Assembly (NCBI GenBank): GCA_030668485.1 | Contig: DAOUTW010000017.1 | Coordinates: forward strand, 1-64,000 | DNA from: Candidatus Zixiibacteriota bacterium | Lineage (GTDB): Bacteria; Zixibacteria; MSB-5A5; GN15; JAAZOE01 | Direction: 5' to 3' | DNA length: 64,000 nt | In this document: piece after piece, positions 1 through 64,000 of the stretch | Layout of the letters: every line of letters begins with the position of its first letter | Numbering within the stretch: position 1 is the first letter of the stretch | Translations under genes and position numbers: made by a program | Notes under the pieces: model-generated | The model's input: the letters and a program-made list of their open reading frames with translations, nothing else | Database searches by the model: none | Told to the model about the DNA's origin: nothing

Positions 1-254
1 GCTACTCCAGCGCCCCAATCGGGGACCGCATTGCCGGCCAGGCTGTCGAATTTCTTTTCGGTGGCAACGATATACATAACCAGTGAATCGGGACTCGACG
101 TCCCGATCAGTTCCCGGAGACGATTGCCGGTGAGCGTGACGACCGAATCGGCATAGGCGGCGTCACCCGGGATATCGGACATAATTTTCATCGATGCCGA
201 TAGAGGCAGGGTCAAAAGCAACAAAGCGAGAATTGTAAGACTTACGCTTTTCAT
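1..254 (-). CDS. N-terminal part of a secreted protein of unknown function (runs off the left edge)
   Basis: The reading frame opens with ATG at 254 and continues without a stop to the window edge, giving 84 codons. The first 20 residues (MKSVSLTILALLLLTLPLSA) form a typical signal peptide, so the product is exported. The rest (DIPGDAAYADSVVTLTGNRL and following) has no motif I recognise. It begins only 3 bp after the stop of the upstream M23 peptidase gene on the same strand, so the two are probably co-transcribed and the protein may share an envelope role. The C-terminal part lies outside the window, so no function is proposed. Confidence 0.6.
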   Translation of the reverse strand, partial: MKSVSLTILALLLLTLPLSASMKIMSDIPGDAAYADSVVTLTGNRLRELIGTSSPDSLVMYIVATEKKFDSLAGNAVPDWGAGV

Positions 255-257
255 TTC

Positions 258-2540
258 CTAGGGACCGGTTTTGGATTTGATAGTGAAATTGCGTGTTAGT
301 AATGCCCGATTACCGCAGCGATCCTGGATTTCAATCCGCAGCACATGTTTTCCCGCTCCAGGACGCCAGTGCGCTATACTCTTGAACGTCTTTCTTTCGG
401 GGTCATATTCCGGGACCATCCATTTACCATTGATAGTGATATTGAAATTGGTATCGTTTTCCATTCCGGATAATTCATCGTCCACGGTGAAAAGAATTTC
501 CGGACGGTCGCTTTTGATAAAGCCGTTTTCTCCGATATTCAGTTTGCTGACAACCGGCGCGGCGGTGTCGGCGATAATTGCCAGCACACCGGCTCCTCCT
601 AGGCGAGAGTGCATAATGCCGGTCTCGGGAGAAGATGATCCGCCGGCCCAGAGCCATCCTTTTTCAGGATGATGAACATACAATCCCATCTTTTCCGGAG
701 CACCCTTTTCTTTCGGTATCTTCGTTTGAAGGTCGGCCCAATCGGCGAAGGAAACTGTTTCCGGCCCGAAGATAAAAGGCTCATGAACATAATAGCCGGT
801 AAGCGGAGGCGGCATCACCGTGTCACGCACCGCCAGGATGACATCATCAAATATAATGCCATTCTTAATCAGAAGATCGCTTTCCGGCTTTAAAGCAATC
901 GTCGTGATTCGACCACTCTTAACGGGATAGGCAGAAAGCGACAATGTATCAGGACGAAAACCAACCGGTCCCCGGGTGATAATGGCATTGATTTCACTCA
1001 CTTCCGGCGCCGGACTATAGAACAGAGAAAATCGCTGGTCACCGGTTTTGCGATAAAAAAGACGGTCGCTGCCGATATCGGTGACAATTTCCGCCTGAAG
1101 CCAGTTTATCCCGGCGCTGAACGGTATCGCGGTTATTAGAATTCCATTGTCAATAACATCAGCGCTAACTGAATCGACCGCACTTTTTCCCGATGGTGTG
1201 ATTTTTTCCGTGGAAAAATAGTCGGCGGGATAGGGCCGATCGTTATTATAAAACTGAAGCCGGTATTCGGTGGTCTGCCCGAATTCTCCATCAAGGGTCA
1301 CGGCATTATCATCAACCTGAATTTGTGGCGCTAAAATAACCTGCATGGTATCCGATTTTGACTGACCTCCGGATAGAATCAATTCCAGAGAATCGAAAGC
1401 AGCCCGGCTGCCGCTGCCACCGTAGGTAAAAGTTAACAATGTATCGGTGAAATCAGCCCGGTTGTGCGGAGCCAGTATCTCCCCGGCCATGAAATAATAA
1501 AAGACGAATTCCAGATGACCGGTATTCCCCTGTGCGTCGGTCGCTTCGATTAGCACGGTATGAAAACCATCCAAGGTGTCCGAAAACGACCCGTTGCCCG
1601 CGATTTCCGATTTATAATTGGCCAGTCTGGTGCCGGGCTTACGGAACAGATTAAAAACCCTTTTATATTCCGCCTTTCGCGGATCGGAGTCGCGATCAAG
1701 AATACTGTAAATATTCTCCGAAAAATCGAGCCGATCGAAATCTATTTCATGATAAACGACGCCGTCAATCATAAGCCTGATATATGCCGGGCCGAGGGTG
1801 AAGGAACCTTTTCCAAAATAATCGCCAATAGCCGCCTTAACTGCAAAACGACCATTTATGGAAACCGTATCGGAAACGAAATAACGATTGGTGTTCTTAT
1901 TATATCGAGGCAGGAGCTTTATTTCCCGTTCTCCTCCTTGATACAATGTGGAATCATCAAGACAACTGAGCCAGACCGCCTCGAATTTCGGCGCCCTTTT
2001 GTCATTCAGGCCGACGTTATAATACAGAGGATTGGTCGGCTGATCCAGGGCGTTTCTGATCTCGAAATGCAAATGAGGCGCGCCCGCCCCCGATTGGCCG
2101 GTTCGAGCGATAAATTCACCCTTTTTGATCGGCAGGCGGCCCTCATCAAGATGGAAATCCTGATAATACCGTCCGGTTTCGATTTGCATCTCACGCAAAT
2201 AAGTTCCGATATCCCAGTTATATTTCTGGAGGTGGCCAAAAACATATATCCGACCTGATAAACCTTTGATATACAGCGCCTTGCCATACCCCGTATACGA
2301 TGTTTTGAGACGCCAGACATAGCCGTCTTCGGGGGCATAAACCTTGGCCCCTTCCTCGCCGTTGGTCCGGAGGTCGATTCCCATATGGAAACGTCCCGGC
2401 CGGATATCGCCAAAACCTGAAGAAAGTTTTTTATGTATCTTGAGAGGCCAGAAATATGACCCTTCAATTTTCGATTGCCCGACAACTGTCTGACTGAATA
2501 GAATCGTGAGGGTTACCGATATAGCTATAAGATGTGACAT
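258..2540 (-). CDS. Secreted M23 family (LytM-type) metallopeptidase with beta-sandwich-like C-terminal region
   Basis: This 760-aa protein is a probable zinc endopeptidase acting on peptidoglycan cross-bridges, or a divisome or envelope factor of that fold. After a signal peptide (residues 1-22) the M23 domain covers about 30-175. It shows the metal ligands HMGID (H52, D56), a further His in FGHLQ (H103) and the HLHFE motif (H156, H158), so the catalytic set looks complete. The remaining 580 residues look like stacked Ig/FN3-like beta domains (for example ITINGKWMVPEYD near the end), but I cannot name the family. The frame stays open upstream to 2705. I chose the ATG at 2540 because it alone gives a signal peptide, although its ribosome site is weak. 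It is divergent from the foldase gene at 2746. Confidence 0.85.
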   Translation of the reverse strand: MSHLIAISVTLTILFSQTVVGQSKIEGSYFWPLKIHKKLSSGFGDIRPGRFHMGIDLRTNGEEGAKVYAPEDGYVWRLKTSYTGYGKALYIKGLSGRIYVFGHLQKYNWDIGTYLREMQIETGRYYQDFHLDEGRLPIKKGEFIARTGQSGAGAPHLHFEIRNALDQPTNPLYYNVGLNDKRAPKFEAVWLSCLDDSTLYQGGEREIKLLPRYNKNTNRYFVSDTVSINGRFAVKAAIGDYFGKGSFTLGPAYIRLMIDGVVYHEIDFDRLDFSENIYSILDRDSDPRKAEYKRVFNLFRKPGTRLANYKSEIAGNGSFSDTLDGFHTVLIEATDAQGNTGHLEFVFYYFMAGEILAPHNRADFTDTLLTFTYGGSGSRAAFDSLELILSGGQSKSDTMQVILAPQIQVDDNAVTLDGEFGQTTEYRLQFYNNDRPYPADYFSTEKITPSGKSAVDSVSADVIDNGILITAIPFSAGINWLQAEIVTDIGSDRLFYRKTGDQRFSLFYSPAPEVSEINAIITRGPVGFRPDTLSLSAYPVKSGRITTIALKPESDLLIKNGIIFDDVILAVRDTVMPPPLTGYYVHEPFIFGPETVSFADWADLQTKIPKEKGAPEKMGLYVHHPEKGWLWAGGSSSPETGIMHSRLGGAGVLAIIADTAAPVVSKLNIGENGFIKSDRPEILFTVDDELSGMENDTNFNITINGKWMVPEYDPERKTFKSIAHWRPGAGKHVLRIEIQDRCGNRALLTRNFTIKSKTGP

Positions 2541-2745
2541 GGCAGCCAAGTAAAATGGTTCAGGGCCTAAGGGCAACAATTTTCTGGAATCGACCTCATG
2601 GAGATGTCGATAAAAAGGTCTTGCCAAGACTGCCAATTTGTCTATATTGTTTGGCTGGGTTTGTTCCCGGTGATGGATTTTCAGGAAACCTAATGCCGGA
2701 AACATGAACCGCGCAATCGTTTAGTTGCAAAGGAGTTGAGCCAAG

Positions 2746-4548
2746 ATGTTAAGTACCTTCCGCAAGTATACCAAAGTTTTTATCTGGGTGGTTGTCGTTG
2801 CCTTTGTCGGGACCATTATTTTCGCCTGGGGTATGGATGTCACTCGTTCCAAAACTCAGAAGAATATTATCGGCACTATCGATGGCACCGATATCGAGAT
2901 TCGGGCCTACCAGAACTACTATGACCGCCTCTATCAACAAGAGCAGGCCCAGAATCAAACCGAACTCGATATAGCTGCATTAAATACGATCCGGCAGCAG
3001 GCCTGGGATAACTTGGTTTCCGACTATTTACTCAATCGCGAAATCGAATCACGGCACATCTCCGTTACCAATGATGAATTCTATGCTTTCCTTAAGTATC
3101 AGCCGCCGATGGAAATTCGGCAGAGTGAAACATTTTTGGGTGAAGACGGCAACTTCGATTACCAGCAATATCTGGCCGCCCTGGCCGATCCCCGATTCAG
3201 TAATTTCTGGTCGCAGGTTGAATACATGTATCGTCCCGAACTTCGAAAACTGAAACTTCAGGATCAAATCGTGGCAACGGTTCGGGTCAACGAAGATGAA
3301 GTCCGGGAATATTACCTGAATTCCAATGAGAGGGCGACAGTTGAGATTATCAACGCTCCGGTGAGCAAATACTATAATACTGATCTTGATGTATCCGATG
3401 AAGAAGTCCGGAGTTATTATGATGGTCATCAGGATGACTATGAAATCGGCGAACGAATGTCGCTTGATTACGTGATGTTCTCCAAGGATCCGACCGAAAC
3501 CGACTGGGAATTGATTAAACTGGAAGCCGAAGAAATCAAACGAATGCTTGATCAGGGAGATGATTTTGAGGAACTGGCGATATCTTACTCAGATGACAAT
3601 TCGGCTCAATCTGGCGGTGATCTGGGATGGTTCCCCAGAGGCAGGATGGTGCCGGAATTCGATTCGGCCGCCTTCTCTCTCAAAATCGGCGAAATATCCG
3701 ATCCGGTACGGACTCAGTTCGGCTGGCATATAATCAGGGTCGACGAAAAGAAAAATGATGGTGGCGAGCAAATCCACGCCCGCCATATTCTTTTCAAGTT
3801 AAAAGCCTCCTCCGAAACTCTTGACAAAGCCTTTAACAACGCACGTGCCCTTCGTGACTCTATCGTTGATTCCGATCTGGATAGCGCCGCCGAGAAACTC
3901 GGATTCGAAGTTAAAAATACGGGACCGTTTGCCGAAAATATGCCGATTCCTGAAATCGGTTATGATAGAAATATTGTCAAATTCGCCTTTGAAGGCGAGC
4001 TCGGAGCAACTTCGCAGATCTACGAAACCGATGCGATGGCGGTAATCGTTAAAATCGCTGAAAAATTTCCAGAGGGAATAACACCGTTCGAAGAAGTTAG
4101 CGACAAAGTCCGCCGGGATTATATCAATCACCTGGCCAAGCAGAAATGCCAGCAGGATATCGCTAAGATCTGGGCCTCGATCGAAAAAGGCACGGCATTC
4201 GACAAAGCATCCAAAGAGGCCGATTATGAGCCGTTCACTTCGAAGCCTATCTCGCGCCAGGATTATATCCGAGGCATTGGTGGTGATCCGAGGATAATCG
4301 GCGGTGTCTTCTCGTTATCGGAACCGGATGATATGTCAGGCCCGATTGAGTATCTCAAGGGCTGGTGTATACTGAAACTGGTCGAACGCAAGGGTGCTGA
4401 TCTGACCAAGTATGGTGAAATCCGCGATTCTCTCTTGCAACTGGTAACCAGTCAGAAACAGCGTGATGTGTTTAACGCCTGGTATGTCGACATGGTGGCC
4501 TCAGCCGAAATTGATGATTATCTCGACGATTATTTCGGTCGACGCTGA
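2746..4548 (+). CDS. Membrane-anchored SurA/PpiD-like peptidyl-prolyl isomerase chaperone
   Basis: The 600-aa protein resembles PpiD/SurA foldases, which help exported proteins fold in the periplasm. An N-terminal membrane anchor (about residues 11-29) leaves the bulk outside the cytoplasm. A SurA-N-type helical region follows (about 40-210). A parvulin domain comes next at about 225-335, containing the hallmark GGDLGWFPRGRMVPEF and the terminal GWHIIRV. A second, degenerate parvulin-like segment starts at IHARHILF (about 345). The C-terminal part is acidic and helical. An AAGGAG ribosome site precedes the ATG at a good distance. A clear terminator follows at 4571, so the gene is probably monocistronic. 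PpiD and SurA cannot be distinguished securely; the anchor favours PpiD. Confidence 0.88.
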   Translation: MLSTFRKYTKVFIWVVVVAFVGTIIFAWGMDVTRSKTQKNIIGTIDGTDIEIRAYQNYYDRLYQQEQAQNQTELDIAALNTIRQQAWDNLVSDYLLNREIESRHISVTNDEFYAFLKYQPPMEIRQSETFLGEDGNFDYQQYLAALADPRFSNFWSQVEYMYRPELRKLKLQDQIVATVRVNEDEVREYYLNSNERATVEIINAPVSKYYNTDLDVSDEEVRSYYDGHQDDYEIGERMSLDYVMFSKDPTETDWELIKLEAEEIKRMLDQGDDFEELAISYSDDNSAQSGGDLGWFPRGRMVPEFDSAAFSLKIGEISDPVRTQFGWHIIRVDEKKNDGGEQIHARHILFKLKASSETLDKAFNNARALRDSIVDSDLDSAAEKLGFEVKNTGPFAENMPIPEIGYDRNIVKFAFEGELGATSQIYETDAMAVIVKIAEKFPEGITPFEEVSDKVRRDYINHLAKQKCQQDIAKIWASIEKGTAFDKASKEADYEPFTSKPISRQDYIRGIGGDPRIIGGVFSLSEPDDMSGPIEYLKGWCILKLVERKGADLTKYGEIRDSLLQLVTSQKQRDVFNAWYVDMVASAEIDDYLDDYFGRR

Positions 4549-4570
4549 TCAATACAAATTACTTGAAAAA

Positions 4571-4597
4571 CCCCGATCCTAAAATCGGGGTTTTTTT
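4571..4597 (+). terminator. Rho-independent terminator after the foldase gene
   Basis: A perfect 7-bp stem, CCCCGAT with ATCGGGG, and a 6-nt loop are followed directly by seven T residues, 22 bp after the stop codon of the foldase gene. Confidence 0.9.
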
Positions 4598-4657
4598 ATT
4601 GGCGGTATCGCATCTTTATCGTATAAGATATTTGGATATAATCAGGTTGATGACTAT

Positions 4658-5407
4658 ATGATACCGCTCAAAGCCGACAACCCCGCCACTCGCTTGCCGA
4701 TATTTACCATCGGCCTGATAGCCATCAATTGCCTTGTCTATTTCTATCAGATGACATTACCGGTACGAAGCGAACAATTATTCGTTTTCCAGTTTGGATT
4801 GATCCCGATAGAACTAACGAACCTGACCGACATGACACCGGATATCCCCTTCCCTGTTTTCCTTTCTCCATTCACGTCGATGTTCATCCACGGTGATTTT
4901 ATGCATTTGGCCGGAAATATGCTATACCTGTGGATTTTCGGGAACAACATCGAGGATTATCTGGGGCATTTCAAATTCCTGGCTTTTTATATTCTCTCCG
5001 GCCTCGCTGCGGTCGCTTTGTTTGTCGCCTTCGAACCGAGCGGTGAGATTCCCATGGTTGGAGCCTCCGGCGCTATAGCCGGTATACTTGGCGCCTACCT
5101 TGTCCTCTATCCGAGGGCACGGGTGCTGACCTTCATCTGGATTATATTTATTATCCGCATGATCTGGTTGCCGGCGGTATTTCTACTGGGGTACTGGTTT
5201 ATTTTACAGCTTTTCATGGGATTTATGTCGGTCGGATCGACCGGCGGCGGAGTCGCCTGGTTTGCCCATATCGGCGGCTTCGCCTTCGGATGGCTGGCAA
5301 TTCGGTACTATCGCCGAAAACGAAAATCATTATACACCACGACGACATCATACAGCAATCTTTATAACCGTTTTGAATCTGACGATGATGAATATCATGA
5401 CCGCTAA
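4658..5407 (+). CDS. Rhomboid family intramembrane serine protease
   Basis: This 249-aa polytopic membrane protein should cleave transmembrane segments within the bilayer. The rhomboid signatures are present in order: the HGDFMHLAGNMLYLWIFGNN stretch (about 85-105), the catalytic serine in GASG (S137), and the catalytic histidine in FAHIGGFAFGW (H204). The Ser-His dyad is therefore intact. Six or so hydrophobic segments fit the basic rhomboid core. The N-terminus (MIPLKADNPATRLP) is typical of the short prokaryotic class also seen in Bacteroidota and Planctomycetota. The C-terminal tail is basic, then rich in Ser, Thr and Asp. It stands alone between two terminators or gaps; the substrate is unknown. 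Confidence 0.92.
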   Translation: MIPLKADNPATRLPIFTIGLIAINCLVYFYQMTLPVRSEQLFVFQFGLIPIELTNLTDMTPDIPFPVFLSPFTSMFIHGDFMHLAGNMLYLWIFGNNIEDYLGHFKFLAFYILSGLAAVALFVAFEPSGEIPMVGASGAIAGILGAYLVLYPRARVLTFIWIIFIIRMIWLPAVFLLGYWFILQLFMGFMSVGSTGGGVAWFAHIGGFAFGWLAIRYYRRKRKSLYTTTTSYSNLYNRFESDDDEYHDR

Positions 5408-5624
5408 CATTAAGTCACAGGTCTATGCCCAAGCCGAGAAACCGAGTGCCAATTATTGCCTTGACATAACTGCTTTTCTTATATAGTATCCAATGAGGTA
5501 GAGTTGGGCTCCGGATAGGTCCATTTCGGGGCATTCCCACTATCTCGGAGCAACTCACACTATTAATTGACCTCAAGGTATCAGATTTCGAGCAATTCAG
5601 ACTTTTAGATCAGGGGGATTTGAA

Positions 5625-6698
5625 ATGTCAGAAAACATCAATGCAGTACACCGAAAGCGTGTATCGAGCGCCGTTTTGCCGGCTTTGTGCTTTTTTTGCC
5701 TATGCCTGGCCTTATTGTGCGGATGTGAGGGGCCGGAAGGACCTCCCGGCCCTGTCGGAGCGGTTGGGCCGCCGGGATCATATCCGGTGATAACTGTCGA
5801 GGATAATATCCTAACCATCCAGGATGCGATTGATTCTCTGCCTGAATCAGGGGGTACAGTCTATATCAAGGCCGGAATATACAATATTGATGAAGGGCTG
5901 CGTATTGATCGCTCGGATGTGGCTCTCATTGGAGAACCGGGAACGGTGCTGATTCTGTCCGACCATGTTAACCAGCCGGTGATTCTGGTCGGCGATGCGG
6001 CCGAAACACCCACTACGGTTATTGAAACGATCAAAATTTCCGGTATCGAAATTGACGGCAATCGGGCCGGACAGGATTCGGAAATCGACCCGAATCGAGT
6101 CTGGATTAGAAACAACGGTATCGATATCAGGATGGTGCACGATCTTACGATCAGTAATATCAATGTGCATGACGCAGTCAGCGGTGGGATTGTCGCCAGC
6201 TGGCAATGTCGCGGCTTATTCCTTGACAACCTGTCTTCTCACAATAACCAATTTGACGGCATGGCCTTCTATGACAGTGAGAATATACTGATTTCGAATT
6301 TCATCTGCCATGCCAACGATGCCGCCGGTCTGAGTCTAGACAATGATTTATCCTACGTGATCTTCGACAACGGTTTGATCAGGGATAATATCGACGTCGG
6401 GATTTTTGCCCGGCATGCCCATGATATTAGTTTCCATGACCTGATAATTTCCGGAAACCATAGTCATGGGGCGTTTATATCCCATGTCACAGAAGGGACC
6501 GGCACCGGCGTAACCCGACTCGTTTTCGAAAGTTGTTCCTTCATCGAAAATAACGGCTATGGTTTCTGGCTGGATTCCCCGGCGACGGATTCACCGAATA
6601 ATGCCCTCATGGGGTGTTTATTCTCCGGAAATGCAGACGATTCTATCCGATTGCATAATGAGGGCGTTCTCGATATGGAAGGGAATATCTTCCAATAA
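5625..6698 (+). CDS. Lipoprotein with short collagen-like stretch and right-handed beta-helix
   Basis: The 357-aa product has a basic N-terminus and hydrophobic core ending in a lipobox-like LCGC, with C34 the likely lipidated residue. Residues 36-51 form five Gly-X-Y triplets (GPEGPPGPVGAVGPPG), a collagen-like linker. From about 55 onward the sequence has the repeating pattern of a parallel beta-helix (pectate lyase/NosD type): QDAIDSLPESGGTVYIKAGI, then recurrent short strands with N and D turns such as NGIDIRMVHDLTISNINVHD. Such proteins sit on the cell surface and often bind or cleave polysaccharide; no catalytic residues can be assigned here. A GGGGG ribosome site precedes the ATG. It is convergent with another beta-helix gene 6 bp away, so the two are related in fold and location but not co-transcribed. 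Confidence 0.75.
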   Translation: MSENINAVHRKRVSSAVLPALCFFCLCLALLCGCEGPEGPPGPVGAVGPPGSYPVITVEDNILTIQDAIDSLPESGGTVYIKAGIYNIDEGLRIDRSDVALIGEPGTVLILSDHVNQPVILVGDAAETPTTVIETIKISGIEIDGNRAGQDSEIDPNRVWIRNNGIDIRMVHDLTISNINVHDAVSGGIVASWQCRGLFLDNLSSHNNQFDGMAFYDSENILISNFICHANDAAGLSLDNDLSYVIFDNGLIRDNIDVGIFARHAHDISFHDLIISGNHSHGAFISHVTEGTGTGVTRLVFESCSFIENNGYGFWLDSPATDSPNNALMGCLFSGNADDSIRLHNEGVLDMEGNIFQ

Positions 6699-6704
6699 AG
6701 GGTC

Positions 6705-7823
6705 TCACGGACAGCAGGGTTCCGCGCCGCCATTGAACACAAAAGCGATCAGGTAAACGGCGTCGCCGACATTGACCTGCCCCTCGCAATTGGCGTCTCC
6801 GGCCTCAACCGGATCGGGTCCCGGGCCTCCGCCGAAAATAAAATTGATGAGAAAAACCGCATCGCCGACATTTAGCTGCCCATCCATGTTAGCGTCGCCG
6901 CAAACATAGGCAGGCGCGATAAAGGGCATGGCGCCGACATCGTTGCGCGAACCGTCGGGATCGTTATACCCCGGTTCGGGGTCGCCGCCGTCGATGCATG
7001 GCGAGTTACTCTGAAGCGTATAATCATGGTCTACCGGACCGGTAAACTGCGGGTCCAATGAAAAATCATTGAGCCCGATGGTGCATGATCAGCCATAGTC
7101 GAGAATGTTATTCCAGATATTGTTATAATCCAGCCTCAAAAAAACCCCGTCCACGGCGATCAACTCGTGATTGATCACAATATTGTTTAGCGCGGAGGCT
7201 CGATCGCTGCTGCAGAGGAATGCCGAACTGTTGCCATCGAAAGTGTTGTTGATAACCAGCGCCTCACCCGCCTGAATCATCACGCAGGTGATCCCATAGT
7301 TTTCGTAAAAAACATTTTTCGATATTATCGGCGCGCTGCTGTCGCCGTTGCAAACAATTACTGACTTATCGGTAATTTTCGACGGGATATTGTCATGGAA
7401 AATATTATTACTGATAATTATTCTGGAGAACAGATCGATATCGATGGTATAGCTGTCGCCTCCCCCGGAAATGGTAAAGCCTGAAAATTCGGCACGAGGA
7501 CTATCCTCCGCCGAGCCGGGGCTTTTGGTCCATTTAAACACGGTCAGAACCGGAGAGTCGGGATCTACCGGATGAAGAAAAGTTTCCGCTGGCCCCGCTT
7601 CGCTTATTATCGAGACCACCCGGTCGAGAATAAATATATTTTCGGTATATGTTCCGGGCAGAACCATGACCGTATCGTAATCTTCGGCGATATCGATACC
7701 GGCCTGAATCGTAGCAGCATCACCGGGCACATATACGGGTTTGGAATGAACCAAAGATACCGAAAACAGAACCAAGGCCGTTACGGCCAGAGCAAATTTA
7801 ACTCTACGCATGAAGGTATCCAT
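6705..7823 (-). CDS. Secreted beta-helix protein with dockerin-like tail, interrupted by an in-frame TGA
   Basis: Two open stretches in the same frame, 7092-7823 and 6705-7088, are separated by a single TGA at 7089-7091 (codon 245). Together they encode a normal extracellular architecture: signal peptide (residues 1-27), a beta-helix opening with VYVPGDAATIQAGIDIAEDY, the usual end motif YTLQSNSPCIDGGDPEPGYN, and two dockerin-like calcium repeats (CGDANMDGQLNVGDAVFLI and AGDANCEGQVNVGDAVYLI). The residue sequence across the stop (DYG-stop-SCTIGLND) reads naturally through. A strong hairpin lies 11 nt after the TGA. The TGA may be a nonsense mutation or sequence error (GGA or TGG to TGA), programmed readthrough, or Sec. 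Termination would give a helix without the tail; dockerin-like tails of this type are common on secreted proteins of Zixibacteria-like genomes. Confidence 0.7.
7050..7077 (-). other. Stable hairpin 11 nt downstream of the in-frame TGA
   Basis: On the coding (minus) strand, CGGGCTCAATGA and TCATTGGACCCG pair across a TTTT loop: 12 positions with one C-A mismatch and one G-T wobble. The 11-nt spacing from TGA matches the spacing known for bacterial SECIS upper stems, but the loop lacks the expected G and the stem is longer than usual. It might equally slow ribosomes for readthrough, or be chance. Confidence 0.4.
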
Positions 7824-8029
7824 CCTCGCTTATGATTTCTCCTTAAAGTATACAAATTTTATCCAGATTGTCAAGGGAGTAAATTTTTTAATTCGTGGAG
7901 AGTCATTTCGGGTCACCTTTAATATAAACATCGGTTATTTTGTCCGACATTGGCGTAACATTTTTTCTGGAAGGTTCGTATATTGGCCTATATTAAACAT
8001 GGGCAGCCATAAAAAGTGAGGGATTTAAG

Positions 8030-9946
8030 ATGGCATCGGGGAGCTTTCGAAAGGCATTAATAACGGTTTGTGGGGTTCTGATATTATCTTCGGCAACAAC
8101 ATCTTTCACAATAGCACAGACGGAAGGAAATCAATCCATGGCACTGACACCCGAAGTTGATTTCTTGTCAGAAACGCCGGTCATCGATGGGATTCTGGAT
8201 GATAACTTGAAATATCTGCCGGTGCGTGAGTTCATTGCCATCGAGAAAGATGACTCCGATTCTCTCATCCCGGTAAATTATCGTCTGGGATACGGCACTG
8301 ACTTTTTATATCTCTATATTGAGGCCGAAGCCGATTCGATCATTTTTCGCGACCGAGCCTATCAGCACGGCGACGGCTTTCACATGGTCATAGCCAAACC
8401 GCTGCCCGATAATGCACCCAGTGAGGAGTTCTATGTCCTGGCCTGTTCGGCGGTAGACAATCCGGCCAATGAATGGTGTCGTCATATTTTCTGGTATTAC
8501 AATGTCGACAAGATTTTCATCCCCACCGGCGATGATACCAAAATGGAATTTCATAATGGAGACGGGATTATAAGCTTCGAACTTTACCTGCCGTGGGAAG
8601 CGATCCATCCCTATCATCCGTGGCTGTCCGAAGGGATCGGATTCAACCTGGCTTTCGTGAAGGCTCTCGAAAATGGAAATCGGATTCGATATGAAGTTCT
8701 GGAAGCCTGTCTGGGTTGCGAAAACAGTCCCCGTGATTATTTGACCATGACATTTCAGCAACCTGTCATCGACGGTCTCCCGCAGACTTTTGTTCTGCCG
8801 GAAAGAAACCATATCAAAACCGATGACACTCTTCGCTTCAGGGCCGCGACCGTTGCTTCGGGACCGACCGAAGAAAATATGACGACAATTTTGCGATCGG
8901 GCGAAAAAAAGGCGGTTAACTATACCCGTGATACATATCCCTGCGATGCTGGGGTAACGATATACAGTTATGCGCTTGAACCGAAGGTTCTCCCTCCGGG
9001 CGGTTATGGAATCGAATATTACTCCAGCGTCGGCGATTCACGCGGCGAAGGCGCTATTTCGATCATCTCCGATTTCGATTTTGACGAAATATCTTCGAGG
9101 ATTGAGAAGATGCGGGGCGGGATATCGGACGGGAGCCTGACCACTCTACAATTTCAGGCTCAGGAAATTCAAGAAGACCTTGCAAAACTGTATTCGTATG
9201 AAACCTGTGCCATAGAAAGAATCAGGCACTACCGGCTTCTGGAAAACATCAAAAAGGCCGAGGCCGGAGAAGACGTAATATATGATCAAACTGGATTTGT
9301 GCGAAAGGCATATCGCTCAAAACTGGATAACACTCTCCAGCCCTATATGGCCTGGCTGCCGGATGATTTTGATCCCGGCAAAACCTACGGTCTTTTCGTT
9401 TACCTGCATGGAAGCGCCTCTGATGAAACTAATATTCGCGGTGTGAGGGACCTGATTCCCGAGGGATTTATCGCTCTGGGTCCCAAGGGCAGAGGGCCAT
9501 CGAATGCCTATTGCCGGGACAATGCCCAGGTCGATCTGGCCGAATCGATTGAGGCGATCATGACCGACTACCCGATCGATCCCGATAAAATCATACTGTC
9601 CGGTTTTTCCATGGGCGGATACGGCGTGTATCGCACGCACTTTGAGACTCCTGAGAAATTCCGCAGTCTGGCGATTTTCAGCGGGACGCCTGTTTATTTC
9701 GACGAATGCGCAGATTTCACTCAGGATGATAATACCGGAGTTTTTAAAGATACGCCGATGTTCATCTTTCACGGAGGAGCCGACCGTAATCTTTCCATCG
9801 ACGGCACCCGAGAGTTCGTGCAACAACTTAAGGACGCTGGGGCAAAAGTAGAATTTCACGTTGAAGAAGAGACCGGCCATGAAAGATGCAACGACGAAAC
9901 ACGAGCCGCCTACCTGGAATGGATTGATCATATCCTGCAGGAATAG
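8030..9946 (+). CDS. Secreted two-domain esterase: CBM9-like N-terminal domain plus alpha/beta-hydrolase
   Basis: The 638-aa product carries a signal peptide (residues 1-29). About 45-240 resembles the CBM9-like domain found in exported carbohydrate-active enzymes, opening with the typical PVIDGILDD and containing FYVLACSAVDNPANEW. The C-terminal 230 residues are a feruloyl/PHB-depolymerase-type alpha/beta-hydrolase. The nucleophile elbow is GFSMG (S527), with the acid D585 in HGGADRN and the base H617 in TGHERC, so the triad looks complete. A helical linker (about 350-410) joins the halves. The likely job is release of ester-linked groups from an extracellular polymer, probably plant or algal glycan; the substrate is inferred. 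The gene has its own upstream gap and no close downstream partner. Confidence 0.8.
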   Translation: MASGSFRKALITVCGVLILSSATTSFTIAQTEGNQSMALTPEVDFLSETPVIDGILDDNLKYLPVREFIAIEKDDSDSLIPVNYRLGYGTDFLYLYIEAEADSIIFRDRAYQHGDGFHMVIAKPLPDNAPSEEFYVLACSAVDNPANEWCRHIFWYYNVDKIFIPTGDDTKMEFHNGDGIISFELYLPWEAIHPYHPWLSEGIGFNLAFVKALENGNRIRYEVLEACLGCENSPRDYLTMTFQQPVIDGLPQTFVLPERNHIKTDDTLRFRAATVASGPTEENMTTILRSGEKKAVNYTRDTYPCDAGVTIYSYALEPKVLPPGGYGIEYYSSVGDSRGEGAISIISDFDFDEISSRIEKMRGGISDGSLTTLQFQAQEIQEDLAKLYSYETCAIERIRHYRLLENIKKAEAGEDVIYDQTGFVRKAYRSKLDNTLQPYMAWLPDDFDPGKTYGLFVYLHGSASDETNIRGVRDLIPEGFIALGPKGRGPSNAYCRDNAQVDLAESIEAIMTDYPIDPDKIILSGFSMGGYGVYRTHFETPEKFRSLAIFSGTPVYFDECADFTQDDNTGVFKDTPMFIFHGGADRNLSIDGTREFVQQLKDAGAKVEFHVEEETGHERCNDETRAAYLEWIDHILQE

Positions 9947-10017
9947 TAAAAGCCTGCCCAAAAACCAATAATGGGGTGCCCCGTCTATAACTTACTTGAT
10001 GACCTCTCGCTCTGAAC

Positions 10018-10614
10018 TTAATGTCCGCAGGAATGGAACGATTCGGAAATCTGATCGGTAGGCACGCCAAACTTTTCGGCCAATGACTTCGCCAGTTTCA
10101 GGTACTTCTCATGAGTCCCTTCGCCCATGTGGTCTTTTTCCACATGATGAAACGACTCCAGCATCTTCTTTTGTTCGTCCTCATTAAACGTCTGTTCGGC
10201 CATCGGATAAAGGATATCATCCTCTTTCTTGATATGGGCACGCAACAGCGCGGCATAACCCTTTGCATTTTCGGCGAAAGCCTTCACGGCTGATTCATCA
10301 CCGGCGGCAGCGGCGTCGATATTTTCCGACATACCCTTCACGAAGTTCCGTCCCATGACATGCTCCGAAAGCATGACGCCGATCGGGCCGCTGTCGGACG
10401 GCATCCCTTTGGCGACCATCTCCACAAACAGGATATCTTCTTCTTTGCCGTGATGACATTGATCGGCGAAGGTACGGATAAAGTCGACCGCTTCTCTGGC
10501 CGATTGACCGTCCAGTTTGCTCTCGGCCAGCGCCTTGTCGGTCATTTTCACCATACAATCTATCACTACTTCGATCACGCGATGTTCACTTGACAATATC
10601 TTGGTTGCTTCCAT
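10018..10614 (-). CDS. Hemerythrin HHE domain protein
   Basis: This 198-aa cytoplasmic protein has the spacing of iron ligands of a hemerythrin-like four-helix bundle: H11 in SEHRV, H54/H55 and E58 in QCHHGKEED, H85 in LSEHVMG, and H127 with E131 in AHIKKEDDILYP. Such proteins bind a non-heme di-iron centre and take part in oxygen, NO or iron handling. A further pair of His residues (FHHVEKDHMGEGTHEKY) and the C-terminal SFHSCGH could be additional metal ligands. In an otherwise anaerobic-looking gene set it most likely serves oxygen or nitrosative stress protection. It is convergent with the esterase gene and followed by no operon partner. Confidence 0.88.
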   Translation of the reverse strand: MEATKILSSEHRVIEVVIDCMVKMTDKALAESKLDGQSAREAVDFIRTFADQCHHGKEEDILFVEMVAKGMPSDSGPIGVMLSEHVMGRNFVKGMSENIDAAAAGDESAVKAFAENAKGYAALLRAHIKKEDDILYPMAEQTFNEDEQKKMLESFHHVEKDHMGEGTHEKYLKLAKSLAEKFGVPTDQISESFHSCGH

Positions 10615-11268
10615 TTTTATTCCCTTTATTCGGATATGCTATTCCAGTTATATGTAATTACTGCTACGCGGGGAATTGGTGCGCATTTGTATTGATCCGG
10701 CAGGCAAAAGCCTGTCTTTAGCTGTCGCGCTGGCAGAAGCCGGATTTTGGCTGTAGCAAGGGTGACTGGAATGAATTGCCATAGTAAACGCCGAGAAAAA
10801 CGAGAACATCCGGCAGACTCGATGCAGAAAAGTGTATGTATTTTACATACACCGGGTGTTATTTTAGGTCCCATTATTGATTGTCGTTCTTGGGATTGCA
10901 GGGGATTTGGCTTTGGTCGCTCATTTTTAAAGAATTTTCTTTTTTGGGTATCATTTTCTGTCCCGCTCAGACGGACATGTATGTTTCGCAATGGTTTAGG
11001 GTTCGTTTCGCATATTTAAGGTTTTTGCCGACTCTGGCTTTCGGGGGAATTTTCTTTTCGGTTGTGTGCATAGGTAAGACTCCATAAATGTCAGGTTCAT
11101 TTATAGGGAGGAGGGCAGGATCTACAACGATGTTATGTCGATTTTGCAGGCCGGTGGCAGGGGCCACTTTTGGGCTATCGCATGGATGATCTGGATTAAC
11201 TGCTATTGTGATCGCTTGAATCCCACCAGCGGACATAAGAATGTCCTCTGGGCGGGGTACTCGGTACT
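10615..11268 (+). other. Gene-free stretch between hemerythrin and restriction-modification genes
   Basis: I find no convincing coding sequence in these 650 bp; the open frames lack ribosome sites and family resemblance. It holds a CAGGC-AAAA-GCCTG hairpin at 10701-10714 and the palindrome at 10832-10852. The base pattern (T-rich runs near 10920-11060) differs from the flanks and could be degraded sequence at the edge of a transferred segment. Confidence 0.5.
10832..10852. promoter_or_regulatory. Perfect 9-bp inverted repeat, possible operator
   Basis: GTGTATGTA and TACATACAC are separated by TTT, a symmetric site of the kind bound by a dimeric regulator. It lies in the gap between the hemerythrin and restriction-modification genes, but not immediately upstream of either start, so its target is unclear. 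It lacks the T-tract of a terminator. Confidence 0.4.
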
Positions 11269-14200
11269 TTATCCTCGAATCAGTACCTTGAGTTCAGCGA
11301 AAATCTTCTCCTGCAAGTCCTCATCAGAAGTGCGATCAGCGACAAGCTCATTAAGCTTCGCATCTCTCTTTTTCACGAACCTGGCGTATTGATTTAAAAC
11401 CCTGTTGCATTCCTCTTTGGTGTGCGGAACACGGATTAGGCCCCGGTAACCATCCTCGACAAGCAACATAATCAAGTCGTCCTGTCTTTTATGCTGTGTC
11501 GAGACATGACCTGTATTTCTTTTTCCTTTCGCGAATGTTAGTCCGTTTCCATTGAACATATCAGCAGATATTTTGGGTGTGCCGATATCAGGTAGATCGT
11601 GCGAATCGAATGGCTCGTTTCTATCAATGAAGTCGGGATCATACTGCTTAAGGAGCCATGTTTCCGACGATTGAATGTCTTCGTATATCTGCGCGGCAAT
11701 GTCCGCAGGCCTCAACTTACCCCTTCGCTTCGTGAGGTTCTTATTTGCAATTGCCTTTTCTTCCTTTAGCCGTACAATTTCAAAGAAGGTTCGCATATAA
11801 TCATAAAGCACATCCAAAATTTCAGCCCTGCGCTTCTTTGTCTTAACGCCCATCATCTCAAGCACGGCTTCGTCAAGTTCGCGCCTGTCTTCCATGTCGA
11901 GTTCGCAGAGATCCGATAATGACTCAAGATCATTTTCCCGACCAGATTGAGTGTAAGCCATTTGTCTTAGACGCTTTTCAGAAAGAAACTGCAATGCGCC
12001 TCTTTTTGAAAGCTCTTGAAATGCCAAAGCAACTCTATTCAAAGATTTCTTAGTTCCACGTTCGGGATTTGGAACAAGCATCATGTTTACATCAACGACT
12101 TCTGTTTTCAGATTTCCCTCAACGCCCACCGGGCGACCAAACTGGAACTTTGAAAGTACAACAAGAGTCGAGTTCAACACCCCAGCTATTACGTCACCTG
12201 ACACAGATTTTGCTGAGACGTCAAATAGATTGTGATTGCAGATAAGATTATGATGGTTAACCGGTATGGCGTGCTTGTACTGTTGAGCCATTGGCCAAAA
12301 TGCCTCTCCTCTCATATGGCCGGATAAATCATACCATTCGCGTGCCTCAGATTGACGTGATGCACATGTCGATCCTTTGTGAACTCCTAAAGATTCACCC
12401 CACTTCACATATGCTTTTGCGTATTTCCCCTTAATGTTTTTCCTGCGCTCATCAATCAATAGAATCATACGTGCACAGTTTTCGGGAAGGGCAACAAAAC
12501 CGTCTACCTCCATAAGACTGTGCAATTCGGGCTCAAGATATCTCGATTCGATTGGCATTATCGTATTGTAGCCTTCTCCACACCTAACGAGCTTCACCTC
12601 ACCATTCTCTACAGCCTTGCGGGGTAATCCGAATTCCGATTTGAAGAGGGTTGAATCAGGATATTTTTCTAACATTTCATAACTGCAATCTCTTGGGAAG
12701 AAAAAGGAATCATTACCGGACTTTACGCCAAACCTCACTTCGGTAATTGCACCAAGCGGCTTGAGTGCGCTACCGAAGGCATCAACCAAATCAAACCAAA
12801 CATCCGGGGCTCGCAAGTGCATACCCCACTTGCCACCGAAGTAATGCCCGTCCTCTTTGCCCATCGCACGACCTAATTTGACACCATTATCCCATAACTC
12901 TCCTTGACAAACCAGTCTTGCTCTATACCTATTATTCAATTCATTTCCCGTTAGTCCCATAATTTCATCACGGAAATCATCAGCCGCCTGCACTGCGCCC
13001 GCGACCGTACCATCATTGGCGAGGAGCTCACTCATTGGGCGACGTAATTGAACGAATTTCACATTATTCGACGTTCGCTTCGTATCATCAGGCTGGCGTT
13101 TTAGAATGGTCACCGTGGTTGCGACCCGTGCGCCAATAAACCATGGTTCATCAATGCTCTCAAAGACAGCCTTAATCTCGAAATTCCTGAGTATCCACTC
13201 CTGAAGCTTAAACCCGTATTCCACGTCAAGCCATTGACTTGAAGTGAGAAGGCAGAGATAACCGTCATCCTTGAGAAAAGTCGTAGCATGCGGCCAGAAG
13301 TAACAGTGGATATCGCTCCGCCCGGAAAGAGTTACATGCGCCTCTTTCTTAATAAGTTCTTTATAGCGCGGCTTTTTGGCCTTGGGTATCTCTTCCTGAC
13401 GAATGTATGGGGGGTTACCGATAACTGCATCAAGCGCCGGTACCTCAACATCGCGGCGTTGAGTCGTACCCATTCCAGCCGACTTAATCTTGCGTGGTAG
13501 TGTGGCAAAGACCTTTCCGGAATCGACCTCAAAGAAATCGCTTCTGACAATCTGAGGGTAATTTTCGTCGTCAATAAGATCACGCACTGCAAGATTGATG
13601 GTGGTCAAGTGCGTAGCAAAATTCATAATATCGACGCCGAAGATATTCTTCAGAATTTCACCGTGTTGCTGCTCGGGTTTCAGGGCTTTCATACGGGCAT
13701 AAGCACGGACAAGGAAAGTCCCACCACCACAGGCCGGATCCATTACCTTTTCGTCGCCGTCTCGTATGCAGAAGCTGTTAATGAGGTCGACAATCTCGAC
13801 ACGGGTGTAATACTGGCCGTATTTGTGTCGTTCCTCGGGTGACAGGAGACGTTCAAACATCGTGCCGATCACTTCGTGATCGAGCTTCGAGAAATCAAAG
13901 TCATGGATTTCATCGATAAGCGTACGCCAGTGCGGGACGGCTTCATCAGAATAAAAGGGGATGCGATTACCCGTCGATCTATGATCCTCACCGAAAACCG
14001 TTTCATAGTCACCGGTGACTTTGACCGCATCTTTGAAATACGATTCAAGATGCGTCCAGAGTTGTTCTCCGGTTTCGACATGGTCAGGCACACGGAGTTT
14101 AACCAACCGCCGGCCATATCTCTTGAGCAATGCCTCGTGAAAGACGAGTTTGTTCACTAAGGCATAGCAGGCAAAGCGTGAGGCCCGCTCAAGGTTTTCC

Positions 14201-14862
14201 CGGATACCCTCCGGATTATCATATATTGTCCAACCCTGATCCTCACGCATCCACTTGTCAAGGCGAACTCGCTCCCGTTTGTTTTTGTATAGTTGATCTA
14301 ACTTATCGTAGGTAAATTGGATAGGCATTTTTAGCGATGATTCAAGAGCCTCGATAAATTTTTCATCGGGCGGTTTGCGACCGATTTTGACGGTGCCCTC
14401 AAGAATCTGGGCGACAGAATGAAGAAATTTCACCAGCCAGCCGGTGACATCATCCTCAGTCGCCTTATGCTCAAGCTGTGCCTCATTGTGAACGTGTGTG
14501 ACCGGCCAGGATTTGTAATCCTGTCCCAGCTTTGATGGATCTGCCGGATCGGTCTCCCAAAGGACACAATCATTTACATTCCAAGTGAAGAAAAATCGAG
14601 CTTTCGCCCGGCGGGCTTTTTTTCGGGCGTCTTTTACGACCTTGCTGATGTAGGGACTACTGCCGTCGGCCTGGTATGGCAGTTTAATTTCGCCGGTAAT
14701 AAGCGCCCGCTTGCTTTTGTCAAGAAGGGTCAGATCGCGTCGTTTTCGACTGCCGTCTCCGGTCTGCTCGACTTTCGCACGGTAAAATGGGGGTATTGGT
14801 GTGCGGTCGAGAATTTCGTTTATCCAACTGCAAACATCGCCTGTAAATTCCCATTCATTCAT
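11269..14862 (-). CDS. Type IIG restriction-modification enzyme (nuclease plus N6-adenine DNA methyltransferase)
   Basis: The 1197-aa single-chain enzyme should both cut and methylate DNA. Near the N-terminus lies a PD-(D/E)xK-like nuclease motif: D43 in RRDLTLLDK, then ExK (E58, K60) in ITGEIKLP. The methyltransferase core has SAM-binding motif I DPACGGGTFLVRA (about 375) and catalytic motif IV NPPYIRQEE (about 480), the NPPY signature of N6-adenine enzymes. The C-terminal third holds a TaqI/Eco57I-like target-recognition region followed by helical segments (LYDYMRTFFEIVRLKEEK). No separate specificity, helicase or nuclease gene flanks it, which fits a self-contained IIG system. Its base usage looks less GC-biased than the neighbours, and it sits beside a poorly coding stretch; horizontal acquisition is likely. 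The recognition site cannot be read from sequence. Confidence 0.85.
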   Translation of the reverse strand: MNEWEFTGDVCSWINEILDRTPIPPFYRAKVEQTGDGSRKRRDLTLLDKSKRALITGEIKLPYQADGSSPYISKVVKDARKKARRAKARFFFTWNVNDCVLWETDPADPSKLGQDYKSWPVTHVHNEAQLEHKATEDDVTGWLVKFLHSVAQILEGTVKIGRKPPDEKFIEALESSLKMPIQFTYDKLDQLYKNKRERVRLDKWMREDQGWTIYDNPEGIRENLERASRFACYALVNKLVFHEALLKRYGRRLVKLRVPDHVETGEQLWTHLESYFKDAVKVTGDYETVFGEDHRSTGNRIPFYSDEAVPHWRTLIDEIHDFDFSKLDHEVIGTMFERLLSPEERHKYGQYYTRVEIVDLINSFCIRDGDEKVMDPACGGGTFLVRAYARMKALKPEQQHGEILKNIFGVDIMNFATHLTTINLAVRDLIDDENYPQIVRSDFFEVDSGKVFATLPRKIKSAGMGTTQRRDVEVPALDAVIGNPPYIRQEEIPKAKKPRYKELIKKEAHVTLSGRSDIHCYFWPHATTFLKDDGYLCLLTSSQWLDVEYGFKLQEWILRNFEIKAVFESIDEPWFIGARVATTVTILKRQPDDTKRTSNNVKFVQLRRPMSELLANDGTVAGAVQAADDFRDEIMGLTGNELNNRYRARLVCQGELWDNGVKLGRAMGKEDGHYFGGKWGMHLRAPDVWFDLVDAFGSALKPLGAITEVRFGVKSGNDSFFFPRDCSYEMLEKYPDSTLFKSEFGLPRKAVENGEVKLVRCGEGYNTIMPIESRYLEPELHSLMEVDGFVALPENCARMILLIDERRKNIKGKYAKAYVKWGESLGVHKGSTCASRQSEAREWYDLSGHMRGEAFWPMAQQYKHAIPVNHHNLICNHNLFDVSAKSVSGDVIAGVLNSTLVVLSKFQFGRPVGVEGNLKTEVVDVNMMLVPNPERGTKKSLNRVALAFQELSKRGALQFLSEKRLRQMAYTQSGRENDLESLSDLCELDMEDRRELDEAVLEMMGVKTKKRRAEILDVLYDYMRTFFEIVRLKEEKAIANKNLTKRRGKLRPADIAAQIYEDIQSSETWLLKQYDPDFIDRNEPFDSHDLPDIGTPKISADMFNGNGLTFAKGKRNTGHVSTQHKRQDDLIMLLVEDGYRGLIRVPHTKEECNRVLNQYARFVKKRDAKLNELVADRTSDEDLQEKIFAELKVLIRG

Positions 14863-15032
14863 AATAAGAGCCTTCTATTCAAAAGCAGAATATACATGTT
14901 CCCCAACCAATCACGCAATTAAACAATAACCTATAGTTTCTGCAATACTCTTTCTTGTCATCTCTATACTTTGTGATGACCGTTTGCCACTTTCCAATGT
15001 CAGTATTCGTGCTGGTTGTCCAGGTCTTCAGA

Positions 15033-15055
15033 GGCGGGATCACACGGATCCCGCC
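15033..15055. repeat. Perfect intergenic palindrome
   Basis: GGCGGGATC and GATCCCGCC form a 9-bp stem around ACACG, in the gap between the ptb gene and the restriction-modification gene. It lacks a T-tract in either direction, so it is more like a dispersed REP-type palindrome than a terminator. Similar GC-rich palindromes occur at 58418 and 58462. Confidence 0.5.
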
Positions 15056-15081
15056 CTACGAGAAATATACTATCGGAAACC

Positions 15082-16014
15082 TTACTTATCATTCAAGGCT
15101 ATGAACGATGCCAGGACGAGGGAATTGAAGATGTTGTCGGTCGTGTCGCAGCGAGAGGACAATGCTATCGGGACTTTACCGCCGACGATCACACTCGCCG
15201 TCTTCGCTTTGGCGAAGATCGACATCGCTTTATAGGTCGCGTTGCCGGTTTCAATATTCGGCATAATGATAATATCGGCCCGGCCGGCTACTTCGGACTT
15301 GACGCCCTTCTGTTCGGCCACTTCCGGCACCAGCGCCACATCCATCGACAACGGCCCATCGATATAACAATTATTAATCTGCCCCTTATCCTGCATCTTG
15401 GATATCACGGCGCCGTCCATCGTTACCGGCATTGCCGTATAGATCACCTCGACCGCCGCCATCATTGCTACCCGTGGCATTTCCACTCCCAGCATATTGG
15501 CGACCCGGACCGAGTTCAGGATTATCCCCAGCTTCTGATCGATATTAGGCGCCACGGTAACACCGCCGTCACTCATAATCAACAACCGGGGGTACAGCTC
15601 ATGTTCGAATATCGCCAGATGACTCAGGATGTTTTTGCGAACCCGCAAACCATTCGGGCGTTCGAACATCCTTGCCAGCATCAGGCCGGTTGTAATATTT
15701 CCGCGAATGATAAAATCGACCTTGTCGTCAACCACCAGTTTGACCGTTTCGATGATCATATCGACCTTGCTGTCGCGGTCGATTATCTGGAGCGACGAGA
15801 GATCAAGGTCATTAGCCTTCGCATTCTCTTCAATCTTATTTTTCGGGCCGATAAGTATCGGTTCGATCAGCCCCTCTTCGGCGGCGCGAATGGTCATTTT
15901 GAGATAAGACGGTTCCTCGGCTCCGACCAATGCCGCACGAGCTCTTTTCTTGGAAGTCTCAATCCGCTTGGTGGCCGAGACAAGCCGGTCGAAAGTTTTA
16001 ATCTGGTCGCTCAT
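15082..16014 (-). CDS. ptb: Phosphate butyryltransferase / phosphate acyltransferase (copy 2 of tandem pair)
   Basis: This 310-aa enzyme belongs to the Pta/Ptb family and transfers an acyl group from CoA to phosphate, making acyl-phosphate. Recognisable regions include ALVGAEEPSYLKMTIRAAEE near the N-terminus, GNITTGLMLARMF, the conserved LLIMSDGGVTVAPNIDQKLG, YIDGPLSMDVAL and the C-terminal KTASVIVGGKVPIALSSRCD. Length matches Ptb and is shorter than bifunctional enzymes. It begins 3 bp after a paralogous ptb gene and is the last gene of the iorA-iorB-buk-ptb-ptb operon, so its product should feed the butyrate kinase next door. Substrate chain (butyryl, branched or aryl-acetyl) cannot be decided from sequence. 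Confidence 0.88.
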   Translation of the reverse strand: MSDQIKTFDRLVSATKRIETSKKRARAALVGAEEPSYLKMTIRAAEEGLIEPILIGPKNKIEENAKANDLDLSSLQIIDRDSKVDMIIETVKLVVDDKVDFIIRGNITTGLMLARMFERPNGLRVRKNILSHLAIFEHELYPRLLIMSDGGVTVAPNIDQKLGIILNSVRVANMLGVEMPRVAMMAAVEVIYTAMPVTMDGAVISKMQDKGQINNCYIDGPLSMDVALVPEVAEQKGVKSEVAGRADIIIMPNIETGNATYKAMSIFAKAKTASVIVGGKVPIALSSRCDTTDNIFNSLVLASFIALNDK

Positions 16015-16017
16015 CGC

Positions 16018-16956
16018 TTATCCCTCCCCCTCGGTGCGGCGGTAATAATCAGAGACGAGGCAAGCGAGAGCAATCGACGTCTTTTTGCCGATCACCGGAT
16101 CGGTTCGCGACACCAACGAGACCGGTACTCTGGCGCCGACAATCACACCGGCGAAAATCGCCCTGGCAAAGATTATCATGCTTTTGGTGGTGATATTGCA
16201 TTCCTCGATACTGCTCACCAAATAGACATCGGCATTCCCGGCTACCGGGTTGTCGATTCCTTCCATCGCGGCAACATCGGCCGAGGTCGCAAAATCAAAA
16301 CTCATCGGTCCGGCCACTTCGCACCCGGCGATATTTTCGGCTTTGACTATTTTAACCAGTTCTGCGTTTTCTTTGGTTTGCGGCATCTTGTCGATAACAG
16401 TATCTGCGGCGGCCGACAAAGCCACTCTCACCGGATCGATCCCAAGTGCCTTGCCGACCAGCACGGCATTTTTCAGGATACCCAGTTTTTGTTCAAGTCT
16501 TGGTTTAACTATCATCCCGCCATCGGTGACCATCAACAACTTATGATAACCCGGCAATGTCAGAACGGCGACATGCGAGAGAGTCGATCCAGCCCGCAGG
16601 TTAAAGCGTTTGTCGAGGACGCCCTTGAGTAATGCCGAGGTAGAGACGAATCCTTTCATCACCGCATCGGCCTCGCCGGTCGACGCCAATTCCACCGCTT
16701 GCAATACCGCCTTACTGGCGTCCGGCTGATCGATGACATCGAGGCCGTCGAGTGAAATCTGATTTTCCTCGGATAGATTTTTGATTTTTTGACCATCACC
16801 GAACAGCGAAGCGTCGCATATGCCGTCATCATAGGCTGAACGAACGGCACCCAGGACGTCGGCATCCTGCGCTACCGCGACTGATATCCGCCGTCGTTTA
16901 CCATTTTGCGACAGCTTTTGCGCGGCTGCAATAATTTCCTGAGATGATTTGATCAT
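16018..16956 (-). CDS. ptb: Phosphate butyryltransferase / phosphate acyltransferase (copy 1 of tandem pair)
   Basis: The 312-aa product is a second Pta/Ptb-family acyltransferase. It shares with its neighbour the order of conserved blocks: VAVAQDADVLGAVRSAYDDG, GFVSTSALLKGVLDKRF, KLLMVTDGGMIVKPRLEQKL, VAGPMSFDFATS, and the final GVIVGARVPVSLVSRTDP. The two copies are clearly diverged (many substitutions outside these blocks), so this is not a recent duplication. They may form a hetero-oligomer or prefer different acyl-CoAs. It lies between the butyrate kinase gene and the second ptb within a compact minus-strand operon. Confidence 0.88.
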   Translation of the reverse strand: MIKSSQEIIAAAQKLSQNGKRRRISVAVAQDADVLGAVRSAYDDGICDASLFGDGQKIKNLSEENQISLDGLDVIDQPDASKAVLQAVELASTGEADAVMKGFVSTSALLKGVLDKRFNLRAGSTLSHVAVLTLPGYHKLLMVTDGGMIVKPRLEQKLGILKNAVLVGKALGIDPVRVALSAAADTVIDKMPQTKENAELVKIVKAENIAGCEVAGPMSFDFATSADVAAMEGIDNPVAGNADVYLVSSIEECNITTKSMIIFARAIFAGVIVGARVPVSLVSRTDPVIGKKTSIALACLVSDYYRRTEGEG

Positions 16957-16997
16957 GGCTGTAATATATGGAATTGTTGATGGAATGCGAACCCGAA

Positions 16998-18077
16998 TTA
17001 ATCGTAGATTTTGACTTTTTCCTCTCCGGTCAAAGCGCGGATGGCGCCCTCGGCCAGCGCTTTCATTTCATGTTCGCCCGGCACCAATTTGATCGGGGCG
17101 ATAAATTCGACATAGCTCGAAATCGTATCGGTCAGGCGCTGAGAATATGCCATTCCCCCGGTCAGTATTATGCCGTCGATTTTGCCCTTCAGCACGGCGC
17201 TAACTGCCCCGATTTCCTTAGCGATCTGATAACACATCGCATTGAATATGGTCTTTGCTTTCTGATCGCCGCCCGCAATCATCTGCTCTACCTGGCGGAG
17301 ATCATTGACACCGAGATAGCCCATCAGGCCGCTTTTCTTGGACAGCGCTTTTTCCAGATCTTTCTGCTCGTACTTACCTGAATAACACAACTCCACCAAA
17401 GCTCCGATCGGCAAGGCTCCGGCTCGATCCGGCGAAAATGGTCCCATCCCCAAAAGGCCGTCGTTGACATCAACGATCAGGCCTTTTTCAAGAGCGGCGA
17501 TGGAAATTCCATTACCCATATGGGCTACGATGAAGTTTACTTCCTCCAGCTTTCGGCCCATTCCTGCCGCCTCGGCGCGCCCGACCGCTTTTATGTTCAA
17601 GGCATGAGCCCGACATTTGCGAACGATTCCCGGAAAGCCGGAGATGCGAGCCAGGTCGGTAAAATTATCGACCGTGATCGGATCGGTGATATAGGCCGGA
17701 GCTATGAACTTCTTTGAGAAGTAATCGGCCAGAAGAGGTCCCAGATTTGAGGCATGATTGGAATAATGCGAGGTGCGTACATCACCCAGCATTTGTTCTG
17801 AAATGCTATAGGTCCCGCCTTCAAGTGGCTTGAGGGGCGCTCCACGTCCGGCAATGGCATTGAATGATCGATCTTCCTCCGGAATTGTCTCCAGCCATTT
17901 CTCGATCCCTTTGAGGCGCAGATCAAACTGCTCCGAAACAAGATCGAATGCGGCCAGTTCTTCGGCCACATATTCGATATTTTCGCTGTGGATTTCCTCG
18001 CTGCCGCGAAAGACTGCCACTTTGGTAGAGGTTGTCCCGGGATTGATAACCAGGACAGCCGCCTCATTCTTATCCAT
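16998..18077 (-). CDS. buk: Butyrate kinase family acyl kinase
   Basis: This 359-aa ASKHA-fold kinase converts acyl-phosphate and ADP to the carboxylic acid and ATP. The N-terminal phosphate-binding motif VLVINPGTTSTKVAVF is characteristic of Buk and acetate kinase. IAGRGAPLKPLEGGTYSIS, the HMGNGISIAAL block and LTGGMAYSQRLTD are typical of butyrate kinases specifically; the length also fits Buk rather than the longer acetate kinase. Together with the two ptb genes downstream it forms a substrate-level phosphorylation branch. Placement directly after iorAB suggests that the acids made are aryl- or branched-chain acids from amino-acid-derived keto acids, rather than butyrate alone. Confidence 0.92.
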   Translation of the reverse strand: MDKNEAAVLVINPGTTSTKVAVFRGSEEIHSENIEYVAEELAAFDLVSEQFDLRLKGIEKWLETIPEEDRSFNAIAGRGAPLKPLEGGTYSISEQMLGDVRTSHYSNHASNLGPLLADYFSKKFIAPAYITDPITVDNFTDLARISGFPGIVRKCRAHALNIKAVGRAEAAGMGRKLEEVNFIVAHMGNGISIAALEKGLIVDVNDGLLGMGPFSPDRAGALPIGALVELCYSGKYEQKDLEKALSKKSGLMGYLGVNDLRQVEQMIAGGDQKAKTIFNAMCYQIAKEIGAVSAVLKGKIDGIILTGGMAYSQRLTDTISSYVEFIAPIKLVPGEHEMKALAEGAIRALTGEEKVKIYD

Positions 18078-18097
18078 GTTTCCCTCTGAGGTTTATT

Positions 18098-18700
18098 CTA
18101 CGCTTTCACCTCGCTGCCGGCCAGCTCGTATCCCTGCGAAAAAGCCTTGAGATTCAAATCTACATATTTCGGCTTGACCAGTTTTTTGATGGCTTCTTCC
18201 CAGACGTTTCTCTCAAACCCGATGAAGGGCGAGGCGACCGCCAGGAGAATAGTATTCACGAGTCGAATATTTCCAAGTTCAAGCGCCATTTTTTCGGCAT
18301 CGACCAGAATAACGTTATCAGTCCGTTTTCTGATCTCGGCCACGGGATCTTCGGGATAGCTGAGCTTGCCAAAATTGGCTGACGGGGGTACCAGCCGGGT
18401 GCTGGAGATGACCATTTTTCCGGTGGGTGATAACCAATCAATCGCCCCCAGCCCTTCGGCCTGCTCAAACGACAGGATAATGTCGGCCTGACCGTAGGGG
18501 ATGATCGGCGAGAATACTTTTTTCCCGATTCTGACATGTGATGAAACGACTCCGCCTCTTTGCGACATGCCGTGGACTTCAGATTTTTTGACATCATAGC
18601 CGGAAACGATAGCGGCTTCCGACAACAGTTCCGATGCCAAAAGCACCCCCTGGCCGCCGACTCCGGCAATAAATATATTTTTAATTTGATTATCCATCAT
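18098..18700 (-). CDS. iorB: Indolepyruvate:ferredoxin oxidoreductase beta subunit
   Basis: The 200-aa protein matches the gamma-type catalytic partner of 2-keto acid:ferredoxin oxidoreductases: FIAGVGGQGVLLASELLSEA (nucleotide-type GxGGQG motif), KKSEVHGMSQRGGVVSSHVR and a C-terminal helical region. With IorA it oxidises arylpyruvates (from Trp, Phe, Tyr) to aryl-acetyl-CoA while reducing ferredoxin. It starts 4 bp after iorA, indicating translational coupling. It is followed by buk, which places ATP recovery straight after acyl-CoA formation. Confidence 0.93.
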   Translation of the reverse strand: MMDNQIKNIFIAGVGGQGVLLASELLSEAAIVSGYDVKKSEVHGMSQRGGVVSSHVRIGKKVFSPIIPYGQADIILSFEQAEGLGAIDWLSPTGKMVISSTRLVPPSANFGKLSYPEDPVAEIRKRTDNVILVDAEKMALELGNIRLVNTILLAVASPFIGFERNVWEEAIKKLVKPKYVDLNLKAFSQGYELAGSEVKA

Positions 18701-18704
18701 ATCC

Positions 18705-20489
18705 TCACTTGACCTTCTCGGCCGGTTGTTTCATGACAATCGCCTCGGGGCGGCAGATCTGTGCGCACAGGGTACATCCGGTGCAGTGGGTGGCGTCGAT
18801 TTCCGCTTTGGGGAATTTCCCCTTGGCCAATTCCTTTGACGGGAAAATGGCCGGACATCCGATACGGAAACAGGCGCTGCATCCGTTGCAGTCCTCGAGT
18901 ATCACTTCATAGGGCACATCCATTACCCGTCTAGGCATAAGGACACACGGGCGGGTAGTGATAACCACCGATGGACCCGGCCGGGCCATCTCTTCTTTCA
19001 TGACTGCCAGGGTTTCCTCATAATTGAGAGGATCGATAGTCCGCACCGACTCGACGCCCAGGGCTTCGACCAGTTTGACAAAATCCACCGATTGGGTCTC
19101 TTCACCCATCAGAGTATAACCGGTTGCCGGTGTTTGCTGTCCGCCGGTCATGGCGGTAATGCGATTATCGGCGATAATCGTCGTGATGTTCGACTTATTG
19201 TAGACGGCATCCATCAAGCCGGTGATGCCTGAATGGAGGAAGGTGGAATCGCCCAGCACCGCCACCACCGGTTCTTTGGAACCGTTGACTTTTTCCATAC
19301 CGATGGCATTGCCGATCGAGGCTCCCATGCAGATACAGGTATGCAGCGCCCCTAATGGCTCAACTGTCCCCAGGGTATAACATCCGATATCGCCGGTGAC
19401 GGTTGCTTTCAGTTTTTTCAGAACGGTGAACATTCCTCTGTGAGGGCATCCCGGACAAAGTACCGGAGGGCGAGGGAAAAGTTCGGCCGGTTTAAAGCCG
19501 ATTTCGGGGGCTTTCTCCAGAATACCCGCTTTATGCATCCCCTCGGCAACCCGGCGCGGTGACAATTCTCCTTCTCGGCCAAAAAACTCTTTGCCTCTTA
19601 CCGATGTCATACCGGCGGCGCGGATAATCTCTTCGTAATGAGGTTCCAGTTCCTCAACGACGAGAACCCGTTCATGGGCCTCGACGAACTTTTTGATTTT
19701 TTTCAGAGGCAGCGGGAAACCGAAACCGATTTTGAAAACATCCGTATCCGGCATGATTTCTTTGACGTATTGGTAAGATATTCCGCCAGTTATAATTCCG
19801 ATTTTGGTACCGTAATCTTCGATCCGGTTCAATGGAGAATTTTCGGCATATTCTGCAAGTTTGGCCAGCCTCTCCACTACCTTGGTATGCCGCAGACGAG
19901 CATGAGCGGGAAGCATTACATACTTGGCAACGTCGCGATCAAACTGTTTATGAGATACTTCCACCGGGTCATTGAGTTCGACGACACTTTTTGAATGCGA
20001 GATACGAGTCGTCATCCTCAGCATCACCGGAGTATCGAATTCTTCGGATATCTCCATTGCCGTCCTGACCATATCCTTCGATTCCTGCGAATCGGAAGGT
20101 TCCAAGAGCGGTATCTGAGCAAATTTGGCGAAGAAGCGATTGTCCTGCTCATTCTGCGAGGAATGCATCTCCGGATCGTCGGCGCTCACAAACACGAATC
20201 CTGCGTTGACGCCGGTATAGGCAAAGGTCATCAACGGGTCGGCGGCAACATTGACGCCAACGTGTTTCATGGTTACCAAACTGCGGCCGCCGCCCATGGA
20301 ACCGCCGATACCGACTTCGAAGGCGACCTTTTCGTTGGGCGACCATTCGGCGTAAATTGACGGAAAGCGGGCTGCTATATTTTCCAAAATTTCGGTCGAG
20401 GGAGTACCGGGATACGCGGCTGCCAGCTTAACGCCGGCCTCAAACGCACCGCGCGCTACCGCCTCGTTACCGGATAATAGTTCTTTCAT
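18705..20489 (-). CDS. iorA: Indolepyruvate:ferredoxin oxidoreductase alpha subunit
   Basis: This 594-aa subunit carries the pyrimidine-binding and TPP-binding domains of keto-acid:ferredoxin oxidoreductases plus a ferredoxin domain. Seen in order: LSGNEAVARGAFEAGVKLAA, AYPGTPSTEI (about 30), GVNVAADPLMTFAYTGVNAG, CPGCPHRGMF, the TPP motif GDSTFLHSGITGLMDAVYNK, and two 4Fe-4S clusters in CNGCSACFRIGCP and CTGCTLCAQICRP at the C-terminus. The frame is open back to a TTG at 20528, but the ATG at 20489 begins the conserved MKELLSGNEA, so I use it; its ribosome site is poor. It is the first gene of the operon with iorB, buk and two ptb genes. The enzyme is oxygen sensitive in known organisms, which supports anaerobic metabolism. 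Confidence 0.93.
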   Translation of the reverse strand: MKELLSGNEAVARGAFEAGVKLAAAYPGTPSTEILENIAARFPSIYAEWSPNEKVAFEVGIGGSMGGGRSLVTMKHVGVNVAADPLMTFAYTGVNAGFVFVSADDPEMHSSQNEQDNRFFAKFAQIPLLEPSDSQESKDMVRTAMEISEEFDTPVMLRMTTRISHSKSVVELNDPVEVSHKQFDRDVAKYVMLPAHARLRHTKVVERLAKLAEYAENSPLNRIEDYGTKIGIITGGISYQYVKEIMPDTDVFKIGFGFPLPLKKIKKFVEAHERVLVVEELEPHYEEIIRAAGMTSVRGKEFFGREGELSPRRVAEGMHKAGILEKAPEIGFKPAELFPRPPVLCPGCPHRGMFTVLKKLKATVTGDIGCYTLGTVEPLGALHTCICMGASIGNAIGMEKVNGSKEPVVAVLGDSTFLHSGITGLMDAVYNKSNITTIIADNRITAMTGGQQTPATGYTLMGEETQSVDFVKLVEALGVESVRTIDPLNYEETLAVMKEEMARPGPSVVITTRPCVLMPRRVMDVPYEVILEDCNGCSACFRIGCPAIFPSKELAKGKFPKAEIDATHCTGCTLCAQICRPEAIVMKQPAEKVK

Positions 20490-20646
20490 GTCGTGCCAGT
20501 CCAATCTATAAAAACCATTAACGCTCAAAAGTTAGTTTCAATCGAACGGAATATAAGATATAACACGATCCAAAATCAACCCTTGCTTGAGAAATTTTTC
20601 ACAAATTCGCCCATTTTTGTGATCAAGAATTGATTTCCGGCGGGAA

Positions 20647-21039
20647 TTACCGGGAAGTTATGGAATCGGCAGCGGTGTCGGCGGAATCGGAAGGATGTTC
20701 GATCGGGTTATCCTGAAAATATCCAATCAATGAATCGGCTTTATTCCGAATCGTGCTCCAGATCGAAGTCCATTCCTCTTCCCTATCCTCAAATGTTTTT
20801 TCGAATGCCCGAATCGAATCGGCATTGAACCGATAGACCTCATAGATCGAATCGCGGGCCCGCGTAAACCTTTCCGGCTCATTGCGATACAATTCAGCAA
20901 TAACTGTCGTGGCGGCGTATACATCGGCAAATTTAAGGCTCGCCTCGGCTCGTATTTTTTCGTCGCGATCGGTTTTATACCAGTATCCGGCCACCGCTAG
21001 AATAATGACCAGATAAATAAAAAATTTTCTGTAGTCCAA
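20647..21039 (-). CDS. Small membrane-anchored protein of unknown function
   Basis: The 130-aa product has one N-terminal transmembrane segment (FFIYLVIILAVAGYWY, residues 6-21) followed by a highly charged, mostly helical domain rich in Glu, Asp, Arg and Lys (TTVIAELYRNEPERFTRARD). This single anchor plus soluble helical domain is all that can be seen. The short C-terminal tail is Ser, Asp and Ala rich. It is divergent from ispG, 64 bp away, and not obviously linked to the ior operon. I do not recognise the family. Confidence 0.6.
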   Translation of the reverse strand: MDYRKFFIYLVIILAVAGYWYKTDRDEKIRAEASLKFADVYAATTVIAELYRNEPERFTRARDSIYEVYRFNADSIRAFEKTFEDREEEWTSIWSTIRNKADSLIGYFQDNPIEHPSDSADTAADSITSR

Positions 21040-21103
21040 ATCGTCCTAACTTTCGGTTGTCTTTTGGCGTAATAGCCTTAAATTAAGCCGGACGGAGATG
21101 ACA

Positions 21104-22237
21104 ATGTCAAGTGATATATCACATAATGCGGAAAAGAGATGGCGGGACAAACTTGCCTCTCATGCCATCGAGTACCCGGTTGAGCGGCGCAAGTCGCGCG
21201 CAGTCAAGGTCGGTGATGTTATTGTCGGCGGCGGTTTTCCTGTTTCAGTGCAGTCGATGACCAACACCGATACGCGAGATATCGCCGCTACCGTAGATCA
21301 GATTCGGCGTCTTGAGGAGGCCGGGTGTGAAATTATTCGTGTGGCAGTCCTCAACAGCAGCGCCGCCGGCTGCCTGGCTGAGATCAAAAAACAGATTTCT
21401 ATTCCGCTGGTGGCTGACATACATTTTTCGCACACTCTGGCATTGAAGGCAATCGAACAGGGCGTTGACAAGGTTCGGATCAACCCCGGCAATATCAGCG
21501 CCGAATGGAAGGTTGCCGAAGTTGTCAAGGCGGCCAAAGGCGCAGAGGTCCCGATCCGAATCGGAGTCAATTCCGGTTCGTTGCCGGAGGATTTACTTGA
21601 GGAGTTCGGCCATGGCGATCCGCGCACTTTTGTCGGGGCGGCCCTGCGGGAACTGGAAATTCTGGAAAAGCATAATTTTCACGATACGATTATCGCCCTG
21701 AAATCGACCAATGTGCTCTGTACTATCGCCGCTTATTCCATGCTGGCCGAACTGGCCGATTACCCCTTTCATATCGGTATCACCGAAGCCGGGACTCTCT
21801 TTTCCGGGACGATCAAATCGGCTGCCGGGATCGGGGCGCTTCTGGCTCGTGGGATTGGTGATACCCTCAGGGTATCATTGACGGCTGATCCGGTTGAAGA
21901 AATCAAAGTAGGCAAAAAAATATTGGCAGCATTGGAGCTTAAGCGAGAAGGCGTTGAGGTTATTTCCTGCCCGACCTGCGGACGATGTCAAATTGATTTG
22001 ATCGGTTTGGCTGAGAGTATTGAGGAGAAGACACGCCATATCAAGAAACCACTCAAGGTCGCTATTATGGGCTGCGTCGTCAACGGTCCCGGTGAGGCCA
22101 AAGCCGCTGATGTCGGCATCGCCGGCGGCAAGGGTGAGGGATTACTATTTTTCAAGGGTGAAATCGTCCGCAAAGTCAAAGAAGCGGATATGGAGGCGGT
22201 CCTGCTGGACGAAATAAAAAAGATGACTGGAGAATAA
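21104..22237 (+). CDS. ispG: 4-hydroxy-3-methylbut-2-enyl diphosphate synthase (MEP isoprenoid pathway)
   Basis: IspG (GcpE) converts methylerythritol cyclodiphosphate to HMBPP using a 4Fe-4S cluster. The 377-aa sequence shows the N-terminal SVQSMTNTDTRD, VADIHFSHTLAL, DKVRINPGNIS and the C-terminal cluster ligands in SCPTCGRCQIDL and MGCVVNGPGEA. Length matches the standard two-domain bacterial form, without the extra insert found in plant and chlamydial enzymes. A GGAG site at 21093 sits 7 nt before the ATG at 21104; an ATG at 21098 is too close to it. Presence of this gene shows isoprenoids are made by the MEP route. Confidence 0.96.
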   Translation: MSSDISHNAEKRWRDKLASHAIEYPVERRKSRAVKVGDVIVGGGFPVSVQSMTNTDTRDIAATVDQIRRLEEAGCEIIRVAVLNSSAAGCLAEIKKQISIPLVADIHFSHTLALKAIEQGVDKVRINPGNISAEWKVAEVVKAAKGAEVPIRIGVNSGSLPEDLLEEFGHGDPRTFVGAALRELEILEKHNFHDTIIALKSTNVLCTIAAYSMLAELADYPFHIGITEAGTLFSGTIKSAAGIGALLARGIGDTLRVSLTADPVEEIKVGKKILAALELKREGVEVISCPTCGRCQIDLIGLAESIEEKTRHIKKPLKVAIMGCVVNGPGEAKAADVGIAGGKGEGLLFFKGEIVRKVKEADMEAVLLDEIKKMTGE

Positions 22238-22403
22238 ATTTTCCGTAGTGTCCGCCCCGTTGCCCCCGCTTATCCCTCGATTAACTAATTGCCTTCTGGC
22301 CAACATTTGATACTATAATACCTCATTAGATACAGCTTGCAGTTCAATATCAGACATTGTATTTTTATCTTATCAGGGCAATATCCAAACGGAGATTTAA
22401 CTC

Positions 22404-22832
22404 ATGGAAGAGCAGCTTTTCCCTTATGCCAATATTGTGGCCGGTGTTTTAATTCTGGTCATTGGATTTCTTATCCATTGCATAGGTCAGTCGATCTCTT
22501 TGCTAAACTGGGATTTCGCCGCAAAACTGGGGATTGCCGAAAAGAGCATGATACCGGAATTTAAGGCATATGAAAAAGGTATCGCCGCTGCCGATGTAAT
22601 GCTCGGATTGATCTATGGTGTGGCGGCAGTCGGATTGATTTTAAATGCCGCCTGGGCGTATAAGCTGGCCTGGTTTCCGGCAGTGGTATTCATTTATCAC
22701 AGCCTGAGTTTCTGGTTTTGGAGCGGTAACCAGATCAAGCTGGGGCACAGATATAACAGCGATCGGTTCAGGGTCGCATGGTTTCTGGCAAATTTTATTA
22801 GCGGAATATTAACCGTTTTGGTAATCTGGTAA
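22404..22832 (+). CDS. Four-helix integral membrane protein of unknown function
   Basis: The 142-aa protein has about four hydrophobic segments (FPYANIVAGVLILVIGFLIH, VMLGLIYGVAAVGLIL, LAWFPAVVFIYHSLSFWF, VAWFLANFISGILTVLVI). Several His and Trp residues lie near membrane boundaries (FLIHCIGQ, KLGHRYNSDR), but no signature fits a family I know. A GGAG site 9 nt before the ATG supports expression. The next gene starts 1 bp after its stop, so the two are co-translated and may form a small membrane complex. Confidence 0.65.
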   Translation: MEEQLFPYANIVAGVLILVIGFLIHCIGQSISLLNWDFAAKLGIAEKSMIPEFKAYEKGIAAADVMLGLIYGVAAVGLILNAAWAYKLAWFPAVVFIYHSLSFWFWSGNQIKLGHRYNSDRFRVAWFLANFISGILTVLVIW

Positions 22833-22833
22833 T

Positions 22834-23091
22834 ATGTATGGCGTCTATGATATAATCGGACTAATCGGCGCAGCGTTGATAATCGTCGCCTACCTTATGC
22901 TTCAAATGAATAAATTGAAGGCAGCCGACCTGCTCTATTCGATATTGAACGCATGCGGCGCTTCGCTGATTATTGTATCGTTAATCATAAGCTGGAACTT
23001 ATCGGCCTTTATCATCGAAGTTTTCTGGCTGTTGATCAGTATTTTTGGATTGATTAAATATTTTGTAGTCAGGAAGAAAACGGATCAATAA
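22834..23091 (+). CDS. CBU_0592-like small membrane protein
   Basis: This 85-aa protein has three membrane segments and the pattern DIIGLIGAALIIVAYLMLQ, LYSILNACGASLIIVSLI, IIEVFWLLISIFGLIKYF. This matches my memory of the CBU_0592 family, small conserved membrane proteins with no established function that often sit beside transporters or enzymes of lipid metabolism. It follows the preceding four-helix gene with a single base between them. No catalytic residues are evident. Confidence 0.7.
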   Translation: MYGVYDIIGLIGAALIIVAYLMLQMNKLKAADLLYSILNACGASLIIVSLIISWNLSAFIIEVFWLLISIFGLIKYFVVRKKTDQ

Positions 23092-23149
23092 ATGCAAAGA
23101 CTACAGCCGCATCGAACTTTCCTAACCGATCACCGTATTGAAAACTGGT

Positions 23150-23599
23150 ATGGATAATATTAGTTTTGAATCATCCAGCGTGGACAAAACGCATCAATCC
23201 CGGAGATTTCGACGGCGGATTTTGATTGTCAGCATCATGCTACCGATCGCCTTGCTTCATTTTTTTACCGGGAAACATTATAGCGGTCCCCTCCCCGATT
23301 TCGTCAACGGCTACCTGATCGATATTCTCCTTCCTTTCGGTGTGTATTTCCTTTTTTCAAACATCTCCCTTCCGATTATCAAACGCTGGTGGGTAAAGGC
23401 CTCCTTAGTTTTCGCAATCGGCGCCACGGTCGAGACGCTTCAATATCTTGGGATACCTATTTTCGGACAGACTTTCGATCCACTCGATTATATTATGTAT
23501 GCGTCAGGTGCAATTCTGGGGGCAATCTGTGACACAATGGTCTTTCCTCGGATATTCAGATTCTGGGCGGAGCCATCCTCCGGTCATGAGTCGAATTAA
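23150..23599 (+). CDS. VanZ-like membrane protein
   Basis: The 149-aa product has four hydrophobic segments and ends in a block typical of VanZ-like proteins: FAIGATVETLQYLGIPIFGQ followed by TFDPLDYIMYASGAILGAI. VanZ family members are small membrane proteins; the founder gives low-level teicoplanin resistance, but most have no known role. A TTG at 23138 could also start the frame; I prefer the ATG at 23150. It follows two other small membrane genes with a 58-bp gap and may belong to the same transcript. Confidence 0.7.
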   Translation: MDNISFESSSVDKTHQSRRFRRRILIVSIMLPIALLHFFTGKHYSGPLPDFVNGYLIDILLPFGVYFLFSNISLPIIKRWWVKASLVFAIGATVETLQYLGIPIFGQTFDPLDYIMYASGAILGAICDTMVFPRIFRFWAEPSSGHESN

Positions 23600-23793
23600 C
23601 CGATCATTGTCAGTATCTGACTCCGATTTTCAAAGAATTTTTCAAGCTTGCCACAAATCCGGCATTTGGTTATAATAAATTGCGTCCTTGATAATCTGAT
23701 AGTCAGTATCTGATAAACCGGCGCGCCTGAAAGCAGTCGCATCATGGCCGGGCAAGCGTCAATCGGTAAAAACAATTTCACAAGGGGGAGAAT

Positions 23794-25140
23794 ATGCCGG
23801 AGAAGGTATTTCTCATTCATGGCTGGTCGGTGAAGGAAACGACCACCTATCAGGCCCTGCATCTGCAACTGGCAAAGCATGGCTACGATCTGCATGAAAT
23901 CTTTCCGGGTCGATATGTATCGCTTGACGATGAAGTCGAGATCGGGGACATTTCACAGGCCATGCATAATGAGTTGAAACGGCATCTGGGGAAATCGCAA
24001 TGGAATAAACCATTCCATATGATCACCCACAGCACGGGCGCTCTGGTTGTCAAAGATTGGGTTGTCGATCATTATCAGGGTAAGTTCATAGCTGGAAAAC
24101 CTCTGAAAAATATTGTCTTCCTTGCCGGCCCTCATTTTGGTTCGCGACTGGCTCATCATGGCCGCAGTATGCTGGCTCACGCCAAATACCATGGAGATAC
24201 CGGAAACAAAATCCTGACATCGCTCGAATTGGGCAGCGATTTCTCATGGGATAGTAATAAGCAATGGCTTGATTTTTCACAATGGCGCGGTAAAGGGATA
24301 AAACCGTTTTGCCTTATCGGCGACCGTGTGGAGAGAAATTTCTTCGCCTCGAAGATCTTTCCGGCAGGATACGAGGATGGTTCGGATATGGTCGTGCGCG
24401 TACCGGCTGCCAATCTCAATTTCCGCAGGTTCCAGTTGAATGGTGCTACCGGAAAGATAAAAAAGGTCGGTGAGATATCAGGCGTCCCGTTTGCCGCCAT
24501 GGCAGATTATGTTCACTCCGGAGACAAGCACGGAATTATGAATAATATTACAAAAAACGCGGCACCTAATTCGACCGAATACCTGAATCTGAAAACGATT
24601 CTTCAATGTCTCCGGGTGAAAACCAGCGCCGATTATGATCTGGCCCGACGCGGCTTAGCCGCAATAACGAGAAAGACTCGTTCAAAGAGGAAACCGTTCG
24701 CTCAACTCGATTTCCGTTTCCGCGATCAAACCGGAGCGCCAATCGACGATTTCAAATTCATCCTCGGAGTAATCGATAAGGGTAAGGAAAAACCGTCCAA
24801 AATGGTGAAACACCTGCATAAGAATAAAATCGCTGGCAATCACCTGACCGTTTTCCTGGATCTTCAGGAATTGAAAACGCAACGAAAATATTTTATGGAT
24901 TTTAATTCGGACAGCGGAACCGAGCTATTCAGCTATAAGCCGGACCCTTATCATGTCGAAGTGACCGGAAATCGCCTGTCCAGCTTAATCAGTGCCGATC
25001 AAACGACACAGATCGACGTCATCCTCGCTCGGGAACCGCATCGCAATCTATTCGTCTTTCACCATGGGGATGATCCTGATCTGCACGTTAAATGGAATCG
25101 CAAGGGAGAAATAACAAAGAAAAATATCGCACCGAAATAG
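23794..25140 (+). CDS. Lipase-like alpha/beta-hydrolase with C-terminal beta domain
   Basis: The 448-aa protein begins directly with the hydrolase strand KVFLIHGWSVKE (oxyanion-hole HG) and has the nucleophile elbow THSTGALV (S about 81), resembling PGAP1/lecithin-acyltransferase-like lipases. NIVFLAGPHFGSRLAHHG is the usual following strand. No signal peptide is present, so it acts in the cytoplasm or at the inner membrane face. Residues from about 295 onward (LDFRFRDQTGAPIDDFKFIL) look like a separate beta-sandwich. A GGGGGAG site precedes the ATG. It is followed by a bidirectional terminator and has no operon partner. Lipid or ester substrate is likely; identity unknown. Confidence 0.75.
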   Translation: MPEKVFLIHGWSVKETTTYQALHLQLAKHGYDLHEIFPGRYVSLDDEVEIGDISQAMHNELKRHLGKSQWNKPFHMITHSTGALVVKDWVVDHYQGKFIAGKPLKNIVFLAGPHFGSRLAHHGRSMLAHAKYHGDTGNKILTSLELGSDFSWDSNKQWLDFSQWRGKGIKPFCLIGDRVERNFFASKIFPAGYEDGSDMVVRVPAANLNFRRFQLNGATGKIKKVGEISGVPFAAMADYVHSGDKHGIMNNITKNAAPNSTEYLNLKTILQCLRVKTSADYDLARRGLAAITRKTRSKRKPFAQLDFRFRDQTGAPIDDFKFILGVIDKGKEKPSKMVKHLHKNKIAGNHLTVFLDLQELKTQRKYFMDFNSDSGTELFSYKPDPYHVEVTGNRLSSLISADQTTQIDVILAREPHRNLFVFHHGDDPDLHVKWNRKGEITKKNIAPK

Positions 25141-25164
25141 GCACACTTTGCAATGAAATAAATT

Positions 25165-25198
25165 AAGGCAGGGGTTATCCGCTCCTGCCTTTTATTTT
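25165..25198. terminator. Bidirectional terminator between convergent genes
   Basis: An 8-bp perfect stem, AAGGCAGG with CCTGCCTT, is followed by TTTATTTT. It lies between the hydrolase gene on the plus strand and yraN on the minus strand. Confidence 0.85.
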
Positions 25199-25207
25199 AA
25201 GGATAGA

Positions 25208-25552
25208 TTAAAAAGCGCCTTTATAGTGCTCGACCGTACCGCTCTGGATGGTGATGGCATCGAAACGGATATCGATGCCGGAAGCGCCGTATTTGTCGAT
25301 ATATATCTCGGCCGCTCGGCGGAGTTTCTCCTGTTTGCGCTGGTCGATCCATGTCGCCGGGTGACCGAATTTATCACCCAGGGCATGTTTGACCTCGACA
25401 AAGACGAGTTGTTGCTCGTCGCGACAGATTATATCGATTTCCAGATGGGATAAACGCAGGTTGCGGTGGAGGATTTCGTATCCGAGATTTTTTAGAAATT
25501 TGACGGCGATTTCCTCGCCAGCGGCTCCTTTATCAAGCCGTGAGCGACTCAT
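25208..25552 (-). CDS. yraN: YraN family (UPF0102) nuclease-fold protein
   Basis: The 114-aa protein has the YraN signature: GAAGEEIAVKFLKNLGYEIL, then the Holliday-resolvase-like nuclease core with EIDIICRDEQQLVFVEVK (D and ExK positions of the PD-(D/E)xK fold) and HPATWIDQRKQEKLRRAAE. The biological role is not established. Its ATG overlaps the stop of rnhB by 4 bp (ATGA), the common rnhB-yraN arrangement in bacteria, which supports both calls and the start. Confidence 0.93.
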   Translation of the reverse strand: MSRSRLDKGAAGEEIAVKFLKNLGYEILHRNLRLSHLEIDIICRDEQQLVFVEVKHALGDKFGHPATWIDQRKQEKLRRAAEIYIDKYGASGIDIRFDAITIQSGTVEHYKGAF

Positions 25553-26223
25553 CGCGCCAGTGCCATCTCCGTTTGATGAACCAATTCATGCACCGGTCGG
25601 AATGACACTCGGTGAATCGGCGTCGGCCCGTTACGACGCAGTTCCTTCAAATGCTCGGCCGTCGGATATCCCTTATGCCGGGCAAAGGAAAATCCCGGGT
25701 ATAGTCTGGCATAATGATCCATGATCCTGTCACGAGTCACTTTGGCAATAATCGAGGCCGCCGCAATCGAAGAGCAGGTGGCATCTCCCCCGACAACGGC
25801 GAGTTGAGGAAAATCGAGGTTGGGGATTGTCTGGTTGCCATCGACGAGCACAAAGGCGTTCCGGCATTTGAGTTTTCCTATTGCCTGAGCCATGGCATGA
25901 AGCGAAGCGCGCAGAATATTTATCCGGTCGATCATCTCATTGTCGACGATCCCAACGGCATAGGCGGCGTCGGAGGCGACAATGCGATCGAAAACGAGGT
26001 CACGTTTGGCGGGGGTCAGTTTTTTGGAATCATCCACTCCCTCGATAACCGTATCCTCCGGGATCAGTACGGCTGCCGCCACGACCGGTCCGGCCAGTGG
26101 TCCCCGTCCCGCTTCGTCGGCGCCGACAATATGATAATAACCATTCTGCCGCAGCTTCTCCTCCAGGCCGCTGGAGCCGCCCAAAAGACCGACTTCGTCA
26201 TTAATAAAGATTCGCTGTGCCAT
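25549..26223 (-). CDS. rnhB: Ribonuclease HII
   Basis: RNase HII removes ribonucleotides and RNA primers from DNA-RNA hybrids. The 224-aa sequence carries the catalytic core HIVGADEAGRGPLAGPVVAA (DE motif), GVDDSKKLTPAKR, ALVDGN-like FVLVDGNQTI, and SIIAKVTRDRIMDHYA; HKGYPTAEH follows. The frame is open to 26334, but the ATG at 26223 has a GAGGT ribosome site 5 nt upstream and removes a 37-residue extension not typical of the family. It is translationally coupled to yraN downstream and divergent from the amidase gene. Confidence 0.95.
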   Translation of the reverse strand: MAQRIFINDEVGLLGGSSGLEEKLRQNGYYHIVGADEAGRGPLAGPVVAAAVLIPEDTVIEGVDDSKKLTPAKRDLVFDRIVASDAAYAVGIVDNEMIDRINILRASLHAMAQAIGKLKCRNAFVLVDGNQTIPNLDFPQLAVVGGDATCSSIAAASIIAKVTRDRIMDHYARLYPGFSFARHKGYPTAEHLKELRRNGPTPIHRVSFRPVHELVHQTEMALAR

Positions 26224-26364
26224 GACACCTCGTTTCAGGTAAACACCCGGTTTGACAGCCGGTATGACTTGCCCTGGTATATGTATATTATTATTATCGG
26301 GCGAAAGCAACATAGAATTTAACCCGATATGCAACGAAGTGTCGCTATCGAGCGTAAAATAACT

Positions 26365-27153
26365 ATGTTACGGAAAGTTACCATAGTTCAGTGCGAGGTC
26401 GGCCGGCAGCTTACGAGGGATGAAAATCTCCTGATTTTCAAGCAAAGGCCCGACTTCTTGATTTTGCCGGAGTATTTCAATGTCGATCCTGAAAATCGCG
26501 ACAATGCCCGTAACGCCGGTGAAACCTATGAACGGCTTCAGTATTGCCAGACCTTATCCGATCGTTTTCGCACGACTATTATCGCCGGTACCGCCATATC
26601 CTCGCTGGCCGGGAGATTTTACAATACCAGTTATGTCTACAGCCGGGGTGAGTTTATCGGCTCCTATTACAAAGTCAATCCGACCGAGAAGGAACTTCTT
26701 CACGGTATCTCGCCCGGGACCGAGTTTTCTCATTTTGAAATCGATGATGTCCGTTTCTCGATTATGATTTGCGCCGACGTACTCGATTTCGAAAATTTCG
26801 CCCGCATCCGGCCGTTTGAATCCGATATTATTTTTATTCCGACCACATCACCCTTTAGGCCGACAGAAACGATTCGGGACAAATATGAACGCGATCAAAC
26901 AATTTTTGTCGATGGCGCCCACAGAGCAGGAAGTTACCTGGTCAAAGGCTGCGCCGTAGGCAATCTATGGGGCGGAACCCTGCAGGGCCGTTCCCTCGTC
27001 GACGCTCCATGGGGCATATTAACCCGCATATCACCCGATGAGGAAGATTGTCCCCGGATGATGTCGGTCGTCCTCGATATCTCGGAATTACGCGAATTCA
27101 GACGCAAGCATGAGCTTGTCCGATCACACAACAGCCAAGATAACGCTTGCTAA
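26365..27153 (+). CDS. Nitrilase superfamily carbon-nitrogen hydrolase
   Basis: This 262-aa protein belongs to the nitrilase/omega-amidase fold, which hydrolyses amide or nitrile C-N bonds through a Glu-Lys-Cys triad. The three positions are visible: E in FLILPEYFNV (about 34), K in GSYYKVNPTEKE (about 101) and C in SIMICADVLDFE (about 136). Substrate is unknown. An earlier in-frame ATG at 26329 overlaps the rnhB upstream region; the ATG at 26365 starts at the first conserved strand (MLRKVTIVQCEV), though its ribosome site is weak. It precedes an S46 peptidase gene by 49 bp, so the pair may work on peptide-derived amides, an inference from position only. Confidence 0.82.
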   Translation: MLRKVTIVQCEVGRQLTRDENLLIFKQRPDFLILPEYFNVDPENRDNARNAGETYERLQYCQTLSDRFRTTIIAGTAISSLAGRFYNTSYVYSRGEFIGSYYKVNPTEKELLHGISPGTEFSHFEIDDVRFSIMICADVLDFENFARIRPFESDIIFIPTTSPFRPTETIRDKYERDQTIFVDGAHRAGSYLVKGCAVGNLWGGTLQGRSLVDAPWGILTRISPDEEDCPRMMSVVLDISELREFRRKHELVRSHNSQDNAC

Positions 27154-27202
27154 TTCACCCTTTTCCCCCTTTTTTATGGAAACTTCAAATCGGAGACTCG
27201 AT

Positions 27203-29377
27203 ATGCTTCCCAAACGTATTTCCGTTATCATTTCCATATTTATTATTTTCGGCCTGGCAGGTTTATGCAGCGCCGACGAGGCGATGTGGCCTCTTTATGA
27301 CCTCGACCAGGTCCCTTTTGACAGCCTGCAAAAGCTGGGATTAACCCTCCAACCAGATGAAATATTCAAACCTAACCAGGGCGGGCTCTCCGATGCGTCG
27401 GTCAATTTGTCCGGCGGATCGTCATCATTTGTATCCCCCAGCGGATTGATTATCACCAACCACCATGTTGCCGCCGGAGCGATTCAGAAGCAGAGCGATC
27501 TGGAAAATAACTATCTCCGCGACGGATTCTATGCCGCCACCCATGAAGAGGAAATTCCGGCTATCGGTTATACTGCCAATATCACCCTGGAGGTCGAAGA
27601 TGTCACCGATAGGGTTATGGCCGTTTTAGGCGACGACCTCGGCGATATGGAAAGATATAAAACGATTGAGAAAATATCGAAGGAGATCGTATCTGAAGGT
27701 GAAGAAGGTCGGGATGTTAAATGTCGTTTGTCGAGGATGTTTGGAGGCAGTCAGTTTATCCTGTACACTTTTTTCCGCGTCCGCGACGTTCGTATCGTTT
27801 ATGCTCCGCCGGAGGCAATCGGCAATTTCGGCGGCGATATCGATAACTGGATGTGGCCCCGCCATGTCGGCGATTTCGCCTTTTTGCGGGCATATGTCGC
27901 ACCAGACGGCTCATCGGCGGCCTACTCCGAGGACAATGTCCCATACCGGCCGAAATCGTATTATCCGATATCATCGAAAGGTGTCAAAGAAGGCGACCTG
28001 GTGATGATGATCGGCTTTCCCGGCAGGACCAATCGTTATGCCAGTTCGTCTGAAATAGATAATCTCTACAATCACTATTACCCGATGTCACTAAAGACTT
28101 ATGAGGAACGACTGGCGATGCTGGAGGCGGTCGCCGAGGCCGACTCCGCCAAGGCGATCAGGCTGGCGTCAACCATGTCCGGCATCAACAATTTCATGAA
28201 GAAAACCTATGGCCTGTACGAGGGATTCAAACGAACTGATATTCTCACTAAAAGACAAAAGCAGGAAGAAAAATTGAAGGCGTTTCTCGATCGGGACCCG
28301 GAACTGTCCAAGAAGTATGGCCATGTACTCGAAGAATTGGACAGCCTGTATCGAATCAAGAATGCAACCCAGATAAGAGACCATATTCTCGGATACGTCA
28401 GCTATGCCTGCGATTATCTGGCGATGGCCGAAGAGGTTTACCGCTGGGCCACGGAGCGTGAAAAAGAAGATATCGACCGCGACCGCGGCTATCAGGATCG
28501 CGATTCCATTCCGACCAAGCGATGGCTCAAGAACAAACAGATCAACCTCACCCCATCGATGGATAAAATGACTCTCAAATATTTTATGAAGAGGGCCTAC
28601 CACCTCCCCGAGGGTCAGAGAATTGAAACCTTCGATAAAATTTTCACCGGAATCGGTGAAAACGAAATTGACTCCTTTCTTGACGATTATATCGAAAAGA
28701 TTTATGCCAACACCCAAATCGGTGATCTTGACCAGCGGATGGCGATGCTCCACATGAGTCGCGAGGAGTTGGAAAAACTGGACGACAGTTTCGTGAACCT
28801 GGCAATCGACTTCTTTCCTGAGATGAAAGCTCGGCGAGAAAAGAACAAGGTCATATCCGGTGCCACCAGCCGATTGCAGCCGAAATTGATGCAAGCCTAC
28901 ACCGCATGGAAAGAGGGCAGAATTTATCCCAACGCCAATGGCACCAAACGATTCAACTGGGGTGTCGTCAAGGGTTATTCGCCGCGTGATGCAGTCAATT
29001 TCAGTAGTATCACCGGCCTGGCCGGGGTGATGGAAAAAGAAACCGGCGTAAAGCCGTTTATTGTCCCTGAAGAATTGAAGCAGGTCTATAATGCAAAAGA
29101 TTTTGGGAAGCACCTCAATCCGGGAATAAACGATGTCCCGGTTGATTTTCTTACCACCAATAGCGGCACTAACGGTAATTCGGGAAGCCCGGTTCTCAAC
29201 GGCAAGGGTGAATTAGTCGGCCTCGATTTCGATACCGGTTATGAGGGCGTCTCGGCCGATTATATGTACAACCCCGATGTCTGCCGCGCCATCGTCTGTG
29301 ATATCCGCTATGTCCTGTTTTTGCTGGACAAAGTTTATCACCTGGATAACCTGCTTAATGAAATGACTATACACTAG
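27203..29377 (+). CDS. S46 family dipeptidyl-peptidase
   Basis: The 724-aa periplasmic enzyme removes dipeptides from peptide N-termini, as DPP7 and DPP11 do in Bacteroidota. It has a signal peptide (residues 1-24) and the typical N-terminus EAMWPLYDLDQVPFDSLQKL. The chymotrypsin-like triad is visible: His in IITNHHVAAGAI (about 90), Asp in the FGGDIDNWMWPRHVGDF block (about 215), and Ser in TNGNSGSPVLNGKGELVGLD. The position I recall as setting specificity (Gly in DPP7, Arg in DPP11, after the GLxFD strand) is Thr here (FDTGYE). The frame is open to 27110, but GGAG 7 nt before ATG 27203 and the signal peptide fix the start. Supports growth on protein. Confidence 0.9.
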   Translation: MLPKRISVIISIFIIFGLAGLCSADEAMWPLYDLDQVPFDSLQKLGLTLQPDEIFKPNQGGLSDASVNLSGGSSSFVSPSGLIITNHHVAAGAIQKQSDLENNYLRDGFYAATHEEEIPAIGYTANITLEVEDVTDRVMAVLGDDLGDMERYKTIEKISKEIVSEGEEGRDVKCRLSRMFGGSQFILYTFFRVRDVRIVYAPPEAIGNFGGDIDNWMWPRHVGDFAFLRAYVAPDGSSAAYSEDNVPYRPKSYYPISSKGVKEGDLVMMIGFPGRTNRYASSSEIDNLYNHYYPMSLKTYEERLAMLEAVAEADSAKAIRLASTMSGINNFMKKTYGLYEGFKRTDILTKRQKQEEKLKAFLDRDPELSKKYGHVLEELDSLYRIKNATQIRDHILGYVSYACDYLAMAEEVYRWATEREKEDIDRDRGYQDRDSIPTKRWLKNKQINLTPSMDKMTLKYFMKRAYHLPEGQRIETFDKIFTGIGENEIDSFLDDYIEKIYANTQIGDLDQRMAMLHMSREELEKLDDSFVNLAIDFFPEMKARREKNKVISGATSRLQPKLMQAYTAWKEGRIYPNANGTKRFNWGVVKGYSPRDAVNFSSITGLAGVMEKETGVKPFIVPEELKQVYNAKDFGKHLNPGINDVPVDFLTTNSGTNGNSGSPVLNGKGELVGLDFDTGYEGVSADYMYNPDVCRAIVCDIRYVLFLLDKVYHLDNLLNEMTIH

Positions 29378-29411
29378 CAGCCAGGTAATTCCGTAGAAGT
29401 GAGTTTAAAAA

Positions 29412-29441
29412 GGCTCGAAGCTTTCGGCTTCGGGTCTTTTC
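29412..29441 (+). terminator. Terminator after the S46 peptidase gene
   Basis: GGCTCGAAG pairs with CTTCGGGT across a short loop and is followed by CTTTTCTTAT, 35 bp after the peptidase stop codon. Confidence 0.75.
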
Positions 29442-29553
29442 TTATCATGCGATTTTTGTCTTTTCATTTCAAAACTTTGGCTGTCGTTTCGCGTTTAATA
29501 TCTATATTATTCAAACCTCTGTTCTGGATAACGAGTCGGGAAAAGGAGAAAAT

Positions 29554-30969
29554 TTGATCGACCATGAACTTTTGAAAAAGGCGCTGACAATTGCAATCGA
29601 AAAAGGGGCCGACTTCGCTGATATATATGTCGAAAAAGCGGCCTACAACTATGTCACCGCCGATGATAAAAAACTGCGCACCGCTCTTACCGTTGAACGT
29701 GGCGTAGGTATTCGAGTAGTAATCGGCGGCCGCACCTATTATGCCATTACCAATTCGTTCGAAGAACCGGCCATACTCAAAGTCGCCGCCTATGTGCGCG
29801 ATGCCGCCGGCGGGTCCGGCAATGGCAACGGAGTTATTGACCTCCGCGAGAAAAAAGCCTCCTGGAAATACCCGTTTGAAATGCCCCCGGCCAGCCCCGA
29901 GATCGATAAAAAAGTCGATATCGTGAAGCGTGCCGACGAAGGCGCCTGGTCAACTCCGAATGCCGTTCAGGCGACGACATCATTCCGCGACCATCAACGG
30001 GATATCCTGCTGGCTTCAACTCTCAATGACAGCATTGTCAGCCATACTCTCGGCCTGACCGAATTTGGTGTCAACATTATCGCCGAAAAAGACGGGATAC
30101 GCGAATCGGGCGGCTATGGCAAATCCTTCTATGCCGGGATTGAAGCCCTCACCGGCGACTGCGCCCCGGAAAAATTCGCCGAAAAAGCAGGCGAAATAGC
30201 CACAATATCGCTAACCGCCAAAGATTGTCCTCGAGGGGAAATGCCGGTGGTGTTTGCCCCGGGACGCAATGGGATTTTATTCCACGAATCATGCGGTCAC
30301 GGAATGGAGGCTGATCTGGTCGAAAAGGGAACCACTTTTACCGGGCTGATGGATCAGCAGGTTGCCTCACCCCTGGTAACATTGGTTGACGACGGTACCC
30401 TCCCCGGTTACCCCGGATCGTTTGAATTCGACGATGAAGGCACGCCATCAGAAAACACCACCCTGATCGAGGACGGTATCCTGAAAAATTATATGCACTC
30501 GTCCATCACCGCTCAAAAATCAAAAGTGAAACCGACCGGATCGGCGCGACGTGAATCATTCGAATTTCCGCCTCTCCCCCGGATGCGCAACACTTATATC
30601 CTGGCCGGGAATACCGATCCGAATGACATCATCAAAGATACCAAACGAGGGCTGTATGCAGTTGAACCGGGCGGCGGCGGACAGGTCAATGTCTTCACCG
30701 GAGAGTTCATAACATCAGTCAAACTCGGATACATGATCGAAGACGGCAAGCTGACCTATCCTGTCAAAGGCGCCTCGATAATAGGGCGCGGTATCGACGC
30801 TCTCCGGGATATCGACCTGGTCGGAAATGATTTGGAGGTCCACAAAACGTCGGGACGTTGCGGCAAGGGTCAGCAGGTTCCGGTTGGTATCGGCATGCCT
30901 ACGGTGCGGGTAAAATCGTTGAATGTCGGCGGAACCGGTGACGCATATGAGGAGGCGACTGATGAATAG
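29554..30969 (+). CDS. tldD: TldD family metallopeptidase
   Basis: TldD is the catalytic half of the TldD/TldE (PmbA) zinc protease, which degrades unfolded peptides and in some bacteria removes leader peptides from ribosomally made natural products. The 471-aa sequence has the metal motif HESCGHGMEAD (HExxxH, about 247), the following TLVDDGTLPGYPGSFEFDDE and the C-terminal GTGDAYEEA. A TTG at 29554 is preceded by AAAGGAG at ideal spacing; the first ATG would truncate the conserved N-terminal helix. Its last 8 bp overlap the pmbA gene, so both subunits are made together. Confidence 0.93.
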   Translation: MIDHELLKKALTIAIEKGADFADIYVEKAAYNYVTADDKKLRTALTVERGVGIRVVIGGRTYYAITNSFEEPAILKVAAYVRDAAGGSGNGNGVIDLREKKASWKYPFEMPPASPEIDKKVDIVKRADEGAWSTPNAVQATTSFRDHQRDILLASTLNDSIVSHTLGLTEFGVNIIAEKDGIRESGGYGKSFYAGIEALTGDCAPEKFAEKAGEIATISLTAKDCPRGEMPVVFAPGRNGILFHESCGHGMEADLVEKGTTFTGLMDQQVASPLVTLVDDGTLPGYPGSFEFDDEGTPSENTTLIEDGILKNYMHSSITAQKSKVKPTGSARRESFEFPPLPRMRNTYILAGNTDPNDIIKDTKRGLYAVEPGGGGQVNVFTGEFITSVKLGYMIEDGKLTYPVKGASIIGRGIDALRDIDLVGNDLEVHKTSGRCGKGQQVPVGIGMPTVRVKSLNVGGTGDAYEEATDE

Positions 30970-32344
30970 ACTGGAACTGGCCGAAAAACTGGCTGAGCAG
31001 GCTCGAAAACATGGCGCCGATGAAGCCGAGGCGTTTGTCATGGAATCGTCCGAGGTCGAAATCAAAATCCATGAAGGTCAACCGGAAACCGTTAATTATA
31101 CCGACAGCTCCGGATATGGCATCCGGGTATTGAAAGACGGCAAAATGGGTTTCGCCTCCTCCAACAATCTCGACCTGGGCGAGGCTGAAACTGTAATCTC
31201 CCGATTGATCAACTATACCGAAAAACACACTCAGGATGAACACAATGTTTTACCCGATCCGGTTGCCGGTGTTTCAAGCGAACAGGTATTGGACCAGTTC
31301 GACGACACCCTGGCGACGGTCCCGGTGGAAAAGAAAATCGAACGGGCGATTGCGATGGAAAACGCCGCCAAAAAGGCTGAGGCGCGAATAGTGCAAATAC
31401 CCTGGGTTCAGTATGGAGATTCGTCACAGCAATACGCGATTTTCTCGACGCGCGGAATAAGCGGTGAAGCCCGGCGTTCCGAAGCATATGGCGCTGTACT
31501 GGCACTGGGAATGGAGTCCGGTTCCGATGGTCAGCCCGACCCGGCCACTACTCAGACCGGTTCCGGGATCGATGTCAAAGCATTTTTCGAACAGATCGAT
31601 CCCGATCATATCGGTCACAAAGCAACCTCATACGCGCTGCGTATGCTGGGCGCTGGCGATGGCAAAACAACCGAAATCGAAGGTGTCTTCCCCCCGGAAA
31701 CCGGATTCAATTTTATCAAACTGGTCGCCGATATGGTCGCCGCCGATCTGGTGCAGAAGAAAAAATCGATTTTCTCCGGCAAGCTGGGTGAGATGGTCGC
31801 CTCCGATAAAGTCACGATTATCGATGACGGTCGTATGAAAGACGGCCTCTCCACATCATCGGTCGACGGCGAGGGCGTGCCGACAACAACGAAGGATATA
31901 ATTAAAGACGGCAAACTGAACACTTTCCTGTATGACAGCTATACCGCCCATCGTGCCGGTACGGTCTCGACTGGAAACGCCTTGCGCCGCTCGTTTGCTT
32001 CCAAGCCATTTATCGCTCCCTCAAATTTCTATATGAAAGCCGGCAAGGTTTCGCGCGATAACCTGCTTGCCGGTGTCAAGGATGGGCTATATGTCACCGA
32101 AGTGAGCGGCCTTCATGCTTCGGTTGATCAGGTGACCGGCAATTTTTCCATCCCGTCCAAAGGCCTGATTATCAAAGACGGGGAGCTGGCCAGTCCGGTG
32201 GCGAACATAACCATCTCGGGCAATATCTTCGATTTCTTCAAGGGAATCGATACCGTAGCCGATGATCTAACCTGGGAGCCGCGGGAATATGCTATCGGAG
32301 CTCCGACCTTCAAAGTTGGTAATATTAAAATCAGCGGTAAATAA
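30962..32344 (+). CDS. pmbA: PmbA/TldE family metallopeptidase partner
   Basis: The 460-aa protein is the non-catalytic partner of TldD, shaping the peptide-binding cavity. It shows LAEKLAEQARKHGADEAEAF, the middle region DPATTQTGSGIDVKAFFEQI, GSGEGVPTTT-like SVDGEGVPTTTKDIIKDGKL, and SGNIFDFFKGIDTVADDL close to the end. It lacks the HExxxH motif of TldD, as expected. The ATG at 30962 sits inside the end of tldD with GAGGAGG just upstream. A strong terminator follows, so tldD-pmbA forms a two-gene operon. No peptide-precursor gene is adjacent. Confidence 0.93.
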   Translation: MNRLELAEKLAEQARKHGADEAEAFVMESSEVEIKIHEGQPETVNYTDSSGYGIRVLKDGKMGFASSNNLDLGEAETVISRLINYTEKHTQDEHNVLPDPVAGVSSEQVLDQFDDTLATVPVEKKIERAIAMENAAKKAEARIVQIPWVQYGDSSQQYAIFSTRGISGEARRSEAYGAVLALGMESGSDGQPDPATTQTGSGIDVKAFFEQIDPDHIGHKATSYALRMLGAGDGKTTEIEGVFPPETGFNFIKLVADMVAADLVQKKKSIFSGKLGEMVASDKVTIIDDGRMKDGLSTSSVDGEGVPTTTKDIIKDGKLNTFLYDSYTAHRAGTVSTGNALRRSFASKPFIAPSNFYMKAGKVSRDNLLAGVKDGLYVTEVSGLHASVDQVTGNFSIPSKGLIIKDGELASPVANITISGNIFDFFKGIDTVADDLTWEPREYAIGAPTFKVGNIKISGK

Positions 32345-32360
32345 GCAGCTATATGAAAAA

Positions 32361-32389
32361 GGCCTCGCCGAGGCGGGGCCTTTTTTTTT
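32361..32389 (+). terminator. Strong terminator after tldD-pmbA
   Basis: GGCCTCGC and GCGGGGCC form an 8-bp stem (one G-T pair) with loop CGAG, followed by nine T residues. Confidence 0.95.
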
Positions 32390-32426
32390 CATCTAACAGT
32401 AAACCTGATTCAAAAGACACAAATGT

Positions 32427-33239
32427 CTAGTTGCCGCCAAGAATGAGCGGTAAACCATCCTTACCGCTGCCGATCACGACGATTTTGGTATTTTGCGATC
32501 CGGCCAGTTTTTCCGTGGCCTCGATACCTTTCCATTTAAGCAGATCCTGGGTAATACCACTGGAGACGATTTTCTGGAAGTCGGCAATACCCTTGGCTTC
32601 AATCCGTTTCCGTTCCGCCTCCTGGGTTTCCTTTCGCAGGACATACTCCATTCTCTGGGCTTCCTGGTCGGCGGCCAATTTCAAGTTGATTGCCTCGGTG
32701 ATTTTCGGCGGCAATTGGACATTTCGGATAATGACGTTTTCGACGGTGACAAATTTCTGTGCCACCATATTCTGCATCCCCGCCAGAATTTCGGCTGCGA
32801 TGACTTCCCGTCCAGTGGAATAAATTTCCTCCGGCTTGTACTGCCCCACCACAGAGCGGGCTACACCGCGAATCGCCGGGGCCACCACAGAGCTGAAATA
32901 TCCGGGACCGATGGTTTTCTGAAGGGAATCCAGTTTGAAGACATTGGGACGATACCAGATGGAAACCTCCAGCATAATTGTGGCGCCGTCGGATGACAGG
33001 ATCTGGAGATCTTCTTTACGCTCCTCGAGCTGGATTTTGTAGACATAAATCCTGTTCCAGGGGAAATGCCAGTTGAAACCCTCTTCATAGACTTTTCCCA
33101 TCTCGGTGCCGTCGCCGAACTTGAAGTACTTCACCCCACGATGACCCGACGGAACCTGAGTGCCACAACCGACCAGAAACAGTAGGGCCAGCAACAATAA
33201 CAATGGTTTGGCCCGATTTGCGAGCTTCCTTCTATCCAT
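32427..33239 (-). CDS. Prohibitin-like SPFH (band 7) lipoprotein
   Basis: The 270-aa protein has a signal sequence ending in the lipobox LVGC (C25), then an SPFH domain: VPSGHRGVKYFKFGDGTEMG, GFNWHFPWNRIYVYKIQLEE, QILSSDGATIMLEVSIWYRP. A long charged helix follows (EAQRMEYVLRKETQEAERKR), as in prohibitins, which form ring-shaped membrane scaffolds and modulate proteases. Lipid anchoring instead of a transmembrane helix is notable but known in some bacterial homologues. No protease or NfeD partner is adjacent; the next gene downstream on this strand is absent and it converges with pmbA. Confidence 0.88.
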   Translation of the reverse strand: MDRRKLANRAKPLLLLLALLFLVGCGTQVPSGHRGVKYFKFGDGTEMGKVYEEGFNWHFPWNRIYVYKIQLEERKEDLQILSSDGATIMLEVSIWYRPNVFKLDSLQKTIGPGYFSSVVAPAIRGVARSVVGQYKPEEIYSTGREVIAAEILAGMQNMVAQKFVTVENVIIRNVQLPPKITEAINLKLAADQEAQRMEYVLRKETQEAERKRIEAKGIADFQKIVSSGITQDLLKWKGIEATEKLAGSQNTKIVVIGSGKDGLPLILGGN

Positions 33240-33393
33240 TTTCTTCCTCCTTGATTATGTGTATAGTGTAAATGTCAGAGTCAATAAGTTGAAATATAGG
33301 ATAAATGCGGGGTGGTTCAAGTATAATCGGTATAAAAAGGGAAAGCCCATATCGGTCATGGACTTTCCTCAGAAGTCTTATTTACGCACAAGG

Positions 33394-34581
33394 CTAATTA
33401 TCGCACACCTTCTCGAAGACACGCATGAAATTGAGACCGAGTATCTTTTCAATATCAAGCTGACTATAGCCGCGCGCCATTAGTTCTTTGGTGATATTGG
33501 GCACCAGTGAACAATCTTTCAAACCGTTCGGCAAAGTGGGAATACCGTCGAAATCGGACCCCAGCCCGACATAATCGGGGCCGACCAGTTTCACAATATG
33601 GTCAATATGATCGACGACGGTACCGACGTCGATATCGATATTAGCCAGTTCCTTGTTGACCGCCTTATAAATCGGCCCGATCGCCTCGCGTCTCTTCTCG
33701 CGATCTTCCTGGTACAACTCACGGATGGAATCGATCTCCGTGCGATGAAGGCCCCAAAGCGAATCGGCGATTCGACCATATTCCCCACCGGGAGATAAGT
33801 AACCGTTATAAAAATTAATGCCGATCACGCCGCCGTTTTTCGCAATCGCCATGATCTGATCATCGGTCAGGTTCCGGTCATGGGGACAGATAGCATGAAC
33901 GCATGAATGGGAGGCAATGACCGGGTCGGTGGTTATCTTCAAGACCTCTTCCACCGCCGATGTGTGGGCGTGAGAAAGGTCGATTATCATCCCGATCTCA
34001 TTCATCTTCCCGACGACCTCTTTTCCGAAAGCTGTCAGACCATGAAAAGCGGGGTTGGTGTCGGCCGACGAAATACACCAGTCACTCGACGCCGTATGCG
34101 TCAGGGTCAGGTAACGGACACCGCGATCGTAGAAATGCAGAAGGTTGTCAATGTCGTTGTGGATCGCCACACCGTTTTCGATACCGATGAAAGCGGCAAT
34201 TTTCCCCTCGCAGATTATATTCTCTGCCTCGGCAGCGGTACGACAGATTTCGATTTTGTCTTGATTACGCCCCACCTGCGCCTCAATAGAATCGATCATT
34301 TCATCGACTCGCGGGCGACATTCTTCCGCCGGCATATCGGTCGAAACAAAGCAGGCCAACACCTGCAAGTCGATTCCCCCTTCCTGCAAACGAGGGATAT
34401 CCATATGCCCGCTGGTGTCGCGAACGGCAAAATCGAAACCGCGCCGCATTCGCATCGGCGTGTCGCTGTGCAGATCGACTACCAGGGCGTTCTTATGCAG
34501 AGTCATATAATCAAGCTGGGTTTCACTGCAACCCAGCAGCCCCATCAGGAGGAGCGCCGTAAAAATTAAGTTTTTCTTCAT
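33394..34581 (-). CDS. M19 family (renal dipeptidase type) lipoprotein
   Basis: This 395-aa lipoprotein (lipobox LLGC, C18) is a zinc dipeptidase of the amidohydrolase fold. Metal and substrate motifs are visible: VVDLHSDTPMRM (HxD), GHMDIPRLQEGGIDLQV, GIENGVAIHNDIDNL (bridging Glu region), YLTLTHTASSDWCIS, MIIDLSHAHTSAVEEV and VIASHSCVHAICPHDRN, ending with DYVGLGSDFDGI. All main ligands appear intact. It should hydrolyse dipeptides at the cell surface or periplasm, complementing the S46 dipeptidyl-peptidase 5 kb away. It is transcribed alone. Confidence 0.93.
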   Translation of the reverse strand: MKKNLIFTALLLMGLLGCSETQLDYMTLHKNALVVDLHSDTPMRMRRGFDFAVRDTSGHMDIPRLQEGGIDLQVLACFVSTDMPAEECRPRVDEMIDSIEAQVGRNQDKIEICRTAAEAENIICEGKIAAFIGIENGVAIHNDIDNLLHFYDRGVRYLTLTHTASSDWCISSADTNPAFHGLTAFGKEVVGKMNEIGMIIDLSHAHTSAVEEVLKITTDPVIASHSCVHAICPHDRNLTDDQIMAIAKNGGVIGINFYNGYLSPGGEYGRIADSLWGLHRTEIDSIRELYQEDREKRREAIGPIYKAVNKELANIDIDVGTVVDHIDHIVKLVGPDYVGLGSDFDGIPTLPNGLKDCSLVPNITKELMARGYSQLDIEKILGLNFMRVFEKVCDN

Positions 34582-34651
34582 ACTTTCTTAATACATCGCC
34601 AACAGGATTAAATCAAGCCCAAATTTTGCCATGGATGTTTACCCTGTCTGA

Positions 34652-35008
34652 TTATCGTCTGTCCCTCTCCCGGGGTTCGATTTTGCCGTGCGTTTCCAGG
34701 CGCGCTTCGATTGATGCGATCGTTCTTTTAAACTTGCGAGCCAGATCCGGGATTTTGACCCCGTTGTCAAAACCACCCAGCAATTGCCTGTCGTCTTCAT
34801 CAGTCCATTGTTTGCCGGCGTTTTCCGGCATCTGCCTTTTTCTTTCCTCCCATTTCTGGCGCGCCTCAAGTACTATCACCGCTCTATTCAGCGCACGGAC
34901 CATCTGCGGGTGTTGATACACACTGTCTTCGGGAAAAACTTCGCCGCTAAACGGATTGACGCCGTCAGCCGCCGCTTTGATTATCCTAGTCGCTTCCGAT
35001 AATTCCAT
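34652..35008 (-). CDS. Conserved small protein with possible SANT/HTH-like C-terminal segment
   Basis: The 118-aa product has an N-terminal block, NPFSGEVFPEDSVYQHPQMV followed by RALNRAVIVLEARQKWE, that I recognise as recurrent in small bacterial proteins without firm function. The C-terminal half (KQWTDEDDRQLLGGFDNGVK, then IPDLARKFKRTIASIEARLE) looks like a Myb/SANT-type helix-turn-helix that could bind DNA or protein. There is no signal peptide. It stands alone between M19 dipeptidase and the lipoprotein pair. Function unassigned. Confidence 0.6.
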   Translation of the reverse strand: MELSEATRIIKAAADGVNPFSGEVFPEDSVYQHPQMVRALNRAVIVLEARQKWEERKRQMPENAGKQWTDEDDRQLLGGFDNGVKIPDLARKFKRTIASIEARLETHGKIEPRERDRR

Positions 35009-35191
35009 GATACCCCCGAATTTGATAAAGTGTCAAAAACCGGGCGCAGGCCGATCATATAGGCTGATAGATTGGAAATGTCACAGATGCAAGCGCCCCT
35101 TCAGATTCACTTGATTATTAATTGAAGCGGAGAAAAATGTCAATCACATTTTTTCGGGTAAATCGCAAATATTCATTATTCAGCAAAATAT

Positions 35192-36238
35192 CTATCGGGT
35201 AGTCGGAAAAATCAACGAGTCAGCGCCGTCGAATCGCCTAAAGTAATACTCGATACTTCTCTTGTAAGACACCCAATTATCAGGAGGTTGCGACTTGTCC
35301 TCCCAGTACTCATAGGCGACCAGACCATACTGCCGCGAAAAATACAGATCGTATCGATAATTGTAGTTTCCCAACCGAGCTTTGATCAGGCCGGACAGGG
35401 TAATACCATCGATGGTCAAGGTTTCGCCGAGAGTGACCCATCTATAATATTTTATCGGATTCGGATACCAGGGGATTTCAATCTCCGTCGAATCCTCCTC
35501 TTCGATGGTACCCGAATTGAGCAGCCTGACTGAAATAAACACAGTTGTATCGTGAGGGATAATACGATAATCAAGTCCGGTGTCGGTATAGATGAGGGAA
35601 TTGATGGTCGGAGCATCGGCCATCGGCAGATAATAGTTGATCCCCGAATCGGACACGAACCGGTATACGGCATTCTCATAATAATCCAGGGTATATTTCA
35701 CACCACCGAACAAAAAACCGACCTTCCAGTGGGCAATGCCGTAAAGCGCCTTCAAATCGCCGTCATGCTTGTCATTCTCATTATAATCCGAATAAGGCAG
35801 TCCCGGTTCATAGCCGGAAATATTATTGCCCGGATCAACCCGGTATTCGCCGTTGCCGTCGAAATCATCAAACGGTATCCCTTCCGACCACGGATCATCG
35901 GGACCGTCATACTGATCGTTGCCATTAAGGTCCTGGTTGATATCAGGATTATCCGATATAAGAAAGGTATCTATTCCTGCCTCATAAACGCCGTTACCGT
36001 TCATATCGGTGAACGGCTCACCCAGCGACTGTTCCCCGTTGACCAGCGGCTCCGGTATCTCACGGAAGAGATCGGGGATATCTCGTTTCACCAATCGGTA
36101 TTCGGTGGAATCGAAATGCACGAATTCGCTGTAGGTATAAGTCACCGCCCCCGGTCCGGTTGTCGTTTCCTCGTCGCCGCATCCGGTTATATATATCCCG
36201 GCCGCGAAAATCATTATGAACAGGTACAGCACTCTCAT
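35192..36238 (-). CDS. EF-hand-like calcium-binding lipoprotein (paralogue A)
   Basis: The 348-aa lipoprotein has a lipobox ITGC (about C19) and then several Asp/Asn-rich EF-hand-like loops: DMNGNGVYEAGIDTF, DINQDLNGNDQYDGPDDPW, DDFDGNGEYRVDPGN and DYNENDKHDGD. The remainder is beta-rich, with no catalytic motif. It shares with its upstream neighbour the pattern QSLGEPFxDxNGNGxYE and DPWxEGIPFDD, so the two are paralogues. The ATG at 36238 is preceded by GAGGG at 7 nt, better than the starts at 36244 or 36259. Likely surface-attached and calcium-stabilised; function unknown. Confidence 0.75.
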   Translation of the reverse strand: MRVLYLFIMIFAAGIYITGCGDEETTTGPGAVTYTYSEFVHFDSTEYRLVKRDIPDLFREIPEPLVNGEQSLGEPFTDMNGNGVYEAGIDTFLISDNPDINQDLNGNDQYDGPDDPWSEGIPFDDFDGNGEYRVDPGNNISGYEPGLPYSDYNENDKHDGDLKALYGIAHWKVGFLFGGVKYTLDYYENAVYRFVSDSGINYYLPMADAPTINSLIYTDTGLDYRIIPHDTTVFISVRLLNSGTIEEEDSTEIEIPWYPNPIKYYRWVTLGETLTIDGITLSGLIKARLGNYNYRYDLYFSRQYGLVAYEYWEDKSQPPDNWVSYKRSIEYYFRRFDGADSLIFPTTR

Positions 36239-36332
36239 AACCATGCCCTCTTTATCCATTCAGAGAAATATAATAATTCAGGCCGGACAATCAAGCTTTG
36301 TTTGCCGCTTACGCGGAGCCGCTGCCGGTTTT

Positions 36333-37400
36333 CTATCGTGTCATCGGCAGAAAAATCGAATCTGCCTTGTCGACAAAATCCAGGTAATAGAAATCTCGGT
36401 ACCACAAAACCTCGTGCGAAACTGAATCAAGCTGGCTGGTAGTAAAAGCCCGGATACCGTGATCTCGCTCAAAATAAAATTCAAACTCAAACGTTGCACC
36501 TTCCAGTTCGACCATCATAAGCTGATCAAAGCTGTATCCGCCGACTTCCAGTGTCTCATTCAGTCGCACTGTTCTTGATACAATTATAGTATCACTGTCG
36601 ACCGTTATTATTTCCTGCAGCTCGTCAGTGACCTCTGCAAAATCTCCATTTTCGACAACCAGAACAGGAACAAGGGGATCATCATAATTGCCTCCCAGCG
36701 GCTCGGCGTAATAAATCAGGCCGGAGTCGGTCACGGTCAGATTATCAAAACCCCAGCTCCAGTATGTTTTGTGGTCATATACCTGGCCCGAATCGGACAC
36801 AAAACGATATCCGACATACGTACCCATGGGAGCTTCATGTGTGGTATACCAGGTATCACCGCATAGCCCGGTGGTAGCAGAAATGGAGACCAGCTCGCCT
36901 GAGGTCGATACACCCGAATCCCGGATGCCATCCCCGTCAAAATCGGAAAATGCCATTCCCGGTTCATAAAACTTTCCTCCATCATCCGCATTGTCGCGGA
37001 CGCCATCTCCATCAATATCATCGAATGGAATTCCTTCTTCCCAGGGGTCATTCGGACCGTCATACCTGTTATTTCGATTCAGGTCCTGATTGACTGCGGG
37101 ATCAAGGGCTTTTATGAATGAATCAATACTTGCCTCATAAATCCCGTTTCCGTTGACGTCAATAAATGGTTCTCCCAGAGACTGCTCCCAGTTTACGGCC
37201 TTTTCGTAAACTTGTGTCTGATAATCCCTCATGTCGACCAGAGTAAACATATAATGGGCAGTATCAAATTGGATAAAGGCATCGAAATCTGTAATTTCGG
37301 GATTTATATCCGGATTCACCGACGCATCTTCAATACCACAACCATAAATCAGAGAAACCACTAAAACCCCTGCTACCAGCCCCGGCAATTTGGTTTTCAT
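36333..37400 (-). CDS. EF-hand-like calcium-binding lipoprotein (paralogue B)
   Basis: This 355-aa lipoprotein (lipobox IYGC, C21) repeats the architecture of its neighbour: FIQFDTAHYMFTLVDMRDYQ, then calcium-loop repeats DVNGNGIYEASIDSF, DLNRNNRYDGPNDPW, DDIDGDGVRDNADDG and DFDGDGIRDSG, then a beta-rich C-terminal half ending near FYYLDFVDKADSIFLPMTR. The last residues (SIFLPMTR) match those of paralogue A (SLIFPTTR). AGGAGG before the ATG is strong. Tandem duplication with substantial divergence is likely. No enzymatic motif is visible. Confidence 0.75.
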   Translation of the reverse strand: MKTKLPGLVAGVLVVSLIYGCGIEDASVNPDINPEITDFDAFIQFDTAHYMFTLVDMRDYQTQVYEKAVNWEQSLGEPFIDVNGNGIYEASIDSFIKALDPAVNQDLNRNNRYDGPNDPWEEGIPFDDIDGDGVRDNADDGGKFYEPGMAFSDFDGDGIRDSGVSTSGELVSISATTGLCGDTWYTTHEAPMGTYVGYRFVSDSGQVYDHKTYWSWGFDNLTVTDSGLIYYAEPLGGNYDDPLVPVLVVENGDFAEVTDELQEIITVDSDTIIVSRTVRLNETLEVGGYSFDQLMMVELEGATFEFEFYFERDHGIRAFTTSQLDSVSHEVLWYRDFYYLDFVDKADSIFLPMTR

Positions 37401-37471
37401 GAATAACCTCCTGCAACAGATTCAGAGAAATATATGATAACTATGAATAAAGTCAATAAGATTGGATGATC

Positions 37472-37792
37472 TTATTTTTTGATTCGAGGTGACCAGAGGA
37501 AGCGCTTGAAATCGACGATATCACGAAGACCGAATTTCACACCCTCATCTTCAAGCAGGCTTTTCTGAAGCTCATAACCGTTACCCGGTTTTAATGAAAT
37601 CCCCCCTTTGCTGTTGATTACCCGATGCCAGGGGAGTTTGTCCTTTCGCGAGGATGAATGCAATATCCGAACCACCTGACGAGCGGCACGAGGACTGCCG
37701 GCCAGGGCCGCGATCTGCCCATAGCTGGCGATTTTCCCCTTCGGGATTTTCTTGATTATCATTTTGACCGTATCGGTGAATGATTCACTCAT
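37472..37792 (-). CDS. Alkyltransferase-like (ATL) DNA-repair protein
   Basis: The 106-aa protein matches the DNA-binding domain of O6-alkylguanine-DNA alkyltransferase: KIPKGKIASYGQIAALAGSP and RAARQVVRIL (recognition helix). The active-site segment reads PWHRVI, with Trp in place of the alkyl-accepting Cys of PCHRV. It is therefore an ATL protein that binds alkylated guanine without repairing it and, in studied organisms, directs lesions to nucleotide excision repair. uvrB lies 7.5 kb away on the same strand but is not in the same operon. Confidence 0.92.
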   Translation of the reverse strand: MSESFTDTVKMIIKKIPKGKIASYGQIAALAGSPRAARQVVRILHSSSRKDKLPWHRVINSKGGISLKPGNGYELQKSLLEDEGVKFGLRDIVDFKRFLWSPRIKK

Positions 37793-37834
37793 AGTCTTAC
37801 TCGATACAATGACCTAGTCATCCATGAGCCCCAA

Positions 37835-38656
37835 TCAAATCTTCTCTTTGGTCTTTTCCATCTCTTTTCTTCGTTTACGGGCAAACAAGGGACGCACAAG
37901 CGCAGTCAACAGCGGACAACGAAATATATACGATATCAACCAATACCGCAAACTCGGTATGCAAAGGAATTTTCCCTTTTCCAGAGCCTTCAGTGATTTA
38001 TCAACCACATACTCGGCCGACATCCACCACTTTTTCGGAACGGAATTTCGGTCGAAGTCGGACAATTCCTCGGTATCGTGAAATTCAGTTACGGTAAAAC
38101 CGGGGCATAACGCTTGAACTCTCAAACCGCTGAGTGAAACCTCATGATGCAACGCTTCGGAAAACGTATTCAGATATGCTTTGGTGGAACAATAGGTAAC
38201 GCTGCCGGGAGCGCGTAGGAATCCGGAAACTGATGAGACATTAATTATATCTCCCCGGCCGTTGGCCAGCATAGCCGGCAAGGCAGCCCGGCACAGTGTG
38301 ACTGTTGCAAGAATATGAACCGTTATCATATCTATTTGACGCTTGAAATCTCCCTCGGCGATTGTCCCGTGCGTTCCGAATCCGGCATTGTTCACCAGCA
38401 TGGTCAGACCGGGCGTTTCCCGTATCCGATCGGCTACCCTCCTGATGTCGCCATTATCGGCCAGATCGGCCTGTTGTATCTCACAGGTGATATCATATTG
38501 TTTGGTGATTTCCCGGCATACCTTTTCGAGTTTCTCCTGTCGCCGGGCCACCAGAATCAAATCATATCCGCGCTCGGCCAGTTTAGAAGCGAAAGTGGCT
38601 CCGATTCCGGCTGATGCTCCGGTAATAAGAGCCCTATTTCCCTTTAATTCCGGCAT
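37835..38656 (-). CDS. Short-chain dehydrogenase/reductase
   Basis: The 273-aa NAD(P)-dependent oxidoreductase has the Rossmann motif ALITGASAGIGATFASKLAE, the structural NNAG (VNNAGFGTHG), Ser in INVSSVSGFLRAPG and the catalytic YxxxK in YCSTKAYLNTF. The C-terminal extension is hydrophobic then basic (LISYIFRCPLLTALVRPLFA), like the DltE/YqjQ group of SDRs that reduce ketones or act on lipids at the membrane. Substrate unknown. It is separated from the ATL gene by about 40 bp on the same strand. Confidence 0.88.
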   Translation of the reverse strand: MPELKGNRALITGASAGIGATFASKLAERGYDLILVARRQEKLEKVCREITKQYDITCEIQQADLADNGDIRRVADRIRETPGLTMLVNNAGFGTHGTIAEGDFKRQIDMITVHILATVTLCRAALPAMLANGRGDIINVSSVSGFLRAPGSVTYCSTKAYLNTFSEALHHEVSLSGLRVQALCPGFTVTEFHDTEELSDFDRNSVPKKWWMSAEYVVDKSLKALEKGKFLCIPSLRYWLISYIFRCPLLTALVRPLFARKRRKEMEKTKEKI

Positions 38657-38703
38657 TGCCGTCTCCCTCTATCAAATGGCAAAAATATCGCCTTAGTTAT
38701 TTT

Positions 38704-39582
38704 TTACTCGCTTCGCAAAAGCGGCCGGGTCAAACAGGTCGGGCCACCGGCGCCCTTTCGAGAGATTTCCTGTCCATCATATTCCAGGACTTCAACCCCT
38801 TCTTTCTCCAGCAGCGCCTTCGTCTTCGGATTCCCCGACAGCATGATACACTTCCGGGGCTCAATAGCCAGGATATTACAGGCCATCGAATCAAATTCAC
38901 TATCCGGGACCTCAACCAGCTTTATCCCGCGATCAAGGAGCAACTGGCGAAACGGCACCGGCATCAATCGAGAATAAACAACGGCAAGATCATGATCTAT
39001 GGGACTAATAATCGACATCAAATGGAAAACATCCTCCGGTCCCTCCCAGTGAGGTAATGGCACAACAATAAGATTTTTGACAAAGCCGGAGGTCAGTTCC
39101 TTGAGTTGCCTGATCCCTTCTTCATTGGTGCGATACCCCTGACCCACGACCAGAGTCCGGCTATCGAGCCAGATAAGATCGCCCCCCTCCAGTCTGCCGG
39201 AGCCGTCGATTGAACCGAGCATAGGGATATTCAATTCACGGAGAAAATCCGCCACCGCCGCCGGTTCGTCGCTTCGCTCCTCTTTGCCCATTCGGCAGAG
39301 GATCGCCCCCCGCGGCGATATTACCACCGCATCGCGAGGATACATCGAATCGAGCCCGGTCGCATCGTTTTGTGGGAGAAAGTGAATATCCACGCCTGCC
39401 TTCTGCATAAGGCCAGCGAAGTCATCATACTCCGATACCGCCTTTTCAAAATCCGGCCTATTGTAATAATTCAGATCCTCCCAGCTATGATCGATTTGTT
39501 CCTGCGAAACAAAAGCATCTCGTGCGTGCTTGATCAAAATTGATTCGATCTTCCCGACCTCGGATTGTATCCCGTACTCCAT
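38704..39582 (-). CDS. Dimethylarginine dimethylaminohydrolase / arginine deiminase family enzyme
   Basis: This 292-aa guanidino-group-modifying enzyme has the expected catalytic pieces: FLPQNDATGLDSMYPRDAVV, the EGGD motif in GRLEGGDLIWLD, His in PEDVFHLMSIIS and the nucleophilic Cys in GGPTCLTRPLLR eight residues from the end. These fit the DDAH/ADI superfamily, which hydrolyses arginine-like substrates to citrulline and an amine or ammonia. The ATG at 39582 has GAGGT at a good distance; a GTG two codons earlier overlaps that site. No other arginine pathway gene is nearby, so the substrate is uncertain. Confidence 0.88.
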   Translation of the reverse strand: MEYGIQSEVGKIESILIKHARDAFVSQEQIDHSWEDLNYYNRPDFEKAVSEYDDFAGLMQKAGVDIHFLPQNDATGLDSMYPRDAVVISPRGAILCRMGKEERSDEPAAVADFLRELNIPMLGSIDGSGRLEGGDLIWLDSRTLVVGQGYRTNEEGIRQLKELTSGFVKNLIVVPLPHWEGPEDVFHLMSIISPIDHDLAVVYSRLMPVPFRQLLLDRGIKLVEVPDSEFDSMACNILAIEPRKCIMLSGNPKTKALLEKEGVEVLEYDGQEISRKGAGGPTCLTRPLLRSE

Positions 39583-39808
39583 AGTCACCTCACGTGTAAA
39601 GAAGTCAGAGGAAAATATAAAGGCTGAACTGGTTCCGGCAAAGTATATTAATTTTCAAGATATAGTGATCGGACAACGAAAAGGCTACCAAATATGCCGG
39701 TTATACCGTATATTTTGCGAAGAAATTCAAAACATCTAAGTTAGCATATTTATCCGGCCATTTGTAGGGCCACGCTCTCAGACATCTGTACTTCGAGGAG
39801 GTTATATG

Positions 39809-40360
39809 ATGAAAAAGTGCATTCTATTTTTAACCCTTGCCCTGTTTCTGGCACCGCTGGCCGGCGCAGACGGTCCCAAAATCGGCCTCGGATTGTTTGG
39901 CGGCGGTAATTTTCCGGTGGCGATGGAAGACCAGGGAACCGGATCAGCTTTCGGATTCAAGGCGAGGATCAAGGCGCTGGATTTTCTCGTTGTCGAGCCG
40001 AATATAACTTTTGGAAAATGGGGCTCGCCCGATCCGATCAACGGTATCGATCTGGGTATTGACGGTTCCAAAGTTTCCTCGTATGGCCTCGATCTCACCA
40101 TCGGGGGCCTGCCGGGAGCGGTCGGTTTCAAGCCGTTCGGCTTTGTCGGAGCCGGGTTTTATTCGATCGAAAACGACGATACCGGATATGAGGAAAGCAA
40201 GCTCGGAATATCGGCCGGTCTCGGTTTCGCAATCGGCCTTTCGTCAAATTTCGATTTTGACGTTCGCGGCAAAGCAATCGTGGCACCTCAGGAGAAAGGT
40301 TCGAAAAAAGCGGTCTTTGTCATCGGCGGTTTAACCTATAACTTCGGCCCGGCCGATTAA
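39809..40360 (+). CDS. Small outer-membrane beta-barrel-like protein
   Basis: After a signal peptide (cleavage near LAGA, about residue 21) this 183-aa protein alternates Gly and aromatic-rich strands (KIGLGLFGGGNFPVAMEDQG, SKLGISAGLGFAIGLSSNFD) and ends GGLTYNFGPAD. The length and strand pattern fit an 8-stranded OmpA/OmpW-like barrel, though the last residue is not the usual Phe. AGGAGG lies 7 nt before the second of two ATGs. It is followed within 10 bp by a lipoprotein gene, making a two-gene envelope operon closed by a terminator. Confidence 0.72.
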   Translation: MKKCILFLTLALFLAPLAGADGPKIGLGLFGGGNFPVAMEDQGTGSAFGFKARIKALDFLVVEPNITFGKWGSPDPINGIDLGIDGSKVSSYGLDLTIGGLPGAVGFKPFGFVGAGFYSIENDDTGYEESKLGISAGLGFAIGLSSNFDFDVRGKAIVAPQEKGSKKAVFVIGGLTYNFGPAD

Positions 40361-40369
40361 GGAGGGATA

Positions 40370-40888
40370 ATGTTGAATTTGAAATCTAAGATCGGCCTGG
40401 CTCTGTTTGGTGCACTGGCAATCTCTTTTGCCGGGTGTATCGTATCGGGGACATTCGTCATCGATGAAACCTTCAAAATGTCCGAGACCGACCAATTTTA
40501 TTCCTATCGAGTCGATTTAACCACCGACCCGATCTGGATCGAACACAAAGACAACATCCAAATGATCGAGGCTGTCGGATTTGTTTTGTATATCGAAAGC
40601 TCCGAGAATGCCGATCTCAGCCTCTACGTTTACAAAACTACCGGGGCCGCTCCCAACCCTACCGAAAAACCGGATTCGGCGGTGGTGATCATCGACAACC
40701 TTGCCGTCGCAAGCGGTCCTCAGGTAATTACATACGCCCAATCTCTGGCAGCCATCACCAATCTGGATTACCTGAAAAAACTGGTCTTTAGCGGCCAGTT
40801 TGATTTCTATGCATTAAGCAACATTAGCGATGGTGAAACTTTTAAGATCGATTCGGCGACAATTATAGTAACTCTGGGGGCCGGTTAA
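40370..40888 (+). CDS. Lipoprotein of unknown function
   Basis: The 172-aa product has a hydrophobic leader with lipobox FAGC (C22) and a beta-rich body without recognised motifs (DQFYSYRVDLTTDPIWIEHK). GGAGG precedes its ATG. The preceding beta-barrel gene is in the same transcript, so both likely act at the outer membrane. No family assigned. Confidence 0.65.
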   Translation: MLNLKSKIGLALFGALAISFAGCIVSGTFVIDETFKMSETDQFYSYRVDLTTDPIWIEHKDNIQMIEAVGFVLYIESSENADLSLYVYKTTGAAPNPTEKPDSAVVIIDNLAVASGPQVITYAQSLAAITNLDYLKKLVFSGQFDFYALSNISDGETFKIDSATIIVTLGAG

Positions 40889-40920
40889 GAATTGCCCCGG
40901 TTTTGAGGAATAATGAGCAA

Positions 40921-40951
40921 AGAGGCCCAAAGTCCGGGCCTCTTTTTTTTT
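40921..40951 (+). terminator. Terminator after the barrel-lipoprotein operon
   Basis: AGAGGCCC and GGGCCTCT form a perfect 8-bp stem with loop AAAGTCC, followed by a run of T residues. Confidence 0.93.
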
Positions 40952-41009
40952 ACTTGCCGGTGGGCGGCCACCATAGCTTTGCCCATGACCAGATCGTCGC
41001 TAATTAAGA

Positions 41010-41270
41010 TTACGCCGTCTTCTTTTCGCAGGCCAGTAAATTATATAGCCACCCGAATATTGCTCCGGCGATGAGGCCATCGACAAATCCCCATACCAAA
41101 CCTATAATGCTCCCGACGGCGCTCAGGCAGTACCCCCGATATATATAGGCGATAAAGGTCGCATCGCCGGAGGCCCCTTCGAAAATGATAATCCACCAGG
41201 TCATTAGAAAAACCCCCACCCCCCATAATATCCCCGATGTTAGAGCCAGTGCTTTTACATTGAACTTCAT
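41010..41270 (-). CDS. Small holin-like/bacteriophage-holin-family membrane protein
   Basis: The 86-aa protein begins MKFNVKALALTSGILWGVGV and contains three hydrophobic stretches with GSIIGLVWGFVDGLIAGAIF near the end. This resembles a family of small chromosomal membrane proteins often labelled bacteriophage holin, without evidence of lytic function. Three ATGs are possible; GAGGAGGT lies 6 nt before the one at 41270. No phage genes are near, so the label should not be taken to mean prophage. Confidence 0.6.
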   Translation of the reverse strand: MKFNVKALALTSGILWGVGVFLMTWWIIIFEGASGDATFIAYIYRGYCLSAVGSIIGLVWGFVDGLIAGAIFGWLYNLLACEKKTA

Positions 41271-41492
41271 CATGTACCTCCTCAAACCTAATGATTAAGT
41301 ACTATCAATGGGATGGATCGTATCAAAGAATGGCCTTGTCCTGTTGAGAACATGCCGAAACGACTACCGATTGTCAACAGATAAATTCTCCGCTACTTGC
41401 CACCAAATTGCTGAGGGAGATAAAGAGGAAGACTGTCGCTGTCGATATATTGAAAGATAACCAGGAAAACTCTGATCTTGGAGATTTACCGA

Positions 41493-41879
41493 ATGTACAA
41501 TCGCAGAAACGAAACCAGGAAAAGCACCAGCGATTATTTTCTTGTATATAATACCGAAACCGAAGAATTGATCGGCCGTGTGATGGATATGCATCTCGAT
41601 GGTACGATGCTGATCAGCGAAACACCGGTTCCAGTACCGTCTACCATCAAATGTAGAATGGTCCTGCCCGAGATGATCGGACGTCATAAGTATCTTCATA
41701 TCGAGGCGGAAAGTATCTGGTGCAGACAAAATTTACGCCTCGGCTGGTTTGAAACCGGATATAAAATTGTCGGCCTTTCAGAGACCGATCGAGAAATTAT
41801 CAATGAACTGATCGATGAATGGACGGATAAGAAATCCGAGTTGACCAAGACGCCCCCCAAACCTGCTGGTATTAGATAA
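41493..41879 (+). CDS. PilZ domain protein
   Basis: The 128-aa cytoplasmic protein resembles PilZ domains, which bind cyclic di-GMP: RRNETRKSTSDYF near the start supplies the RxxxR-like arginines, and DMHLDGTMLIS stands for the D/NxSxxG motif with His in place of Ser. The substitution could weaken c-di-GMP binding. KCRMVLPEMIGRHKYLHIEA and ESIWCRQN follow as the usual beta-barrel strands. The start at ATG 41493 has GGAG 9 nt upstream; a TTG at 41478 is less likely. It stands alone. Confidence 0.75.
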   Translation: MYNRRNETRKSTSDYFLVYNTETEELIGRVMDMHLDGTMLISETPVPVPSTIKCRMVLPEMIGRHKYLHIEAESIWCRQNLRLGWFETGYKIVGLSETDREIINELIDEWTDKKSELTKTPPKPAGIR

Positions 41880-41930
41880 ATAGTATCCGATCGGCTTAGG
41901 TATAGAATTACTTGGGTAGTCTACTGATGT

Positions 41931-41956
41931 GAGGCCCGTCACGCATGACGGGCCTC
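41931..41956. terminator. Perfect 11-bp stem-loop after the PilZ gene
   Basis: GAGGCCCGTCA and TGACGGGCCTC flank the loop CGCA. The T-tract is short (TTGT), so it may be a terminator for the PilZ gene and the convergent Cys-rich peptide gene or one of the GC-rich palindromes scattered in intergenic gaps here. Confidence 0.65.
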
Positions 41957-41987
41957 TTGTGCAATGTCATACTTCAAATCCGCCCGG

Positions 41988-42185
41988 CTAATACAAGCAG
42001 GCAATCTTGCCCATCGGCATTTGGATGCAGCACCCATCACAAATGACATAACATGGTCCTGGCGGGCAATTTGGGCAGTCCTCGCAGGGTGGCTTTTCGA
42101 ACTGCATCGAAAGAGAAATTCCAACTGCACTTGAGAACGTCAGCAGAAAAATCATGCCCAGGATGATGAGAATTTTGCGATTCAC
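41988..42185 (-). CDS. Small Cys-rich secreted peptide (1 of 3)
   Basis: The 65-aa product starts with GTG (AAGGAGG 9 nt upstream) and has a signal peptide or anchor (ILIILGMIFLLTFSSAVGIS). The exported part of about 38 residues contains eight Cys: FEKPPCEDCPNCPPGPCYVI then CDGCCIQMPMGKIACLY. The spacing (CxxCxxC, CxxCC) suggests disulphides or metal binding. It is one of three such genes in 2 kb on the same strand. In the leader, ATCTCC can pair with the GGAGGT ribosome site. Function unknown; candidates are a surface peptide, bacteriocin-like product or metal chelator. Confidence 0.6.
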   Translation of the reverse strand: MNRKILIILGMIFLLTFSSAVGISLSMQFEKPPCEDCPNCPPGPCYVICDGCCIQMPMGKIACLY

Positions 42186-42558
42186 CGCGAATCACCTCCT
42201 TCCCCGGAGATTAGAGGTTGTCCTCACCTTGGTAATGATTTCCCCCGGATGCCTGAGGAATATTAAAATAGATGCCAACACTCAGTTAGTTTGGCCGAAA
42301 ATATTGAATGCAAATTATAAATGCCGCCACCCTGTATAACATTAACATTATTGGTATTATAAATCAAGAGTAAAATCAGGGAATTGTGACTTGCGGAACT
42401 CGGAGTCGAAGCCCTGCACCTCTGCCACAAATCAAGTTTTCAATTTATTGCGTTGCGGGGGGTAACATAATTGAATCGTTCACTACTGCCTGATCACTAT
42501 GATAGCTATAACCGATTTATATTATGGAATCTTCTACAAATCCGCCCCTTTTTCCGAT
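42186..42558 (+). other. Gene-free stretch
   Basis: Contains the leader of the Cys-rich peptide gene at its left edge. Otherwise I see no coding frame with a ribosome site, no RNA gene and no strong inverted repeat. Confidence 0.5.
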
Positions 42559-42942
42559 TTAGTCGCTTTCTTTGGAGAGCTTATTCAGCCCGGCCACAAA
42601 CCCGGCAATCGCCGCCCCGGCGACGGTGACAATAATAATCGATTTCGAGGCTGAAATATACCGATACTCCACATCCTTGATCTCATCAAACTTATACTCA
42701 AGCAACGTACCATACTGATTTTCATCTTTCGAATACCCTTTGACGACCTTCTTCTCATCGTCAATCATGCCACCATCTTCGTCGAATTCGATATTTTCAC
42801 CGGAATTGAGAAAGACATTCGTAATCTTCCCCTCCTTCTGCGATTTGACCTCATCGACAGTGAATCTCTGGCAGCAGGTACACCCGACCAGGAAATTCAG
42901 CATCGCAATCATAATTATCATCGCAATCATACGCTTGATCAT
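42559..42942 (-). CDS. Lipoprotein with C-terminal hydrophobic segment
   Basis: This 127-aa product has a leader ending in lipobox LVGC with the unusual following residues TCC (CTCCQRF). A soluble region of about 65 residues is acidic (VFLNSGENIEFDEDGGMIDD). A C-terminal hydrophobic stretch (KSIIIVTVAGAAIAGFVAGL) could enter the membrane. AGGAG precedes the start. It lies between two Cys-rich secreted peptide genes on the same strand. No family recognised. Confidence 0.65.
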   Translation of the reverse strand: MIKRMIAMIIMIAMLNFLVGCTCCQRFTVDEVKSQKEGKITNVFLNSGENIEFDEDGGMIDDEKKVVKGYSKDENQYGTLLEYKFDEIKDVEYRYISASKSIIIVTVAGAAIAGFVAGLNKLSKESD

Positions 42943-43212
42943 TTTAGCCCTCCTTGAAATAGCTCATGATATGATGAAGATTCTATGAACTGTCCTCCAA
43001 TTGTTTATACGAGCCGGTCGCTACAATTGTTCAATGCAATTTCACGATCACCGATTACTCATCCAATCCCACATCTGATTTAAACCAATACGCTCATCCT
43101 ACAATCTACCACTAACCGGCTCAAATATTCATAATTTTTTAAAATCAATAATCGGTAAACCCAGGGGAAACATTGGACCCCGCCGGGACGGTGGGTTGTA
43201 CATCTGCCAGCA
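42943..43212 (+). other. Gene-free stretch
   Basis: No supported gene. It is AT-rich around 43120-43150 and ends at the terminator of the second Cys-rich peptide gene. Confidence 0.5.
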
Positions 43213-43244
43213 TTAAAAACCGGCACACGGAGATGTGCGCCGGT
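43213..43244 (-). terminator. Terminator of the second Cys-rich peptide gene
   Basis: On the minus strand ACCGGCGCAC pairs with GTGTGCCGGT (one G-T pair) around ATCTCC, followed by TTTTTAATG. It starts 11 bp after the stop codon. Confidence 0.88.
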
Positions 43245-43255
43245 TGTCGCTATTA

Positions 43256-43558
43256 CTACTGTTCGGGAATCTCCCATACTATGCAAAAACAATTGGCATT
43301 GCAGCAGCCACGTGTAGTTATATTGCAATATGGATTATTCTCCCCTCCCGGAGTGCATGCGCCAAACTCGGCATATTTGTACGGCATATTGGGAGGGCAC
43401 TTCGGTGCCAGCATGCTCGTACATTGCAATTCGCCGCTATAGTAGCATGTGATACATCTGGGGGCGGCGGCAGCCTGGTCGGTCATGCCCACCGTGAATC
43501 CCATCGTTAAGCCGAAGACCAGCGGTAAGGCCAGGCCTAGCAGAATCATTTTTCTCAT
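43256..43558 (-). CDS. Small Cys-rich secreted peptide (2 of 3)
   Basis: The 100-aa precursor has a signal peptide (LLGLALPLVFGLTMGFTVGM) followed by a short Ala stretch (DQAAAAP) as a likely cleavage zone. The exported region of about 66 residues carries nine Cys, including CITCYYSGELQC and TTRGCCNANCFCIVW near the end. The leader resembles that of the third peptide (FGLTxGxTxxxxxQA), so the two are related. GAGGAGG precedes the ATG and a dedicated terminator follows, so it is monocistronic. Function unknown. Confidence 0.7.
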   Translation of the reverse strand: MRKMILLGLALPLVFGLTMGFTVGMTDQAAAAPRCITCYYSGELQCTSMLAPKCPPNMPYKYAEFGACTPGGENNPYCNITTRGCCNANCFCIVWEIPEQ

Positions 43559-43587
43559 AATGGTTCACCTCCTCATAAAATTGTTGG

Positions 43588-43666
43588 AGGCATCGCATAA
43601 AATCCGGCAGGCGGATGCGATGCCCGTTTTTGTAATACAGATGTGTTTAAGCAGTGCGATGCCCGT
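43588..43666 (-). repeat. Leader repeats upstream of the second Cys-rich peptide gene
   Basis: The 10-bp sequence GGCATCGCAT at 43588-43597 is the inverse of ATGCGATGCC at 43615-43624, and TGCGATGCCCGT recurs directly at 43616-43627 and 43655-43666. In the minus-strand transcript the first pair forms a hairpin whose 3' arm runs into CCTCC, which could also pair with the GAGGAGG ribosome site. A regulatory leader is possible. Confidence 0.55.
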
Positions 43667-43736
43667 TGAGTGATTATAATTTAGGAAATTTTAATTTCCA
43701 TGTCAAGGTTGAATGCCGCTTGAATATCAATTATCG

Positions 43737-43761
43737 CCCGGCGGAGATCATCTCCGCCGGG
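43737..43761. terminator. Perfect 11-bp hairpin downstream of the third Cys-rich peptide gene
   Basis: CCCGGCGGAGA and TCTCCGCCGGG flank the 3-nt loop TCA, 34 bp after the stop codon of the peptide gene. It has no T-tract, so it may protect the 3' end rather than terminate on its own. Confidence 0.6.
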
Positions 43762-43794
43762 AATCGAAACATTCGTATATACCAGATTATACGC

Positions 43795-44073
43795 TTACGG
43801 AAAAACGATTGATTCCGGGCAGCAGCCAATCCAATACGGTGTCCCAGGGCACCCCAAGGGGCCACCGGAGCAGGTGGGGACGAAATACTCGTAGTACGGT
43901 CTTAACGGGTGGGTACACTGCAGACCGGTGTCATCGCTGCATTCAGTATACCCTTCACAACCATAGTTGCACTTGTTCAAAGCCTGCGCCTCTTCATAGG
44001 TTGTCATCGTAATGCCTACGGTGAGACCGAAAGCAAAGAGAAAGACGAATGACAGAGCTGTGAATTTCTTCAT
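43795..44073 (-). CDS. Small Cys-rich secreted peptide (3 of 3)
   Basis: The 92-aa precursor has a signal peptide (LSFVFLFAFGLTVGITMTTY, then EEAQAL). The exported part of about 58 residues contains eight Cys in an irregular pattern (CNYGCEGYTEC, LQC, TCSGGPLGCPG, IGCCPE) and is rich in Gly, Pro and Tyr. The signal region closely resembles that of peptide 2, and both end with a GCC motif, so these are diverged paralogues with conserved leaders and variable cores. GGAGG precedes the ATG. Function unknown. Confidence 0.7.
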   Translation of the reverse strand: MKKFTALSFVFLFAFGLTVGITMTTYEEAQALNKCNYGCEGYTECSDDTGLQCTHPLRPYYEYFVPTCSGGPLGCPGTPYWIGCCPESIVFP

Positions 44074-44114
44074 GATGTTTACACCTCCATGTTTAAATCA
44101 TGAAATTAGATGCC

Positions 44115-44137
44115 TTCCTCCGGTACTTCCGGAGGAA
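44115..44137 (-). promoter_or_regulatory. Leader hairpin upstream of the third Cys-rich peptide gene
   Basis: TTCCTCCGG and CCGGAGGAA form a perfect 9-bp stem with a 5-nt loop, 42 nt before the start codon. Its CCTCC arm could alternatively pair with the GGAGG ribosome site. Confidence 0.5.
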
Positions 44138-44307
44138 TTATTTAAACCATATTATAGATTTCTCGCCGCCCATTGGTGATGCCCTTGGGTGGAATAATGT
44201 TACCATATGGCAGCAAGAATGTCAAGTCAATAGTGGAGTATAATAGACATTAATACTGATGCGATCAGAGATCGCGGCCACGCATCACCATAGGATTACA
44301 ACACAAT

Positions 44308-44913
44308 TTATTTAATAAAAGACATCCCGAGAGTGAAACCAATCACTGTCGCCTCTTCGCTCACCGCCACTTCAGGTGCCAAGTACAATATGGTTTTATT
44401 GCCCGACTTAGCATAAAACGGAAAACCGGCGCTGAAGATGGTAATCGTGCCTTCCCCATCAGTGCGGCTGGCGAATGACCCGCCTATATAAAAGAGAACA
44501 CCCGCTTGATGTGAAAACTCCGCTTTTCGATAAATACTCATTCCCCCCAATACCGATGTGGTTCCGGTAACGCCGGTACCCATTAGCATTTGAACCCCTG
44601 CCCTCAACCCAAGTGAGAGCGGAACTGGGGAGATGTTTTGTTTAATTAGAAGATACTCTGAGATGATCGCGAAAGAGGATGGCTCGTTTCCCTTTGGGTT
44701 ACTAAATATTATGTCCAGATCGAAATTGCCCTTAATGGTGTTGCCTAATGAAAATCTCGCTCCATCGCCGGAAACGTCACTGTTATGGTAGTCAATTCTG
44801 GTGAATCCGAGGCCAAGGCTTGCACCGCTTTCACCCTGATCGAAGAAAACGGCCTGGCCATAGGTAGACGAAGCTAAAAGTACTAATGCAATGCATATCA
44901 CATATAATCTCAT
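44308..44913 (-). CDS. Outer-membrane beta-barrel-like secreted protein
   Basis: The 201-aa protein has a signal peptide (LYVICIALVLLASSTYGQ) and then alternating, Gly-rich strands (GASLGLGFTRIDYHNSDVSG, PLSLGLRAGVQMLMGTGVTG) typical of small outer-membrane barrels, ending in TLGMSFIK. GAGGG lies 7 nt upstream of the ATG at 44913; a TTG two codons earlier is less likely. It sits alone downstream of uvrB on the same strand. Specific role unknown. Confidence 0.65.
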   Translation of the reverse strand: MRLYVICIALVLLASSTYGQAVFFDQGESGASLGLGFTRIDYHNSDVSGDGARFSLGNTIKGNFDLDIIFSNPKGNEPSSFAIISEYLLIKQNISPVPLSLGLRAGVQMLMGTGVTGTTSVLGGMSIYRKAEFSHQAGVLFYIGGSFASRTDGEGTITIFSAGFPFYAKSGNKTILYLAPEVAVSEEATVIGFTLGMSFIK

Positions 44914-45001
44914 ATACAATCCCTCACAGAATATTAGTCGAAACCTCCCTCGTAAAACTTGGGACCTTCGGCAGGGGTTTCGACCTACGCGAAGCCTACC
45001 C

Positions 45002-47002
45002 CTACCGCCGACCTTTGGTCTTCTTCAACCGATCACGCAGGACTTTTATTTCGTCGCGGATTTGGGCGGCCATTTCGAATTCCAAATTCTCCGCCGCCTT
45101 GCGCATCGCCTTGATCATGAAATTCAGCTTGTCCTCGTTGGTCATGTCATCAAAATGACTCGGCTTTACGAAATCGGGCTCCACCTCGGTCTTGGTGTCG
45201 GCAAATGCCGTCGCCCGCATAATCTCCTCACGCGTCTTGCGAATCGACTCCGGCGTGATTCCATGTTCCTTGTTGTATGCCACCTGCTTCTCCCGCCGGC
45301 GGCCGGTTTCGGCAATCGCTTTGTTGATCGACTTGGTCATGACATCGGCATAATAAATAACTTTCCCGGCGGCATTACGCGCCGCCCGCCCCGATGTCTG
45401 AATCAATGCCGACGCCGACCGCAAAAAACCTTCCTTGTCGGCATCGAGGATAGCAACCAATGATACCTCCGGCAAATCAAGTCCTTCACGAAGCAGGTTG
45501 ATCCCGACCAAAACATCAAATTTATGCAGCCGCAGATCGCGGATAAGTTCGGTCCGATCAATGGTAGCGATCTCGCTGTGAAGATAATGCGCTTTGATAT
45601 TGAGCTTGACCAGGTAATCGGTCAAATCCTCCGACATCCGCTTGGTCAGAGTCGTCACCAATACCCGTTCCTGTTTCTTGACCCGGTCGCGGATTTCGGA
45701 GATCAAATCATCGACCTGATTCGTTACCGGCCTCACTTCGATCTCAGGATCGATCAACCCGGTGGGACGGATCACCTGCTCGACCACCACCCCTTCCGAT
45801 TTTTCAATCTCGAAATCGGCCGGGGTCGCCGACACAAAGATTACTTTCTTGATCAGCGATTCAAATTCGTCAAAATAGAGCGGCCGGTTATCCAGAGCCG
45901 ACGGCAGACGGAAACCATGCTCCACCAGCGTTTCCTTGCGCGACCGATCCCCGGCGAACATCCCGCGCACCTGTGGGATCGACTGATGCGACTCATCGAT
46001 AAATACCAGATAATCATCGGGGAAGAAATCGAGCAGTGTATACGGCCTATCCCCCGGCTCGCGGCCTGTCAGGTGGCGCGAATAATTTTCGATCCCGGAA
46101 CAATACCCGATCTCTTTCATCATCTCCAGATCATACCAGGTGCGCGAATCCAATCTTTGCGCCTCGAGCAGTTTATCGTTGGCCCTGAAGTATTGGAGCC
46201 GTTCTTCCAATTCCGCCTTGATTGAGACGTATGCCTTCTCCAGTTGTGGCGCGGTGGTAACAAAATGCTTAGCCGGATATACGGCAACCCGCTGTTTTTC
46301 CTCAAGGATTTCTCCGGAAACGGGATTAAACGTCGTCAGCTTTTCAATCAGATCACCGAACATCTCAATCCGCAGGGCGTTTTCCATATATGACGGGATC
46401 AGTTCGATGGTATCGCCTCGCACCCGAAAATTGCCGCGCGAAAAGTCGATATCGTTGCGATTATAATGAATATCGATCAGCGACCGGATCATCTCATCAC
46501 GGTCGATCTCCTGCCCCACTTCCAGAAAGAGCAACAGTTCCTTATAATCCTTAGGCGACCCCAATCCATAAATACACGATACCGAGGCGATAATCACGAC
46601 ATCGTTGCGCTCCAGCAACGCCGATGTCGCCCGAAGTCTCAGGCGGTCGATATCGTCATTCATCGAGGTATCTTTTTCGATGAAGGTATCGGTGCCGGGG
46701 AGATACGCCTCCGGTTGATAATAATCGTAATAGCTGATAAAAAACTCGACGGCGTTATTCGGGAAAAACGCCTTCATTTCGCCGAAAAGCTGAGCCGCCA
46801 GGGTCTTGTTGTGAGACAGGATCAAGGCTGGCTTGTTATAGCGAGCGATGACATTCGCCATCGTAAAGGTCTTGCCCGACCCGGTTACCCCCAGGAGGGT
46901 CTGGAATTTCTGATTCTGCTCCACCCCTCGGACCAGTTGCTCAATCGCCTCGGGCTGATCACCCCGGGGCTCAAAATTCGAAACCAGTTGAAATTTCTCC
47001 AT
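45002..47002 (-). CDS. uvrB: Excinuclease ABC subunit B
   Basis: UvrB is the damage-verifying helicase-like subunit of nucleotide excision repair. The 666-aa sequence shows Walker [16 protein letters not shown], the beta-hairpin [12 protein letters not shown], the DEAD-type box DESHQS, motif [11 protein letters not shown] and a C-terminal UVR domain ([20 protein letters not shown]) that contacts UvrC/UvrA. All regions are complete and the length is standard. The ATG at 47002 starts [16 protein letters not shown], the usual N-terminus; six extra upstream codons are unlikely. It appears monocistronic. Confidence 0.97.
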
Positions 47003-47330
47003 AGTCTTACAATAAAACAAAATATTGCCCGAATTCCAATCACAACCTCACGTCCGAGAACTGACCCGCACATTTCTCCCCAAAATACAGACAAGGTGGT
47101 CAGGTCTCACCCGCATCGCTATAAGCCTCTATCACAAACTAAGTTCCGACAGTAATTAAAATCAAAGTTAAATAGAACTCCCGCCCTCCTTTCAGGTATA
47201 AAGAGAGACAATTTAACGGACGGTGCAAAGATATGGCCCGAGGACAGATTTTGCTTGACTTGTAGCGTATGGTGATTACCTTCTATGTCTAAACTCTACT
47301 CTGGTTGAAGTCTATGGAGGATTTGTGCTT
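47003..47330 (+). other. Divergent intergenic region and rplU leader
   Basis: Over 300 bp between uvrB and rplU. A TTGACT hexamer near 47253 could be a -35 element for the rplU operon, but a -10 at proper spacing is not clear. GGAGG at 47316-47320 is the rplU ribosome site. No gene or strong stem-loop is seen. Confidence 0.45.
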
Positions 47331-47648
47331 ATGTATGCTGTGATTGAAACTGGCGGAACTCAATTTACGATTGAAGAAGGTCACCAGATCAAGGTTCCGC
47401 GAATCGAAGGTACGGTCGGTGACAAGATTACTCTGGATAAGGTACTTATCATCTCTGATGGCGATGAACCGAAAATCGGCGTCCCATTTCTTGAGAATGC
47501 GACAGTCGATGCGGAATTGACAGCTCAGGACAAAGCGGATAAGGTGACGATTTACAAATATAAACGCCGCACCAAATATCGCCGCACAAAAGGCCATCGG
47601 CAACCGTTCACGGAGCTAAAAATATTGAAAATAAACGCCCCGGCGTAG
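47331..47648 (+). CDS. rplU: 50S ribosomal protein bL21
   Basis: The 105-aa protein starts MYAVIETGGTQFTIEEGHQI and has the bL21 C-terminal signature YKYKRRTKYRRTKGHRQPFT. It binds 23S rRNA in the large subunit. A GTG two codons earlier could also be used; GGAGG is 4 nt from that GTG and 10 nt from the ATG. In most bacteria rplU is followed by rpmA (bL27). Here bamA follows after 11 bp and rpmA is absent from the window, an unusual link between ribosome and outer-membrane assembly genes. Confidence 0.95.
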   Translation: MYAVIETGGTQFTIEEGHQIKVPRIEGTVGDKITLDKVLIISDGDEPKIGVPFLENATVDAELTAQDKADKVTIYKYKRRTKYRRTKGHRQPFTELKILKINAPA

Positions 47649-47659
47649 TTCGGAAATTA

Positions 47660-50017
47660 ATGGACATAATAATAAGCAGGGAAAAGCTGATCGGTCGACT
47701 GCTACCTATCATCATCTGGGTCGCGGTCTTTTTGGTTATTTCCGGACAGGCAATCGCCCAGCAATATAACATCGTCGATATCAAAGTGGCCGGCACCGTT
47801 CATGCCTCGGAAAAAATGGTCAAGAACGTGGCCGCCCTCAAACTCGGAACGGAACTGACCGGAACCATACTCCAGGAAGCGGTCCGAACCCTGTTTGCCA
47901 AAGGGATATTCAAGGATATCTCAATTGATGTCGAACAGATCACGGCGGGAGTCGTGGTCACGATTAATGTCGTCGAATATCCATTGCTATCCGGTATCGG
48001 TTTCAAGGGAAATAAGAAGATCAAGGAAAAAGACCTCAAGGAATTGATCCGTCTGGCCCCCAACGGCTATATTGCCGATCACCTGCTGATGCAGGCCCGA
48101 AGTAAAATCGAAGCGGAGTATATGACCAAAGGATATTTTCTGGCCCAGGCAATCCCGGAACTGAATTATGCGCCCGATTCGGCCACGGCCGAACTGATTT
48201 TCAATATCAATGAATTCAGCAAGGTAAAAGTTAAAAAGGTCATCCTCACCGGCACCGAACGACTCAAGGCCAAGGATGTCGTCAAGAAAATGTCCAACCG
48301 CAAACGCGGTTTACTGAAGTCATCCGATTTCAAAAAAGAAAAGTATCCCGAGGATAAAGAAAAGATCATCGACTATTGTAATAAATTCGGATTTGTCGAC
48401 GCCTACATTGTATCCGATTCCTTCGTCATCGACACCACCGCCAACCGTATGACAATCTTTATTGAACTCTACGAGGGACCTCAATATTATTTCGGTCAAA
48501 CCTCTTTTGCGGGCAACGAAATTTATGACGATGAACTGCTGACCAAAGCTTTAAGCTTCGAATCCGGCGAAATATTCGATGAGGAAAAATCGGAGGAATC
48601 AATCGGTGAGTTGTACGGCGCTTACCATGAAAAAGGGTATCTCCATGCCCGCATTCTCGACAACCGCCGCACCCGGGATACAACTATCGATATTGAATAT
48701 GCCGTAACCGAGGGGCTGCCCTCCGAGGTCCGGCTAATCGATATCGTCGGCAACACCAAAACCAAGGAAAAAATAATCAGGCGCGAGTTGATGATCCGCC
48801 CCGGCGAAACTTTTCGCCGTTCGGCTCTGATGCGCTCTTTACGCGAGGTCATGCAGCTCAACTATTTCGGAGATGTGGTCCCCGATGTGCGCGACCTCCC
48901 CTCCGGTGACGTGGATCTCGTTATAAAGGTCGAGGAAAAACCGACCGGCCAGGTTTCGGCTGGCGCCGGTTATTCCGGTCAGGACAAACTGGTCGGTACT
49001 TTCGGTCTCGGCATTCCCAATTTCAGAGGCAACGGGCAAAATTTAAGCCTCAATGTCGATTTCGGTTCCAACCGTAATTCGATCTCGATCGGATTTACCG
49101 AACCGTGGTTTCTCGGCACCCCGACCTCGGTCGGCGGCGATGTCTATAATCTCAACCGCCGCTGGTATAGCGATTTCACCGAAGGTCGCCGCGGCGGCGC
49201 CCTGCGGCTTGGCCGCCGTCTTAGATGGCCGGACAACTATTTTAAGACCTACTGGCAGTATCGTCTTGAGGATGTCAAATATTATGACTTCTCCGATACT
49301 TATCTCATGCAAAATGGCGACTCCCTGGTCAATTCCGACGGGCAATCACAGTATGTAATCCGGGATAACTCATTGCAAAGCTACGGCGAAAAATGGCTGC
49401 GAACCTCGGCGGTTTCAATGACAGTAGAACGCGACAGCAGGGACCTGCCGATCTTCGCGACCCAGGGTTCGCGTATCAGCTATACAGCCGAAATCGCCGG
49501 CGGAATCTTCGGCGGCGAATGGAACTATTACAAACACATGTTCAATGCCCAGAAATACATCCCCCTCGGCTCAGGAATCGCCTTGGTGGGAAAAGTTCGT
49601 TTTGGATACATCAGTGCCACCAACAACGATAAGATTCCCTACTCGGAACGCTTCACCCCAGGCGGCACTGACCCCGATGGGATTATTCGCGGTTATCCCG
49701 ATGCCTCACTGACACCGCGCAATTCGAGCGGAGCTCTCCTGGGAGGTATGGCGGAAGGGATTTATAACCTGGAAATCCAGTTCCCGATTCTCACCGGCCA
49801 GATGTACGCCCTGGCTTTTGCCGATGCCGGATCATCCTGGATCAGCAAGAAAAACATAAAACCATTTTCCGGTCTTTATCGCGGCGCCGGCTTCGGCTTC
49901 CGCCTGGTGGTTCCCGGCGTTGGCGTTATCGGCTTCGATTTCGGTTATGCGCTTGATGAGGCCTTCAATGAGGAATCTGGATGGCGACCGCATTTCCAAA
50001 TCGGACAGGGTTTTTAA
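47660..50017 (+). CDS. bamA: Outer membrane protein assembly factor BamA
   Basis: This 785-aa Omp85 protein inserts beta-barrel proteins into the outer membrane. It has a signal/anchor segment (IIIWVAVFLVISGQAIAQ), five POTRA-type repeats up to about residue 420 (for example YNIVDIKVAGTVHASEKMVK and RLIDIVGNTKTKEKIIRREL) and a C-terminal barrel. The barrel includes GGTDPDGIIRGYPDASLTPR, equivalent to the VRGF/Y loop motif of Omp85 proteins. The protein ends GWRPHFQIGQGF with the terminal Phe expected of a barrel. It is followed by skp and lpxD, the classical envelope-assembly operon. Confidence 0.96.
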   Translation: MDIIISREKLIGRLLPIIIWVAVFLVISGQAIAQQYNIVDIKVAGTVHASEKMVKNVAALKLGTELTGTILQEAVRTLFAKGIFKDISIDVEQITAGVVVTINVVEYPLLSGIGFKGNKKIKEKDLKELIRLAPNGYIADHLLMQARSKIEAEYMTKGYFLAQAIPELNYAPDSATAELIFNINEFSKVKVKKVILTGTERLKAKDVVKKMSNRKRGLLKSSDFKKEKYPEDKEKIIDYCNKFGFVDAYIVSDSFVIDTTANRMTIFIELYEGPQYYFGQTSFAGNEIYDDELLTKALSFESGEIFDEEKSEESIGELYGAYHEKGYLHARILDNRRTRDTTIDIEYAVTEGLPSEVRLIDIVGNTKTKEKIIRRELMIRPGETFRRSALMRSLREVMQLNYFGDVVPDVRDLPSGDVDLVIKVEEKPTGQVSAGAGYSGQDKLVGTFGLGIPNFRGNGQNLSLNVDFGSNRNSISIGFTEPWFLGTPTSVGGDVYNLNRRWYSDFTEGRRGGALRLGRRLRWPDNYFKTYWQYRLEDVKYYDFSDTYLMQNGDSLVNSDGQSQYVIRDNSLQSYGEKWLRTSAVSMTVERDSRDLPIFATQGSRISYTAEIAGGIFGGEWNYYKHMFNAQKYIPLGSGIALVGKVRFGYISATNNDKIPYSERFTPGGTDPDGIIRGYPDASLTPRNSSGALLGGMAEGIYNLEIQFPILTGQMYALAFADAGSSWISKKNIKPFSGLYRGAGFGFRLVVPGVGVIGFDFGYALDEAFNEESGWRPHFQIGQGF

Positions 50018-50057
50018 AATCATGAAATTAAGCAAGTCTCAGATCAAGGAGAAAAAA

Positions 50058-50576
50058 ATGTCCAGATTTTTCACCGTTTTTATTCTCAGTATCGGTATCT
50101 TAGCCCTTCTCAGCGGGACGGTGCTGGCCCAGAAGGCCGCTTTTATTGATTCCGAAAAAATTCAGGCCAACTACAAAGAGTGGGTCAAAGCTCAGGAACA
50201 GTTCAATACCGAATTCAAAGCATGGGAAGATGAAGCGGCTCAAATGGAACAGGATTTGCGCCAATTGTATGATGAGTATGAAAGACAGAAACTGATCCTC
50301 TCGGCCGACAATAAACTTGAGCGCGAGGCAATTATCGGTGCCAAAGAACAGGCCCTGGCCTCTTTCACCCGCGACATCTCGTCACCCGGCGGCAAGGCGG
50401 AAAAAAGAATGAACACCCTGGTCAAACCGTTATATGAAAAAATCACTGCCGCCATCGAAACAGTCGCCATCGAAGAGGATTATGACTTTGTCTTTAACTC
50501 GGCCGGACTGGCCTATGCCAAGAAAGACCTCGATATCACCGACAAAGTGATAGAAATTCTCGAAAGCGGCGAGTAG
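50058..50576 (+). CDS. skp: OmpH/Skp family periplasmic chaperone
   Basis: The 172-aa product has a signal peptide (FILSIGILALLSGTVLAQ), then KAAFIDSEKIQANYKEWVKA and a long coiled-coil hairpin (EDEAAQMEQDLRQLYDEYER), ending in a beta strand region YDFVFNSAGLAYAKKDLDIT. This is the Skp/OmpH fold that holds unfolded outer-membrane proteins. AAGGAG sits 7 nt before the ATG at 50058; an ATG at 50022 lacks a signal-peptide-like start. It lies between bamA and lpxD and probably hands clients to BamA. Confidence 0.92.
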   Translation: MSRFFTVFILSIGILALLSGTVLAQKAAFIDSEKIQANYKEWVKAQEQFNTEFKAWEDEAAQMEQDLRQLYDEYERQKLILSADNKLEREAIIGAKEQALASFTRDISSPGGKAEKRMNTLVKPLYEKITAAIETVAIEEDYDFVFNSAGLAYAKKDLDITDKVIEILESGE

Positions 50577-50578
50577 TC

Positions 50579-51601
50579 TTGTCGTACACTCTTAAGGATC
50601 TGGCGGCGCAATTAGACGCCGCCTTTACCGGCGACGGCGATATTGTCATCGATTCGGCAGCTCCGATCGAATCGGCCCGGGCCGGACAAATTACTTTTCT
50701 GTCAAATCCGGCTTATAAGAAATATCTGGAAACAACCAAAGCCGCGGTCATTGTCGTTTCACCAAATATGACCATCGATCATTGCGCTACCATCGTCAGT
50801 GAAACTCCTTACCTGACCTTCTCAGGAATTATCGACCTGCTTTATCCCCCCACCTATGGCGAAAACTGGGGAATCCATCCCGCCGCGATTATAGCCGACT
50901 CGGCGGTGATCCCGGCAAAGGCAGAAATCGGCCCCCATGTGGTAATTGAGGATGAGGCGGCCATCGGTGAGGGGACGGTCATAAAAGCCGGATCGTTTAT
51001 CGGCAAAAAAACCGTAATCGGAAAAAACAGTCGGATTGCACCTAACGTGACCCTCATGCATGAATGCAAAATCGGAAACAATGTTATCATTCATGGCGGA
51101 GCTGTAATCGGTTCCGATGGTTTCGGTTTCGCCCCCACCGAACCGGGGCAGGAGTACAAAAAAATTCGCCAGGTCGGATGGGTTGAAATCGACGACAACG
51201 TCGAAATCGGCGCCAATGTCACCATCGACCGCGGCGCAATCGGCCCGACAGTCATCGAGCGCGGCGTCAAGATCGACAACCTGGTCATGATCGCGCACAA
51301 TGTGCGTGTCGGTGAAAATTCTATTATAGTAGCCCAGGTCGGCATTTCAGGATCGACCAAACTGGGTAAATCGGTTATCCTTGCCGGTCAGGCCGGACTG
51401 GCGGGACATCTCGAAATCGGTGACGGCGCCATCGTCGCAGCTCAGGCGGGAGTTGCCAAATCGCTTGAAGGCGGCAAGGTCTACACCGGCTCTCCGACGC
51501 GCCCTCTGATGGAGACACGCCGTATCGACGCCGCCCTCCGCCACCTCCCGGAACTGCTGAAACGCGTTAGCGCACTGGAAAAGAAACCTAAAGACGAGTA
51601 A
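50579..51601 (+). CDS. lpxD: UDP-3-O-acylglucosamine N-acyltransferase
   Basis: LpxD adds the second acyl chain in lipid A synthesis. The 340-aa protein has the N-terminal uridine-binding domain (AAQLDAAFTGDGDIVIDSAA, SNPAYKKYLETTKAAVIVV) followed by left-handed beta-helix hexapeptide repeats (VIPAKAEIGPHVVIEDEAAI, ITIGxxN-type turns), with the catalytic His in LVMIAHNVRVGENS and the AGHLEIGDGAIV block. A TTG start 2 bp after skp fits the family N-terminus. Its presence shows lipid A is made. A terminator follows, closing the operon. Confidence 0.95.
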   Translation: MSYTLKDLAAQLDAAFTGDGDIVIDSAAPIESARAGQITFLSNPAYKKYLETTKAAVIVVSPNMTIDHCATIVSETPYLTFSGIIDLLYPPTYGENWGIHPAAIIADSAVIPAKAEIGPHVVIEDEAAIGEGTVIKAGSFIGKKTVIGKNSRIAPNVTLMHECKIGNNVIIHGGAVIGSDGFGFAPTEPGQEYKKIRQVGWVEIDDNVEIGANVTIDRGAIGPTVIERGVKIDNLVMIAHNVRVGENSIIVAQVGISGSTKLGKSVILAGQAGLAGHLEIGDGAIVAAQAGVAKSLEGGKVYTGSPTRPLMETRRIDAALRHLPELLKRVSALEKKPKDE

Positions 51602-51631
51602 AACCGATTATTATAAACAGGTTTAATAAAT

Positions 51632-51659
51632 CCCGCCGAAACTCCCCGCGGGTTTTTTT
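51632..51659 (+). terminator. Terminator closing the rplU-bamA-skp-lpxD operon
   Basis: CCCGC and GCGGG form the stem, followed by seven T residues, 30 bp after the lpxD stop codon. Confidence 0.78.
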
Positions 51660-51804
51660 ATGCTTTATAAATCGACGTTGATGCCTCTGCCTGACTCTAC
51701 CCAAACGGGCGCTCGCGCCACAGAGTCTTCCGGAGATTCGTTATCTACCCCGCATAAAAAAACCGGGCATATACAACAAGGTCATCCACTGCCCCATTTC
51801 AACC

Positions 51805-53502
51805 TTATTCACCCCTGTAACCAGTCATTGTCCGAATCATTTCAACATGAGTCCGCGCTCGCCAATCGGTGTAGTCCTCAAGGCTTCTCCCCCGCCAGAT
51901 TAGATCGGGCTGCGGCAAGAGAGTACTGTCGGGGATCGTGTCGACCTTGAATAATATTCCCTGAGGACGAAGATAATGATCCCCACGAGGAGTATAGCTT
52001 AATCGATAGTCGATATAAGCCGGTCCGCATTCGGTCAACAGGCGGTTAACAATCGATTGATATAACAACTCCAACCTGCCAGCATCGAAATCACCGCCGC
52101 TTTCAAAGATACCGATCTCCGTCAGAAAAGGCGGCACCAGATCGGCGATTTTGGCATAAAGGTCCGGATATACGTTTTCGATCGTCTTATAATACCAACT
52201 CCTTCGCAAAAGCTCTTTATCGATAAACCTTAAATCTGTACGAACCCCCTCAGCCTGCTGGAGGTAAAACGCCTGCGCGTGATGATCCCATAACTCAGAC
52301 ATAATCACCGCTCCGGAATCGGCCGAACGTCCGATATTCAGGGCATAGTCTTCCGGCAATGTGTAGTCGGCCTTATAATTCTCATCCCATACCGCCCATA
52401 TTTGCCAAACCAGCAGCAGGAACGCCACAAGGGGAAGGATATGCCTGACTTTTACAAAACTACTCACAAAGAAAAGACCGACAATCGCCAGGAGTGCCAG
52501 AGAGGCGATGGTCAGTAAATAGTAACTATCGATATCGGGAATGGAGTAATTGACTCCCAGAAAAATATTAACGACCATAACCGGCAAAAGTAGCCACAGA
52601 ATGATCCTCGCCCGCTGCCAGAGGTAATACAATCCGGCAACCGCAAACGGCAGAAACAGGAATGGAAACTGACGCCCGATAATGCCGATAAAGAGCTTGA
52701 AATTTTGCCATAACTCACCCATTTGCCCGGTGAAAGCCCAGACCTGAAATTGCCATCCGGACAGATGACGCAGAAAATTCTCCCAGGTGGTTACATCTCC
52801 CCAGTTTGCAATCGGCAAAGGTTCCACCGCGGCTCGAATCGGCAGAACCGCATATATGGTAAGGGGTATAACAAACGCAAGGATAGCCGCTACTGAAATT
52901 TTCAATCGCGACATATGCCGGGTCGAAAGAAAGGATACCAGAATCAAACCGGGAACCAGTTGCACACTACTCATATGATTGCACAGCGACAAACCTGCCA
53001 GATACCACGCCAAAATAATATACTTGCTTCGGCCAGCATTATTATTGTTATAAATTGCCATCACTGCGGTCAGGACAACCGCCAGGTTGATCAGCAGAGC
53101 CAACCCGTAGACCTCATTGGTCACCCCCTGTGCAGCCACGACAGGAGATAAAAAGAGAATCAAAGTCGTTAGCGCAGTCGCAATATTATATTGGTCGTTT
53201 TCCGAGAAATGCCTTTTTCTGATGGTCGCTATCAGGCAATAAAAAAGATATCCGGCCAGAGCATTGACAAGTCCGGCAAAGACCGTCACTCCGGTAATTG
53301 GGCGGTTGAACAACTGCGCCACCGGCGCGGTCAGAATGATATAAAGAGGATAGCCGGTCGGATGCGGAACTCCCAGAGTGTACGAACAGAGGGCCAACTC
53401 GCCGGAGTCGATAAAAGCCAACCCCGGATATCGAATCAGAAAATAATAAACCGCCAGCAGGATAAACAGAATCCAGCCGGCGGTATCAGGTAGTTTTCTC
53501 AT
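51805..53502 (-). CDS. DUF2723 family polytopic membrane protein (glycosyltransferase-like)
   Basis: The 565-aa protein has about ten membrane segments in its first 380 residues and a soluble C-terminal domain. The DUF2723 hallmark is near the start: YPGLAFIDSGELALCSYTLG then VPHPTGYPLY, resembling the DE/DxD-type first loop of GT-C glycosyltransferases such as protein O-mannosyltransferases. Such proteins are common in Bacteroidota and related FCB phyla and are thought to transfer sugars outside the membrane. The open frame extends upstream through ssb, but the ATG at 53502 gives the right N-terminus and leaves a 13-bp gap after ssb. Confidence 0.85.
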   Translation of the reverse strand: MRKLPDTAGWILFILLAVYYFLIRYPGLAFIDSGELALCSYTLGVPHPTGYPLYIILTAPVAQLFNRPITGVTVFAGLVNALAGYLFYCLIATIRKRHFSENDQYNIATALTTLILFLSPVVAAQGVTNEVYGLALLINLAVVLTAVMAIYNNNNAGRSKYIILAWYLAGLSLCNHMSSVQLVPGLILVSFLSTRHMSRLKISVAAILAFVIPLTIYAVLPIRAAVEPLPIANWGDVTTWENFLRHLSGWQFQVWAFTGQMGELWQNFKLFIGIIGRQFPFLFLPFAVAGLYYLWQRARIILWLLLPVMVVNIFLGVNYSIPDIDSYYLLTIASLALLAIVGLFFVSSFVKVRHILPLVAFLLLVWQIWAVWDENYKADYTLPEDYALNIGRSADSGAVIMSELWDHHAQAFYLQQAEGVRTDLRFIDKELLRRSWYYKTIENVYPDLYAKIADLVPPFLTEIGIFESGGDFDAGRLELLYQSIVNRLLTECGPAYIDYRLSYTPRGDHYLRPQGILFKVDTIPDSTLLPQPDLIWRGRSLEDYTDWRARTHVEMIRTMTGYRGE

Positions 53503-53515
53503 AGATCTGACGCTT

Positions 53516-53938
53516 TTAGAACGGCAGGTCGTCGTCCCCATCCTCGAGGTTACCCGGAGGCGCCGGCGGTGGTTCCGACGGTCCGCTATCGGACTGGGCG
53601 CCGCCGCCGCGTCCGCCGAGGAACTGCATTCTCTGGCCGACAATTTCGCTTATATAGCGTTTGACGCCGTCCTTGTCATCGTAGCTGCGATTCTGGATTC
53701 GGCCTTCAATATAAACCGAACTGCCTTTGTGCAGGTATTCCTTGGCAATCTCCGCCTGGCGGCTCCAAAGAATAATCCGGTGCCATTCGGTCCGTTCCTG
53801 CATTTGACCGTCTTTGTCTTTCCATTTTTCGGTGGTGGCGATATTGAAATTAGCAACCGCCGACCCCGAAGAAGTGTACCTGAGCTCCGGATCGGCCCCC
53901 AGGTTACCTATCAGAATAGCTTTGTTTATCGAAGCCAT
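53516..53938 (-). CDS. ssb: Single-stranded DNA-binding protein
   Basis: SSB coats single-stranded DNA and recruits repair and replication partners. The 140-aa sequence has the OB fold ([56 protein letters not shown]) and a Gly/Ser/Pro-rich tail ending in the conserved acidic tip DDDLPF. The ATG at 53938 follows GGAGGGG and starts MASINKAIL, as in most SSBs. It is 13 bp upstream of the DUF2723 gene on the same strand. Confidence 0.96.
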
Positions 53939-54077
53939 AGCTCCCCTCCAAAAAATATTTTGACCCAATATAGAGTACGACGTATCAGTTGTCAATATTG
54001 GTCCCCCCCAAGAATATCACAATTTGGTTGCTCGATTGGATAAAAAGCGTATATTTTCAGGCTGAAGGGGAAATATA

Positions 54078-54887
54078 ATGGGAAGAGCGTTTGAAACAGA
54101 TATAGCCGCCGCACGGCTGCAAAGGTTTATTTCCGACTTCATGGCCAAAAACGCCCATTCACAGGTGGTCATCGGCCTTTCCGGCGGCGTCGATTCGGCT
54201 TTATCAGCCACCCTGGGAGCTCAGGCTCTGGGGGCTGAGAATATCCTGGCCCTGATAATGCCGTACCGAACTTCCTCTCCGGAATCGGAACAAGATGCCA
54301 TAACGCTGGCATCGGGACTTGGCATCGCCACCGAGAAAATCGACTTGACAGCTATGATCGATGCCTACTTTGGTGATAATGAGATTTCTCCCCTGCGCCG
54401 AGGCAACAAACTGGCCCGAGAGAGGATGTCGATTCTCTTTGATATCGCCGCCCGCGACGGGCGGATGGTCCTCGGGACATCGAATAAAACCGAAATCAGC
54501 CTCGGTTATTCCACCTGGTATGGCGACTCGGCCTGTTCCTTCAATCCGATCGGCGGCCTCTATAAACGCGAGGTGCGCGAAATGGCATCGCATCTGGGCG
54601 TTCCCCGCCGGATAATAAACAAAAACCCGACCGCCGACCTCTGGCCGGGACAAACCGACGAGGGCGAATTGGGTATCAGCTACGACCTGGCCGATAGAGT
54701 TTTGTATAAAATCATTGAAGAAGGCGAACGCTCCCTCACCAGATTGCTGAAAACCTGTGCCGATGAGAAAACGATACAACTCATCGTCGATCGCATCAAC
54801 CGCTTCACCTTCAAGCGTTCCTTGCCGGTCACAGACTTACTGGAGGGAAAACCGGTTCCCGCGGAGGTAAAGCTCACCGATGCCTGA
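54078..54887 (+). CDS. nadE: NH3-dependent NAD+ synthetase
   Basis: NadE amidates nicotinate adenine dinucleotide to NAD+. The 269-aa protein has the PP-loop VIGLSGGVDSALSATLGAQA, LIMPYRTSSPESEQDA, LGTSNKTEISLGYSTWYGDS and KREVREMASHLGVP followed by ADLWPGQTDEGELG. It lacks the N-terminal glutaminase domain, so it uses ammonia or a separate amidase. It is the first of five overlapping or abutting genes; rsmI begins inside its last 8 bp. nadA (quinolinate synthase) at 61.5 kb belongs to the same pathway. Confidence 0.95.
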   Translation: MGRAFETDIAAARLQRFISDFMAKNAHSQVVIGLSGGVDSALSATLGAQALGAENILALIMPYRTSSPESEQDAITLASGLGIATEKIDLTAMIDAYFGDNEISPLRRGNKLARERMSILFDIAARDGRMVLGTSNKTEISLGYSTWYGDSACSFNPIGGLYKREVREMASHLGVPRRIINKNPTADLWPGQTDEGELGISYDLADRVLYKIIEEGERSLTRLLKTCADEKTIQLIVDRINRFTFKRSLPVTDLLEGKPVPAEVKLTDA

Positions 54888-55584
54888 TGCTGGCGACTCA
54901 CATGGTAAATTATATCTGGTGCCGACCCCGGTCGGAAACCTGCAGGATATCACCCTGCGGGCCCTGGAGATACTTAAGGAAGTCGACCTGATCGCGTGTG
55001 AGGATACTCGGCGAAGCGGGCAGCTTCTGGCTCATTTCGGGATAAAAAATAAAAAAATCAGCTATTTCGAACATAACGAAGTAAAACGAGTACCGCAGAT
55101 AATTTCGGAACTAAAAGGCGGCCTTTCGGTTGCGGTCGTCTCGGACGGAGGCAGCCCGGGATTGTCCGATCCGGCTTACCGTTTGGTATCTGCGGCGGTC
55201 GAAGAAAAGATTATTGTCGAATCTCTGCCGGGACCGAATGCTTTAATTCCGGCTCTGACGGCATCGGGACTGCCAACCGACCGCTTTTTCTTTGAGGGAT
55301 TCCTGCCGGTTAAATCGGGCAAGCGAAAAAAACGTCTCGAACAACTCCGGGAATTCCCGCATACCGTGGTTATTTATGAGTCGGTCCATCGGATTTTGAA
55401 AGCGCTCAAAGATATCTCCGATATTTTCGACGACCGGCCGGTATGCCTCGGACGGGAAATCAGCAAAATGCACGAGGAATATATCCGGGGAACGGCGGCT
55501 GAAATCGCCGCATCATTTGAGAATGTCAAACCCAGAGGAGAGTTTGTAATTGTCATCGCAGGTAATCGAGAAACTAAAAGATAA
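54880..55584 (+). CDS. rsmI: 16S rRNA (cytidine-1402-2'-O)-methyltransferase
   Basis: RsmI methylates C1402 in the decoding centre of 16S rRNA. The 234-aa sequence shows KLYLVPTPVGNLQDITLRAL, the CEDTRRSGQLLAHFGI motif, VVSDGGSPGLSDPAYRLV, SLPGPNALIPALTASGLPTD and FEGFLPVKSGKR, followed by LCLGREISKMHEEY-like VCLGREISKMHEEYIRGT. The SAM-binding tetrapyrrole-methylase fold is complete. It overlaps nadE by 8 bp and the next gene by about 35 bp. Confidence 0.95.
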   Translation: MPDAGDSHGKLYLVPTPVGNLQDITLRALEILKEVDLIACEDTRRSGQLLAHFGIKNKKISYFEHNEVKRVPQIISELKGGLSVAVVSDGGSPGLSDPAYRLVSAAVEEKIIVESLPGPNALIPALTASGLPTDRFFFEGFLPVKSGKRKKRLEQLREFPHTVVIYESVHRILKALKDISDIFDDRPVCLGREISKMHEEYIRGTAAEIAASFENVKPRGEFVIVIAGNRETKR

Positions 55585-56524
55585 ACCGCATCTGTTCGAA
55601 CGCTTTTTCCGACGACTGCTGCCGTTTGATCATCTGATCATGATTTATTGCTGGATAATAATTATTCTGACCGTAAACTTCGCCCGACCGATCGGCGATT
55701 ACCTCGGCCTTCTCCTTTTTCACGGCGGCACGATAGTAATGATAATCGTGATGGCCAAATTCGTACGTTCGCTGGAAAATCGTCTGGTTTTCTTCATCCG
55801 CATCCTCTACCCGATTATCCTGATGACTTTTTTCTATCAATTCAGCGGCAAGCTGGTTCAAGTGGTTGTGCCGTGGCTGTTCGATGAACAGCTCGCCATG
55901 CTGGAAAAGGCGGTCCTGGGTGTCCATCCGACTCTTTGGCTCGATCCTGGATCAATTCATGTAATTATAACGGAACTACTTTCCGCCGCCTATTTCTCCT
56001 ACTATTTCATGATCCCAGGTCTGGCCCTCGTGCTATTCTTAGGCAAAAAAGATCGCGAACTGAGGCGCTTCGTCACCGCCACCTGCGTCACCTTCTTCGC
56101 CTCATACCTGATATTTATCTTCTATCCGGTCGCCGGCCCTCGCTTTTATTTCGCCGGGATGTATATCAATGAACTGACCGGACCGATTTTCCGTCCCCTG
56201 GTGAATCTGATCATCGATAATGCCGCCTTCAAAGGCGGCGCCATGCCGTCATCGCATGTGGCCGAGGCGATAATAGTTATGATGTTCGCCATTCGCAGCT
56301 ACGGGCGCAAAGCTTACTTCCTGATTCCCATTGTCATCGGCCTCGCTATGGGAACCATCTATGGCCGTTTCCATTTCGCATCCGACGTTGTCGTCGGCGC
56401 TGTCCTGGCCTTCATAATTTATTGGTTTACTCTGAAATTCTATCCGACACAAAAGGATTTCTCGCGCAAATGGAAATTGTCGGATTTTGACAAAAAGGTA
56501 ATGTATGTGTCGGACTCTCTTTAA
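55550..56524 (+). CDS. PAP2 family membrane phosphatase
   Basis: The 324-aa protein has about eight membrane segments and the PAP2 signature: MPSSHVAEAIIVMMF (SxxHxxxA with catalytic His) and GRFHFASDVVVGAVL (second His and Asp). The upstream KxxxxxxRP block is present less clearly (PVAGPRFYFAGMYI). Such enzymes remove phosphate from lipids such as undecaprenyl diphosphate or phosphatidic acid, or make inositol-phospholipids. The TTG at 55550 lies inside rsmI and has GGAG upstream at fair spacing; no better ATG keeps the N-terminal part. It overlaps lgt by about 20 bp. Confidence 0.85.
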   Translation: MSSQVIEKLKDKPHLFERFFRRLLPFDHLIMIYCWIIIILTVNFARPIGDYLGLLLFHGGTIVMIIVMAKFVRSLENRLVFFIRILYPIILMTFFYQFSGKLVQVVVPWLFDEQLAMLEKAVLGVHPTLWLDPGSIHVIITELLSAAYFSYYFMIPGLALVLFLGKKDRELRRFVTATCVTFFASYLIFIFYPVAGPRFYFAGMYINELTGPIFRPLVNLIIDNAAFKGGAMPSSHVAEAIIVMMFAIRSYGRKAYFLIPIVIGLAMGTIYGRFHFASDVVVGAVLAFIIYWFTLKFYPTQKDFSRKWKLSDFDKKVMYVSDSL

Positions 56525-57326
56525 TATTGGACCGGTTGGAATCCATACCTATGGATTGATGCTGGCGATCGCTTTCTTTGCCGGCCTCTGGTATATAAAA
56601 CGGCGCCACGAGGTGGAACGTCTCCCCTTCGATAAGATGCTCAACGTCGCCTATATTTTAATTTTCTGTGGAGTTATAGGCGGTCGTCTCGGCTATGTCC
56701 TCTTGCACCTCACCGAATTCTCAGCCGACCCGTTCTCAGCCATCAATCCATTCCAGGGCGGACGCTTTGGAATCGCCGGACTCAACCTCTACGGCGGCGT
56801 CCTTCTGGCACTGGCGGCGGTGTGGATCTACCTCAGGATCAAAAAACTCCCATGGCTGGCTGTCTTCGACATGCTCGCCCCGGTCGTCGGTCTCGGTATC
56901 GGACTGGGACGAATCGGATGCTTCCTCAACGGCTGCTGCTTCGGCACTCCCAGCAATTTACCCTGGGCTATCACCTTCCCCGAAGGCTCCATTCCCGATT
57001 ATATCTTCCCTCATCAGGCGCTGCATCCGGCCCAATTGTATTCTTCGCTCTACGGCTTCCTCCTTTTCATCTTTCTCCATAATTTCCTGAAGCGAAAACG
57101 ATTCGATGGCCAGGTGGTGGCGATCTATTTAATGGTCGAGGCGCTCTTCCGTTATTCCATCGAGTATGTTCGCTATTATGAAACTGAAATGCGTTTCTCA
57201 TTTCTCGGTATGGACCCGACTTGGAATCAGGTCGTATCGATTATGCTTTTCGCCCTCGGTCTGATTTTCTACCTGAAAGCCCCGAGGATAATGTACCGGA
57301 CCTCGGAGGTGGCCCAAAAGCCTTGA
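56505..57326 (+). CDS. lgt: Prolipoprotein diacylglyceryl transferase
   Basis: Lgt transfers diacylglycerol to the lipobox Cys of prolipoproteins at the inner membrane. The 273-aa protein has the usual seven membrane segments, GPVGIHTYGLMLAIAFFAGL near the start, GGRLGYVLLH, GLNLYGGVLLALAAVWIYLR, and the variant signature GLGRIGCFLNGCCFG (GRxGNFxN region with Cys residues), followed by HPAQLYSSLYGFLLF. The start overlaps the PAP2 gene. This enzyme would process the many lipoproteins encoded in the window. Confidence 0.93.
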   Translation: MCRTLFNIGPVGIHTYGLMLAIAFFAGLWYIKRRHEVERLPFDKMLNVAYILIFCGVIGGRLGYVLLHLTEFSADPFSAINPFQGGRFGIAGLNLYGGVLLALAAVWIYLRIKKLPWLAVFDMLAPVVGLGIGLGRIGCFLNGCCFGTPSNLPWAITFPEGSIPDYIFPHQALHPAQLYSSLYGFLLFIFLHNFLKRKRFDGQVVAIYLMVEALFRYSIEYVRYYETEMRFSFLGMDPTWNQVVSIMLFALGLIFYLKAPRIMYRTSEVAQKP

Positions 57327-57327
57327 T

Positions 57328-58221
57328 ATGACCGCGCCGAAGACAGATCGCCTCCGCGGAGATTTGTGGGCGGTCGTATCGGCCTCAGCCACCGGTGGCG
57401 GGTTTATCGCCGCCAAGGCGGCAATGGAGAGTATCACCACTCTCACCTTCAACGCCTATATGTTCTTTATCGGGTCTGTCATCATCCTGATCGATGCCTC
57501 CATCAGCGGCAAACTGCGTGAAACCCTGGTTGTAACTCGTAGGCAATTATTCTTCCTGTTTATCATAGCGGTCATCTTCTGCGGCAGTACCTTCTGCCTT
57601 TTCACCGCCATATCATTATCCGAACCGGCCACCGTCTCATTCTTATCGCGACTGGAACTGATCTTCATTATCCTGTTCGCCATGATATTTCTAAAGGAAC
57701 GGATCAACCCGGCCGAATCGATCGGCCTGCTGCTTGTCATTGCCGGAATTATCGTCATGCGCTATGGCGCCTCGGTGGAATTATCAAAAGCAGTCGCCCT
57801 GGTAACGGGAGCATCGGTTCTTTTCGGGGCTGCTGAAGTCTTGATTAAATCGCAGATACGCTGGATCAATTACCGGACTTTTATTTTCTATCGCGGAATA
57901 TTCATGTCGGCTATTTTTCTGATAGTCGGATTAGTATTTGATCGGATCACATGGGTTACCGATGGCAAGCTTTTGTTGATTCTTGTCGCCGCCGGATTTT
58001 TCCTGCCGTATCTCGGCCGCCTCGGATACATCAAGGCCATGAAGTATATCAATATCTCGCGGGCTTCTATCATTAACCAAAGCCAGCCGTTCTTCGCCGC
58101 TGCCGCCGCTTTAGCAATCCTCGGCACCTTCCCTCCCATGAAGGAAATAGTCGGCGGCCTCCTGATCGTCGCCGGAGTAATAACGATTAAGTTGATTGAG
58201 AAACGGCGGGCATTGACATAA
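57328..58221 (+). CDS. EamA family (DMT) transporter
   Basis: The 297-aa protein has ten predicted membrane helices in two homologous halves of about 140 residues. Each half contains an EamA-type core, such as AISLSEPATVSFLSRLELIF and FLKERINPAESIGLLLVIAG in the first and INISRASIINQSQPFFAAAA in the second. Such drug/metabolite transporters export or import amino acids, sugars or other small molecules; substrate is not deducible. The ATG lies 1 bp after the lgt stop, so it is co-translated as the last gene of the nadE run. Confidence 0.88.
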   Translation: MTAPKTDRLRGDLWAVVSASATGGGFIAAKAAMESITTLTFNAYMFFIGSVIILIDASISGKLRETLVVTRRQLFFLFIIAVIFCGSTFCLFTAISLSEPATVSFLSRLELIFIILFAMIFLKERINPAESIGLLLVIAGIIVMRYGASVELSKAVALVTGASVLFGAAEVLIKSQIRWINYRTFIFYRGIFMSAIFLIVGLVFDRITWVTDGKLLLILVAAGFFLPYLGRLGYIKAMKYINISRASIINQSQPFFAAAAALAILGTFPPMKEIVGGLLIVAGVITIKLIEKRRALT

Positions 58222-58239
58222 TGGGTGGCCCGGGTCTTT

Positions 58240-58393
58240 AGGGCTTGTTGAAAAAGTCGGTTAGAAGTTATTGATGGAAAGCTCATTTAAATATTTGAGG
58301 TCTGGCCCCTATTAAGCGCGGCGATCACTGAGAAAATATTCGCACCGCAAGCGGTGCGGCACCCAATTCTGAAAGGTTTATCAACAAGCCCTT
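58240..58393. repeat. MITE-like element with 12-bp terminal inverted repeats
   Basis: AGGGCTTGTTGA at 58240-58251 is repeated in inverse (TCAACAAGCCCT) at 58381-58392, enclosing about 150 bp with no gene. Inside is the palindrome GCACCGC-AA-GCGGTGC near 58350. The outer sequences TTT and TTTA are also similar. This looks like a non-autonomous mobile element or its remnant. No target-site duplication is obvious beyond CTTTA/TTTAG traces. Confidence 0.6.
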
Positions 58394-58417
58394 TAGAGGT
58401 GGGAATTATCCCCCGCC

Positions 58418-58441
58418 CGGTCGGGAACCCCTTCCCGACCG
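58418..58441. repeat. Perfect 10-bp palindrome
   Basis: CGGTCGGGAA and TTCCCGACCG around a CCCC loop. There is no T-tract; it resembles the other GC-rich intergenic palindromes. Confidence 0.55.
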
Positions 58442-58454
58442 AATAAGCCAGATA

Positions 58455-58489
58455 CAAGAAAGGCGTCACCCGTCGCGGCGGGTGACGCC
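58455..58489 (-). terminator. Terminator of the fabL-like gene
   Basis: On the minus strand GGCGTCACCCG and CGGGTGACGCC form an 11-bp stem around a 6-nt loop, followed by TTTCTTGTATC. It lies 60 bp after the stop codon of the reductase gene. Confidence 0.75.
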
Positions 58490-58550
58490 GTAAAAATCTA
58501 ATTACACGACTCTGGGTCAGCCACGCATCAACCAAAGAGTGGCCCTGCCA

Positions 58551-59309
58551 CTACGCCAGCGAATAGCCTCCGTCGACGATGATGGTCTGGCCGGTTATCC
58601 AGCCTGCCTTGGGGCTGGCAAGGAACAACACCACGTCAGCCACCTCCTGTGGCGTCCCGATCCGGTCAAACGGCGTCCGGCGGACCACTTCCTTGACCAT
58701 ATCCTCATAATTGGGGAAACTCGACAAAGCATTGGTATCGATAAACCCGCCGGATACACAATTGACGGTAATACGACGAGGCGCCAGCTCATAGGCCAGA
58801 TATTTCGTGATATTCTCAATCGCCGCCTTGGATACACCGATAGCGGCATAGCCGGGGATATAACGATGTGAACCAAGCGATGACAGTGAAACCACCCGGG
58901 CATTGTCGGACATAATCGTAATCGCTTTCTGCACCAGCACCAGCAGCGCCTGAGCATTGGTGTTCATGGCGATATGCCATGACTTGTCATCGATGGCCAG
59001 AGCCGAAGAAAACATTCCCAGGGCGGCATTGGAAATCAAGATATCGAGTTTGCCGAATCGTTCTTTGATTTTTTCAACAATCGGCGGGATTTGATCATGT
59101 TTGCCGATATTGGCACGGTGAGCATAGCTTTCCACTCCATAAGACTTAATCTTCTTCACCGCCTCATCGGCCGCATCACGACTGCGGAAATAATTGACAA
59201 CGACATTCGCTCCCTGCTCGGCCAAACCCAGAGCGGTGGCCAGACCTATCCCTTTGGTGCCGCCGGTAACCAGAGCCGTTTTTCCCGCCAGCATTTTGCG
59301 CTCATCCAT
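58551..59309 (-). CDS. fabL: FabL-like enoyl-ACP reductase (SDR family)
   Basis: The 252-aa NADPH-dependent SDR has GKTALVTGGTKGIGLATALG and the active-site region SLSSLGSHRYIPGYAAIGVS with Tyr and Lys (YAAIGVSKAA). It also shows the stretch AVSGG-like NCVSGGFIDTNALSSFPN, followed by VDGGYSLA at the end. These blocks match my memory of Bacillus FabL better than FabG, notably SLGS, VSGGxIDTxALxxFPN and NTNAQALLxLVQKA. It would carry out the last reduction in fatty acid elongation. GAAGGGG precedes the ATG. A FabG-like or other SDR function cannot be excluded from sequence alone. Confidence 0.78.
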   Translation of the reverse strand: MDERKMLAGKTALVTGGTKGIGLATALGLAEQGANVVVNYFRSRDAADEAVKKIKSYGVESYAHRANIGKHDQIPPIVEKIKERFGKLDILISNAALGMFSSALAIDDKSWHIAMNTNAQALLVLVQKAITIMSDNARVVSLSSLGSHRYIPGYAAIGVSKAAIENITKYLAYELAPRRITVNCVSGGFIDTNALSSFPNYEDMVKEVVRRTPFDRIGTPQEVADVVLFLASPKAGWITGQTIIVDGGYSLA

Positions 59310-59426
59310 GAATTACCCCTTCAACGAAATTTCATAATTTCCAATTAATATCAATACAACATCTAAATACGCGTTTTGTTCGATAAAAATTTGGATGTTA
59401 AAATGGATTTTGAATCGGAATGGAAA

Positions 59427-60122
59427 TCAGAGACTTTGCGACGATTCTTCCCCTTCGATCATTTCGGTCAATTCTTCCAGGTCAACCGTCTCGAATTTGG
59501 TTTCGAAAACGGCCGAATATTCCTCGGATAATTTAACAGAAAACTCCTCCGGGTCGATCTTTTTGCCCAGTTCCTTATAGGCGCTGGTCATTATCTCCGG
59601 TTTCAGCCCGCAGGGATGAATTGTGCCGAACTTTTTCAGGTCGGTGGTAAGATTAATCGCGGCGCCATGGAAGGATATCCATTGATTGACCGCGATACCG
59701 ATCGAGGCGATCTTGCGATCTTCCACCCACACTCCGGTATGCTCCGGATTACGATTGCAGGCCAGACCGTATCCGGCGAAAGCCCTGATAATCCCTTCCT
59801 GAATATCATTGACGAATTTGTGCAGATCTTTGCCGCGGCGTCCGATATCAATCACCGGATAAACCACCAACTGCCCCGGGCCATGATATGTCAACCCGCC
59901 TCCCCGTGTGATACGGAATAGCTCCACCCCTTTTACATCACATTGATCATCTTCGGGATAGTCGCGGCCAAGCGTGATCACATCGGGATGTTCCAGATAG
60001 AAAAGAGTATCACGGATCGTCCCTCCTCTGCGGTAGCGAACCATCCGTGTTTGCCAATCAAGAGCCGCCTTATATGGGCGGCTCCCGAGGTATATTTGCC
60101 ATCCGTGAAAGCGTGGTTTCAT
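59427..60122 (-). CDS. lipB: Octanoyl-[ACP]:protein N-octanoyltransferase
   Basis: LipB attaches octanoate to lipoyl domains, the first step of lipoate synthesis. The 231-aa sequence contains ITRGGGLTYHGPGQLVVYPV, the catalytic Lys in DRKIASIGIAVNQWISFHG and the acyl-accepting Cys in GTIHPCGLKPEIMTS. The C-terminal tail is acidic. It starts in a TAATG overlap with the stop of the E2 gene upstream, so it is translationally coupled to a protein it modifies, the lipoyl-bearing E2. Confidence 0.94.
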   Translation of the reverse strand: MKPRFHGWQIYLGSRPYKAALDWQTRMVRYRRGGTIRDTLFYLEHPDVITLGRDYPEDDQCDVKGVELFRITRGGGLTYHGPGQLVVYPVIDIGRRGKDLHKFVNDIQEGIIRAFAGYGLACNRNPEHTGVWVEDRKIASIGIAVNQWISFHGAAINLTTDLKKFGTIHPCGLKPEIMTSAYKELGKKIDPEEFSVKLSEEYSAVFETKFETVDLEELTEMIEGEESSQSL

Positions 60123-61384
60123 TAACGAAGTCTCAAAAGCAGCGATGCCGGGTTTTCCAAAAAGCCTATCACCATGTGGAGGAATTGTACCGCAATATGG
60201 CCGTCGATCAGACGATGATCGAACGACAGGCCGAAAGTCGACATGTGGCGAATCACGATTTCACCGTTGCGGACCACCGGCTTCTCGGAAATATTATGAA
60301 TTCCGAGAATTGCCACCTGCGGCTGATTGATCACCGGTGTCGATGCCGTCGCACCGAACATCCCGGCATTGGTGAGAGTGAACGTCCCGCCCTGAACCTC
60401 ATCGAGGGTCAACTGCTCGTCGCGAGCCCGTGTTCCGAGATCGTTGACCTCAATCGCCAGGTCGATTATCGATTTCTGGTCGACATTCTTAACGACCGGC
60501 ACGATCAAACCGTTTTCGCGAGCCACAGCGACACCGATGTTATAGTACTTCTTGAGGATAATTTCCGTATCGGTCAACGAGGCATTCATTGCCGGGAATT
60601 CTCTAAGCCCCTCGGCGGCGGCCTTCATTATAAAAGGCATATAAGTCAGTTTGGCGCCGTAGGTCGCCAGAAACTGATCTTTGTGCTCCTTGCGATATTC
60701 AACCAGGTTGGTGAAATCGCAATCTTCGAAGGTAGTCACATGCGCCGAAGTCTGCCGGGAACGAACCATATGCTCGGCGATCAATTTCCGGGGACCTTCC
60801 AGCGGCATTCTCTCTTCGGTCGCCCCTGCCGGCGCGGTAGCCGGTGGAGGCGTATATTTTGCAGCCGGTACAGCCGGCTTGGGCTGAGCAGCGCCGGCGA
60901 CTGTCGATCTGGCCGCAGCGGCCTTCTCCACATCTTCTCTGGTTATCCTGCCATCGGTGCCGGTTCCGGCTATCGTCGCGGCATCGAGGCCATAGTCACG
61001 GATAAGTTTGCGAACTGCCGGAGCCATCTTCGCCTTTTTGCCGGAGGGAACCGGAGCGGTTGCACCGGCGGGAGCTTTCTTCGCTGGAGCGGCTTTTGCG
61101 GGGGCGGGAGCATCTTTTTTCTTCTCGGCCGGAGCAGGCACCGCACCTTTGGCGGCGATAGTGCAGAGCAGTTGGCCCACCGGAACCAGATCGCCCGGCT
61201 GAGCCTGAATCTTTTCGATCACACCCTCAACCTCGGACGGGATCTCGACATTGACTTTATCGGTCATGATTTCAACCAGCGGCTGATTGACTTTTACTTT
61301 ATCGCCTTCGGCCACCTTCCATTCGACGATGGTCCCTTCCAGAACCGATTCGCCCATCTGCGGAACGACAACTTCAAAAGCCAT
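60122..61384 (-). CDS. Dihydrolipoamide acyltransferase (E2) of a 2-oxo acid dehydrogenase complex
   Basis: The 420-aa E2 has one lipoyl domain with the modified Lys in IMTDKVNVEIPSE (K43), an Ala/Pro/Lys-rich linker, a peripheral-subunit-binding domain (VRKLIRDYGLDAATIAGTGT then DGRITREDVEKAA) and a C-terminal catalytic domain ending in LSFDHRLIDGHIAVQFL with the catalytic His. The lack of E1 and E3 in the window means the substrate (pyruvate, branched-chain keto acid or other) cannot be set; the domain style resembles branched-chain E2. It is followed directly by lipB. Confidence 0.9.
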   Translation of the reverse strand: MAFEVVVPQMGESVLEGTIVEWKVAEGDKVKVNQPLVEIMTDKVNVEIPSEVEGVIEKIQAQPGDLVPVGQLLCTIAAKGAVPAPAEKKKDAPAPAKAAPAKKAPAGATAPVPSGKKAKMAPAVRKLIRDYGLDAATIAGTGTDGRITREDVEKAAAARSTVAGAAQPKPAVPAAKYTPPPATAPAGATEERMPLEGPRKLIAEHMVRSRQTSAHVTTFEDCDFTNLVEYRKEHKDQFLATYGAKLTYMPFIMKAAAEGLREFPAMNASLTDTEIILKKYYNIGVAVARENGLIVPVVKNVDQKSIIDLAIEVNDLGTRARDEQLTLDEVQGGTFTLTNAGMFGATASTPVINQPQVAILGIHNISEKPVVRNGEIVIRHMSTFGLSFDHRLIDGHIAVQFLHMVIGFLENPASLLLRLR

Positions 61385-61512
61385 ATAACCTCCGTGACTT
61401 ATTTTTCATCATATTTTCAACAACCGGGCGCTTCAAATTTATTCGGAAGATAAGGCCTCGGACCGGCTGATATAATTTCCTGACTCCCCCTGTCTCACTC
61501 GATACTTGGCGA

Positions 61513-62592
61513 TTAATAAACTTCCAGCATGCGATTCAAAGCCAGACGTGCGTCGGCCTTAATATCATCGGGAACAATAATGCGATCAAAGGTATTTAAA
61601 TTTTCCACCGTATTGGCCAGATCGGATAACGTCGTCCGGTACATATTGGCGCACACCGGGCAGGTTTGTCCCGAAAGTTCGAATATCTTTTTGTCCTGAT
61701 GCTGATGAGCCATACGATTTATCAGGTTGATCTCGGTGCCGATGGCGATAGTCGCTCCGGGCGGCTGTTCCTCGATATAATTGACGATGAACTTTGTCGA
61801 ACCCGAGGCATCGGCGTTATCGACCACCTCCCACAGGCATTCCGGGTGAACCACCACTTTTACTCCGGGGAAATTCTTCCGTACCGATTCAATATGATGT
61901 AGTTTGAAATTGGTGTGAACGTGACAATGACCCTTCCAGAGGATCAATTTGGCTCGTCGCAGCCGGTCGGCGTCGATTCCGCCCGCCTCCGAACGGAAAT
62001 CCCAGACGGCGATTTCATCGTCATTCAGACCCATCCACCGCCCGACATTATATCCAAGATTTTCATCGGGGAAGAAAAACAGCTTCTCGGCCCGATTGTA
62101 AATCCATTCATACGCCGCTTTCGCATTGGATGAGGTACAAATCATTCCCCCCTCACGACCGCAAAAAGCTTTCAACTTGGCGGCAGAATTCATATATGAC
62201 AATGGCAGAGTCTTCTCGGCAATGCCAATCTCCTGCAAGAATTCCCATGCTGCCATAACATCGTCGATATCGGCCATATCGGCCATCGGACATCCGGCCA
62301 ACGGATTGGGCAAAAACACTTTCTGATGGTCGCCCGACACAATATCAGCCGATTCGGCCATAAAGTGAACTCCGCAAAAGACAATAAACTCAGAATCGCG
62401 GCGTTGAGAGGCGGTTTTGGAAAGGTCATAGGAATCGCCGATAAAATCGCCCATAAGAGCCACTTCCAGCCTTTGGTAGTGATGAGCAAGGATGGTTAAT
62501 CGTTTACCATGAATCTTTTTGGCGTCTAAAATAATCTGACGCAACTCTTCATCGGTCGCCTGACGGTATTTATCCGGTACTGCCAAATGCAT
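61513..62592 (-). CDS. nadA: Quinolinate synthase
   Basis: NadA condenses iminoaspartate and dihydroxyacetone phosphate to quinolinate for NAD. The 359-aa protein shows LAHHYQRLEVALMGDFIGDS, the first 4Fe-4S Cys in FCGVHFMAESADI, MADMADIDDVMAAWEFLQEI, HPECLWEVVDNADASGST (second Cys) and QTCPVCANMYRTTLSDLA (third Cys). These three cysteines are the standard cluster ligands. The long N-terminal form is typical of one NadA group. It lies 137 bp downstream of the tandem peroxiredoxin genes on the same strand. Confidence 0.95.
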   Translation of the reverse strand: MHLAVPDKYRQATDEELRQIILDAKKIHGKRLTILAHHYQRLEVALMGDFIGDSYDLSKTASQRRDSEFIVFCGVHFMAESADIVSGDHQKVFLPNPLAGCPMADMADIDDVMAAWEFLQEIGIAEKTLPLSYMNSAAKLKAFCGREGGMICTSSNAKAAYEWIYNRAEKLFFFPDENLGYNVGRWMGLNDDEIAVWDFRSEAGGIDADRLRRAKLILWKGHCHVHTNFKLHHIESVRKNFPGVKVVVHPECLWEVVDNADASGSTKFIVNYIEEQPPGATIAIGTEINLINRMAHQHQDKKIFELSGQTCPVCANMYRTTLSDLANTVENLNTFDRIIVPDDIKADARLALNRMLEVY

Positions 62593-62729
62593 AGCCTACA
62601 AACCTTATATATAATTTCCCATAATATACGCATCAAGCCGACGGTAAATGGAAAATTATCGCCTTTTGCGGGTAAATTATATAGTTTTTGCCGATTCGTC
62701 AAGCCCTTGCTTGCCAGGACATAATTTTA

Positions 62730-63167
62730 TCACTTATGATTTTCGATTGCCGTCAGGATTTCGTCGTCGGCTGGCATACCTTTTTCTGCGAAAATTATGT
62801 CGCAATCGGGCCCGATCACATATACCGTCCGCTGAACCAGTTTACCCAGAGCCTTCAAGGCCTCATAATGGCCGGTCACAGTCTTATCGGGATCGGAAAG
62901 AATGGTAAATGAAAACCCTTTTTTGTCGCAATAATTATCGTGTGATTTAACCGAGGCCGGATTGATCGCCAGAATTTCAGCACCGGCCTTCTCGAATTTA
63001 TTCCTGTCCGCCTCAAGGGCGGCCAATTGGCGATTTCACCCAGGGGTGTTATTCTTCGGGTAAAAAACCACCACCGTATAATCTGTTTCACGCTCCGACA
63101 ATGTTACCCTCCGGCCACGGGAACCATCCAGAGTGAAATCGGGAGCTTTATTGCCAGTTTGCAGCAA
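62730..63167 (-). CDS. Selenocysteine-containing PrxQ/BCP-type peroxiredoxin
   Basis: Read through an in-frame TGA at 63036-63038, this frame gives a complete 145-aa peroxiredoxin: KAPDFTLDGSRGRRVTLSER, then FYPKNNTPGU with Sec at 44, then NRQLAALEADRNKFEKAGAE, INPASVKSHDNYCDKKGFSF, and TVYVIGPDCDIIFAEKGMP. Sec sits exactly at the peroxidatic Cys of PxxxTxxC. C80 is 36 residues later, the same spacing as the resolving Cys in helix 3 of some PrxQ enzymes, so a selenenylsulphide Sec44-C80 is plausible. A TTG start follows AAGGGA at about 7 nt; TAG lies just upstream in frame. It follows another Sec peroxiredoxin by 43 bp. Confidence 0.85.
63008..63022 (-). promoter_or_regulatory. SECIS-like hairpin of the PrxQ-type selenoprotein gene
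   Basis: On the coding strand CCGCC and GGCGG form a 5-bp stem with loop CTTGA, beginning 13 nt after the TGA at 63036-63038. Position and size fit bacterial SECIS elements, whose upper stem-loop lies inside the reading frame just downstream of UGA. The loop has one G, adjacent to its 3' side. Confidence 0.6.
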
Positions 63168-63210
63168 TTTCTATCCCTTCATCAGGCAACGCCGTTTTGA
63201 ACAAAGCCGG

Positions 63211-63669
63211 TCAGGCCATTTCTTTGAGGACCTTGAACAGATCGTCATTATCCGGCGTGTCGTCTATATCATGATGATCGAGGTAGCGGATAATTCCTTC
63301 CTTATCGATAATCAAAATAACCCGATCGTTGAAACCGTCTTCAGTCAACACCCCGTAATTTTGAGCAACTTCACCGTGCGGATAAAAATCGGAAAGAAGC
63401 GGATAAGTTATTCCGCCCAGAGATTCCGCCCATGCTTCATGACTGGCAATTGAATCGACCGATACACCCAGCACCTGGGTGTTTAATTCCGAGAACTTCT
63501 CCAGATCATCCTGGTAGCCCGGAATCTGTTCGGTTCAGACCGGCGTCCAGTCGAGAGGATAAAATGCCAGGACGACATTTTTTTCTCCCCGATACTGCGA
63601 AAGCGTAATTTTCGATCCGGTATGAGACGGCAAGGTAAAATCGGGCGCCTTGTCTCCATCCTTCAACAT
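63211..63669 (-). CDS. Selenocysteine-containing peroxiredoxin with Sec as its only redox residue (AhpE/Prx-like)
   Basis: With the TGA at 63535-63537 read as Sec, the frame from ATG 63669 gives a complete 152-aa peroxiredoxin: [34 protein letters not shown] (Sec45), [58 protein letters not shown]. Sec replaces the peroxidatic Cys of PxxxTxxC. The protein contains no Cys elsewhere, so it must work as a 1-Sec enzyme with reductant from outside. GGAG lies 8 nt before the ATG. It is upstream of a second Sec peroxiredoxin in what looks like one operon. Read as two fragments by ordinary gene finders, it would look like a truncated gene. Confidence 0.88.
63487..63524 (-). promoter_or_regulatory. 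SECIS-like hairpin of the first Sec peroxiredoxin gene
   Basis: On the coding strand an outer stem TTCCG/CGGAA and an inner stem CCAG/CTGG enclose loop GATGAT. The outer stem begins 10 nt and the loop 24 nt after the TGA. The loop starts with G as in several bacterial SECIS elements. The internal asymmetry makes the fold only moderately stable. Confidence 0.5.
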
Positions 63670-63829
63670 AATGCTTTCTCCATTGAATTGAGTGATATAT
63701 GCAATTTAATATAAATTTATCGTGTTACGTTCAGCATAACGGACACCCTCATACCGCAGAGAATGCCCGGTACTACCAAATAGATACGAAGCCTGAAGTG
63801 CATGCGTATAACATTATTATCGAACGAGA

Positions 63830-64000
63830 CTATTCTTCCATGGGCGAGGATTCGTCATACGAAAACCAACTGTAATTTCCGCTCAGGGCATCCTTCTCCG
63901 CCTGCAAAAGTTCAAAATGGCTGAACTCCTCGGCCGCCATCCCCTCGAAAATCTTCTTGAATTCCTCGTCCGTGGCGTCCTTGGCCTCTTCCTTATAATA
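63830..64000 (-). CDS. C-terminal part of a ferritin-like (rubrerythrin-type) protein
   Basis: The last 56 codons are in the window; the start is beyond the right edge. The visible sequence YYKEEAKDATDEEFKKIFEG then MAAEEFSHFELLQAEKDALS has the ExxH ligand pattern (EEFSHFELL) of the fourth helix in ferritin-like di-iron proteins such as rubrerythrin. The short tail NYSWFSYDESSPMEE lacks a rubredoxin-like Cys domain, so this is not a classical rubrerythrin with C-terminal rubredoxin. Its proximity to two peroxiredoxins on the same strand suggests a shared oxidative-stress role. Confidence 0.7.
   Translation of the reverse strand, partial: YYKEEAKDATDEEFKKIFEGMAAEEFSHFELLQAEKDALSGNYSWFSYDESSPMEE

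Follow-up and report, generated by a model that had tools for sequence, protein, structure and literature searches.

An AhpE-type peroxiredoxin with a predicted selenocysteine, encoded beside a second putative selenoperoxiredoxin in a Zixibacteria genome

A Sec-containing peroxiredoxin, PrxU of Eubacterium acidaminophilum, was described in 2001 (Sohling 2001, cited in PMC13188914), and the family 'Prx' (TxxU; COG1225/PF00578) is a standard Sec family in selenoproteome surveys (PMC1794560, PMC9312934, PMC13188914). The accessible sections of these surveys give no separate AhpE-type subgroup of Prx and no Zixibacteria. Operons of selenoprotein genes are also known, in which Prx is combined with a SELENOW-like protein or a Prx-like protein with an AhpD-like protein (PMC13188914 section 9). 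According to the accessible part of PMC13188914, bacteria rarely replace Sec by Cys except in FdhA and SelD, and a 2006 survey reports, in its accessible text, Prx with Cys-to-Sec changes only and no Sec-to-Cys change (PMC1794560). The closest solved structure to the protein described here is that of AhpE from Mycobacterium tuberculosis (Rv2238c; PDB 1xxu, 4x1u, 5id2; 3e-29).

Here we analyzed a window of 64,000 nucleotides (the whole stretch of DNA examined) from an uncultured Zixibacteria lineage, which contains two neighboring peroxiredoxin genes, prxA and prxQ-U. We consider it very probable that prxA encodes a 1-Sec AhpE-type peroxiredoxin, in which a hairpin-guided UGA would be read as Sec and which would reduce peroxides as a member of a cluster with prxQ-U and a rubrerythrin-like gene. 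The enzyme type is already known, and prxA adds a further Sec-peroxiredoxin. The lineage would gain two selenoproteins and a conserved selenoperoxiredoxin pair, and the locus is worth recording for its Cys-free form, its paired layout and the apparent repeated loss of selenium in relatives. In the open literature, outside of which most subscription papers lie, we found no description of an AhpE-type 1-Sec subgroup, of pairing with a Sec PrxQ, or of repeated Sec loss.

Relation of prxA to AhpE and other peroxiredoxins

The prxA gene occupies positions 63211..63669 on the minus strand, from the start ATG (63669-63667) to the stop TGA (63213-63211), with a Shine-Dalgarno-like GGAGAAAG just 5' of the ATG (63674..63681, minus strand). 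The first-pass annotation of this DNA had placed the gene correctly but left the strand unstated; the plus strand of 63211-63669 reads as nonsense. It had also proposed that reading through the TGA at 63535-63537 gives an intact 152-aa peroxiredoxin with a PxxxTxxU motif, and both the translation and the alignment with homologs agree with this. The motif is P38-LDW-T42-PV-U45, in which the predicted Sec codon is residue 45, the peroxidatic position (63535..63537, minus strand), and Thr42 is encoded at 63544..63546 (minus strand). Homologs from dozens of genomes align across the TGA and carry Cys or TGA at exactly codon 45, and the frame is therefore not a product of chance. The in-frame UGA lies at the peroxidatic site of PxxxTxxU, where homologs have Cys.

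PrxA matches Pfam AhpC-TSA (PF00578) at 6e-41, and an AhpC-TSA/Redoxin domain is found in both PrxA and PrxQ-U. In an alignment of 25 members, Thr42, the position-45 residue and Arg116 (63322..63324, minus strand) are invariant, and no second conserved Cys column besides the peroxidatic position was found. An AlphaFold2 model, calculated with Cys typed for Sec, reached pLDDT 95 and had AhpE as its top fold match, with a TM of 0.95 and 38% identity. PrxA shares with AhpE the peroxidatic residue 45, which aligns with Cys45 of AhpE, an arginine bearing the same number, 116, and the lack of a conserved resolving Cys, and it belongs to the AhpE-type (1-Cys) class. The earlier reading of PrxA as a 1-Sec enzyme with no resolving Cys fits this class. 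Unlike AhpE, PrxA has a predicted Sec45 and no Cys at all. The absence of Cys, claimed before for the enzyme, is true of PrxA and a few relatives but does not extend to the family, since most Sec members have one or two other Cys residues.

Like the survey family Prx, prxA combines PF00578, PxxxTxxU, a peroxidatic Sec predicted to be decoded from UGA, and Cys homologs. It also resembles PrxU in being a Sec peroxiredoxin by prediction. However, PrxA scores 75.6 bits against a curated cut-off of 270 in the longer PrxU model (NCBIfam NF040737), and therefore it is not PrxU. PrxU-like genes are present elsewhere in the order: a third Sec peroxiredoxin type of this kind, with the motif FYPGDFTFVUPTEL, was seen in other genomes of the order (L154-L158, L161, L162). 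One carrier of the PrxU-like type, G073 (96% complete), gave no tRNA-Sec match.

Decoding of the prxA UGA

The genome that contains the window is a 4.5 Mb assembly, 99.95% complete. A search for the Sec genes, which the first-pass annotation had proposed as a check, found tRNA-Sec (selC, 73.5 bits), selA, selB and selD all encoded in it; selA, selB and tRNA-Sec lie together on one contig (C40). A tRNA scan and an Rfam scan of the entire window gave no match, the tRNA-Sec gene being located on another contig. The selD gene (L010 1501-2424, G000:C39) has its own in-frame TGA (Sec-SelD).

The bSECIS model, as given in the accessible part of PMC13188914, has a loop of 3-9 nt with a G in the first two loop positions, an upper stem of 4-16 bp and a spacing of 16-37 nt from the UGA to the loop. 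A SECIS check, likewise proposed before, revealed a SECIS-like hairpin after the prxA TGA (63485..63526, minus strand), in which the upper stem CCAG/CUGG stands on a longer lower stem. This hairpin, CCAG-GAUGAU-CUGG, lies 24 nt after the UGA with an apical loop of 6 nt whose first base is G, a 4-bp upper stem and a stability of -15.8 kcal/mol, in agreement with the model. Compared with 1000 synonymous-codon shuffles, it is only moderately better (p=0.039).

A clearer signal came from the family. In the 60 nt after codon 45, the mean MFE is -19.7 for Sec genes versus -10.4 for Cys genes, and the mean synonymous-shuffle z is -1.98 versus +0.28 (p=5e-14, a value that overstates independence because the genes are related). 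Other windows in the same Sec genes have a mean z of -0.19. Mean pairing shows helices at +15..21/+45..51 and +27..30/+36..39 in Sec genes only. RNAalifold gave no consensus fold for the Sec prxA set; the stem register varies between sequences, and we therefore used per-sequence pairing averages and a count over a named helix. For this helix, 30 distinct sequences give 66% paired cells and 59 double changes, and every slid register is worse than the true one in both paired cells and covariation. Its covariation is 0.331 compared with 0.147 (sd 0.020) in shuffles, and 0 of 500 shuffles reach the helix values, although the helix was picked from the very sequences tested and kinship alone can beat shuffles without structure. 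The controls with Cys genes and with other windows are free of that weakness. Within the stem, the pair +19/+47 after the UGA is mostly UA or GC; in the protein this couples Ser or Ala at one site with Glu or Ala at a second, and the amino acids may here be constrained by RNA pairing.

Homologs were sought in a set with a single genome for each species, to which 81 genomes of the order were added. Codon 45 is TGA in 61 of the homologous loci and Cys in 41. Among named genomes, tRNA-Sec exceeds the gathering score in 39/40 with the TGA form versus 7/10 with the Cys form (p=0.02); several of these matches have scores so low that they could be false positives, and with a stricter cut that drops low scorers the counts are 36/40 versus 6/10 (p=0.04). 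In families f1 and f4 of the order, tRNA-Sec was found in 12 of 13 genomes with the TGA form versus 3 of 8 with the Cys form (p=0.014). No tRNA-Sec match was obtained in G076 (77% complete), which has a TGA-form prxA, or in G007 (71% complete), which carries prxQ-U.

These results bear on three other explanations of the TGA. Formally, codon 45 is a stop, and a standard ORF finder returns both prxA and prxQ-U as fragments only, so that mechanical ORF calling shows both genes as truncated. A nonsense mutation could have left prxA (and prxQ) as a pseudogene or as two fragments. We regard this as very improbable: dozens of diverged genomes share a TGA at this codon and conserve the remainder of the protein, a Sec-specific covarying hairpin follows it, and the Sec machinery is present. 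A sequencing or assembly error for TGC or TGT, the codons found at position 45 of Cys homologs, has a next to negligible chance of being the cause. TGA also occurs there in independent assemblies, including the complete chromosomes of Tumebacillus avium and Neobacillus sp., and an error would leave the SECIS-like hairpin unexplained.

The identity of the inserted residue goes beyond what sequence alone can say, and the UGA might instead be decoded as Trp, Cys or another amino acid through a code change or leaky readthrough. This too is highly unlikely, although slightly less so than the other two. TGA is the ordinary stop of 8 of the 44 large non-overlapping ORFs in the window, including the one ending at 4548, as the first-pass annotation had noted, and it also ends both peroxiredoxin genes. 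In addition, the aligned residue of homologs is the catalytic Cys, and the association with tRNA-Sec and the SECIS-like hairpin favor Sec decoding. Recoding of the UGA to Sec in prxA is thus well supported on computational grounds.

For Sec decoding, we propose that the hairpin downstream of codon 45 would direct SelB and tRNA-Sec to read the prxA UGA as Sec. By analogy with AhpE, the Sec45 selenolate, set by Pro38, Thr42 and Arg116, would attack H2O2 or an organic hydroperoxide and be converted to a selenenic acid. Because PrxA has no Cys, an external thiol would be needed to reduce this selenenic acid, possibly thioredoxin, a glutaredoxin-like protein or a low-molecular thiol.

The prxA/prxQ-U pair and its neighbors

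The second gene, prxQ-U, was absent from the first-pass annotation. It starts 43 bp downstream of the prxA stop on the same strand (62730..63167, minus strand), has a TTG start preceded by a Shine-Dalgarno-like GAAGGGA (63174..63180, minus strand), ends with TGA followed by TAA, and is predicted to encode a PrxQ/BCP-type Sec peroxiredoxin of 145 aa. Its putative Sec codon is TGA at residue 44, within TPGUNRQ (63036..63038, minus strand), and orthologs have TGA at the same codon. The protein matches PF00578 at 2e-31, and it scored 70.1 bits with the bcp model NF006960 (thioredoxin-dependent thiol peroxidase), under the curated cut-off of 140. It also matches BCP/PrxQ structures, with U44 at the TPG-C/U site and Cys80 (62928..62930, minus strand) at their second Cys. 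With Xanthomonas BCP/PrxQ (PDB 5iox, 3gkk) it has in common the TPG[C/U] site and the second Cys in SVKSHDN(F/Y)C, but it differs in having a predicted Sec at the peroxidatic site. The TPG-C/U site together with a second Cys in helix 3 places PrxQ-U in the PrxQ/BCP class. Cys80 is a candidate resolving Cys and is missing from several orthologs. PrxQ-U may act as a second Sec peroxidase, for which a Sec44-Cys80 selenenylsulfide is possible. After the UGA of the window prxQ-U no hairpin fitting the SECIS model was found; the ortholog set has a weak stability excess (mean z -0.99, p=0.003).

Orthologs of prxQ-U were found in 16 of the 133 phylum genomes examined, all of them from this order. The two genes are co-directional in all 16 carriers, with a gap of 33-139 nt in 12 and of about 1.9 kb in 4 genomes of one genus. 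The active site of prxQ is TGA in 15 of the 16, the sixteenth (G061) having no active site, and close orthologs in which the site is retained show no form other than TGA. The neighboring prxA has Sec in only 2/16, namely the window genome and G057, and no in-frame stop in the remaining carriers. As in the known selenoprotein operons, prxA and prxQ-U are adjacent redox selenoprotein genes by prediction; unlike in those operons, both are peroxiredoxins, from different subfamilies.

Upstream of prxA lies a Cys-free, rubrerythrin-like diiron gene, whose 3' part falls within the window (63830..64000, minus strand) and which runs on to contig position 64330; the same order was found in two relatives (L152, L153). 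The rubrerythrin-like gene, prxA and prxQ-U would make up a probable peroxide-defense cluster, with a putative operon structure. The downstream neighbor nadA, encoding quinolinate synthase (61513..62592, minus strand), follows the pair in the window genome and in G061 and is probably outside the system. The gene directly after prxQ-U in G057 (L153 ~4903-5928, G057:C385) encodes a flavin pyridine-nucleotide oxidoreductase, a candidate electron donor. In G061, prxQ has lost about 25 residues in frame, among them the Sec site (L152 4741-5103, G061:C24). The broken prxQ stands beside a Cys-form prxA with tRNA-Sec still in the genome, and the locus may represent a lineage leaving Sec use or an assembly fault.

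Sec and Cys forms across lineages

Carriers of prxA homologs belong to Zixibacteria, Bacillota, Chloroflexota, Acidobacteria, Nitrospirae and others, so that a 1-Sec peroxiredoxin subfamily can be recognized across several phyla. A tree of 98 rows (61 TGA and 37 Cys) contains at least 8 changes between Sec and Cys labels, of which at least 4 are forced by well-supported branches. When the order was examined in a focused tree, its Cys forms did not group into a single clade (AU p=0.015). Considering that the outgroups are Sec, three Sec-to-Cys changes are the simplest reading of this tree. More than one change of prxA from Sec to Cys thus seems to have taken place within this Zixibacteria order. 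This direction is likely but not proven, because a single long branch sets the root and because the group was defined only after the first tree had been seen.

We lean somewhat towards a broader proposal for the cluster, in which the AhpE-type enzyme changed from Sec to Cys several times independently in the order and its PrxQ partner stays Sec while intact. If true, this would contradict the view that bacteria seldom change Sec to Cys except in FdhA and SelD. It would also provide a natural series of steps by which a lineage abandons selenium, namely Sec/Sec, Cys/Sec, Cys with a broken PrxQ, and loss of the Sec trait. The co-occurrence of Sec and Cys forms in a single order supplies closely matched pairs, with which one can ask what advantage Sec gives a peroxidase and why it is abandoned.

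The first-pass annotation had associated Sec-containing Prx proteins with some anaerobes. Such proteins are not confined there: Neobacillus and other Bacillales often carry this subfamily. The Bacillota carriers include many Neobacillus and relatives as well as Desulfosporosinus. In Bacillales (Neobacillus, Mesobacillus, Tumebacillus; L019, L023, L024, L026-L037, L039-L043), the Sec AhpE-type is common, and tRNA-Sec is present in the carriers tested. These culturable organisms are useful hosts, and their orthologs make the enzymology testable.
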